A DNA stretch of 30,553 bases from a virus, in the IMG/VR virus record IMGVR_UViG_3300017987_000261, positions 1 through 30,553 of that record; one strand, written 5' to 3'. This document shows positions 1 through 30,553 of this stretch, one piece after another. The stretch's first letter is position 1. Each line of letters starts with the position of its first letter. The notes under the pieces are model-generated. The model was not told the origin of the DNA, made no database searches, and saw only the letters and a list, made by a program, of their open reading frames with translations. The position numbers were made by a program, and so were the translations under genes.

Positions 1-637
1 GTGCACAGTACCCTGCAACGTTTCCAGCAAGGGCTGATTTCCCCATTGAAGGCCTACCCGCAATGATTGTCAGATCTCCCTGGCTCAACTCAACCATGCT
101 ATCAACTGCCCTAATCCCTGTTGCTGCAATTCTTGCCCCGTCTGGATCTTGGTATCTCTCCTCGAGTTCATGCATCACTTTGGGAATCAAGTCCTTCACT
201 GGTGTGAGTCCTTGCTTCCCAACCCCCTGACTTGCACTTTTGACGGTTTGGTTGAGTAGGTTTGCCATTTCCTCAGCTGGCATTGATTCATCCGCTTGCT
301 TGATCACTTCAGCAACCTTCCGCTTCATTGCTGCTTGTTGCCCTTGCTCAAGCAACCGTGTTGCCCAAATTGCGAGGTTTTCACTTGCTGGGGTGTTGTA
401 CACCAAATCCGACAACCACCGGGTTTGGCTCTTTTCCCCCCATTCTTTGAGTTGCTCATTGACTGCAATCTCATCCACTGGGAGGCCTTTTTCGTAGACT
501 GAAATCGAGGCGTCATACACTTGAGCAAGTTTGGGGTTTGAGAAAAACTCCGGCTCCAAGGCCAAAACCTCGGGAGGCCAATTCGTCTCTTTGAGCAACA
601 TGCACCCAAGGACAGATTCTTCAAGATAGGTGTCCAT
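1..637 (-). CDS. dnaB: DnaB-like replicative helicase, N-terminal part (cut by window edge)
   Basis: The frame opens with ATG at 637 and stays open for 212 codons to the window edge. Residues 1-100 resemble the helical N-terminal domain of DnaB (MDTYLEESVLGCMLL start, then the PEFFSNPKLAQVYDA region). After a linker comes the start of the RecA-like ATPase core with a textbook DnaB Walker A, AGRPSMGKSALA, whose lysine is residue 200. The protein should be the hexameric 5'-3' helicase at the phage replication fork. Its start overlaps the stop of the initiator gene upstream (TGATG), so the two are translationally coupled. The Walker B and arginine-finger parts lie outside the window, so intactness cannot be judged. 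The family call is secure. The symbol is by homology only. Confidence 0.93.
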   Translation of the reverse strand, partial: MDTYLEESVLGCMLLKETNWPPEVLALEPEFFSNPKLAQVYDASISVYEKGLPVDEIAVNEQLKEWGEKSQTRWLSDLVYNTPASENLAIWATRLLEQGQQAAMKRKVAEVIKQADESMPAEEMANLLNQTVKSASQGVGKQGLTPVKDLIPKVMHELEERYQDPDGARIAATGIRAVDSMVELSQGDLTIIAGRPSMGKSALAGNVAGYCA

Positions 638-1518
638 CAGTAATCCCTTTCAGGAGGCACAGCCTCTTTCATGTAACAGGGGACTGGATCCAATGATTGT
701 TGTTTCGGTTTTGGTGGGTTTTCGGCAAGCTCTATAAATTCAGTCACTTTGCTTGAATTGCGGACAATCAGGTCTAGACGATCAAACTTTGTGTTTCTGT
801 CGTTTTCGCCTTGGTACCATGGTGAGGCGTGGTTTCCATCTATTGCCTTGCATAAATCCTCAACCGAATAACCCTCCGAAAGCCTTTCCTTGATAAGTTT
901 CCATTCTTTCCCTGACGATTTTGGCCTTGGGTGGGCTTTTGGATGGTGTTTTTTGTAGTGATTGAAAACCGCTAAAATCTCTTCTTTGTGATTTTTGGAT
1001 TCTGCAACTCCTATTTCCTGTTCCTGTTCCTGTTCCTGTTCCTGTTCCTGTTCCTGTTCCTGATTCGGCATACCCTTTCGGCAACCATCCGCGAAGGGTT
1101 TCAGATACCCTTTCCCTAACCGTTTCAGATACCCTTTAAGTGCATGATAAGCCTCAATTTTTAGACTGCATTCGGGCAGTTCATCCCAGGTGCCTCGCCA
1201 GCTTTTTACAACGTTAGGATTTTCGGGTTTGTTGTACCTAATTGCATTGGGAATCCACACCAAAGGGGCACTCCAATCTGCCTTTGCCATACCCTTCTGG
1301 GATAGTTCCCGAAAGGCTTCACGAAACCCTTTAACTACCCACCCGAGTCTATTGGATATTTCGTCCTCGCTCACTTCGTAAAGCCCCGGGATGTTTGTTG
1401 TGTGTTTATTTGTAAGCAAAAAAACCCACAATGTCTGAGCATTTGGTTGTGGTTTGGAAAGGGAGCGGAACTTCGCGTCCCCCCACATTCGGACATCAAT
1501 CTTGCGATATCTGGCCAT
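637..1518 (-). CDS. Phage replication initiator / helicase-loader protein (O/DnaD-like)
   Basis: This 293-aa protein begins MARYRKIDVRMWGDAKF, a common N-terminus of phage winged-helix replication proteins. Residues 1-110 form the likely DNA-binding domain. Residues about 153-168 are an alternating Glu-Gln run. The C-terminal part (ILAVFNHYKKHHPKA, SVEDLCKAIDGNHASPWYQ, KFDRLDLIVRN) matches the conserved tail of phage replication proteins thought to contact the helicase or loader. I chose ATG 1518 because GGAAG lies 8 nt upstream and the family motif starts there. In-frame ATGs at 1533 and 1572 would add 5 or 18 residues. It overlaps the preceding small gene by 23 bp and the helicase by 3 bp (TGATG). 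Its place directly before dnaB supports a role in origin recognition and helicase loading. Confidence 0.85.
   Translation of the reverse strand: MARYRKIDVRMWGDAKFRSLSKPQPNAQTLWVFLLTNKHTTNIPGLYEVSEDEISNRLGWVVKGFREAFRELSQKGMAKADWSAPLVWIPNAIRYNKPENPNVVKSWRGTWDELPECSLKIEAYHALKGYLKRLGKGYLKPFADGCRKGMPNQEQEQEQEQEQEQEQEIGVAESKNHKEEILAVFNHYKKHHPKAHPRPKSSGKEWKLIKERLSEGYSVEDLCKAIDGNHASPWYQGENDRNTKFDRLDLIVRNSSKVTEFIELAENPPKPKQQSLDPVPCYMKEAVPPERDY
1015..1062 (-). repeat. Hexanucleotide tandem repeat (8 x TTCCTG) in the initiator gene
   Basis: Eight perfect head-to-tail copies of TTCCTG (plus-strand reading; CAGGAA on the coding strand) encode the alternating Glu-Gln run between the two domains of the replication initiator. 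The unit is a multiple of three, so copy-number change would lengthen or shorten the linker without breaking the frame. Confidence 0.95.
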
Positions 1519-1702
1519 TTTTTGGGCTTCCATTCTCTGCGATATGGACCACGACATCTTTGAGCCAGTCAATCAGCGTTGGGACCTGCTCAAGGGTTAA
1601 AAAAATTCTGTCCGGATCATCCCAGCCGCACGACTGCTCAATCGTAACCCCACCATCTTTGTTTGGGTAAATCTGCAATGCTTCCATTTCCCATTTGGCC
1701 AT
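1496..1702 (-). CDS. Small hypothetical protein, first gene of the leftward replication operon
   Basis: This 68-aa protein is of unknown function. It is mixed polar (MAKWEMEALQIYPNKDGG start; later LTLEQVPTLIDWLKDVV, a probable amphipathic helix) with one cysteine and no membrane segment. ATG at 1702 is preceded by TTGAGGCG, a good ribosome-binding site ending 5-6 nt upstream. Its 3' end overlaps the initiator gene by 23 bp. It is the promoter-proximal gene of the leftward operon, directly downstream of the structured leader at 1718-1834, so its translation would be most exposed to any leader control. I do not recognise the family. The start and coding status rest on the ribosome-binding site, packing and composition. 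Confidence 0.65.
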   Translation of the reverse strand: MAKWEMEALQIYPNKDGGVTIEQSCGWDDPDRIFLTLEQVPTLIDWLKDVVVHIAENGSPKNGQISQD

Positions 1703-1708
1703 AATCGC

Positions 1709-1834
1709 CTCAAATCCCCACCGGCGCCCAAAGGGCTGTGCAGACTCGGCAAAGAGTCACCCAGTGGGCGACCGGTGGAAGCTCAAAATCCTATGTGAGT
1801 CCAAGTCTGCACGCCGGATGTTGTCTCAAAATCC
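1709..1834. repeat. Three direct repeats CTCAAA(A)TCC (iteron- or operator-like)
   Basis: CTCAAATCC at 1709-1717 and CTCAAAATCC at 1782-1791 and 1825-1834 share one orientation, with starts 73 and 43 bp apart (near 7 and 4 helical turns). The leftmost copy contains the ribosome-binding site of the gene at 1702. Position beside a replication initiator suggests binding sites for that protein or for a repressor; this is inference. Confidence 0.55.
1718..1778 (-). promoter_or_regulatory. Nested hairpin in the leader of the replication operon
   Basis: CCACCGGCGCCCA (1718-1730) pairs with TGGGCGACCGGTGG (1765-1778): 13 pairs with one bulged base. Inside it GACTC (1743-1747) pairs with GAGTC (1754-1758) around a 6-nt loop. 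Separately, GTGCAGACT (1738-1746) is an exact inverted repeat of AGTCTGCAC (1804-1812), so part of the inner stem could pair outward instead. It ends 16 bp before the ATG at 1702. Confidence 0.6.
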
Positions 1835-1931
1835 CGATTTAATGTCTAGGGAAAACTGAAAAAAATCTGCTCCATTTTGGTGCACACGTACTTTTCGAGT
1901 TGAGAGTGCCTTTTCTATCGAAATTTTTTTC

Positions 1932-1960
1932 TTGGAAATGTCGGAGTCTCAGTTTAGAGT
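1932..1960 (+). promoter_or_regulatory. Weak sigma70-like promoter candidate for the rightward early operon
   Basis: TTGGAA (1932-1937) and TAGAGT (1955-1960) are separated by 17 bp, each matching 4 of 6 consensus bases. Host sigma preferences are unknown, so this is only a placement suggestion. Confidence 0.2.
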
Positions 1961-2001
1961 GATTTTCGAGTCAATGAGTCTTTCAACACAAAACGCAAGT
2001 T

Positions 2002-2015
2002 GACCGCGCGCGGTC
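2002..2015. promoter_or_regulatory. Perfect 14-bp palindrome GACCGCGCGCGGTC (operator-like)
   Basis: A fully symmetric 14-bp site lies directly against the left arm of the inverted repeat at 2016-2066. Symmetric sites of this size between divergent operons are typical of dimeric repressor operators. No repressor gene is recognisable in the window. Confidence 0.5.
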
Positions 2016-2066
2016 TGCCAGGCCACCGAGGGGCGGTCCGACTCAACCTCCCTCGGTGGCCTGGCA
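2016..2066 (+). promoter_or_regulatory. Perfect 17-bp inverted repeat just upstream of the first early gene
   Basis: Left arm 2016-2032 (TGCCAGGCCACCGAGGG) is the exact reverse complement of 2050-2066, with a 17-nt loop. It ends 4 bp before the CGGAGGG ribosome-binding site (2071-2077) of the gene at 2085. As RNA it forms a very stable 5' hairpin. As DNA it could be a long operator. There is no T-run after it, so a simple intrinsic terminator is unlikely. Confidence 0.65.
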
Positions 2067-2084
2067 CTTTCGGAGGGTTTTCAA

Positions 2085-2273
2085 ATGAGAGAGTATCTTT
2101 TGACATTCGGGGTCACAACGCCCGATGGGTTGCAACACGTGGAAGCAATGATTGAGGCTGTGTCCTCGCATGAGGCAATCCGCAGAGCCAGAAGAATCCT
2201 CAAAAAGGATTTGAGAAAAAACAAAATCAAGAGTCACGCAATTGAGTGTGAGAATTGTGAGGTAGTGGAATGA
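2085..2273 (+). CDS. Small hypothetical early protein
   Basis: This 62-aa protein is the first gene of the rightward operon. ATG 2085 has a strong CGGAGGG ribosome-binding site. The N-terminal half reads like a short beta strand plus helix (YLLTFGVTTPDGLQHVEAM). The middle is very basic (RRARRILKKDLRKNK), and the end has a CENCE cysteine pair. The basic helix suggests nucleic-acid contact, but I do not recognise a family. It overlaps the next gene by 4 bp (ATGA). The adjacent 17-bp inverted repeat makes it the gene most directly controlled by the divergent region. Confidence 0.7.
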   Translation: MREYLLTFGVTTPDGLQHVEAMIEAVSSHEAIRRARRILKKDLRKNKIKSHAIECENCEVVE

Positions 2274-3055
2274 TCAGCGGAACTATTGAACGGCCTTTGT
2301 GTCCAAATTGTGGTCATAAGTTGAGTTGTAGACTATTTCAAAGAGATTACGAGTGTGATCTTTGTGGGAAGAATTTTCCACGGGAAGAATTATCAAACAA
2401 CACTCCACAACAAGCAAAAGACACTGGAATGATGCGTTGCCCTTGGTGCGATCACACAATGGACAAATACTCCATCCAATGGAAATCCCCAGAGCAATGC
2501 GTGTGCCCAAGATGTAGATTGGATTTTGATTCTGAGGATGGAATCAAGTTGCACAAGTACAGCGGGGGAGTCACCGAGCCCAAACCAACACCGCCCCCAC
2601 CGGCACCAGATTATTCAAAAGGTTTTGTGCTATCCCATGAGAGTTTGGTGCCTAAGGAAATGTCGGATCTTTTGGATATGTGCGCAAAACACCTTGAGAG
2701 ATACGCGGAACCCGTAATCTTCAAACCGAACGAGATCATGGTTGATGCCGTCGGTGATGCCAACGTTTCAATACTTCCCGACCGCTGCAAATGGCACAAA
2801 AGGGTTCCTATCAAAATCGGTGGGGAGTTCGTGACGTACAATTCCTATTGCAAGGCTCACGCTAAATCAAGCGAAATGAAGGCGTTTGTTTCTTGGTACG
2901 ACGAAAAAATAGAGAAAGCCAAAGCTCAAGCTATCCGCTCAATCCTTTGGGGAGTGCGAGAAGTGCCTTGCTGCCCAATGACTGACAGACCCGTATCAAT
3001 CGTTTTCCACGACAACACTGCATTTTGGTTGTGTGAGGTGTGTGGAAATGTTTGA
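2270..3055 (+). CDS. Multi-zinc-ribbon protein of unknown function
   Basis: This 261-aa protein has at least two clear zinc ribbons at the N-terminus: C11-x2-C14 with C29-x2-C32, and C57-x2-C60 with C79-x2-C82. A proline-rich hinge follows (about residues 105-113). The C-terminal domain ends with a further cysteine set (CCPM ... LCEVCGN) that could bind another metal. No catalytic motif is evident. Such proteins in phage early operons may bind DNA or RNA polymerase, but function is not shown here. ATG 2270 overlaps the preceding stop (ATGA). The 3' end overlaps the nuclease gene by 8 bp, so the two are likely made together. Confidence 0.8.
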   Translation: MISGTIERPLCPNCGHKLSCRLFQRDYECDLCGKNFPREELSNNTPQQAKDTGMMRCPWCDHTMDKYSIQWKSPEQCVCPRCRLDFDSEDGIKLHKYSGGVTEPKPTPPPPAPDYSKGFVLSHESLVPKEMSDLLDMCAKHLERYAEPVIFKPNEIMVDAVGDANVSILPDRCKWHKRVPIKIGGEFVTYNSYCKAHAKSSEMKAFVSWYDEKIEKAKAQAIRSILWGVREVPCCPMTDRPVSIVFHDNTAFWLCEVCGNV

Positions 3056-3992
3056 AGCTGTCCAAGCCCTAGCCGAAAGAATTACTGAGGCTCAAAAGGC
3101 AAAACTCAAAGAGAGGGCTCAAAGAGTCTACGCTCCAAGATCAACCAACGTCTCAGCTATCGGCTACCGTTGTGAAAGGCGTACAGTCTATGCGCGGACA
3201 CGTCCGGAGATGGCGGACCCTATCGGGGAAGATTTAGCGAGTATCTTCCAAGAAGGAGATCTCCACCATTCTGACGTTAGGCGCAAACTGAGTGAGCTTG
3301 GGTTTGAGGTATTGGAGGCTGAGCGGTCTTTCCGTGATTCTTCAATTGATGTGTCAGGTAAGATTGATGGGAAGCTTTCTGTTGATGAATCAGATCACCG
3401 GGCTGAAAGGGTGCCAACCGAAATCAAGAGCATTTCGGGCAATCCTCCAGAAGATCAATACGCAATGAAGCATGGGCCTGAATTATATCGAAGGTACTAC
3501 GATAGTTTTCAGCTCTACTTGTTCCTGACTGACTCGCCATATGGGCTTTTCATTTTCAAAAACAAAATCACAGGCAAGCTAACACCTGTCCCGGTTGAGC
3601 TTGACTATGCACATGCAGAAGAGCTCTTGAAGAAAGCCGAAAGAATCAAAGCACACGTTGAGGCTGGAACGTTGCCTGAAAGGTTGGCCGATCGATCGGA
3701 ATGCAAGGCGTGTCCATTTCGTGACTCTGTTTGTCTTCCAGCTGAAGAGCCCATTGATCCCCTGTTTTTGGTTGAGGATGCAAAGCTTCTCGAGGAATTG
3801 GAGGAGCATGAGAGGTTAGATCCAAAGCGTAGGAGATGGAAACAACTCGATGATTCAATCAAAGAGAGATTCCTAAATACGAAAGGGGACAGATTCGTTG
3901 CTGGCGGTAACGGTGAGTTTCTGATTACAAAAAAGAAACATGGCAACGGACAACGGATCGTTGTTGAGAGGTTGACCAACCCGACAAATTGA
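3048..3992 (+). CDS. Cas4/RecB-like PD-(D/E)XK nuclease with a four-cysteine cluster
   Basis: This 314-aa protein carries the PD-(D/E)XK core: His73/His74 after a helix, Asp107 in GKIDGKL, Glu125 and Lys127 in PTEIKSI, and Gln155 in the YDSFQLYLFL helix. One cysteine (C42, in GYRCERRTVYAR) and a trio C219-x2-C222-x6-C229 (ECKACPFRDSVC) have the spacing of the [4Fe-4S] cluster in Cas4 and AddB-type nucleases. The expected role is a 5' or 3' exonuclease resecting DNA ends for recombination. ATG 3048 is chosen over an upstream start at 3033 because GAGG lies 9 nt before it and it overlaps the previous stop by 8 bp. The annealing-protein candidate at 4680 was probably its direct neighbour before the HNH insertion. 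Iron-sulfur binding is inferred, not shown. Confidence 0.82.
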   Translation: MFEAVQALAERITEAQKAKLKERAQRVYAPRSTNVSAIGYRCERRTVYARTRPEMADPIGEDLASIFQEGDLHHSDVRRKLSELGFEVLEAERSFRDSSIDVSGKIDGKLSVDESDHRAERVPTEIKSISGNPPEDQYAMKHGPELYRRYYDSFQLYLFLTDSPYGLFIFKNKITGKLTPVPVELDYAHAEELLKKAERIKAHVEAGTLPERLADRSECKACPFRDSVCLPAEEPIDPLFLVEDAKLLEELEEHERLDPKRRRWKQLDDSIKERFLNTKGDRFVAGGNGEFLITKKKHGNGQRIVVERLTNPTN

Positions 3993-4009
3993 GTTACCAA
4001 CAAGGAAAT

Positions 4010-4096
4010 GACCCCTGCGAAACACACAAACATATATTGGTCCGGTCGGTTGCTGGCGTAACTCTCGCAGGGGTCTACGTCGGCGCTGGCCGGACC
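4010..4096 (+). ncRNA. Candidate structured RNA: long hairpin whose loop pairs with upstream sequence
   Basis: GACCCCTGCGA (4010-4020) is the exact complement of 4065-4075. That second segment lies in the 15-nt apical loop of a long hairpin formed by 4039-4050 with 4085-4096 and 4052-4060 with 4076-4084 (21 pairs, some G-U, one bulged U at 4051). The order is therefore A-B-C-A'-C'-B', a pseudoknot with an 18-nt A-rich linker (4021-4038). It fills the 116-bp gap between the nuclease stop and the HNH start. I do not recognise a known riboswitch or ribozyme. A DNA-level function remains possible. Confidence 0.45.
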
Positions 4097-4108
4097 TGTG
4101 AGTTAGCT

Positions 4109-4665
4109 ATGAAAAAATGTATGCGGTATGCCTCATGGCCTGTTCCTAAATTGACTGAAAAAGATGCGGAGCGTTTTTGGCCCAAAGTCAACAAAACTGG
4201 AGATTGTTGGATTTGGACAGCATCAAAAAGAATTCATGGTTATGGTCAATTCGGTGTTGGGGGTACGGGTGGCAGACCAATAGCCGCCCACCGAGTTGCT
4301 TGGATGCTTGCAACGGGCCGCACACAACCCAGAGGGAAAATTATCATGCACTTATGCAACAACCCTGCTTGCGTCAATCCGGCACATTTGAAACTTGGAA
4401 CACAAAAAGAGAATATGCAGCATTGCAAAAAATCCGGAAGAGTCAGAAACGGTGTCAGATTTGGCGAAGATAACCATGCATCCGTACTGACTAAAAACAA
4501 GCAGACTGGATTAGAAAACAGCCAAGGGGAGTGCGTGGGCAAACCAAAGCATTGGCTAAAAAGTTTGGTGTTCACCCATGCACAATTCAAAGAGTCCAAA
4601 AAGGTACAACTTGGAGTAACCGCAAACGCCGGGCGGACCTTCCGGCGTGCTCTGCTCGAGCTTAG
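4109..4665 (+). pseudogene. HNH homing endonuclease disrupted by a one-base deletion
   Basis: From ATG 4109 the product shows the HNH_3-type homing endonuclease pattern: GDCWIWTASK, YGQFG, AHRVAWML, IIMHLCNNPACVNPAHL and KLGTQKENMQHC. After ASVLTKN the frame is lost. Reading in the -1 frame from the five-A run at 4493-4497 gives KQADWIRKQP, then a helix-turn-helix-like tail ALAKKFGVHPCTIQRVQKG, ending at TAG 4663-4665. Restoring one A gives a single continuous protein of about 186 aa. The uncorrected frame runs on to 4897 over the next gene and is not believable. The -1 frame has a TAA at 4492-4494 and the site is not a canonical slippery heptamer, so a mutation or sequencing error is more likely than programmed frameshifting. 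It sits as an insertion between recombination genes. Confidence 0.8.
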
Positions 4666-4679
4666 AGCTAGGAGACATC

Positions 4680-5540
4680 ATGTCAGAGAAAGAAGCAAAA
4701 CCAGTAGAGACGAAAGAAATTGCAACATTGGATGTGAGAGACGCAAGCGATCATGCAGTCGCTTTGATGCGCAAGCGGGTCGAAAATCAGGAGGAGATGC
4801 TCAAGATTGCAATCAAGCTCACCGGCCAACATCAATGGGTGATGTTTGGCGAGTCGTTGTACCCCACAGGGGGTTGTGCCGACACAATCCTGCGTAGGGC
4901 TTTTGGGCTTCACTGGGGAGAGAAAACCATCACGATCGAAGATACCCCGGACGGCAAACTTGCGACTTGCACAGCATGGCTGATGCAGGACGGTAGAAAG
5001 GTGGAAGCCTTCACGGGGTATCGGTTAATGACGGGCTTCATCAAAAATGAAGCTGATTTGAGGCGGGCTGTACTGGAAAACCTAAAAAGCGTTGCAGTGA
5101 GGGATCTCCTTGGTTTGCGATTCCGCACCCCAGAAGAGCTGAAACATTTAGGTCTTGACGTAACCAAACTTGAAAAACGTGTTGACTTTCAAGAGCACGA
5201 CAAACAAGGCAGTGAAGTGATCGCTCCCTTCGGAAAACAGAAAGGCAAACCACTCTCAGAGCTCAATGACGAAAACCTGCAATGGTTGGCGGAAGCTGTG
5301 AAAAAGAGTGTTGAGGATCCAACCAAGGAAAAGTGGAAAGCAAAGAATCAAGCCTTGGTTGAGGCGTGCCGCGAAGAATACAAAAGAAGGAGGGTTTCCA
5401 AGGAGGAAGAGAAAAAGGAAGCCAAAGAGGATGGGCCTCCCCCACCGGTTGATCCGGAGACAGGCGAAGTAATCAAAGATGAGCAGGATTTCGGACCAAA
5501 GGCTTGGGATGAGAAGAGCAAGGAGGAGCCCGGACTATGA
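4680..5540 (+). CDS. Putative single-strand annealing / recombination protein
   Basis: This 286-aa protein has ATG 4680 after a clear AGGAG at 4670-4674. The core (about residues 55-155) contains GESLYPTGGCADTILRRAFG, an alternating strand region, and ENLKSVAVRDLLGLRFRTPE. That layout is seen in phage proteins encoded between a RecB/Cas4-like exonuclease and a DUF1351-type protein. Residues about 180-235 (IAPFGKQKGKPLSELNDENLQWL) match a small module found at the ends of exonucleases and recombination proteins. The C-terminus is a charged, proline-rich tail. The single-strand annealing assignment rests on context and weak pattern similarity. It could instead be another recombination mediator. 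It overlaps the next gene by 4 bp (ATGA). Confidence 0.5.
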   Translation: MSEKEAKPVETKEIATLDVRDASDHAVALMRKRVENQEEMLKIAIKLTGQHQWVMFGESLYPTGGCADTILRRAFGLHWGEKTITIEDTPDGKLATCTAWLMQDGRKVEAFTGYRLMTGFIKNEADLRRAVLENLKSVAVRDLLGLRFRTPEELKHLGLDVTKLEKRVDFQEHDKQGSEVIAPFGKQKGKPLSELNDENLQWLAEAVKKSVEDPTKEKWKAKNQALVEACREEYKRRRVSKEEEKKEAKEDGPPPPVDPETGEVIKDEQDFGPKAWDEKSKEEPGL

Positions 5541-6517
5541 CAACAGCAATCACCGAATACCAAATTACGGAAGCAAAGCTCCAAGAGCTTCGGGAAAAGT
5601 TTTCTTGTGATGTTTGGGTTGTCGATACTCCTGACAGAATGAAAGCCGCAAAGGATGCAAGGGGGGAGATCAGGAGATGGAGGCTTGACCTGGAGTCCGA
5701 GAGAAAACGGATCAAAGCTCCAGCCCTCCAACGTTGCAAAGAGATCGACTCGGAAGCCAAGCGGATCACCGGTGAGCTTTTGAAACTCGAAACCCCAATT
5801 GCAGACGCGATCAAGGAAGTGGAGGACAAAAAGAAACGGGAGGAGGAGGCAGCAAAGCAAGCCGAGGAGCAAAGGATCAACAGGTGCCGGACCGAGATTG
5901 AGAATATTCGGCAAATCCCCATTTCCTATGTTGGCCAAGATTCCGAGACAATTGAGAAGGCCATTGATAGCACCCACGCTCTTGATCTCTCCCAAATGAA
6001 AGAGTTTGAAGGTGTGGCACAAAAGGCACGCAATGAAACCATTGAGAAGCTCAATCAACTCTTGAAGGATGCAATCGATCGGGAGAAAGAAAAAGACCGC
6101 CTTGAGGCTGAAAGGATTGAATTGGCCAAGAGGAAAGCAGAGCAGGAGGCCCAAGAGGAAGCTGAAAGGAAGAAACGGGAGGAGGAGGAAAGGGCTCGGC
6201 GCGCAAAGTTGGAAGCGGAAGAGAAAGAGGCACGAGAGCGAATAGCCCAGCAAGAAAGGGAAGCACGGGAAGCACGGGAAAGAGCCGATCGGGAAGCACG
6301 AGAGGAGCGCGCAAAACAAGAAGCGATTGCCTTGGAGGAAAAGAAAAAGGCGGATGCTTTGAGGGTTCAACGTGAAGTTGAGGAAAGAGAGAAACAACGA
6401 AAGAGGGCTCAGATTCTATCCGCTCGAGATCTCCTGAAAACATTTGTTGAGAGATATGGGGAGGTCGAGGAATTTGCTTCGGTAGTAAAGGCAATCAGGG
6501 GGTATTTTGATGAGTGA
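5537..6517 (+). CDS. DUF1351-like long coiled-coil protein of the recombination module
   Basis: This 326-aa protein has an N-terminal section (DVWVVDTPDRMKAAKDARGE, then LDLESERKRIKAPALQRCKE) typical of DUF1351 phage proteins, which usually lie beside RecT- or Erf-like genes. Residues about 165-290 are an almost uninterrupted Glu/Arg/Lys/Ala-rich helix with AREARERADREAREER-type heptads, a long charged coiled coil. A short globular end (LLKTFVERYGEVEEF) follows. The family's biochemical role is not established; an accessory or scaffold role in recombination is inferred. ATG 5537 overlaps the previous stop (ATGA). The 3' end overlaps the next gene by 8 bp. Confidence 0.8.
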   Translation: MTTAITEYQITEAKLQELREKFSCDVWVVDTPDRMKAAKDARGEIRRWRLDLESERKRIKAPALQRCKEIDSEAKRITGELLKLETPIADAIKEVEDKKKREEEAAKQAEEQRINRCRTEIENIRQIPISYVGQDSETIEKAIDSTHALDLSQMKEFEGVAQKARNETIEKLNQLLKDAIDREKEKDRLEAERIELAKRKAEQEAQEEAERKKREEEERARRAKLEAEEKEARERIAQQEREAREARERADREAREERAKQEAIALEEKKKADALRVQREVEEREKQRKRAQILSARDLLKTFVERYGEVEEFASVVKAIRGYFDE

Positions 6518-6731
6518 TCGCTTTTATTTCACAATTTTGTTTTTGATTCTCATGGTCTGGATTATTGGCGTGCACTTCCATGTAACTTCAATGAGTGAAA
6601 GGGTTTTGGGTAATAGCCAAACCATTGACGCACAATCGGAAGTTGATCATGAGATGACTCAGCTTTTGAAGGTGTTGGTCAATCGGCAGATCAAGCAGGA
6701 TCGGGAGTCAACCTACAGGCAATCATTTTGA
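6510..6731 (+). CDS. Small single-pass membrane protein
   Basis: This 73-aa protein has an N-terminal transmembrane helix (residues about 5-25, FYFTILFLILMVWIIGVHF) followed by a polar helical tail rich in Gln, Glu and Arg. ATG 6510 is chosen over a TTG three bases earlier because it has a G-rich ribosome-binding site (AGGGGG) 7-8 nt upstream. It overlaps the previous gene by 8 bp. Function is unknown. The position, far from the lysis genes, argues against a main holin role. Superinfection exclusion or membrane tethering is possible but unproven. Confidence 0.65.
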   Translation: MSDRFYFTILFLILMVWIIGVHFHVTSMSERVLGNSQTIDAQSEVDHEMTQLLKVLVNRQIKQDRESTYRQSF

Positions 6732-6819
6732 ATTGTGGCCCACCCTCGGAAACCTTTCACTTCACCTGCTAGAAGAAAAAGGGGCTGACACTGGGGGTGG
6801 GTCGCCATTTAGGGGAACC

Positions 6820-7074
6820 ATGAAAGACACACCAGAACAAAAGATCTTGAGACTTGAAACCGAGCTCCAAAACGCCATTGAGTTATTGCGCCAGGAGAAA
6901 GAAGAAAACCAGCGGTTGCGGGGTGAACGCGACTCCCTCCGTGCGCGCTTGGGTGTGGCTGTGGAGGCGTTGGAGCAATTGGACACGGAGGTTGCAAGTA
7001 GCTTCATGTTATTTGTTATCCGTGGTGCGTTGAGGCGCATCAAAGAACTCGAAAGCGAGGGGCCGGAAGGATGA
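6820..7074 (+). CDS. Small coiled-coil protein of unknown function
   Basis: This 84-aa protein is almost entirely helical. Residues 5-50 (ILRLETELQNAIELLRQE, then ENQRLRGERDSLRARLG) form a leucine-zipper-like coiled coil. The rest is a mixed helix with RIKELESE. ATG 6820 follows AGGGGAA with good spacing; an in-frame upstream start at 6733 lacks one. The 88 bp between the preceding stop and this start show no recognisable site. It overlaps the next gene by 4 bp. Confidence 0.65.
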   Translation: MKDTPEQKILRLETELQNAIELLRQEKEENQRLRGERDSLRARLGVAVEALEQLDTEVASSFMLFVIRGALRRIKELESEGPEG

Positions 7075-7319
7075 CTTGCCAGTTTTGGGATAACAGCAAG
7101 GAAGGACCAGAGCGCAAGTCAGTGTGGATTTGCGATCCATGGAACTCGTACCTTCGCACCATTGAAGAGCAGTGCGAACAAGCGCGCATTGCTTACGAAT
7201 TAGAGCAAGACCTGCAACGAGAACGAGAGTTACAGCCAGAAACAGAAGTGCAGGAGCCAGAAGAAATAGAGGAGGCACTTGTGCTGGATTGGTTTAGAGA
7301 GGAGCCGGAAGATGGGTGA
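7071..7319 (+). CDS. Small acidic protein of unknown function
   Basis: This 82-aa protein starts with ATG overlapping the preceding TGA (ATGA), with GAGGGG about 10 nt upstream. The N-terminus has two cysteines and several tryptophans (MTCQFWDN, VWICDPWN). The second half is Glu/Gln-rich (LQPETEVQEPEEIEEAL), giving a strongly acidic protein. No family is recognised. It belongs to the run of small overlapping early genes, a usual location for host-takeover or anti-defence proteins, but nothing in the sequence assigns a target. Confidence 0.6.
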   Translation: MTCQFWDNSKEGPERKSVWICDPWNSYLRTIEEQCEQARIAYELEQDLQRERELQPETEVQEPEEIEEALVLDWFREEPEDG

Positions 7320-7539
7320 GTTGAAATGGTGTGGTAATTGTCGCTGGGCTGAAGAGTTTGAGCCACGGTCAGACGAGCCGTCCCGCTTTGGTTGCAGGGC
7401 TAAAGGGTGGGAGGGGTACGTTCTGGATCGAGCCAAACCAGAATGTATGGGCAAGAATGGCCCTATTGCTTGGGCTGGGCCTGGTGATAGGCAAGAGTAT
7501 GGAGTGCTCTCCCAGCCAATGCAGAAAACACGTGTTTGA
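7312..7539 (+). CDS. Small cysteine-rich (zinc-finger-like) protein
   Basis: This 75-aa protein begins MGELKWCGNCRWAEEFEP. C7-x2-C10, one later cysteine in FGC, and PECMG resemble short phage proteins that bind one zinc. ATG 7312 follows GGAAG and overlaps the preceding stop by 8 bp. The 3' part overlaps the next predicted gene by about 40 bp. Function is unknown. Confidence 0.6.
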   Translation: MGELKWCGNCRWAEEFEPRSDEPSRFGCRAKGWEGYVLDRAKPECMGKNGPIAWAGPGDRQEYGVLSQPMQKTRV

Positions 7540-7684
7540 CGGTATGGACCAAATGGCAGACATGTGCCTGGAAAGAATGCGCGACGCCCAAAAGATATAT
7601 TGGGGTGGGCCCGATTGTAATTTGGAATGGGAAGGGCACTATAAGGGCGAAGACAGTGCAGCAGATAACGGAGTTTGGCAATGA
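7499..7684 (+). CDS. Small hypothetical protein
   Basis: This 61-aa frame begins MECSPSQCRKHVFDG and continues with an amphipathic helix (MADMCLERMRDAQ) and an acidic end. AGG lies 7 nt before ATG 7499. It overlaps the preceding gene by 41 bp, and its stop overlaps an ATG (ATGA). A second frame is also open over 7536-7684, but its composition looks non-coding, so I prefer this one. Later starts (GTG 7532, ATG 7544) cannot be excluded. Confidence 0.45.
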   Translation: MECSPSQCRKHVFDGMDQMADMCLERMRDAQKIYWGGPDCNLEWEGHYKGEDSAADNGVWQ

Positions 7685-7709
7685 CCAAACCACTCACGGC
7701 GGGGGAGTT

Positions 7710-7886
7710 TTGATTATCAAACTCATCAACATCGACAACCATCGGGAGAAAAGCTCACCCTTCAAGGTCTCCAATCTTAATCAGGTGACTCAAGTCCACT
7801 GGAAGGGCAAGGCTTGGAAGGTGGAAGCGATTGAGGAAATATCTCCCGGTTGGTTTGTTGTGTATGTGTCAAGAGAGGAAACCTGA
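7710..7886 (+). CDS. Small hypothetical protein, possibly translated by reinitiation from TTG
   Basis: The convincing part of this frame (LINIDNHREKS to GKAWKVEAIEEIS, then GWFVVYVSREE) is a short beta-rich protein of 58 aa ending at 7886. No ATG precedes it in frame close by. TTG 7710 overlaps the stop of a ten-codon frame that starts with ATG at 7681 (MTKPLTAGEF), with GGGGGAG just upstream. Coupled reinitiation is therefore plausible. Alternatively the gene starts at TTG 7536 and overlaps its neighbour. Function is unknown. Confidence 0.45.
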   Translation: MIIKLINIDNHREKSSPFKVSNLNQVTQVHWKGKAWKVEAIEEISPGWFVVYVSREET

Positions 7887-8203
7887 TGCCAATCAGACCA
7901 GAAAACAAAAACAAGTACCCCCGCAACTGGCCTGCAATCTCCCGTCACATCCGCGGGGTGAGAGCTAGGGATCGGTGTGAGTGTACCGGCCAGTGTGGAT
8001 TGCATCACGACAGAAGGTGTGAAGAAAGAAACGGGCAACCGGCAAAGTGGGCAAAGGGGAAGGTGATTCTCACGGTTGCCCATCTGGACCACGATCCCAC
8101 CAATTCAAAACACGAGAATTTGCTTGCAATGTGTCAAAGGTGTCATAACCGGTATGATCGCGAGCACCGAGCCGAGACCAGAGCCAAAGCCAAAGCCAAG
8201 TGA
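7886..8203 (+). CDS. HNH endonuclease
   Basis: This 105-aa protein has the compact phage HNH layout. An N-terminal cysteine pair (CECTGQCG) and CEERNGQ are followed by the catalytic region VAHLDHDPTNSKHENLLAMC, with CQRCH and a final His in YDREHR. The AHLDH histidines, the Asn in SKHENL and the terminal His make the beta-beta-alpha metal site. CxxC pairs likely hold a structural zinc. ATG 7886 overlaps the previous stop (TGATG) and follows GAGAGGAA. It could be a stand-alone nicking/homing enzyme or assist packaging as some terminase-linked HNH proteins do. It is far from terminase here, so the former is favoured. Unlike the HNH copy at 4109 it is intact, and it belongs to a different HNH subgroup. 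Confidence 0.85.
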   Translation: MPIRPENKNKYPRNWPAISRHIRGVRARDRCECTGQCGLHHDRRCEERNGQPAKWAKGKVILTVAHLDHDPTNSKHENLLAMCQRCHNRYDREHRAETRAKAKAK

Positions 8204-8412
8204 AACCCAAAACAGCCCTCAAACAAATCAAAAAGAGGAAGCTTCCTGCGCTCTCACAATGCCGTCCAAATGTGAAAAGGATTAGAGCCGCTTTGGATGG
8301 AGGACTCTGGAAGGAGCTTGCAGAGCTATTCGGCGAGCGCGTGAAACCCGACACCGATCCCAATACCTGCAGCAACCCCGATAGCAACGGCCCCAATGAC
8401 TTCGAGGGTTGA
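8200..8412 (+). CDS. Small basic protein at the end of the rightward operon
   Basis: This 70-aa frame starts with GTG 8200, overlapping the preceding TGA. The first half is strongly basic (KPKTALKQIKKRKLPALSQ) and continues with a probable helix (LWKELAELFGERV). The second half (after 8326) lies opposite the 3' end of the leftward gene 8326-8772 and is low-complexity (Asp/Asn/Pro/Ser), so its exact end matters less. Function is unknown; nucleic-acid binding is possible from charge alone. Confidence 0.5.
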   Translation: MKPKTALKQIKKRKLPALSQCRPNVKRIRAALDGGLWKELAELFGERVKPDTDPNTCSNPDSNGPNDFEG

Positions 8413-8772
8413 CCACCCGGGGGAGTCCGCCTCCCTCTCGGCTAAAAACTTGGCTTCGGTGACTGCCAGCCTACCCTGACAATCAGACTCCACAACCTCC
8501 CGCTGTTTGTTCATCTGCAGTTGTGTGAGATCTGGCAACGCATACAGGAGCCTAAGACGCCTTAAAACCTCCAAATCGAGTGGATAGGGCAAATATGTTC
8601 CCTTTCCGTCATCTCTGGCATCCGGCAACCCATCGGGCAAAGGAGCGATTTTGGGAGCTGTCATGAGGTCCGGAATTGTAACCAGATCTTCAGCTTCCCC
8701 CATCGTTGAGGTAGTCAGCAAGACTACCAGAATCATGCTTGATATCATTAGAGGTTTCTTTCGCTGCCCCAT
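8326..8772 (-). CDS. Membrane-spanning lysis-region protein (spanin-like topology, no lipobox)
   Basis: This 148-aa protein has a hydrophobic N-terminus (residues 9-24, MISSMILVVLLTTSTM, a probable signal peptide cut near GEA-ED). A proline-rich then charged helical middle (LEVLRRLRLLYALPD, QLQMNKQREVVESD) follows. The C-terminus has a glycine-rich transmembrane helix (LEVIGAVAIGVAAGIGIG). Signal plus C-terminal anchor is the topology of unimolecular spanins, but the lipobox cysteine is absent. ATG 8772 has GGAAG 7 nt upstream and lies inside the previous gene (83-bp overlap), an arrangement reminiscent of nested Rz/Rz1. It ends the leftward late operon, converging with the early operon. The lysis role is inferred from topology and position. 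Confidence 0.65.
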   Translation of the reverse strand: MGQRKKPLMISSMILVVLLTTSTMGEAEDLVTIPDLMTAPKIAPLPDGLPDARDDGKGTYLPYPLDLEVLRRLRLLYALPDLTQLQMNKQREVVESDCQGRLAVTEAKFLAEREADSPGWSTLEVIGAVAIGVAAGIGIGVGFHALAE

Positions 8773-8962
8773 TTAAGGCTTCCGAGGCGTTTTCGCGAGC
8801 TGCTCGACTCGTTTCCCGGCTGTTGCTCTCAACCGTCTCCAGGTGCCTTAATGCTAGCTCCTGGTGTCGTTTTCGACGTTGCCTAGAGTCCCACCAATTC
8901 CACACAAGGAGACACCCCAACCCACAAGCAACCACCGTGGCAATTACACCCCACCAATTCAT
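8690..8962 (-). CDS. Small N-terminally anchored protein (inner-membrane spanin candidate)
   Basis: This 90-aa protein has a transmembrane helix at residues 4-24 (WGVIATVVACGLGCLLVWNWW), then a basic stop-transfer region (RQRRKRHQ) and a polar helical tail (HLETVESNSRETSRAARENA). N-terminal anchor plus extended helix is the layout of Rz-type i-spanins, though basic residues right after the helix would favour a cytoplasmic tail. It overlaps the upstream gene by 4 bp (ATGA) and the downstream gene by 83 bp in another frame. The call is by topology and place after the endolysin. Confidence 0.6.
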   Translation of the reverse strand: MNWWGVIATVVACGLGCLLVWNWWDSRQRRKRHQELALRHLETVESNSRETSRAARENASEALNGAAKETSNDIKHDSGSLADYLNDGGS

Positions 8963-9468
8963 GGGGTAGGGGGCTTGGGTTGGACCTTCTCAACCTTGTC
9001 TTTCAAGAATCTCTTCCCAAGCCACTCCCAGGCACCCACAGCACCCAAGCCCACAAGGAGTCCTTGGCCAATGGCCGAAAGCCAATCGACAAACCCGGCT
9101 CCAGCTGCAAGGCTGGCAAGCTGAATCGCCAAACCCACACCAATTCCGGAAGCAATCGAAATGTGAGGCATCCACTCTTTTTGGATGGATTTCCCGAGTC
9201 TTCTCACAAGCATGTGGGCCAGGGTCAAAAGCAACATGATGATCGCAGCAATAGCCGGACCAAATTCCTTGGCTTTCCACTTTTTGGCAATGTAGCGGAT
9301 GCTCCCTTTGACGAAACCAACCTCATCCCCCTCATCGGGAATCATGATAAAGCCTTCCGCCTCCTCCGAGGATCCAGGCATTGAAGAGACATCGACAACC
9401 TTGTCAATTGCGGTTGGGGGCAACTCACCAGGCTGGGCCAATACTGCACACAAAATCAAAGCGCTCAT
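8959..9468 (-). CDS. Multi-pass membrane protein, holin candidate
   Basis: This 169-aa protein has a short hydrophobic N-terminus (MSALILCAVLAQPGE, signal-like) and an acidic stretch. Three predicted membrane helices follow: FGPAIAAIIMLLLTLAHMLV, ISIASGIGVGLAIQLASLAA and IGQGLLVGLGAVGAWEWLG. It ends in a charged Lys/Pro tail, as is common in holins. ATG 9468 overlaps the endolysin stop (ATGA) and is preferred to an upstream start at 9483. Position immediately after the amidase, which has no export signal of its own, is the main support for a holin role. The extra N-terminal region is longer than in classical holins. Confidence 0.6.
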   Translation of the reverse strand: MSALILCAVLAQPGELPPTAIDKVVDVSSMPGSSEEAEGFIMIPDEGDEVGFVKGSIRYIAKKWKAKEFGPAIAAIIMLLLTLAHMLVRRLGKSIQKEWMPHISIASGIGVGLAIQLASLAAGAGFVDWLSAIGQGLLVGLGAVGAWEWLGKRFLKDKVEKVQPKPPTP

Positions 9469-10055
9469 TTTTCGGTCCTCCAATAGTCAGCCAATCCAGC
9501 CAATACCGCTTGAACCCAACCGGCTTTGATCGGGTCCTCCATGAGGTAGACTGCATCGGATTTGTTGCTCATGTATCCAAGTTCAAGCAAAACCGTGTTC
9601 ATTGGGTGATATCGCATCACGTCCCGAGGTCTTTCAAGCCAATCATCATCGGCAGTAGGGAGATCGGTTGCCTCCAAGCAACTCCAACCACGACGAAAGA
9701 GGGGGGCAGGTATTGACCGGGCAATCACATCCCCCATTGATCCCGTGCGTTGATTCATCGGCCAGTTGAAAACCATTCCACCGTGAAACTCTGGGTTGTT
9801 TGCTGCATTCACATGGATGTGGATTACAAGATCACAATCAAACTCGATCGACTGCCGAGCTCTCTCCCTCAGGCTCATGCTGTTGTTTGCATTGCGCAGC
9901 AAATGAGGCTCAAAAGGGAGGCCTGAATTGGCAATTGCAATTTTGAGTTGCCTTGAAAATGAAAGGTTGTAATCAGCTTCCGACAACTGAAACCATGGGC
10001 GGGTGGCCCCTGTTAAACTTCCCCCATGACCTGGATCCAGACCTACCTTGATCAT
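9465..10055 (-). CDS. Endolysin: N-acetylmuramoyl-L-alanine amidase (Amidase_3)
   Basis: This 196-aa single-domain zinc amidase has zinc ligands visible at His10 (DPGHGG), Glu26 (LSEADYN) and His81 (VIHIHVNA). The catalytic glutamate is Glu158 (VLLELGYMSN). It cleaves the bond between MurNAc and L-alanine in peptidoglycan. There is no signal peptide and no cell-wall-binding domain, so it should reach the wall through a holin and act in a diderm host or rely on its catalytic domain alone. It overlaps both neighbours by 4 bp (ATGA), forming one translational unit with the holin candidate downstream. Confidence 0.93.
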   Translation of the reverse strand: MIKVGLDPGHGGSLTGATRPWFQLSEADYNLSFSRQLKIAIANSGLPFEPHLLRNANNSMSLRERARQSIEFDCDLVIHIHVNAANNPEFHGGMVFNWPMNQRTGSMGDVIARSIPAPLFRRGWSCLEATDLPTADDDWLERPRDVMRYHPMNTVLLELGYMSNKSDAVYLMEDPIKAGWVQAVLAGLADYWRTEK

Positions 10056-10303
10056 TTTCTCCCCCCATTCATTCGACCGATCAGTTTTGCTTGCTCAATC
10101 CTTTGCTCAACCATTTGATCCTCTAGCTTCTCAATGGCTCGTAAGATCTTCTCTAGGAGGTGTATGGTTTTTTGAGACGCCTTCTCCTGGCTGAACTGGT
10201 CTTTAGGAGTCAAGAGCTTGCTCCATTTCATGCCACTACTGGCAATTGCTGCAACGATACCGATTGCAAGCAATCCGGCACCGCACAAAAACCAGAAGGC
10301 CAT
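10052..10303 (-). CDS. Small membrane protein with coiled-coil tail
   Basis: The product (83 aa from ATG 10303) starts directly with a transmembrane helix (FWFLCGAGLLAIGIVAAIASS). A linker and a helical coiled coil (LLEKILRAIEKLEDQMVEQR) follow. ATG 10303 has GGAGG about 10 nt upstream. TTG codons at 10351 and 10345 would add 14-16 residues and sit right at the previous stop. It overlaps the amidase by 4 bp. One helix plus a cytoplasmic coiled coil occurs in antiholins and in many uncharacterised lysis-cassette proteins; function is unknown. Confidence 0.6.
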   Translation of the reverse strand: MAFWFLCGAGLLAIGIVAAIASSGMKWSKLLTPKDQFSQEKASQKTIHLLEKILRAIEKLEDQMVEQRIEQAKLIGRMNGGRK

Positions 10304-10351
10304 CTCCGGAGAATCCTCCAAGAGGGCTGTTAATATTCCAAACAAAACCAA

Positions 10352-10696
10352 TCACCTGACACCCAGTTTATCGGCTACCCGGTTGAGGGTCCTTTCGAAA
10401 CGTTTGTCTCTCTCTTCTCTCTTTTCCTGCCACTCAATTGTGTGTTTGTGTGATTCCTCCAAATCCTCAACATCCTGTTGAATGAGAATCACATCCTTTT
10501 CATGCTCATGGGCTGGCTCAAAATATTCTTTGGCCTCAACAACCATCTCTTTGTGTTGGTCTTCAGCTTTAGCTGTACTTTGAGCATTCCACGGGAGGAC
10601 AATTCCATCTTTGACAAGAGAGCCCACCATTGCACCCCCACCCGCAAGGAGCAGGGCCCAAAGCAACTGTTGCTTTCTGGTAGGCTCTTTTTTCAT
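10352..10696 (-). CDS. Membrane-anchored coiled-coil protein of the lysis region
   Basis: This 114-aa protein has a transmembrane helix at residues about 10-27 (LLWALLLAGGGAMVGSLV). A long charged helical region (KDVILIQQDVEDLEESH, EKREERDKRFERTLNRV) follows. ATG 10696 overlaps the preceding stop (ATGA); a longer frame from 10789 would run inside the upstream gene and is rejected. The topology (short inside, long helical outside) suits an i-spanin or a phage protein that tethers to the envelope. It lies upstream of the endolysin, so it could also be an antiholin. Confidence 0.65.
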   Translation of the reverse strand: MKKEPTRKQQLLWALLLAGGGAMVGSLVKDGIVLPWNAQSTAKAEDQHKEMVVEAKEYFEPAHEHEKDVILIQQDVEDLEESHKHTIEWQEKREERDKRFERTLNRVADKLGVR

Positions 10697-11268
10697 GGAC
10701 TGATTGAAATGAATTTGACCACACTCCCAGCGTCGCGAAGGGTCAACCCCGTTGCCTTGTTGACTTCGTCGGCATAGGACCCATGGCATGTAACATCTTC
10801 ACCGGCGCCTGGTTTTTTGCAATTAATTTGCACCGAGTCATAGAAATCAATCCCAGTGAATTCGCCTTTGACAAACGTATCCCAAGCATTGCGGGCCGCG
10901 GTGCTGCAATACTTCTCCGGAGCTTTCCTCCAGTAGGTAACATGCGTGTCAGTTTTGGACAAATACTTCCGCACAAGCTCAGCCTCTTTGTCGCTCCAGA
11001 ATTGCGCGTGTGTTTTTGTGACCTCGTAGGATCCGTAAGTCCAGCAACCATTGACCCCAAGCGGGTTTGCGGCACTCGGGTTTTCATCCAGCGTGCGCCG
11101 TACCGTGTATTCACGCACCGTTGCGGGAGTTGCACCGGAGTATTGGGTTGTGATTGCATTTGCCAGGTTGGTCAAATCCGATCCATCGATCACTTGCTCG
11201 GACAACTTGAGCCAAAGATTCACATCCCCAGAGGCAGCAAGAATTGCTGCGAGTAAAAGTGCGCGCAT
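10693..11268 (-). CDS. Secreted protein of unknown function with four cysteines
   Basis: This 191-aa protein has a short signal peptide (MRALLLAAILAASG, cleavage near residue 14). The mature part has four cysteines (NGCW, KYCS, INCKK, VTCHG), which would suit two disulfides in the periplasm. No catalytic motif is obvious. The sequence has many aromatic and charged residues and looks like a compact globular domain. ATG 11268 has an excellent AGGAG ribosome-binding site (CTAGGAGATAATTATG). It lies between tail-fiber genes and lysis genes. It could be a lysis accessory, a superinfection-exclusion factor or a virion-associated protein. I do not recognise it. Confidence 0.65.
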   Translation of the reverse strand: MRALLLAAILAASGDVNLWLKLSEQVIDGSDLTNLANAITTQYSGATPATVREYTVRRTLDENPSAANPLGVNGCWTYGSYEVTKTHAQFWSDKEAELVRKYLSKTDTHVTYWRKAPEKYCSTAARNAWDTFVKGEFTGIDFYDSVQINCKKPGAGEDVTCHGSYADEVNKATGLTLRDAGSVVKFISISP

Positions 11269-11277
11269 AATTATCTC

Positions 11278-12534
11278 CTAGAATACACAGGCGGTGCCTG
11301 TAACGTCGCTCAGTTGGCGCCAGTCGTAACCAGTGCCATCAAGGTTCAAACAGATGCAAGGTTCGTCGTATGCCGTATTGTTGGTATCGTCGATGGCGAC
11401 AATCACGCCAGCATGAGTCGCGTCACAGGCGTGCGGTTCTGACGGGGCGTCAGCGGTGACTACTTCTGTTTTGATTGTGCCTGTAACGAACATATCACCA
11501 TTGTCTTGAAGCAAAAGCATCGGAGATCCGCCCCAACTAAGATCTAAAAGATAATCCTGCCCCGAACCGCTCGCGGTATCCGTCACGTCCAAATAGATAG
11601 CCTTATAGACAGCATCCCCGCTCTGGTTTAGATGAGGAGTAGCCTGGACCAGGTATTGCGTCCCTGTTGTGGCGGTCATTTCGCGCGCAGCTGCTCCCGG
11701 GAAATTCAACCACGCGGCACCAGAGTTGTTCCTATCCCCATCCTGATAGACGCGAGCACCGTTATAGCCATGCAGCTCTACCGTATTAGACCCACCTTCT
11801 GTGATGTATTCAGTCGCGTCCAGATAGACACCACTGCTACGAGTGCTGCAATCAGAAGCATAGAATCGAACTGCGCCATTGGTGTCCGCCGACATGCAAT
11901 ATCCAGCCGATTGAGCATCATTCCAATGGATTAGCTCACCGTCCGAGGGGGAGGTTATTTCTGAGCGACCTGTCCAATTGACCATAGATCCAGCCGCCAA
12001 CGTCACACCCGCATCACTCGTGATCGTGCCTGCAGTCAAATCAGCAATCACATCAATGTCATTATCAAAATCAAACCTGTCTTCATCCTCCATGTAGGTG
12101 ATCGATCCTTGCGCGGTAACCGCGTCAAAGGCCAGCACAACGTCAGCATCAGTCCCAACTGCCCCAAAGGTTACCGCTGCAGCGTTGTTGGTAAAGTTTG
12201 CTTCCGCACTACCAGTGATAGCAGCAGCAGAGAAGTTACCAGTGGCTACTATGTCATCAGTGCTCGTGTTGACATACCAAACTACACCGTCCGTGCCTCC
12301 GCCATCAACATCTGTGCACACCAAACGGAAGTTGTCTGTTGCTGCTCCTGTGTCCCACTCAAACCAACAATCGGGAGCGGCGGAAGTGTTTCCGAAGCTG
12401 ACCACGATATCATCATCCATATGGATCAAAGTACTACCACCCGCAGAACCCCCGGCAGATACCTCGGCAGTCGGGTAGAGGGTTTGATCGATCCAATCAC
12501 CTGTTGATAATGCCAGTATCAATAACAGTTTCAT
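11278..12534 (-). CDS. Tail-fiber-like repetitive beta protein
   Basis: This 418-aa protein is rich in Gly, Ala, Thr, Asp and Ser with short beta-repeat patterns (ITGSAEANFTNNAAAVTFGA, IDVIADLTAGTITSDAG), as in trimeric phage fibers. The N-terminus MKLLLILALSTGDW is short and hydrophobic, a marginal signal peptide. The C-terminal 50 residues have four cysteines and the motif DEPCICLNLDGTGYDW, a compact knob-like end also seen in other fibers. It would be host-recognition or appendage material. It follows the secreted gene at 12546 with an 11-bp gap. Its repeats resemble those in the decoration protein at 24378. Confidence 0.65.
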   Translation of the reverse strand: MKLLLILALSTGDWIDQTLYPTAEVSAGGSAGGSTLIHMDDDIVVSFGNTSAAPDCWFEWDTGAATDNFRLVCTDVDGGGTDGVVWYVNTSTDDIVATGNFSAAAITGSAEANFTNNAAAVTFGAVGTDADVVLAFDAVTAQGSITYMEDEDRFDFDNDIDVIADLTAGTITSDAGVTLAAGSMVNWTGRSEITSPSDGELIHWNDAQSAGYCMSADTNGAVRFYASDCSTRSSGVYLDATEYITEGGSNTVELHGYNGARVYQDGDRNNSGAAWLNFPGAAAREMTATTGTQYLVQATPHLNQSGDAVYKAIYLDVTDTASGSGQDYLLDLSWGGSPMLLLQDNGDMFVTGTIKTEVVTADAPSEPHACDATHAGVIVAIDDTNNTAYDEPCICLNLDGTGYDWRQLSDVTGTACVF

Positions 12535-12545
12535 TTCAAACCCCT

Positions 12546-13097
12546 TTAATCAGCAATGAGCCACACGTTGACTGTTACTGTATCGGAGGAGTCTGGAGTC
12601 CCTCCGTGAGACAAGACACACTTGATTGCTGGCTCACCATTCAGTCCGATGTATTGAACATAGTTTGCATCACCGGAGAATGCGTCCGCGGCGTCAGTCG
12701 ATGGTGTTGCGTCCGATTGCATGATCCAACCATCTTTGAGAGTGCACGTGCCTCCTGACACTTTGCAGGTTTGGGGTGTGCTGTAGGTTCCCGCCCGAGT
12801 CAATGATGCGGTGCACGTGGTTGTGATAACCCCATTGTTGTTGTGGGAGTACTGCACTTCAATTGCCATTTTGGCAAATCCCCGCAACTGTTCCCCGGTT
12901 GTGGCTTCCGTATTGTCCGTGTAATCCGTTGCGGTTACTCGAGGTCCCACATAGAAGGTCCGCGTTGCAGCTGCGCCGCTTAAATCCACATCGGTGAGGA
13001 CTGCACCAATCACATACACCTTATGCTGATCGTTTGATGCGCTTGCAGGAATGGCCACAACCAAGGCCAAGAGAAGAAAGAGAATCAGTTTTTTCAT
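12546..13097 (-). CDS. Secreted beta-rich protein, possible virion appendage
   Basis: This 183-aa protein has a textbook Sec signal peptide (MKKLILFLLLALVVAIPASA, cleavage after ASA). The mature part is Thr/Ser/Gly-rich and beta-like with four cysteines (TTTCTA, PQTCKV, GGTCTL, IKCVL). The end DTVTVNVWLIAD resembles C-terminal strands of small fiber domains. A virion protein assembled in the cytoplasm would not normally carry such a signal. It is located among fiber genes, so it may be a surface-displayed or periplasmic factor, or an appendage added late. No known family is recognised. Confidence 0.65.
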   Translation of the reverse strand: MKKLILFLLLALVVAIPASASNDQHKVYVIGAVLTDVDLSGAAATRTFYVGPRVTATDYTDNTEATTGEQLRGFAKMAIEVQYSHNNNGVITTTCTASLTRAGTYSTPQTCKVSGGTCTLKDGWIMQSDATPSTDAADAFSGDANYVQYIGLNGEPAIKCVLSHGGTPDSSDTVTVNVWLIAD

Positions 13098-13109
13098 GGC
13101 TATAGCCTC

Positions 13110-13409
13110 CTACTCAATTTTGCCGCCGTCTGGCAAAATGTCCGTTGCCAAAACCGCGTCAAGGGTTTCTTTTTCTAGTTTGTCGATGTTGACGCCTCTT
13201 TTCTCGAGATCGGCTAACCCCATATGGATTGGACGGCGCTCGGTAACTGCGCCCTTTCCACCCTTCGCTTCGGAGTCGATCAGTTGAATGTCGATTTTTA
13301 CGGTTCCGCGCTTCAAATCGATCGCGAGTTTTTCAAGACGAATAGAGTCTATCGGTGGAGGCATCGGTTCAAGTTGGACCTTGGTTTCATATTTGATCTG
13401 CTTTTTCAT
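13110..13409 (-). CDS. Small hypothetical protein of the tail-fiber cluster
   Basis: This 99-aa charged protein (start MKKQIKYETKVQLEPMPPP; later IRLEKLAIDLKRGTVKIDIQ) has a likely beta-strand pair and a C-terminal helix. It has no signal peptide and no cysteine. Its ATG overlaps the stop of the C1q-like fiber (ATGA), so the two are coupled. A fiber chaperone or connector role is possible from position only. Confidence 0.6.
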   Translation of the reverse strand: MKKQIKYETKVQLEPMPPPIDSIRLEKLAIDLKRGTVKIDIQLIDSEAKGGKGAVTERRPIHMGLADLEKRGVNIDKLEKETLDAVLATDILPDGGKIE

Positions 13410-14329
13410 CTTTGCCCCAATTCAAAACCACTAAACCAGGTGTGTATCCCTGCTGCGGTCCCGAGCAGAGTTAGATTCCCACCATTCCCGTGGTAAAAAT
13501 AAACTTTGACCTTGTCGCCGCGGTTGAAATAGCCAATATAGCCACAAAGCATGTGGACCTGATAATCATCCGAGGGGGCGTGCGGTTTTGTGCCGTACGC
13601 CAGCACATCGGAAGATGTCCAATCGTCATCACTCCAATACATGATCAGATCCGCGTAGTTATCTGTGTCCAAGTCCGAGTTGTTTACCGCTCCAGATTGA
13701 AGCACCCAAACCCCGCTCGCAGGACAAGTCCAATCGTAATCAGCCGCGTTGTCATACATGCCAACGTAGTCAAACTCCTCCGCGTCGAATTCAACCACTG
13801 AACCGCTCGCGTATGCTGTATTACCGTCTTGAAATGCGCGAAAGCTTCGCGTGATCGGGATCACCCCAGCATAGTCAAGATAGGCAAAATACTCGTCACC
13901 GGCCCCGGCATTTGTTCTTGTAAATGATGGGGCAGCAAACGCGCAGTCAGTCGGACACGTGACAATCATCATCTCCGTTTGCCATGTATCAACAGTATCT
14001 ACAGGGGAAAAATAAACCGTTGTTGACGAATCAAAATTTTTATCCTCGTCATACCAAAGGATATCCGCAGACACTTTTTGATTGGCTCCATTTTCATGAG
14101 CCATGAAGCGGTAAAAAGCCAACATTGGCTGGCCTGGTGCGGCTGGAATAAGCTGGTAGTCCAATCGAACAGGGGAAACAGCAGTCTCCAAGAATTTCAT
14201 ACAAAACCCGCCCGTAGTCCCTGTTTGGGACGTGTCCTGATCTACATCATCGCCCCATGTGCCGCTGATAATGGCCCAACCATTAGGTGGATTACTTGTA
14301 CCCATTTCGAATTCTATCCCTCCGACCAA
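13406..14329 (-). CDS. Tail fiber with jelly-roll N-terminus and C1q-like C-terminal domain
   Basis: This protein is up to 307 aa. The N-terminal part (IEFEMGTSNPPNGWAIISG, later LDYQLIPAAPGQP) looks like a carbohydrate-binding jelly roll. Residues about 165-307 resemble a C1q/TNF-like domain: FDYVGMYDNAADYDWTCPAS, SGVWVLQSG, NRGDKVKVYFYHGNG, ending in TWFSGFEL. Such domains trimerise at fiber tips and bind receptors. The frame opens with TTG 14329; ATG 14305 lies 8 residues inside with GGAGGG 12 nt upstream. I keep the longer form because the FEMG strand belongs to the domain, but the start is unsure. It overlaps the hub gene by 16 bp. Confidence 0.7.
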   Translation of the reverse strand: MVGGIEFEMGTSNPPNGWAIISGTWGDDVDQDTSQTGTTGGFCMKFLETAVSPVRLDYQLIPAAPGQPMLAFYRFMAHENGANQKVSADILWYDEDKNFDSSTTVYFSPVDTVDTWQTEMMIVTCPTDCAFAAPSFTRTNAGAGDEYFAYLDYAGVIPITRSFRAFQDGNTAYASGSVVEFDAEEFDYVGMYDNAADYDWTCPASGVWVLQSGAVNNSDLDTDNYADLIMYWSDDDWTSSDVLAYGTKPHAPSDDYQVHMLCGYIGYFNRGDKVKVYFYHGNGGNLTLLGTAAGIHTWFSGFELGQR

Positions 14330-16719
14330 TCGTCAAGGAAAAAATTGTGAAAACCCTGGGTCTGATTTACCCGCTGATTCACCCCAACAATACTGTCGGC
14401 TAACTGCCCGCTCGCGCTAATTCCTCCAGTCGCAACCTTTCCGGCAATGACCGAATCAGCTCCAAGCTTCCCGGAAGTGACAGCAAGGGCTCCGATCTTA
14501 CCTTCGGTGACCGCTAAAGGCCCAATCTTCGCCTCGACAACCGCGGCATTTTCAATCGATGTGTCTGTGATTTCATTTGCCGCGCTCACATCCTGGACTC
14601 GATACCATGTTGATCCGTCCTGGATATCGTCAAGGGTCCGGTTTTCAATCGATGTCAATTCACCCACAGGGGCAGTGTTTGGAGTAACAGACCCGATGCT
14701 TGTAATGTCCGCGGCATCGGTGACAACCTTGTCTAAATACAATTCATGGCCCAAACTCGTTGGGGCAGGATCGTTATTCGGAACCTCTCTGGGAATGATT
14801 CCACCGTCAAGCAAATCAAAATAAATATAAATGTCCCTATTGGCTCCAAGAGGTTTCGTCCAGTCCTCTTGAAGCATCGCCCGCGCCATGTGCCCAGCCG
14901 CTTCGCCTTTCTCAACAGTGACATCAAGTCCGCCTGCGTCGACCACCTCTAGCCCCCAAATAATATGGGGTTGCATTAAATCATTGTTGGTCAATGCATC
15001 CGCTTGCATCGACTTGGATCCCACACGACTATTCCCCGGGAAGGTTGTTCCGATCGAGATTGCTACTTCCCCAGCTGCAGCAAGTTTCCATTTGATGCGT
15101 GGGGGGCTGGCCATGTAATCCGCCTCTTTGCCAACAATCTCCCACTTGTCTGAGTCTGTGATCCCATCCTTTCCATAGGCCATATATTTCGGATAGGTGA
15201 GAGTGATTAGGTCACCGATTTGGTATTTGATTTTTGTGAAGAGTGTTTCCAATTCAACAATCGGGCAACCATCTGCAAACCGTGCCAGAAGCTCATTGAA
15301 GAGAATCACAAAGATTGTCACATCATAGACCTTTGTGAGCATTGCCTTATCAGCCGCGGCATCAGACGCGCCTTTGTGTGAGCTTGCACTCGTGTTGACT
15401 TGCCCCCTTGAGACATTAGAGATCGTTGCGTAGGAATCAAAGGCCTCTACCGTGACGGTTCCATCATCGGGATCTGTGGTCGGATAGTTTTTCTCTGAGC
15501 TTGAAGCAATTGAAACAGTTGTTGCCGATATGATTTCGATATTGTTGATTCCGGCAATGAATGAAGAATCCAGCATAAGATACAAAGGGCGATCAGCGCT
15601 CACCGTTGTGTTTGCCGGACTCCCATCCTTGAACCCACAAAAGGCGTGTGGGCTTCCCCCCATGATGTCAAAGCTGTTGACTGCATCATTGATGTTGCCT
15701 TGTAGGTATGCGTGATGATCGTGCCAGTTACTCACTAAATCCGGAGCAGTCAAAATCCTTTCGGTTTGTCCAGGATATTTGTAATTGCCTTGGCTTGTCG
15801 TATCGTCGGCAACGTATGTGTGCTCATGTCTTTTGTTTTGCACATTGCGCGCAAAATAGGCAGTCATCCGATTGATGACGTTTTCATCCAAGGCCGGTTG
15901 TTTGAAGCTACCGGGCAGGATGTCATTGACTCCCCAATCATCGACAGCCGATGCGCTTGCGTCGAAACGCTTGAAGCTCATCGCTCCGTCTTCATCAACT
16001 GCAAGCTGACCATTCATCAAACGGACAAGGCCCGCGGCAACGTCAAAGGCTGGGGTTGGGTCGGAGACTGCTAGCCCATACATCAACGAGCCAACACCAC
16101 GAGAAACTATGAAATGAGAGATATCACCCGTGTAGGCCGCATCAACCGGATCGAAGGAAGTAGTGTCAATTTGTGCTGCAGCAAGATCACACTTATCTAA
16201 CACGCCATCCGTACCGTTGTATAACGCCTCCAGTGGGTGAACGTTGGCCCAGTAGCCAAGGATCTTTGTGTTTTGCAAAACAGTGAATGGGTCCAAAACT
16301 GAGAAGCGGACTACTTCCCCATCCATGGGGAAAATCTCTTCAATCGGTCCGACAAAGTAGGAGAGAAAATCCGCCTCATTCAATGAGCGCGCCCCAACCT
16401 TGACTGTGCATTTCTGACCCTTCAAACGATTGTTGACCAGAATCGGGCGGATGAATCCATCAACAAAGTCGATGAATAGCTCACCCATCTGTGTCTCACG
16501 GGTGAGGGGATCAAGCTCAACACCTACCGGCGAGATTGCCTTGATTGCTGCGGGGATATCTGCCCGATCGTAAAGATCGGAATTGGGATCCATTGATCCA
16601 GGACCAACTGCTTTCCATTGGCTGGAGCCATCATTGTGATCGATCACAACGTAAAACCGGACCTCACACTCTGATCCGGTCATTGCTTCCAAAAAGGCTG
16701 TTGATGGTGAGAGTGCCAT
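14314..16719 (-). CDS. Tail tip / hub protein with fiber-like C-terminus
   Basis: At 801 aa this is the largest protein in the window. The N-terminal half (after MALSPSTAFLEAMTGSECE) contains beta-rich hub-like domains (LDPLTRETQMGELFIDFVDG, VRFSVLDPFTVLQNT). YQIGDLITLTYPKYM and KWEIVGKEADYMASPPRIKW match the end of tail-hub modules. The last 120 residues are repeats of AVVEAKIGPLAVTEGKIGAL type, a triple-stranded stalk common in central fibers. It should cap the tail tube at the tip and may carry the adsorption fiber. It lies directly after the distal tail gene, the usual siphovirus order, with TAATG-type tight spacing. Confidence 0.75.
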   Translation of the reverse strand: MALSPSTAFLEAMTGSECEVRFYVVIDHNDGSSQWKAVGPGSMDPNSDLYDRADIPAAIKAISPVGVELDPLTRETQMGELFIDFVDGFIRPILVNNRLKGQKCTVKVGARSLNEADFLSYFVGPIEEIFPMDGEVVRFSVLDPFTVLQNTKILGYWANVHPLEALYNGTDGVLDKCDLAAAQIDTTSFDPVDAAYTGDISHFIVSRGVGSLMYGLAVSDPTPAFDVAAGLVRLMNGQLAVDEDGAMSFKRFDASASAVDDWGVNDILPGSFKQPALDENVINRMTAYFARNVQNKRHEHTYVADDTTSQGNYKYPGQTERILTAPDLVSNWHDHHAYLQGNINDAVNSFDIMGGSPHAFCGFKDGSPANTTVSADRPLYLMLDSSFIAGINNIEIISATTVSIASSSEKNYPTTDPDDGTVTVEAFDSYATISNVSRGQVNTSASSHKGASDAAADKAMLTKVYDVTIFVILFNELLARFADGCPIVELETLFTKIKYQIGDLITLTYPKYMAYGKDGITDSDKWEIVGKEADYMASPPRIKWKLAAAGEVAISIGTTFPGNSRVGSKSMQADALTNNDLMQPHIIWGLEVVDAGGLDVTVEKGEAAGHMARAMLQEDWTKPLGANRDIYIYFDLLDGGIIPREVPNNDPAPTSLGHELYLDKVVTDAADITSIGSVTPNTAPVGELTSIENRTLDDIQDGSTWYRVQDVSAANEITDTSIENAAVVEAKIGPLAVTEGKIGALAVTSGKLGADSVIAGKVATGGISASGQLADSIVGVNQRVNQTQGFHNFFLDDWSEG

Positions 16720-17624
16720 TATTCGTTACTCAAAAAAAAGTTTTCCGGACCTTGCTCGAGAGCAGCTAGGTCCACTTCATACCGATTAGGTTGAGTCATT
16801 GGCATAATCAAAGAGTCTTCCTCCAACATCATCAAACGCCATGCATTGGGGGAAGTGGTTGGATCATACACCCACACAAAGGAACCGCGGCAATCCTCAA
16901 AAAATCCCTCCATATCGTCAACGTAGTCTGAAGAATCCAAGGGGAATCTACAGGACAAAGGAAAGGCACGCCTTGAGTAAATAATCTTTTGGATTCTGCC
17001 TCCCTCACTTCTGATTGTTTCCGTTGTGTGTTTGAGGTCCTTGTCTCCAAAAGGCATGTCAGGTTTGTATTGCCATTGGCGACGCCTCCCTAGGATGAGC
17101 TCTCCGATCTCAGGAGTGAAGTTTGCAACCCTTTCAAGTTTCAACCAGGCAAACTGGGCTGTAATTCTGTTGTTGCCTGCATTCATCGTATAATCAGCGC
17201 GACGATCATCGGACGCCGAGAAGCTGGCAACTGTGGTCAAGCGACTGCCACCGTCAAACTCATCATCATCGGAAACTTGCAGATCAATCGTAGTCAATGC
17301 GAGGGTTCCAAAGTTGCTCCCAATGATGAAAGCACAATCGAAGGTGATTGCCTCACCAAAATCAAAAGCAAGGTACCAATCATTGTCTGCTGTTGCGTCT
17401 GGTTTGGTAATCAAATCCGGGAAGCCATCATAGGCGCATTTGATGGGGAAATCACTATCCGTGCGGTCAGTCCATAGTGGAAGATCATCCGCCCCGAGTT
17501 GTCCACCGTCTACCCATTTGGCATAAGTTGGGCTCACCGGAATCTTTTGGACAGCAACAAGGGGCTTATCCGCTGCAAAATCGGTTGTCTCCCTAGATGC
17601 AAGCGCTGCAGAGCTCCAAGCCAT
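16719..17624 (-). CDS. Distal tail (Dit-like) protein
   Basis: This 301-aa protein has an N-terminal half with a discoidin-like beta sandwich (YLAFDFGEAITFDCAFIIGS, LTTIDLQVSDDDEF). The C-terminal half is a tube-like domain (RRRQWQYKPDMPFGDKD, RAFPLSCRFPLDSSDYVDDM, SFVWVYDPTTSPNAWRLMML). Position between tape measure and hub is that of the distal tail protein that starts the tip complex. ATG 17624 overlaps the tape-measure stop (TAATG). The family call is structural inference; synteny is strong. Confidence 0.75.
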   Translation of the reverse strand: MAWSSAALASRETTDFAADKPLVAVQKIPVSPTYAKWVDGGQLGADDLPLWTDRTDSDFPIKCAYDGFPDLITKPDATADNDWYLAFDFGEAITFDCAFIIGSNFGTLALTTIDLQVSDDDEFDGGSRLTTVASFSASDDRRADYTMNAGNNRITAQFAWLKLERVANFTPEIGELILGRRRQWQYKPDMPFGDKDLKHTTETIRSEGGRIQKIIYSRRAFPLSCRFPLDSSDYVDDMEGFFEDCRGSFVWVYDPTTSPNAWRLMMLEEDSLIMPMTQPNRYEVDLAALEQGPENFFLSNE

Positions 17625-19450
17625 TAAAAACCTCTCTTCTGTGCACGCTTGAGTATTTTGGAAATCTCTTTCCCTGACCTGGCCATTTCGGCACCAGCTT
17701 GGGGGGCAAGATTTTGCTGTTGCACGTTGATTGTGATTCCTCCCGCTGCACCCCCACCACCACGCACAGCACTAATCAGGTGCCGGATTGTTTTGGTGTC
17801 ATCTCGAGAAAGGAAGCCCTCACCATCTTGGGCCATCACCGGGACAGAATCCTTGAAGGGGATACCGCCTCGGACAATACCGCCTTGCTCGAATGATGGG
17901 AGTTGAGCCAGTAATCCCTTGATCAATCCAAAGAGCATCGAGGAAGCTGTGATTGCAAGGAAGGGCCCGAGGATTGGAATACCAGCTTGGGAGAAAGCAG
18001 CTGCAGCTGCTCCAGATACCGCATAGGCATTGATTGCGGTTTCTGCCGCGTTGATGACCGCCATTGACATTTGTTTCCCAGCATCATCGGCACCCAATGC
18101 AATTGCGGCAAATGCCTGACCCATGCCCGCCGCCATGCTTTGAGCAGTGTTTTGCATGATGGTGTCCAGCTCTTGTTGATTGGCAACTTGCTGGTCCCAT
18201 TGGGCTTGCATGTTTGCGTTCCACTCGGCGATCGAGGCATCTCTTTCAGTAAACCAATTGTGGAAATCGGCGATTGAGGCATTAATCGCGGCTTGTCGTT
18301 TCTTTTCCTGTGCTACTTGCTCCCTCTCTACTTCTGCGATCCATTTCTTTTGCTCTGCCCAGAATTTCCGCTGGGCTTTCTCTTCCTCCCGATCAGCCTT
18401 TGCTTTTGCTCTTTTCCCTTCTGCATTCTTTTTGGCTGCAACGGTGTTTTTGTTGTAAGAATCTGTTGCCTTGTCCGTTGTTTCTACCAATGGAACAAGC
18501 TCAAGAGTGATTTCCTCAACCTCACCTTTCCACTCACGATAGGCTTTTGAGATGGAGGAGATCGGAGCAATCAAAGCAACCATTGCCTTGAGAGCATTTT
18601 CGTTTGACCGGATTTTGTTTGCTACCTCACCAACTGCCTTTATGAAGTTTTCCATCTCTGGCAAAACCTCATCACCCAAGACTCTCTTGAGAGCTCCAAG
18701 GGAGGTTTCGGTAGCGTGCAACTCATTGTTGAAACGATTACCGGCAACCGCTGCTTCCTCAGAGATGATTGCACCGTAATCGGAAGCCTTCTCTCCAACC
18801 GCTGCAAGCTGATCCTCATTCAGGCTCAAGATCTGCAGCATATTGGAGCCAGACCTACCAAAGAGATCTTGTGCCGCAGCTGCCTTCAGAACGTTGTTTT
18901 CAATTCCGGCTACGTGTTGAATTGCCTCATTGAAAAGCTCATCCATGGTTTTGACTTCGCCGTTGCTCTTTCTGAGCTCGAGGCCCCACTTGGCAAATGC
19001 AGCCGTGTCAGTTGCTGCATTCTTTGAGAGAGTCTTGAAGGCATTACCTAGATCGGTGACAGTCGCACCGTTTTGCTCTGCAATAAATCCCCATTTAGAT
19101 ACCTCCTCGGCGGCCATCCCAAAGCGTACCGAGAGATCGAAGATCTCGTCATTGGCATCCGCTGCAGCCTGGCCAATATTCCAAAGAGATTTGACCATTG
19201 CCGCGCCAGCAAGCGCTGCAGCTGCAGGCAACAAGGCCATATTGCTACCGATCATTGCGATGTTTCCGCCAACACCTGGCAACATCGCTCCCATTTGTGA
19301 GGCGTTTTGACTAAAGCCCTTTATTGCTGCAGAACCCTTTTTGAAATCAGCCGAGGTTTTTTTGACTGCCCCGCCCATCTTTTTGGTGGGGCCAGATACC
19401 TTGTCTAGGGCTTGAAACTTGATGTCCACATTGTGGGTCTGCTTTGCCAT
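17624..19450 (-). CDS. Tail tape measure protein
   Basis: This 608-aa protein opens with VDIKFQALDKVSGPTKKMGG, typical of tape measures. Hydrophobic helices lie at about residues 62-90 (MIGSNMALLPAAAALAGAAM). A coiled coil follows (KRAKAKADREEEKAQRKF), then a second hydrophobic block (AAAFSQAGIPILGPFLAITA) and the C-terminal gate-like GGIVRGGIPFKDSVPVMAQ. At about 1.5 angstrom per residue it predicts a tail near 90 nm, i.e. a siphovirus with a short-to-medium tail. The 5' end overlaps the chaperone fusion frame by 104 bp, as expected for the lambda G/T-H arrangement. No lysozyme or peptidase motif is evident. Confidence 0.9.
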   Translation of the reverse strand: MAKQTHNVDIKFQALDKVSGPTKKMGGAVKKTSADFKKGSAAIKGFSQNASQMGAMLPGVGGNIAMIGSNMALLPAAAALAGAAMVKSLWNIGQAAADANDEIFDLSVRFGMAAEEVSKWGFIAEQNGATVTDLGNAFKTLSKNAATDTAAFAKWGLELRKSNGEVKTMDELFNEAIQHVAGIENNVLKAAAAQDLFGRSGSNMLQILSLNEDQLAAVGEKASDYGAIISEEAAVAGNRFNNELHATETSLGALKRVLGDEVLPEMENFIKAVGEVANKIRSNENALKAMVALIAPISSISKAYREWKGEVEEITLELVPLVETTDKATDSYNKNTVAAKKNAEGKRAKAKADREEEKAQRKFWAEQKKWIAEVEREQVAQEKKRQAAINASIADFHNWFTERDASIAEWNANMQAQWDQQVANQQELDTIMQNTAQSMAAGMGQAFAAIALGADDAGKQMSMAVINAAETAINAYAVSGAAAAAFSQAGIPILGPFLAITASSMLFGLIKGLLAQLPSFEQGGIVRGGIPFKDSVPVMAQDGEGFLSRDDTKTIRHLISAVRGGGGAAGGITINVQQQNLAPQAGAEMARSGKEISKILKRAQKRGF

Positions 19451-20200
19451 GACTATTCAAAACCTCCTCCACAATTTCAACCGCGGCAATGAACTCCGGT
19501 GATTGGTCTAGTTTCCCGCCAGCATTCGGCAACACATTGAACCTGCGAAACCAAAACACATCGTTGACAATTGCCGATTCTTTCCTGGCTTCCTTTTGAA
19601 ACCATGAGCGCGGACACCTTTCGAAAACCACTCCATTTGCTACGTGGACAAAGTTGGGGTTTGTACCGTAGCAGTTTCTTTGGACGTCGAGCCCATGCTC
19701 TTTGCATTCTTTGCATTGCCACCCGGCGGAATGGTCTTCGCTTGAGTACCAGGAGACAATGCTACGAATTTTTTTGCAAAATCCTCGGTTGGTTTTGAAC
19801 CCCACATGATCTCGCTGGCAACTTCGGAGACGATTGCTTGATTCCCATGTTGCACGAGGGTTTCACCATCTACGATTTCGACAGAAAGCAATAGCTCTCC
19901 CGTGTCCTTGTCGCGGTAGTCTGCGGAGTAATTTTCAACCTTGTCAACAAACCTCTCAACGGTATAATCCTGCTTTGCCTGGATATCGTCCCCAGAGAAA
20001 TACATTCTCATTTTGCTGGGATCGTCTCCATTGCCGCCATCGACAGCAACGTCCTTTGCGTGACATGCAATGGCCCTATAATCCCTTTCCGTTGGTTGCT
20101 TTATCCAGACCACTACAGGATCCGGATCTTCCCTGTTGCCCCTTGCTTTGGGCACGTACCGGCGGACATCCCCCGGCGCGTGTATTCTCGTTTCCTTCAT
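19347..20200 (-). CDS. Tail assembly chaperone fusion (gpGT-like) by -1 frameshift
   Basis: The G frame (from 20200) contains the heptamer A AAA AAA in zero frame at 19775-19769 (GCA AAA AAA TTC). After a -1 slip the new frame reads on through ATT CGT AGC (IRSIVSWYSSEDHSAGWQ) to a stop at 19347. The fusion is about 284 aa: 144 from G and 140 from the T-like part. That part contains a possible zinc site (WQCKECKEHG, VQRNC, ERCPRSW) and an acidic helix before the tape measure. Size, order and overlap with the tape measure mirror lambda gpGT (279 aa), whose minor product bridges the tape measure and tail tube protein during assembly. No ATG in the second frame has to be used. Confidence 0.8.
19640..20200 (-). 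CDS. Tail assembly chaperone (gpG-like)
   Basis: This 186-aa protein is made when ribosomes do not frameshift. It begins MKETRIHAPGDVRRYVPKAR and has a mixed core (VVVWIKQPTERDYRAIACHA; YTVERFVDKVENYSADYRD) with a flexible Ser/Thr/Gly tail. It is the major chaperone that coats the tape measure before the tube polymerises, and it is expected in excess over the fusion. It lies between the tail tube gene (15 bp away) and the tape measure, the conserved siphovirus position. The 42 residues after the slip site belong only to this short form. Confidence 0.75.
   Translation of the reverse strand: MKETRIHAPGDVRRYVPKARGNREDPDPVVVWIKQPTERDYRAIACHAKDVAVDGGNGDDPSKMRMYFSGDDIQAKQDYTVERFVDKVENYSADYRDKDTGELLLSVEIVDGETLVQHGNQAIVSEVASEIMWGSKPTEDFAKKFVALSPGTQAKTIPPGGNAKNAKSMGSTSKETATVQTPTLST
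19769..19775 (-). promoter_or_regulatory. -1 programmed frameshift slippery site A AAA AAA
   Basis: Seven consecutive A on the coding strand, placed X XXY YYZ relative to the G frame (GC A AAA AAA TTC). Both tRNALys can re-pair fully after a -1 slip. It lies 43 codons before the G stop and opens directly into the T frame. This is one of the strongest bacterial slippery types. Confidence 0.85.
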
Positions 20201-20214
20201 GCTCCGTTTTCCTC

Positions 20215-21408
20215 CTAGTTAAATGTCATCGAAAACTCATCCTCGGCAGCTGAATTCTGACGTGCGACGAAATCCATTGACGCCTCAACCGCTCCGGCCC
20301 CTATTGTGAAAGCCGCAGGCTTGCAAAGCACTTTGTTGAAATCCAAAGTCATACGCTCGCCAGCTGTTGCCGCACCCACACGGATTTGGATATCTCGAGT
20401 AAGCAACTCACCCCATTCTCTGCCCATGGGCGGCATGTTTCCGGTGTCAGAAACGATTGCATAAAACTCGATCGTCCCTTCGATGCGTCGCGGTCCAGTC
20501 CGAATGATTCCCGCCGCTCTGTTTGCGGTCGCCTCTGGCTCTCGAAGACCCCAGCCGGTTGTCATTTTGATAGTTGCCTTTTTGAAGCCCAGAGAAACCC
20601 CATCGATGTCTAAGGCACAAGCAACCGCGGCAATTGCAGACCCACCAACCGTTTGAGAGGGCACCAAAGGCCGGACCCATTCATTGGCACCAATACCGGG
20701 AGCACCGGCAATGCCTGGAGTGATGTCATAGTGTGCGGCTCCTGCAGTCCAATCAACTGCAGTCACAGTGTAGCCAGAGCTTGAGTTGTCATCATCCTCG
20801 AATTGAATCACAGCACCGGGCGAAACCATCCCGCGGTTATCGTCTGCAACCGCGATCTCAGTTACTGTTTGCGCTTCTGCCTCATCATTCTCATGTTCAT
20901 AGCAGTGGCCAAACCTTGCGAAAGATCCAGCAAAGGAAATGGTGGGGAGTGCATTTGCAGGAATCTCAATTGTCATCTCCTCGCAAACACCACCGGAGAA
21001 AATGTGTTGCATACGGTTAGCGATATTCAAACACCCCTGCAACGGAGTTTTGACAGTACTTGAAAGCGTATAGACCGCACTGGTCCCGCCCGTGATTGTC
21101 TCAACACCAAAGGCCGCCTTTAGCAACGCGGGGCCGATGTCTGGGGCTGTTCCCGCTGCAGCTGGTTTGACTAGGAAGGTGCCAGCCCATTTCCCGCCTC
21201 TAACCGTTTGGACCTCTCCCTGATGGGAGGCGGTTCCAACCGCTTCGTTTAGGTCCTCATAGTTGAGCTCACCGTCAATCTTGTAGGTGTCAATGCGTCC
21301 GGACACGGCATCCGTTACAGCATAGGCCAGAATCGAATCAAAGGTTGTTTGCTCCTTGATCCAATGGAGTTGCAGTTGACCGGGGATTGTGTTTGCAGTG
21401 ACGGCCAT
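20215..21408 (-). CDS. Major tail (tube) protein
   Basis: This 397-aa beta-rich protein (start MAVTANTIPGQLQLHWIKEQ) contains a repeat of strand patterns: YKIDGELNYEDLNEAVGTAS, WAGTFLVKPAAAG, CEEMTIEIPANALPTISFAG, RRIEGTIEFYAIVSDTG. That fits tail tube proteins with an extra domain; they usually have 150-250 aa. It lies immediately before the chaperone pair, the invariant position of the tube gene. The final part (KVLCKPAAFTIGAGAVEASM) is the second half of the tube fold. High expression is expected. The extra length may form decorations on the tail surface. Confidence 0.75.
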   Translation of the reverse strand: MAVTANTIPGQLQLHWIKEQTTFDSILAYAVTDAVSGRIDTYKIDGELNYEDLNEAVGTASHQGEVQTVRGGKWAGTFLVKPAAAGTAPDIGPALLKAAFGVETITGGTSAVYTLSSTVKTPLQGCLNIANRMQHIFSGGVCEEMTIEIPANALPTISFAGSFARFGHCYEHENDEAEAQTVTEIAVADDNRGMVSPGAVIQFEDDDNSSSGYTVTAVDWTAGAAHYDITPGIAGAPGIGANEWVRPLVPSQTVGGSAIAAVACALDIDGVSLGFKKATIKMTTGWGLREPEATANRAAGIIRTGPRRIEGTIEFYAIVSDTGNMPPMGREWGELLTRDIQIRVGAATAGERMTLDFNKVLCKPAAFTIGAGAVEASMDFVARQNSAAEDEFSMTFN

Positions 21409-21410
21409 GA

Positions 21411-21623
21411 TTACACCTCGCTATCGTCGATATCGATGGTTGGAGTGTTTTCAGATTCATCGAGTTTCACAGGAGGAGGAGCAAGCTTGCTTCCTTCCTT
21501 CCAACCCTCCAACTTGAGGGCCTCAACATCGATGTCAGAAACTTGGATCATTTCACCTTCAATTGCCTTTTGGCCATTGTAGACAAGGTTGATTGCGCCT
21601 TTTGGCGGAAACATAAAAGCCAT
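21411..21623 (-). CDS. Small hypothetical protein between tail terminator and tube genes
   Basis: This 70-aa protein from ATG 21623 begins MAFMFPPKGAINLVYNGQKA. It has an SH3-like or beta start followed by an acidic Asp/Glu-rich end (TPTIDIDDSEV). AGGTGAGG precedes this ATG. An ATG at 21641 lies inside the upstream gene and would add six residues. Small proteins here are frequent in siphoviruses with large tube proteins. Function is unknown. Confidence 0.6.
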   Translation of the reverse strand: MAFMFPPKGAINLVYNGQKAIEGEMIQVSDIDVEALKLEGWKEGSKLAPPPVKLDESENTPTIDIDDSEV

Positions 21624-21627
21624 TGCC

Positions 21628-22113
21628 TCACCTGTTTTCATGCACAGTTACAGCAACACCCATGGTTACACTATGGCGGGTTGTCGCATCGTTGATCTTG
21701 CTTGCGTCTATTTCGTCACCCGTGTGGATTGCCATCACGACATTACCACCGAGTGTCCTATCCGAATGGAGTGTGTTGATCATCGCGGTCAGAAACTCTC
21801 TCATTCTGAGCTTCCCGGTTTCAACATCTGCATCGCTGGTGTACTCAAAGTGTATGTCACACTCGTATGTGACTATGTCATCTGTGGAGGTAGCCTCCTC
21901 CTCAATTGGAACCCCACTGTCGGCGTATACTAACAACTGATTTGGTTGGGGATCCTTGTCATACTTGGCTGGGATAAAATCGTCCGGGGTTGGGATTGTA
22001 CCGAAGTCCAAACTCTTGGCAGTTTCAACCGCTGTGATGTAGGTTCCAAGGTTGCTCTCGAAGTAATCGAGCAGACTCTTGATCGCAAGATCTAGATATT
22101 GCTCGCCAGCCAT
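21628..22113 (-). CDS. Tail terminator / minor tail protein (gpU-like)
   Basis: This 161-aa alpha/beta protein starts with a helical segment (YLDLAIKSLLDYFESNLG). Strand pairs LLVYADSGVPIEEE and TYECDIHFEYTSDADVETGK, a helix MREFLTAMINTLH, and strands ending VTMGVAVTVHENR follow. This is the fold pattern of tail terminators that end the tube and join it to the head. It lies between the morphogenesis protein and the tube gene, as expected. ATG 22113 overlaps the upstream stop. The assignment is by pattern and synteny. Confidence 0.7.
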   Translation of the reverse strand: MAGEQYLDLAIKSLLDYFESNLGTYITAVETAKSLDFGTIPTPDDFIPAKYDKDPQPNQLLVYADSGVPIEEEATSTDDIVTYECDIHFEYTSDADVETGKLRMREFLTAMINTLHSDRTLGGNVVMAIHTGDEIDASKINDATTRHSVTMGVAVTVHENR

Positions 22114-22613
22114 TACTTGCCCAGCTTTCTGTCAAGGGTCCTTAGTTTTTTGGCGATAAAGTCGTTGGCTTCCTCCAAGAAAGCCCTTTGCATTTTGTCG
22201 GTGACTGCTAGATATGGGCGAGCCTTTCCCAGCTGAAACTGCATCGAGCGTGCATATGGAATCTTTTTGACTCCGTATCTCATGGCCTTTTTCGTCTTGG
22301 AGAAAGTTTTCAGCCCTCTTTTGAGGGCTCCAGTCCTAACCATCAATCGACCCCCACCGGACCGGGCAAGGTTTGGGTCGTTGATCTTCCGTTGCTTGTA
22401 TGCCTCGGTGAGCGGTTGCCACTTAGCCCCAATTGCTCCACCTTGACTTGACCAGATCTTGTTGGCTTCATCCCCAATCTTGGGTGAAAGCCTTTTCCAC
22501 ATTTCGCGGTAGTCAACAAACTCTTTTCCGAGCCCCTCAAAAGAATCCCCAATTTGTTTAAGGCCTGGAGTGATGGTTATCCCTGCCTTGATTGTCCCCT
22601 TGCCGCGAGCCAT
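22113..22613 (-). CDS. Virion morphogenesis / tail completion protein (gp10- or Mu gpG-like)
   Basis: This 166-aa basic protein has KIWSSQGGAIGAKWQPLTEA, then YKQRKINDPNLARSG, then RLMVRTGALKRGLKTF. This is the Trp-Pro-Leu ... Thr-Gly-Leu-like pattern of the virion morphogenesis family (PF05069) and HK97 gp10-like head-tail proteins. It finishes the head-tail joint. It overlaps the connector gene by 1 bp (TAATG type) and the terminator by 1 bp. Confidence 0.75.
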   Translation of the reverse strand: MARGKGTIKAGITITPGLKQIGDSFEGLGKEFVDYREMWKRLSPKIGDEANKIWSSQGGAIGAKWQPLTEAYKQRKINDPNLARSGGGRLMVRTGALKRGLKTFSKTKKAMRYGVKKIPYARSMQFQLGKARPYLAVTDKMQRAFLEEANDFIAKKLRTLDRKLGK

Positions 22614-23095
22614 TAGAAAATATCCTCGGGAGCCTCATCAGACTCAAAGATCGGGTCAAAATCACCGTCCGAGATTGTTTTGTCATCATCATTGTCAAGG
22701 ATGTAGGATCGAAAGTGCCTTGACTGGGTTGCAGACCCACCGGTGAGCATTGCCTCGTACTTCTGTGGAAAAGTCAGAATGTCAGGAATGAGGGTATTCT
22801 CAAACCACTCAACCATATCTTTCCCATCATCATTGTCACTGTCACCCGCTGCAGCCGCAAAAGCCATACGGGTACGGCCCTCAACATAGGTCGTGGCCCA
22901 GTCTTTCATAATTTCGATACCGTTTGAATCTGTGATCGGTACGCCGATTTGGCCAGCTGTCAAAGCTCCCTCGAGTTTTGCTTCCGCTGCAGTGATAAAC
23001 AGGGCAACCTGTGTCGAATTCGGAGTTGTGCTAGAGGTAATCGACCGATCCGGGATTCTGGCCTCAACATCCGTTTCTGACATATAGGTGCCCAT
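22613..23095 (-). CDS. Head-tail connector / adaptor protein
   Basis: This 160-aa protein starts with YMSETDVEARIPDRSITSST and has mostly helical content (QVALFITAAEAKLEGALTAG; IMKDWATTYVEGRTRMAFAA; MVEWFENTLIPDILTFP). This matches the helical adaptor family (gp6- or DUF1320-like) that docks under the portal. It lies between the capsid gene and the morphogenesis protein, the usual position. The C-terminus is acidic (Asp/Glu). ATG 23095 is chosen; ATG 23083 is possible. Confidence 0.7.
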   Translation of the reverse strand: MGTYMSETDVEARIPDRSITSSTTPNSTQVALFITAAEAKLEGALTAGQIGVPITDSNGIEIMKDWATTYVEGRTRMAFAAAAGDSDNDDGKDMVEWFENTLIPDILTFPQKYEAMLTGGSATQSRHFRSYILDNDDDKTISDGDFDPIFESDEAPEDIF

Positions 23096-23102
23096 CGGTC
23101 AA

Positions 23103-23318
23103 TCACTCGCTCTCGGAGTCTTCTTTCTTGGCTTTTTTCTTCATAGGGGCCTTCACAAGCTCCTTGACCTCAACGTCACCATCTCCAACCGCGCCTACTC
23201 CTGCGGGCAATTCACCAAAGGAGATGAAATCCTTTGTGTTGAGAATTTTCATTTCACCATCGGATGGATCCCGCATCCTAAGATCGTCGCGTCCCTTGCT
23301 TCTGATCATGTAGCCCAT
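23103..23318 (-). CDS. Small acidic/basic tailed hypothetical protein after the capsid gene
   Basis: This 71-aa protein begins MGYMIRSKGRDDLRMRDPSD and ends with a lysine-rich then acidic tail (MKKKAKKEDSESE). AAGGA lies 8 nt before ATG 23318. Similar short proteins follow capsid genes in Mu-like head modules. Function is unknown. The gap to the capsid gene holds a stable hairpin. Confidence 0.6.
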   Translation of the reverse strand: MGYMIRSKGRDDLRMRDPSDGEMKILNTKDFISFGELPAGVGAVGDGDVEVKELVKAPMKKKAKKEDSESE

Positions 23319-23349
23319 AACTCAATCCTTTCATCATCCAAGCCCCAAG

Positions 23350-23378
23350 GGCTCCCTCCGCAGAGCACGGAGGGAGCC
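23350..23378 (-). terminator. Strong hairpin after the capsid gene (attenuator or mRNA-stabilising)
   Basis: GGCTCCCTCCG (23350-23360) is the exact complement of CGGAGGGAGCC (23368-23378): an 11-bp stem with a 7-nt loop, between the capsid stop and the next gene. On the transcribed strand it is followed by CTTGGGGCTTGG, not a U-run. It therefore may lower downstream expression or protect capsid mRNA rather than terminate fully. Confidence 0.6.
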
Positions 23379-23393
23379 TAGCAAGGGGGAGGA

Positions 23394-24350
23394 TTAGGTG
23401 TTGTCAATCTTTAGCACTCGTTGCCATTTGGCATAACCGGCGCGACCACGCATGCGAGCCTTGAAGGCTTGCATTTCTTTTTCAAACCAAGTCGTTGAGT
23501 TCGGGCCGAGCTCCTCGAGAGAGATCCCCTCTCGATCCTGCCACACAAGACCGCGGATCTCTGCATCCATGATTCCGATGTAGTAATCAACGGCCGATGT
23601 CGAGGTCAACCGCGGCATCGGGATCAACTTGATTTCCCAATTCTGGAATTGGGTGTTGGTGGTTTGAGAGATCACGTTGGCTTGGGTGGCCTCACTGATC
23701 GCCTTGTGCAATGCCGGCGGATAGCCGATCCAAATCTTAGAGAAATACTCGTTGAGCGGCTCGGCTCCCTCATCGAGGAAATTGTAGAGCGCTGCAATGC
23801 CCGCACCGATATCGGTTGAGCAATTGGCGGTTGAGGTCCCTGCACCGGTCAAAAGGTTGCTCTGGGTGGAGCTTTGCTTGCCTCTGGCAGTATGAGACGC
23901 GCTGAAAAACTCAACGTCATCATACCCCTTGTCCGTGGTCCCATCGATCAGAGCTTGTACAAGCAGGGCATCTGCTTTTCGTGTTGCGCGTTGCGCCAGA
24001 TCACGGATTCGGATCCGCTGTCCGCCGGTTTTGCTGTCCGCGAGATCATCGCGGTTGAACATCAACGCGCCGGTATATTTCTTGTTGCGTAGCTCATAGG
24101 CTGCATCGGACGTTCCATCCTTGCAGACATCGGGGCCTTCCGTGAGATCCCCATACTCCAACTCATCAACAAACTCATCGAGCGGAGCAACCTCGCCCAA
24201 CCATGCATAGTTTTCCTTATCGGATTCACTATCCACGACTGTTGAGATCATTTCGACCAACGAGGGCCCCTTGGGCTCCATCAACGCCTCGATAAAGGTG
24301 CCTCGGACATCTTTTCGCAGCTGGTGCGGTGTATAAATTGGGTTTGCCAT
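23394..24350 (-). CDS. Major capsid protein (Mu gpT-like)
   Basis: This 318-aa protein reads NYAWLGEVAPLDEFVDELEY, then ELRNKKYTGALMFNRDDLAD, then ADALLVQALIDGTTDKGYDD and VEFFSASHTA. This is the pattern of Mu-type major head subunits (gpT family, HK97 fold). The end MQAFKARMRGRAGYAKWQRV is also typical. ATG 24350 has CAGGAG 7 nt upstream, and a stable hairpin follows the gene. It lies after the decoration protein as in the lambda D-E order. One copy per lattice position is expected, so it should be among the most highly expressed genes. Confidence 0.88.
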   Translation of the reverse strand: MANPIYTPHQLRKDVRGTFIEALMEPKGPSLVEMISTVVDSESDKENYAWLGEVAPLDEFVDELEYGDLTEGPDVCKDGTSDAAYELRNKKYTGALMFNRDDLADSKTGGQRIRIRDLAQRATRKADALLVQALIDGTTDKGYDDVEFFSASHTARGKQSSTQSNLLTGAGTSTANCSTDIGAGIAALYNFLDEGAEPLNEYFSKIWIGYPPALHKAISEATQANVISQTTNTQFQNWEIKLIPMPRLTSTSAVDYYIGIMDAEIRGLVWQDREGISLEELGPNSTTWFEKEMQAFKARMRGRAGYAKWQRVLKIDNT

Positions 24351-24377
24351 GACTTAACTCCTGTTTCTTTCGTTTGG

Positions 24378-25754
24378 TTAGCTAGCCGGTCCGGCACAAA
24401 TGCAGGTGTCCGCGGTGGCCGAATTGCAGAGCACAAAATCAGTGTTGCCATGATCGAAACCAATCACACAAGAGCCAGTTCCCGCGCAGGTTGTTGAGCA
24501 CGCTTGATTATCGGCATCCGCGATTGTCCAGCCGATGGTTGCACCACTACCCAGGACCTGGAAGGTCCCGTCCGTTTCGATATTCAGAGTGGTAAAATCC
24601 ACTTTCGTAACACCAGTGTCAGAAGTGATTTCCACCGTGTTGCCAGTCCCGAAACCGAAAGAGATGTCCTCGGAGTTGTCTCCGATTTGGATCTCGTTAT
24701 CGGTATCTGAGACAATCGTTTGATCGTTGGCAAGGGTGATCGTGGTACCGAGAGCAGCAAGATCAATCGCAGCAACCGAGGTATCAGACGAAAGAGTCAG
24801 GGTGTCAGCAGTGCCAAACCCAAAACTAATGTCTTCAGAGTTGTCACCGAATTGGATTTCATTGTCGGTGTCACTGATGATCGTCTGATCTTCGGCAAGA
24901 GTGATCGTGGTGCCAACTGCAGCAAAGTCGATCGCCACAACTCCCGTATCAGAACTCAAATCAACAACGTTTGATCCACTGAAGCCAAATGCGATATCTT
25001 CGGAGTTGTCTCCGATTTGGATTTCGTTATCGGAATCGGACACAATTGTCTGATCGTTAGCTAAGGTGATTGTGGTTCCAACACCTGCAAAATCCCACTC
25101 AACCACACCCGTGTCTGAACTCATCGCGATCTTGTTGGTGTCGAAATCGAAAGAGAAGTCCTCTGAATTCTCTGTGAATTCGATTTCCGTGTCTACCGCC
25201 TGGCCAATCGTTGCGGCTTCAGAAAGAGTCAGTGCTCCGGTGAGGGTCAAGGGCTGAGTAACCGCAACGCGACCTTGATAGATCACATTGACATCAACCC
25301 AACACTCACTAGCGGAAATATATTCAACCATCAAACCCGCAACAGGCTCATTGCTTCCAACCGTTTCATCGACAGTCTGATCATCCTCAGCATACAAAAT
25401 TGATCCGACGTCATCTTGTCCGAGGGTTGAGCCTGCAAACTTGAACCACCCAGATCGCACCGTGATGTAATACGATCCAGAAGCTCCGGAGGTCACGGTC
25501 TTGGTTGCAACACCCACAACTCCGTTATTGCTGGCGCTGGCGGCTGCAGCTTCGGCGGTGCCAGAGCTGTTGATCATAACCATTCCACCGGCGTAGATGG
25601 TCTCGGATGCCGCCATGAGATACCGCTTAACGGCTCCGGCGTTTTTCACTGAAGTATATCGGGCAGCACTCAGGGCGGTTGCTCCGGCATCAACAGCGAA
25701 AGTCAAAACAAGCGCCATTGCAAGCGCGCTCAAAATTGTCTTGAAGGTTTTCAT
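24378..25754 (-). CDS. Capsid decoration-like protein with signal peptide, 55-aa repeats and Cys-rich tail
   Basis: This 458-aa protein begins with residues 1-26 that form a textbook Sec signal (MKTFKTILSALAMALVLTFA, cleavage near AGATA). Residues about 40-165 (VKRYLMAASETIYAGGMVMI; YYITVRSGWFKFAG; DVGSILYAEDDQTVD) resemble DUF2190-type capsid cement proteins. Residues 215-379 are three 55-aa repeats (TTITLA[N/E]DQTI, DNEIQ, GDNSEDI). The last 45 residues hold six cysteines and end TADTCICAGPAS. Position between protease/scaffold and capsid protein is that of lambda gpD. ATG 25754 has GGA 9 nt upstream. The signal peptide conflicts with cytoplasmic capsid assembly. An uncleaved N-terminus or a surface role is possible. 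Confidence 0.7.
   Translation of the reverse strand: MKTFKTILSALAMALVLTFAVDAGATALSAARYTSVKNAGAVKRYLMAASETIYAGGMVMINSSGTAEAAAASASNNGVVGVATKTVTSGASGSYYITVRSGWFKFAGSTLGQDDVGSILYAEDDQTVDETVGSNEPVAGLMVEYISASECWVDVNVIYQGRVAVTQPLTLTGALTLSEAATIGQAVDTEIEFTENSEDFSFDFDTNKIAMSSDTGVVEWDFAGVGTTITLANDQTIVSDSDNEIQIGDNSEDIAFGFSGSNVVDLSSDTGVVAIDFAAVGTTITLAEDQTIISDTDNEIQFGDNSEDISFGFGTADTLTLSSDTSVAAIDLAALGTTITLANDQTIVSDTDNEIQIGDNSEDISFGFGTGNTVEITSDTGVTKVDFTTLNIETDGTFQVLGSGATIGWTIADADNQACSTTCAGTGSCVIGFDHGNTDFVLCNSATADTCICAGPAS
24618..25112 (-). repeat. Three tandem 165-bp coding repeats
   Basis: Units at 25112-24948, 24947-24783 and 24782-24618 each encode 55 residues beginning T(G/S)V and containing GTTITLA and GDNSED. 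The third unit begins TSV. Partial, more diverged copies flank the array. DNA similarity remains visible, suggesting recent duplication or ongoing exchange. Confidence 0.9.
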
Positions 25755-25768
25755 TTTCTTTTTTCCTT

Positions 25769-27145
25769 TCAGTTGAGGCCCAGAGCCGCGTCAACTTCGT
25801 CCCGCTCTACTTCTCGGCCATCACGGAGGATCACCTTTCCATTCATTTTCACGCCGGAAATGTGCTCACCGTAGGCTTCCAGCTTCCGGTGATGGGCCGG
25901 AGTTACACCCATGGTTTTGGCCAAAGCTTTGTCAGCTTCCGTGAATTGATCTTGATTGGCTTTGTTGTCGTCCTTGTCAACATCCACCGAGAGACGATCC
26001 GGGCGGGTCACCTGAGGCAATGCCTCAAGATATGCCTGGAACTCTTCTGGCTTCATGGTGGCACCGAGTTTTTCAACCGCCTCCTTGGACGCGGGGGAGA
26101 CTCGATCCTCGTATTGCTCCATGAGGCTTTTGAGTTGTTGGGTTTTGAGCTCTGCAATCGTTGCGCGGTTTGCTTCTGATTCCGCTCGCAATTGCTCCAA
26201 CTCGGCTTTCATCTCTTCCGCCGCCTGGTTGGCGGTCGGGTCGCTGGTCTTATCCATAGCGATCTCCATTTCCTTGCCCACCTGGGGCGTTTTCTGATTG
26301 ACCACAGGCTGGCGATTTCCAACTGTGGCGGATTCACGAATTTTGTCGATGAGACCCAAGCCCTTTGCTTCCACACCCAGCCACACCTGGCCGGTTGCAA
26401 CTAGGTTGACTTTGGCCTCCTCCAATCCTCTCCCTCGAGAAACAGCCTCCTTAAAGTAGCCAAAAAAGCTGTCAATTTTTCTCTGGATGTCTGCAAGTTG
26501 GGGTTTGGTAACCTCGGCTCCAACAACTCCGATCCCTTTTAACTCATGAGTTGAAACAACGTGAGTTTTAACCCCTGCATCCTCAAACATCCGAGAGGAA
26601 TCCCGGATCACGGTGTAAACGCCGATCGAGCCGATCATAGCGGTCTTGTTGCTATCGATGGACTCGGCTTGTGATGCGATCCAATAGGCTGCACTCGCGG
26701 CCATGTCCTCAACACGCGCTGTGATTGGTTTTTCTGCTTTCTCTCGGACGTTGAAAACAAAATCGGCAAGCTCTTGGACGCCTGTCACTGTCCCGCCTGC
26801 TGACTCAACTTCGAGCTGAATCCGCTCAACGTCATCATCGGCGAGAGCGGCCTTGATTGCTTCCTCGGTCTCACGTGTGGATGTGGCATCAATCCCGAAA
26901 TACCGAAACACGCAAGGCACTTCCTTGAGGATCGTGCCCTTGATCGGTACGTGTGCAACCCCGTCTTTGGTCTCGTACCCTGGGCCCTCGGGCTTTTCTT
27001 CACCCTTTGCCGCTCTGATTGTCTCGGCATCGATCATGATCGCGCCTTCAATCAGCTCAGTCACAAACTCATGAAGACGGGCTGGCTCCATTGCCCAAGG
27101 CTCGGAAAGGAGATCTCTCACAAACGTTTTAGGCTTCAACTGCAT
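25769..27145 (-). CDS. S49-family prohead protease fused to scaffold-like C-terminus
   Basis: This 458-aa protein is from ATG 27145 (GGAGGAA upstream). Residues about 1-290 are an SppA/lambda gpC-type serine peptidase. The nucleophile is Ser151 in MAASAAYWIAS. The general base is Lys203 in STHELKGIG, 52 residues later, the usual Ser-Lys spacing. MIGSIGVYT lies between them. Residues about 300-458 are a charged helical region (MKAELEQLRAESEANRATIA) with no protease motif, expected to serve as the internal scaffold (as Nu3 in lambda) before cleavage. It overlaps the portal gene by 17 bp. A separate scaffold gene is absent, which supports the fusion. Confidence 0.88.
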   Translation of the reverse strand: MQLKPKTFVRDLLSEPWAMEPARLHEFVTELIEGAIMIDAETIRAAKGEEKPEGPGYETKDGVAHVPIKGTILKEVPCVFRYFGIDATSTRETEEAIKAALADDDVERIQLEVESAGGTVTGVQELADFVFNVREKAEKPITARVEDMAASAAYWIASQAESIDSNKTAMIGSIGVYTVIRDSSRMFEDAGVKTHVVSTHELKGIGVVGAEVTKPQLADIQRKIDSFFGYFKEAVSRGRGLEEAKVNLVATGQVWLGVEAKGLGLIDKIRESATVGNRQPVVNQKTPQVGKEMEIAMDKTSDPTANQAAEEMKAELEQLRAESEANRATIAELKTQQLKSLMEQYEDRVSPASKEAVEKLGATMKPEEFQAYLEALPQVTRPDRLSVDVDKDDNKANQDQFTEADKALAKTMGVTPAHHRKLEAYGEHISGVKMNGKVILRDGREVERDEVDAALGLN

Positions 27146-28589
27146 CCGTGGATTCCTCCTCTTCAGGCTCAATCGTATTCATGGGGGCGCTTGAAGGTTG
27201 CGGTTTGCGTGACGTGGCTTCATCTCTCGGAGTGACTTGGAAAATATCTCTCAAGTTGTCCTCAAGCGGATCGTCCGGAGTCACAAGGTTGGCATTTGTT
27301 GCGTTGATCAATTGTGGGAGTACTTCCGCCCAATCCCGTGTGGGTAAATTGCGGGCCTCTAGGGTGGGGACCTCATCAACTCGACCGTAGTTGAGTTCCA
27401 AGATCCGGCGCACAGGGCTCCAACCATCACAACCCAAGGTGAATGCACCGGCAACAAACTTGCTGTGCCCTACGGTGCTCAAATGGTATTGAGATTTTTG
27501 TGTGAATGAGAGTCCATAGCTACCATGTCCACCGGTGAGGCCAAGCAACATAAATCCTGCAGAAACGTTGTGAGCAATTGCAATGTCACAACGCGCGATT
27601 GCTCCGTCGGTATCGGTGCCCGTGCCTTTGTTTCCTGTGTCCCAAGAGAAGGTCCAACCACTCGGGAAGATCACTGCACCGTGAGAATTAGTCCGGAGTT
27701 GCTCCAAGGTTTCCCGCGCGGCGTCGATGTCTTCGTCGTTTACTTCCTCGCCGAGGATTACATAGGGAGTCCCTACCCCCCTGCGCTCATGTTTGATTGC
27801 ATCGATTGCCATAAAAGCAAGTTTTGCTTTCCAGGGTCCATAAGTTGACCGCAAAAGAGCCATTCCAGCGAAATAGGCTCCTTTTTGATCGAAGGTGAGG
27901 CGAAGAATGCGATCCGCAGGGATTTCGCGGTAACCAACCTTTTCTTTATCGTTGTAGGGTTGATATTGAGTGATGCGATCCAACCAAAGGCTGTTTTGCT
28001 TGCTTTGCCACCATCGCTCTACCGTGTTGCCTGGGATTTCATGGATCCCATTGATTGCAATGCCTCTGCCCTTGCCGGGATGCAGTGGGAAACGATCAAC
28101 CGGGATGTCAACGTAGTCGTCGGTGATTTCAGAGAGTGAAAACCCATCAACGCAGTAGTCAGCAACAATCCGTTTGAGGATTTGATCCCAATTCAGGCGG
28201 TCAGTGAAAACCCAATTACAAAATTGAGCTTGCTCCAAGTGAAGGGGGGATTTGCTGACAGGTTTGAAACACCAATTTGCAGATCGAAGGGGATCGGTAA
28301 CGAGGGAGATTGATTGCCGGACGTGCGCATCCCTGAGCATTTTGCCCGAGATTCCGATGCCACCTTGAGCCCCGTACCAAAGCGGACCTTGCAGATTGGG
28401 GTTGTTTTCAAGATCATCGAGGAGACCAGCTGTGATTGATGTACCAGAGCCACCTATCCGGCGAGATCTGGCGTCATTCTCCTGGCGTGCGAGCCCTGGG
28501 GATTGTCCGCTGATTGCTCCGATGTAGGGGGGAGGGCTGATTCCGATGTTTCCCGCGATATATGGTAAAAGGCCAAGCCCAAATCCCAT
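27129..28589 (-). CDS. Portal protein (Mu gp29-like, DUF935)
   Basis: This 486-aa protein contains HVRQSISLVTDPLRSANWCF, then FCNWVFTDRLNWDQILKRIV, ERWWQSKQNSLWLDRITQYQ and GMALLRSTYGPWKAKLAFMA. It ends in an acidic tail. The central wing/stem pattern is that of Mu gp29 (DUF935) portals, twelve copies forming the DNA channel at one vertex. No ribosome-binding site is evident before ATG 28589; a promoter-like sequence lies only 10-38 bp upstream, so a leaderless mRNA is possible. It starts the head cluster and overlaps the protease gene by 17 bp. Confidence 0.88.
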   Translation of the reverse strand: MGFGLGLLPYIAGNIGISPPPYIGAISGQSPGLARQENDARSRRIGGSGTSITAGLLDDLENNPNLQGPLWYGAQGGIGISGKMLRDAHVRQSISLVTDPLRSANWCFKPVSKSPLHLEQAQFCNWVFTDRLNWDQILKRIVADYCVDGFSLSEITDDYVDIPVDRFPLHPGKGRGIAINGIHEIPGNTVERWWQSKQNSLWLDRITQYQPYNDKEKVGYREIPADRILRLTFDQKGAYFAGMALLRSTYGPWKAKLAFMAIDAIKHERRGVGTPYVILGEEVNDEDIDAARETLEQLRTNSHGAVIFPSGWTFSWDTGNKGTGTDTDGAIARCDIAIAHNVSAGFMLLGLTGGHGSYGLSFTQKSQYHLSTVGHSKFVAGAFTLGCDGWSPVRRILELNYGRVDEVPTLEARNLPTRDWAEVLPQLINATNANLVTPDDPLEDNLRDIFQVTPRDEATSRKPQPSSAPMNTIEPEEEESTDAVEA

Positions 28590-28598
28590 GATATGAAA

Positions 28599-28631
28599 TG
28601 ATTAAATCGCATTCCGTGAAATGTCACGAAT
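28599..28631 (-). promoter_or_regulatory. Possible late promoter with overlapping hairpin/operator
   Basis: On the minus strand GTGACA (28627-28622) and TAATCA (28604-28599) are 17 bp apart. The inverted repeat CGTGA-AATG-TCACG (28615-28628, arms extend to 28611 and 28631 with one bulge) overlaps the -35 box. The next start codon is 10 bp downstream. This lies in a 115-bp A/T-rich gap between the methyltransferase and portal genes. Host consensus unknown. Confidence 0.3.
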
Positions 28632-28704
28632 TTATTGATAGGGGTGTTCCCTCCTTGTTTTTTTTGTAGTTATGTTGGGGGTTTAGAAACGCGAAAAACA
28701 GCGG

Positions 28705-29436
28705 TTATTGAGGGTTGAGGGAATGTAATTCCTTGACAATATGGCCGATCACTTCCGCACACTGGGGGACAACTGCGTTGCCTAGGGCTCTAATTCTGTC
28801 CATCCGGTGGGGAAGCCCATCATCTGCTCTAGGAACCGGGGATCCGGGCTCCCTCCGGCCAATGTCCACAAACTCGGTTTGCCCTTCAATCGGTACTCTT
28901 TCCGGCCATCGTGTGGACATCCATTGTTTGAGGTCCCGTAACGGGTGGCGGTTGGTGTGGGCAATAACGAAGATTCTACCGCGGCGATGGGGAGCGCCAA
29001 CATAGCGCGCTTCAAGTTGGACAGGAAACGTTTGGTAACCTTGCTCTTCCAACCGCTGGCCGATGGTTTCAACCCATCGCCTAGCGTTGCCTGCTGTGTT
29101 TTCAATGACAACCCATGTTGGGTTGAGCTTGAAAACAACTCTTTCAAACTCATACCAGAGGCCACTCCTAGCGCCAGAAAGGCCACGTCCTTTAGGATTT
29201 CCACTTGAGATATCTTGACACGGGAAGCCCCCGCACAAGAGATCGACATTTCGTGAATGATCATCTGGGAATCGTCTGACATCCTCAAACCTCTCAACAT
29301 CCGGCCAATGTTTCTCCAACACTCGCCTGCAAAATGGATCAATCTCAACTTGCCAAAGCACAGGACCCAGCCCGGCACGTTCCAATCCAAGCTCTAAGCC
29401 ACCGATACCTGAAAACAGCGAGCCGATTGTCAACAT
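28705..29436 (-). CDS. Short DNA (cytosine-5) methyltransferase
   Basis: This 243-aa protein has the ordered C5-MTase motifs. Motif I is LFSGIGGLELG (residues 7-17). Motif IV is GGFPCQDIS with catalytic Cys73. Motif VI is VVIENTAG with Glu112. Motif VIII is QLEARYVGAPHRRGR, and motif IX/X is RIRALGNAVVPQ. The target-recognition segment between motifs VIII and IX is only about 60 residues, much shorter than in host enzymes. It transfers a methyl group from SAM to cytosine at a short unknown site, and no matching restriction gene is present, so protection from host restriction is likely. It overlaps the HTH gene by 7 bp. It lies between terminase and portal, an unusual place for it. Confidence 0.93.
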   Translation of the reverse strand: MLTIGSLFSGIGGLELGLERAGLGPVLWQVEIDPFCRRVLEKHWPDVERFEDVRRFPDDHSRNVDLLCGGFPCQDISSGNPKGRGLSGARSGLWYEFERVVFKLNPTWVVIENTAGNARRWVETIGQRLEEQGYQTFPVQLEARYVGAPHRRGRIFVIAHTNRHPLRDLKQWMSTRWPERVPIEGQTEFVDIGRREPGSPVPRADDGLPHRMDRIRALGNAVVPQCAEVIGHIVKELHSLNPQ

Positions 29437-29618
29437 TTCAACCTCTTCACATCATCCTTGCTCAACCAGTAACATCCGCCGGCATCAACACGCACATATT
29501 GCAGTTTGGAGGGCCTCCCGCGCCTGAAATCCCTGCACCATCGCCGGATTGTTTTGACGTGCACACCGAGGAGCTTTGCAGCGTTACGGGGCGATATTTC
29601 ACCGGGTTGCCGTGACAT
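29430..29618 (-). CDS. MerR/excisionase-like helix-turn-helix protein
   Basis: This 62-aa protein begins MSRQPGEISPRNAAKLLG. AAKLLGVHVKTIRRWCRD is a clear helix-turn-helix, followed by a wing (KLQYVRVDAGGCYWLS) and a short basic end, as in excisionase/MerR-type small regulators. ATG 29618 overlaps the terminase stop (TGATG). A longer frame from 29795 would run inside the terminase gene and is rejected. It may regulate the late operon or the methyltransferase. As it sits next to terminase it could also be a small DNA-packaging accessory. Three cysteines are present, with no zinc pattern. Confidence 0.7.
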   Translation of the reverse strand: MSRQPGEISPRNAAKLLGVHVKTIRRWCRDFRRGRPSKLQYVRVDAGGCYWLSKDDVKRLKC

Positions 29619-30553
29619 CAGTATTGATCCGGGTCCCCGCGTGGTCGAAATCTCAACGGACGTGGGCTCATCTCCTCCCGCCTCCGTTTCTCCAACTGAT
29701 CCTTTGGCGTCCGAGTTGTTTTCTGTCGGATTGCTGCCATGCTCATTCCAGAGAATGCTCTCATTTTCAAAATTCCAATTCTGTAGCAGGAACACGCGAT
29801 CCCTTCCGTAATGTCCCTGTGCATTTTGTCACGCTTCCGATCCTCAACCTTGCGCTTACCCTCTTTCGGCGCGCCTCTCTTCACTCCCTTGAATTCATCT
29901 TTGATTGCTTTCACATCTTGGAGCAAAATTGTTTGCCTGAGAATTCTCTCCTCCAAAAGATCCCAACCGGTTTGAGACTCGCTACCTCCACCCTTCCAGG
30001 TTTTCACCTTGCCAACCCATTTCCCCGATAGCTTCCGGATGTCTCGCATCATCTGCACAGGCCATTGAGCCTCAAGGCCCTTGTCTTTTTTTACGGCTCC
30101 CACCTTGGTGTCCACTTCAAAAATCTGGAGGTTAGGATACAAGGGCAACAGGTTCTCGAGATAGCGCTTGACCTCATTTCCATCGATGTACTTTGCTTTG
30201 GTATTGACCCCTGGCCACCAATACTTCAGGTGTGAAAGGTAGATATGCTCCCAAGGGAACTCTGACTCAGGATCCTCAGCCAAAATCACAAAAGATGTTT
30301 TTTCAACCGACGTTGAGGTATCGAGAAACCCAACACATTTGTTTTTGCATCCATCTTCATTGGTGAGACTGCGATCACAAACTCTTTTCACGTCAGAGGG
30401 ACTAACCACGTCATCACCCCGCCTCAATCGGTGTCCTTCAGCCTCGACACCTGCAAATGCCTTTGTTGACTCCAACGCACCGAAAACCTCGGAGACTGTA
30501 TCAACCATTTTGACAGAAGTGGAAGGATTGAGAGTCTCTTTGGTTGCAAACAC
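29618..30553 (-). CDS. Terminase large subunit, C-terminal part (cut by window edge)
   Basis: The frame is open at the right edge and ends at 29618 (311 codons in the window). VGFLDTSTSVEKTSFVILAE has the first acidic motif of the RNase H-like terminase nuclease. YPNLQIFEVDTKVGA and AQWPVQMMRDIRKLSG follow, and KMHRDITEGIACSC fits the last acidic/His motif (often HDDxxDALA). The C-terminal 50 residues are highly basic (EKRRREEMSPRPLRFRP). The ATPase half lies outside. With a Mu-like portal next in line, a Mu gp28-like or Terminase_6-type packaging motor is likely. The nuclease motifs are somewhat degenerate, so the call is moderate. Confidence 0.7.
   Translation of the reverse strand: MFATKETLNPSTSVKMVDTVSEVFGALESTKAFAGVEAEGHRLRRGDDVVSPSDVKRVCDRSLTNEDGCKNKCVGFLDTSTSVEKTSFVILAEDPESEFPWEHIYLSHLKYWWPGVNTKAKYIDGNEVKRYLENLLPLYPNLQIFEVDTKVGAVKKDKGLEAQWPVQMMRDIRKLSGKWVGKVKTWKGGGSESQTGWDLLEERILRQTILLQDVKAIKDEFKGVKRGAPKEGKRKVEDRKRDKMHRDITEGIACSCYRIGILKMRAFSGMSMAAIRQKTTRTPKDQLEKRRREEMSPRPLRFRPRGDPDQY

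Follow-up and report, generated by a model that had tools for sequence, protein, structure and literature searches.

A hairpin with a complementary loop partner before a phage HNH gene: most likely a variant of homing-endonuclease leader control

The expression of free-standing homing endonucleases must spare the phage operon that houses them, and control by a hairpin at the ribosome-binding site (RBS) is so far represented by a handful of T4-type examples. The locus described here raises the question of what a long hairpin, whose apical loop is complementary to a segment lying upstream of it, does in the leader of such a gene. The window, by which we mean the whole stretch of DNA analysed, covers 30.5 kb of an IMG/VR virus record and belongs to a tailed phage; portal and replication genes are among those it carries. 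The features that matter for the question are the following.

3033..3992, + strand: Cas4-domain (RecB-like) exonuclease gene (phrog_1990, E 3.2e-22), with the stop codon TGA at 3990-3992
3990..3996, + strand: first copy of the direct repeat TGAGTTA, overlapping the exonuclease stop codon
4010..4020, + strand: segment A, GACCCCTGCGA, perfect complement of A′ (A:A′ RNA duplex, -22.3 kcal/mol)
4021..4038, + strand: linker of 18 nt, AACACACAAACATATATT, A/C/T-rich, with only few bases paired in the fold of 3990-4110
4039..4060, + strand: hairpin arm B, from the minimum free energy (MFE) fold
4061..4064, + strand: loop bases ACTC outside A′, which together with 4059-4060 are complementary to GAGTTA at 4100-4105
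4065..4075, + strand: segment A′, TCGCAGGGGTC, within the apical loop, perfect complement of A
4076..4096, + strand: hairpin arm B′, from the MFE fold
4097..4108, + strand: spacer of 12 nt between the hairpin base and the HNH start, with a weak Shine-Dalgarno-like GAG at 4100-4102
4099..4105, + strand: second copy of TGAGTTA, between the hairpin base and the HNH start
4109..4504, + strand: free-standing HNH homing-endonuclease gene (PF13392, E 2.6e-13; PF05551, E 2.1e-8)
4549..4665, + strand: C-terminal part of the HNH protein, beginning ALAKKFGVHPCTIQRVQKGTTWSN, helix-turn-helix-like as read from its sequence, in another frame, with its stop codon at 4663-4665
4680..5540, + strand: next gene, downstream of the HNH gene, with a good Shine-Dalgarno (TAGGAG)

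The exonuclease is 33% identical to the Cas4-like protein of MW202801 over its length, the two being alike in length and C-terminus, and the gene looks complete and uninterrupted. Its stop codon is separated from the HNH start by 116 bases, and the structure fills this gap. Near its end the exonuclease gene carries an in-frame slippery heptamer, A AAA AAG, at 3929-3935; a -1 frameshift fusion of the exonuclease and the HNH protein was rejected, since the -1 frame after this heptamer stops at 3965, before the HNH gene. The open part of the HNH gene encodes 132 amino acids, and an A-run near 4494-4497 is where the frame is lost; the 38-amino-acid C-terminal part in the other frame has no Pfam match. 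This break is either a real change or an error of the assembly or record, so that, unless the record itself is wrong, the gene behind the leader may be one that is being lost. The downstream gene has weak PHROG matches, all to proteins of unknown function. Two further very stable, near-perfect intergenic hairpins without T-runs lie in the window, at 2016-2066 and 23350-23378, one between divergent gene groups and the other adjoining a capsid gene.

The geometry given by the original prediction holds in most respects. Segment A is the exact reverse complement of A′ over 11 nt, and the 21-pair hairpin lies at 4039-4096 as described, its arms (4039-4060 and 4076-4096) leaving one bulged T. The order of the elements had been given as A-B-C-A′-C′-B′, and is corrected here to A-B-A′-B′, that is, a simple interleaved pseudoknot. 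The apical loop is of 15 nt, ACTC followed by TCGCAGGGGTC, A′ thus occupying its 3′ end. When folded without a pseudoknot, the MFE structure contains a small extra stem inside this loop; with the loop forced open, the stem still amounts to -34.9 kcal/mol. Because 4075 and 4076 are adjacent, with no spacer nucleotide between A′ and B′, full A:A′ pairing needs a kissing-like arrangement through the 4-nt ACTC and the 18-nt linker. Judging from these complementarities, both helices (A:A′ and B:B′) would coexist as a pseudoknot.

Such an arrangement had been called very unlikely by chance, and the figures bear this out. The MFE of the hairpin is -40.9 kcal/mol, where its shuffles average -22.2 (z -6.4), and none of 200 shuffles was as good. 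Taking the hairpin as given, we drew random 80-nt pieces from the same window, and none of about 398,000 complemented the loop over at least 9 nt, where the real flank does so over 11. Furthermore, a combined score for a hairpin plus loop partner reaches 35 for the element and 27 for the runner-up in the window, while the best of 39 related HNH leaders scores 24 and the best of 200 shuffled leaders 23. The z score, the random-piece sampling and the rank in the scan together indicate that neither the hairpin nor its loop partner is a chance match.

What, then, is the structure for? Among the functions that the original prediction had listed, translational control fares best, and on balance we favour a cis-acting mRNA leader that limits translation of an HNH gene co-transcribed with the exonuclease gene. 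The HNH gene would be transcribed together with the exonuclease gene upstream; read-through is likely, as a scan for sigma-70-like promoters, whose model may not fit the host, found none on the + strand of the gap between them. The absence of a recognisable promoter in the gap fits the T4 endonucleases, among which promoter-less cassettes are common (PMC2988022).

At the start codon itself, the geometry is suggestive. The base of the hairpin lies 12 bases before the HNH start codon, in a stretch that the 30S subunit covers, so initiation is expected to be weak, as the GC-rich base must melt. Opening the region from -20 to +19 of the HNH start costs 22.7 kcal/mol, as compared to 8.7-21.9 at six other + strand starts of the same phage, a cost which alone is no mark of repression since the exonuclease start is nearly equal (21.9). 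The 11-nt A:A′ pairing, 18-28 nt past the exonuclease stop, would lock the loop and brace the hairpin, in an H-type or a kissing-like form, and ribosomes terminating on the exonuclease gene would leave it undisturbed, A being beyond their footprint. The loop bases left unused, ACUC, could also pair with GAGU of the HNH ribosome-binding region. The Shine-Dalgarno is not clearly sequestered by the structure: it lies outside the stem, and only 4-6 bp are possible between the RBS region and the loop (-2.1 to -4.3 kcal/mol). The expected outcome is an endonuclease kept back during expression of the early/recombination operon. That transcripts run through the leader, that the structure represses, and that repression may be relieved are here deduced from the layout of the locus.

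Could the structure instead serve the mRNA upstream of it, with no specific role for the HNH gene? It would then shield the exonuclease mRNA at its 3′ end, or act as a point of processing or of Rho-type termination. It does start 18 nt past the exonuclease stop, and the two intergenic hairpins of this phage mentioned above (2016-2066 and 23350-23378) are likewise very strong and lack T-runs. However, the stem is not followed by a T-run (which is why an intrinsic terminator was rejected), the terminator scan reports nothing at this place, and a simple 3′ stabiliser needs no 11-nt loop partner. Moreover, HNH leaders are in general more structured than other leaders. Unlikely as we hold this explanation to be, it is the one that weighs most after translational control.

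The last point comes from a comparison of 33 HNH_3 leaders with 549 other leaders of the same loci. Their mean z is -1.05 versus -0.26 (Mann-Whitney p 0.004), and 30% of the HNH_3 leaders fall below z -2, as against 8% of the others. Once the window and one duplicate are taken out, 26% of the HNH_3 leaders are still below this value (p 0.003); the excess is indicative, start codons having been assigned by a rule of thumb. Individual leaders are of interest in this respect. In one relative (locus L047), a 10-bp GC hairpin at 8603-8632 carries a loop, ACTCCTTTT, which is the exact 9-nt complement of the Shine-Dalgarno AAAAGGAGT of an HNH gene starting at 8652, and on these sequences the leader is likely an RBS-sequestering pseudoknot. 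Two other loci (L018 and L029) hold three HNH leaders with a GC hairpin at the same place. Two of the three are identical (L018 and L029 7560-7660), and between L018 and the - strand leader of L029 the hairpin, some 25-30 nt before the start, shows a compensating change (GAAG/CTTC to GGAG/CTCC).

Covariation was found in a leader of actinophages and actinobacteria (loci L009, L010, L081-L091 and L094-L119; alignments A4 and A5, models R1 and R2). In actinophages, 13 aligned leaders carry two hairpins in a row, a GC hairpin and, after it, a smaller one around the Shine-Dalgarno, and 10 of the 16 pairs are changed on both sides. The first hairpin of the actinobacterial leader bears a conserved GCGA and the second ends at the start codon; by covariance model the motif is present in 14 of 198 actinobacterial genomes, before genes of the HNH_3, GIY-YIG (T5orf172/MUG113), HTH_17 and other types. 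When 41 sequences are taken together, 14 of the 16 pairs show double changes and no shuffle attains the score, in an alignment that was fitted to the model. No Rfam family matched this leader. The window was considered as a further member, in an alignment using A as helix 1 that places the start codon, and rejected: it scores 1.7 bits with R1 and 7.7 bits with R2, the latter being chance level window-wide (four other places score better; E 1.2).

The stem also bears on whether the structure acts as RNA or as DNA. On the + strand, five of its 21 pairs are G-U and the other 16 Watson-Crick; the - strand would have A-C mismatches at those five. Had random transitions struck an inverted repeat that was once perfect, the chance of every non-Watson-Crick position falling on the G-U side would be about 1/32. 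Both flanking genes are on the + strand, and the stem thus favours, with modest support, an RNA read toward the HNH gene. The same pairs speak against an element acting as DNA, in which the interleaved inverted repeats would be an operator or binding site of the HNH protein, or the scar of an insertion with TGAGTTA as its target-site duplication. This 7-bp sequence is indeed present on both sides of the structure, at 3990 and 4099, and I-TevI is an autorepressor whose operator lies in front of its own gene (PMC2988022). Nevertheless, a 7-nt repeat at such a spacing is not rare, and neither terminal inverted repeats nor an empty site could be found, so we regard a DNA-level role as distinctly improbable.

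The loop has other complements as well. In addition to A (4010-4020) and the RBS region (4100-4105), it has a third partner over the exonuclease stop, GAGTTAC at 3991-3997, complementary to 4058-4064 over 7 nt and an alternative to the RBS region. It is conceivable, at rather long odds, that the loop is the hub of a switch by which the HNH protein is made only when translation of the exonuclease stops: ribosomes finishing the exonuclease would cover 3991-3997 and drive the loop into pairing with the RBS of the HNH gene. If this were true, the pseudoknot would couple a selfish gene to its host operon. The 6-nt loop:RBS and 7-nt loop:stop-region complements, which we count in favour of translational control, have a joint chance of about 4e-4 in random draws, for a pair picked post hoc.

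A coding function for the leader appears very improbable. In this case the HNH frame would start upstream, e.g. at TTG 3989, which overlaps the stop codon of the exonuclease gene, giving a longer HNH protein; this frame is open across 3968-4109 (ORF 3989-4897), but open stretches of 40 codons are not rare, and the matches of the best relatives, obtained with the protein starting at ATG 4109 as query, begin around residue 8-33.

The original prediction had further suggested a new RNA class. The exact A...A′ pattern was found at no place in IMG/VR, and shortened patterns hit 13 places, none of which is the element. A search by leader DNA similarity among 50,697 phages and 72,556 plasmids gave chance matches only and no second copy, in collections from which records very near the window may be missing. 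An Rfam scan of the element likewise revealed no family at the gathering threshold or at E<=5, one chance match aside. No relatives were found by way of the neighbouring genes; two phages related by their major capsid protein (L078 and L079) gave a borderline exonuclease-like match only, and no counterpart of the downstream gene. Identity to the nearest HNH relatives is about 35-52%, and in the comparison of homologous leaders that had been put forward as a refuting test, those of 39 HNH_3 relatives (best segments at most 52% identity) are without the structure. Over this distance the outcome speaks against a conserved RNA class, and no relative near enough for a fair test of covariation was found. 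As these 39 leaders do not share it and no second copy is available for covariation, a new RNA class is not supported. In the course of this search, long interleaved inverted repeats of 12 bp and 15 bp (one G-T), by sequence a strong pseudoknot, were seen at 8767-8851 of another locus (L075), within the leader of a gene that starts at 8745 on the minus strand and in a gene context unrelated to that of the window.

The least probable reading is a new HNH-associated functional RNA (a guide, a ribozyme or a recoding signal) working with or through the HNH protein: a strong pseudoknot does adjoin the HNH gene, and in T4, mobA and the 50 nt of gene 60 that are bypassed illustrate how HNH genes may be tied to odd RNA (PMC5009743; PMC3014915), but Rfam is blank even at E 5 save for the chance match, the scans gave no second copy, and Pfam finds in the small protein HNH_3 and zf-His_Me_endon (zinc-loop) domains only, without IscB-like ones. 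Bypassing is not needed either, as the exonuclease looks complete and no gene is split, and a group I intron with an HNH ORF was rejected (Rfam at E<=5 shows no intron in 3900-4750, exonuclease uninterrupted). Of the interpretation initially proposed we retain that the structure which fills the leader of this free-standing HNH_3 gene (PF13392, E 2.6e-13) is non-random and probably acts at the RNA level, and find no support for its HEARO-like, guide and ribozyme variants.

How does the element compare with known systems? With HEARO, the omega RNA of IscB, it shares a structured RNA adjoining an HNH-containing gene; it has neither the Rfam match (gathering, E<=5) nor a protein with the split RuvC plus HNH of IscB. 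The autoregulatory pseudoknot of T4 gene 32 is also a phage leader pseudoknot before a start codon (PMC3014915); however, it is bound by gp32, has small helices and lies about 67 nt upstream, whereas the helices of the element are of about 11 and 21 bp and have no known ligand. The actinobacterial leader resembles the element in preceding HNH_3 genes (also GIY-YIG), in its GC-rich helix and in its structure at the RBS, and its 5′ strand, GACCCCSGCGA, recalls segment A, but it is made of nested hairpins where the element would be a pseudoknot.

The T-even phages offer the nearest parallels. Repression by RNA structure is described there for I-TevI and Aeh1 mobE, and a part for it is implicated in the case of segB, I-TevII and I-TevIII (PMC2988022; PMC3014915), the hairpins of I-TevI, segB and Aeh1 mobE being of a kind that sequesters the RBS. 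All of these share a stable structure directly before the endonuclease start, in a gene lying inside another operon, and the element too is a stable structure directly before a homing-endonuclease start, like those of I-TevI and mobE. The T-even hairpins have the RBS within the hairpin and, at its 5′ side, a late promoter giving transcripts without the 5′ arm; in the element the RBS falls just beyond the stem, with 4-6 bp to the loop possible, the sigma-70-like scan recognised no late promoter of this kind, and the 11-nt loop partner is extra. Closest by position is the leader of seg43(25) of Aeromonas phage 25, where the base of a very stable hairpin is immediately 5′ of an RBS that it does not sequester (PMC2988022). 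It belongs to a GIY-YIG gene, and the passage on it describes no pseudoknot, while the element precedes an HNH_3 gene and has its long loop partner. Together with the leader of L047 and that of the actinophages, the element suggests that structured leaders have come to accompany homing-endonuclease genes repeatedly and by independent evolution. In conclusion, the element is most likely a very elaborate variant of the known leader control of homing endonucleases, which likely keeps the output of the HNH gene low.

Follow-up and report, generated by a model that had tools for sequence, protein, structure and literature searches.

A putative capsid head fibre with a predicted Sec signal peptide in the head-gene cassette of a tailed phage

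Results

A head-fibre-like protein in the cement gene place

The window analysed here (the whole 30,553-nucleotide stretch of the IMG/VR virus record IMGVR_UViG_3300017987_000261) encodes a 458-aa protein that looks like a capsid head fibre and carries a predicted Sec signal peptide at its N-terminus. We propose that Sec exports this fibre, which would then be trimmed, undergo oxidation in the periplasm and attach to completed capsids when the cell lyses, a reading to which we give a probability of about 0.55. The gene occupies the place of the cement family, between the gene for an S49 protease/scaffold and that for a Mu-gpT-type capsid protein; annotation of both neighbours confirmed this position, which a sequence-only reading of the window had already assigned. 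The features of the locus are as follows.

24378..25754, (-) strand: whole gene, 458 aa, ATG start; signal peptide, cement base, repeats and six-cysteine tip
25764..25769, (-) strand: ribosome-binding site AAAGGA, ~10 bases 5' of the 458-aa gene's ATG
25680..25754, (-) strand: predicted signal peptide, residues 1-25, predicted cut AGA↓TALSAAR; from n/h/c regions, shuffles, homologue alignment, pN/pS and an AF2 helix
25260..25679, (-) strand: capsid-cement (head-fibre base) domain, residues 26-165; from PHROG_1731, AF2 and Foldseek
24555..25193, (-) strand: fibre-like repeat region, residues about 188-400; four NSED units at a spacing of 54-55 residues
24381..24548, (-) strand: six-cysteine tip module, residues 403-458; from 20 viral loci and AF2 of the module
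25769..27172, (-) strand: S49 head maturation protease/scaffold, upstream neighbour, a few bases from the 458-aa gene
23394..24350, (-) strand: major capsid protein of the Mu gpT type, downstream neighbour, without a signal peptide

The sequence-only reading had also credited the protein with a signal peptide (given as residues 1-26) behind a good ribosome-binding site, a cement-like region at residues 40-165 and six cysteines in the last 45 residues. Each of these held with slightly shifted limits: the predicted signal peptide covers residues 1-25, with AAAGGA before the ATG, the match to PHROG_1731 lies at residues 26-154, and six of the seven cysteines (C419, C423, C429, C443, C451 and C453, but not C151) fall within the last 40 residues. 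A later start codon was considered and rejected, the next one being a GTG at residue 36 that lacks a ribosome-binding site and would remove the conserved LSAAR. Elsewhere in the window, eight perfect TTCCTG hexamers (1015-1062) lie in the ORF at 637-1572 (-), where they encode an (EQ)n run and form a possible slippage site, and a C5-cytosine DNA methylase gene (28705-29436, (-) strand) is located between the portal gene and the ORFs of 29430-30553.

The PHROG_1731 match (virion structural protein; E = 1.7e-19) spans positions 2-133 of the 135 in the profile, and a search of solved structures by sequence returned no relevant match. An AF2 model built from 22 sequences gave pLDDT values near 90 over residues 31-165 and over the tip. 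Using Foldseek, the cement base was matched to capsid decoration chains of Pam3 (8hdt_G, 6e-5), T1 (9kzj_I, 1e-4) and HFTV1 (8qsy), and to the base of the phi29 head fibre gp8.5 (6qyy, 21% identity); matches to gpD (1c5e) and SHP (1td0) were weak. The best viral fold match bears the name "capsid fibre protein." Taken as a whole, the protein resembles a head fibre, with a base, a shaft and a tip. We infer that the fibre may be trimeric, the repeat region being poorly modelled at a pLDDT of about 50.

The N-terminal segment

Residues 1-25 (MKTFKTILSALAMALVLTFAVDAGA) end in AGA and are followed by TALSAAR. They comprise a positive n-region and a hydrophobic core of 15 residues, whose Kyte-Doolittle values average 2.6, and follow the (-3,-1) rule; the 22-sequence AF2 model places a helix at residues 2-19. 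When the N-terminal residues were shuffled and scored with a simple signal-peptide rule, 61 of 20,000 shuffles scored as high as the native sequence. With a choice among several start codons, 29 of 238 control ORFs pass this rule as well; the N-terminus of the 458-aa protein is thus by itself little proof, and the comparative evidence carries the case. Between the window and its relative at locus L002, the signal segment is 52% identical and the cement domain 83%. Within the segment, pN was 0.28 and pS 0.66, non-synonymous differences thus being much rarer than synonymous ones; by this measure the segment is under purifying selection, as expected of a signal peptide. Sec export is, with high confidence on these comparisons, the best explanation of the N-terminus. 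A lipoprotein was considered and rejected: the AGA↓TALS boundary has no Cys and there is no lipobox, a lipobox-like Cys being found only in L003.

Signal segments at one boundary in several phage groups

Cement homologues were classed as tagged when a hydrophobic N-terminal segment ended directly before the start residue of untagged relatives. Nine are tagged, the window's protein included. Alanine occupies position -1 of the boundary in 9/9, and A or V position -3 in 8/9, the exception being S in L145 (window, AGA↓T; L002, AQA↓T; L004, AHA↓T; L011, VSA↓G; L012, AHA↓G; L032, AQA↓A; L047, AFA↓M; L143, AFA↓A; L145, SYA↓A). Untagged relatives begin M-ALSAAR or M-ALTADR at this boundary, and the PHROG_1731 match in the window's protein opens where the signal peptide stops. 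In L047, the segment is placed 5' of the old start, whose Met is retained, and AGGAGGTGA lies before the GTG start. Ribosome-binding sites precede all five unfused tagged starts.

In a tree of 45 cement domains, tags occur at three or more separate positions, and a single clade was rejected (p-AU 2e-76). The alignments and tree suggest that signal segments were gained independently at one boundary, in at least three unrelated phage groups. Two untagged members (L005 and L083) nest in the window's clade, so the trait appears to have been both gained and lost. Homologues that start past the hydrophobic segment, which the sequence-only reading had regarded as fatal to export, are indeed numerous; they do not refute it, because the family contains both tagged and untagged members and purifying selection acts on the segment. 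A long C-terminal extension is present in 6/6 members of the window's tagged clade, compared to 9/37 untagged homologues (p 0.0008, uncorrected for relatedness), and the extensions of the tagged clade are richer in cysteine than untagged ones (p 0.003, likewise uncorrected). The tagged cement domains of L004 and L032 have a cysteine pair at the same two alignment positions.

For one untagged orthologue, virion data exist. Mass spectrometry of virions purified on CsCl detected ORF h of phage PaMx73, encoded between protease-scaffold and capsid genes, and a role as decoration protein was proposed for it (PMC4378225). Its orthology to the tagged cement proteins is linked via L145, and the tagged forms are probably virion components as well.

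In three relatives, the S49 protease/scaffold, the signal segment and the cement domain share one open frame (L011 3844-6612, L012 4543-6906 and L032 3820-6288), with profile matches to both the protease and the cement families; there the segment is internal and is not preceded by a strong ribosome-binding site. L143 (2246-4339) has a like fusion involving a protease of another family, phrog_328, with AGGTGA 5' of a double ATG before the segment. These fused forms, the strangest part of the finding, would either be polyproteins in which the signal sequence is internal or make use of nested starts.

Cysteine tips and repeats on other phage proteins

The six-cysteine tip was found at 20 viral loci, with 6/6 cysteines invariant throughout. 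Its modelled fold (AF2 on the module alone, pLDDT 92.8) is without a close match in the PDB copy searched, the fold search having returned nothing significant. Among 15 distinct tip carriers outside the cement family, 14 start with a signal peptide, compared to 29 of 238 control ORFs; the sole exception, in L060, is a tailspike-like protein. Tip carriers are often found within head-gene cassettes, several of them downstream of portal genes (L065 and L066), a head-morphogenesis gene (L051) or capsid genes (L054, L057 and L062). In L055 (2976-6150), the products of four successive genes all score as signal-peptide-bearing, and the last has the six-cysteine tip. The module was absent from the 50,697 isolate phage records searched; no copy was found in plasmids, or in 398 genomes of one bacterial phylum in a genome search run without a positive control.

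A search with the repeat region produced matches in L002's contig and L003 only. In L003, the gene at 4848-5762, directly 3' of a P22-type portal gene, encodes a lipoprotein-like protein with no cement domain that carries the window's fibre repeats and a second cysteine tip module. This second module, found in L004, was traced in 55 distinct copies. Its tagged carriers have cysteines in matching columns (four in L004, four in L145, three in L003, where the contig ends, and two in L143), whereas untagged carriers mostly have 0-1 cysteine, at other columns; L036, with five extension cysteines, and L124, with three module cysteines, are untagged exceptions. Among the second-module carriers L140 and L152-L173, several hits of the signal-peptide rule were left out of account because the starts concerned lie inside untagged proteins. 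Across these sequences, export signals and cysteines go together, with L060, L036 and L124 as exceptions.

Two proteins encoded in the window's tail region share some of these traits. The product of 12546-13097 (-) contains cysteines and begins with a clear signal peptide, MKKLILFLLLALVVAIPASA↓SNDQH. That of 11278-12534 (-) is fibre-like; its C-terminus is rich in cysteine, and it starts with a short hydrophobic stretch. The L004 genome encodes homologues of both; the L004-phage homologue of the 11278-12534 product has a clear signal peptide, and L190 4830-5855 begins MLRLLFALCLLPHVAMA. The window's phage group may export fibre-like proteins habitually.

Discussion

In the proposed route, Sec would recognise residues 1-25 of the head fibre, and signal peptidase would cut after AGA to leave TALSAAR..., an N-terminus located where cytoplasmic cement relatives begin. 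The six tip cysteines would then form disulfides in the periplasm. At lysis, released heads would meet the exported fibre pool and the N-terminal base would bind the mature capsid, with the repeats pointing the oxidised tip away from the head, where it would serve as a stable surface module or an adhesin. T5 pb10 associates very fast with DNA-filled and expanded capsids, which it binds with picomolar affinity (PMC5292684); an exported pool could therefore decorate heads at lysis. Procapsids of JBD30 lack the decoration protein because its binding sites form only upon expansion (PMC11445458), which fits late addition. Cysteines alone do not require export, because the major and minor capsid proteins of JBD30 have disulfides without it (PMC11445458). 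For structural proof JBD30 was set aside: in its gene numbering the decoration protein (gp39) comes after the capsid gene (gp38; PMC11445458), so gp39 was not taken as an orthologue.

The exported decoration protein envisaged in the sequence-only reading gains from these analyses on the side of export, given the independent appearance of signal peptides and the cysteine-tipped C-termini. Three fates had been offered, namely coating of virions in the periplasm during lysis, display on the host surface, and an uncleaved N-terminal helix kept in the virion; the last now seems the least likely. The head-fibre look with its separate tip, the occurrence of the tip on other exported phage proteins and the protease/scaffold-segment fusions extend the earlier proposal. 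More tentatively, and at somewhat less than even odds, several tailed-phage groups might complete their virions outside the cytoplasm by mounting Sec-exported, oxidatively folded fibres at lysis, some of them via a scaffold-protease/fibre polyprotein with an internal signal sequence.

The main rival accepts export and places the protein off virions, either in the periplasm or on the host surface, where the base would hold capsids of sibling virions or superinfecting phages, or in the host envelope. The tip and repeats do occur on exported phage proteins lacking the cement base, one of them lipoprotein-like (L003), and the many tip carriers within head cassettes are not necessarily virion parts. 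However, the cement base has been kept under purifying selection (pN 0.13, pS saturated), and every tagged locus in the window's lineage retains the classic cement gene place; we consider a role off virions unlikely, though still the foremost competitor. It is distinctly less probable that export does not occur at all and the segment is a cytoplasmic pro-segment, linking cement to scaffold or prohead and cut by the phage head protease. Such a linker would suit the four relatives in which protease/scaffold, segment and cement form one frame (L011, L012, L032 and L143), and S49 is the SppA family. The charged n-region, long hydrophobic core and A at -1 are nevertheless Sec traits that would be superfluous in a cytoplasmic linker, and similar signal peptides are present on related module-bearing proteins in phages whose portal proteins are P22-like (L003, L065 and L066). 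Moreover, L143 shares the segment despite its different protease family, and the cysteine tips would be left unexplained.

Retention of the hydrophobic helix as an inner-membrane anchor for the cement or fused scaffold, with head assembly or decoration taking place at the membrane, is more doubtful again. The fused frames would yield an N-in membrane segment behind the scaffold, but the -1 alanine in 9/9 at the exact ancestral N-terminus points to cleavage, and the mature start is conserved next to a segment that is not (the 83% and 52% identities between the window and L002). An artefact, from a wrong start codon or a chimeric contig, deserves the least weight and is very improbable: later starts do exist in untagged relatives, yet the window's gene offers no alternative start with a ribosome-binding site, and recurrence of the same arrangement in nine loci, with ribosome-binding sites before the five unfused tagged starts, refutes it.

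The prevailing view is that tailed-phage heads are built and completed in the cytoplasm. In a limited search of the open-access literature, no described precedent for exported decoration proteins was found, and the terms "signal peptide," "periplasm" and "export" are all absent from a 2020 review of decoration proteins. If true, a Sec-travelling head fibre would add an extracytoplasmic step and account for the ability of phages to present disulfide-bonded modules. It would also suggest a class of exported proteins concealed in the head-gene cassettes of uncultured phages, and would provide a natural design for placing disulfide-rich domains on capsids.

Known systems share parts of this arrangement. 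PaMx73 ORF h, representing PHROG_1731 in Pseudomonas Mu-like siphophages, belongs to the same family and gene place as the window's protein but is short (132 aa), with no signal peptide, repeats or cysteine tip. We know of no signal peptide on phi29 gp8.5, which is alike in the fold of its base and in having a protruding C-terminal part. The stem of gp8.5 is a helical supercoil (PMC6542822), whereas the window's protein has repeats and a six-cysteine tip. T5 pb10 and T4 Hoc likewise combine a capsid-binding base with an outward module and are able to bind finished heads (PMC5292684), but their folds are unrelated and export is not described for them. The likeness to lambda gpD and SHP of phage 21 is one of genomic position and weak fold match (1c5e and 1td0); neither matches the window's protein in sequence, and gpD is small, cytoplasmic and without a tip. 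Virion proteins made with signal peptides are familiar from filamentous phages, whose coat proteins pIII and pVIII are of this kind. Those virions are assembled at the membrane, however, whereas the window's capsid would be built in the cytoplasm and the fibre alone is tagged.
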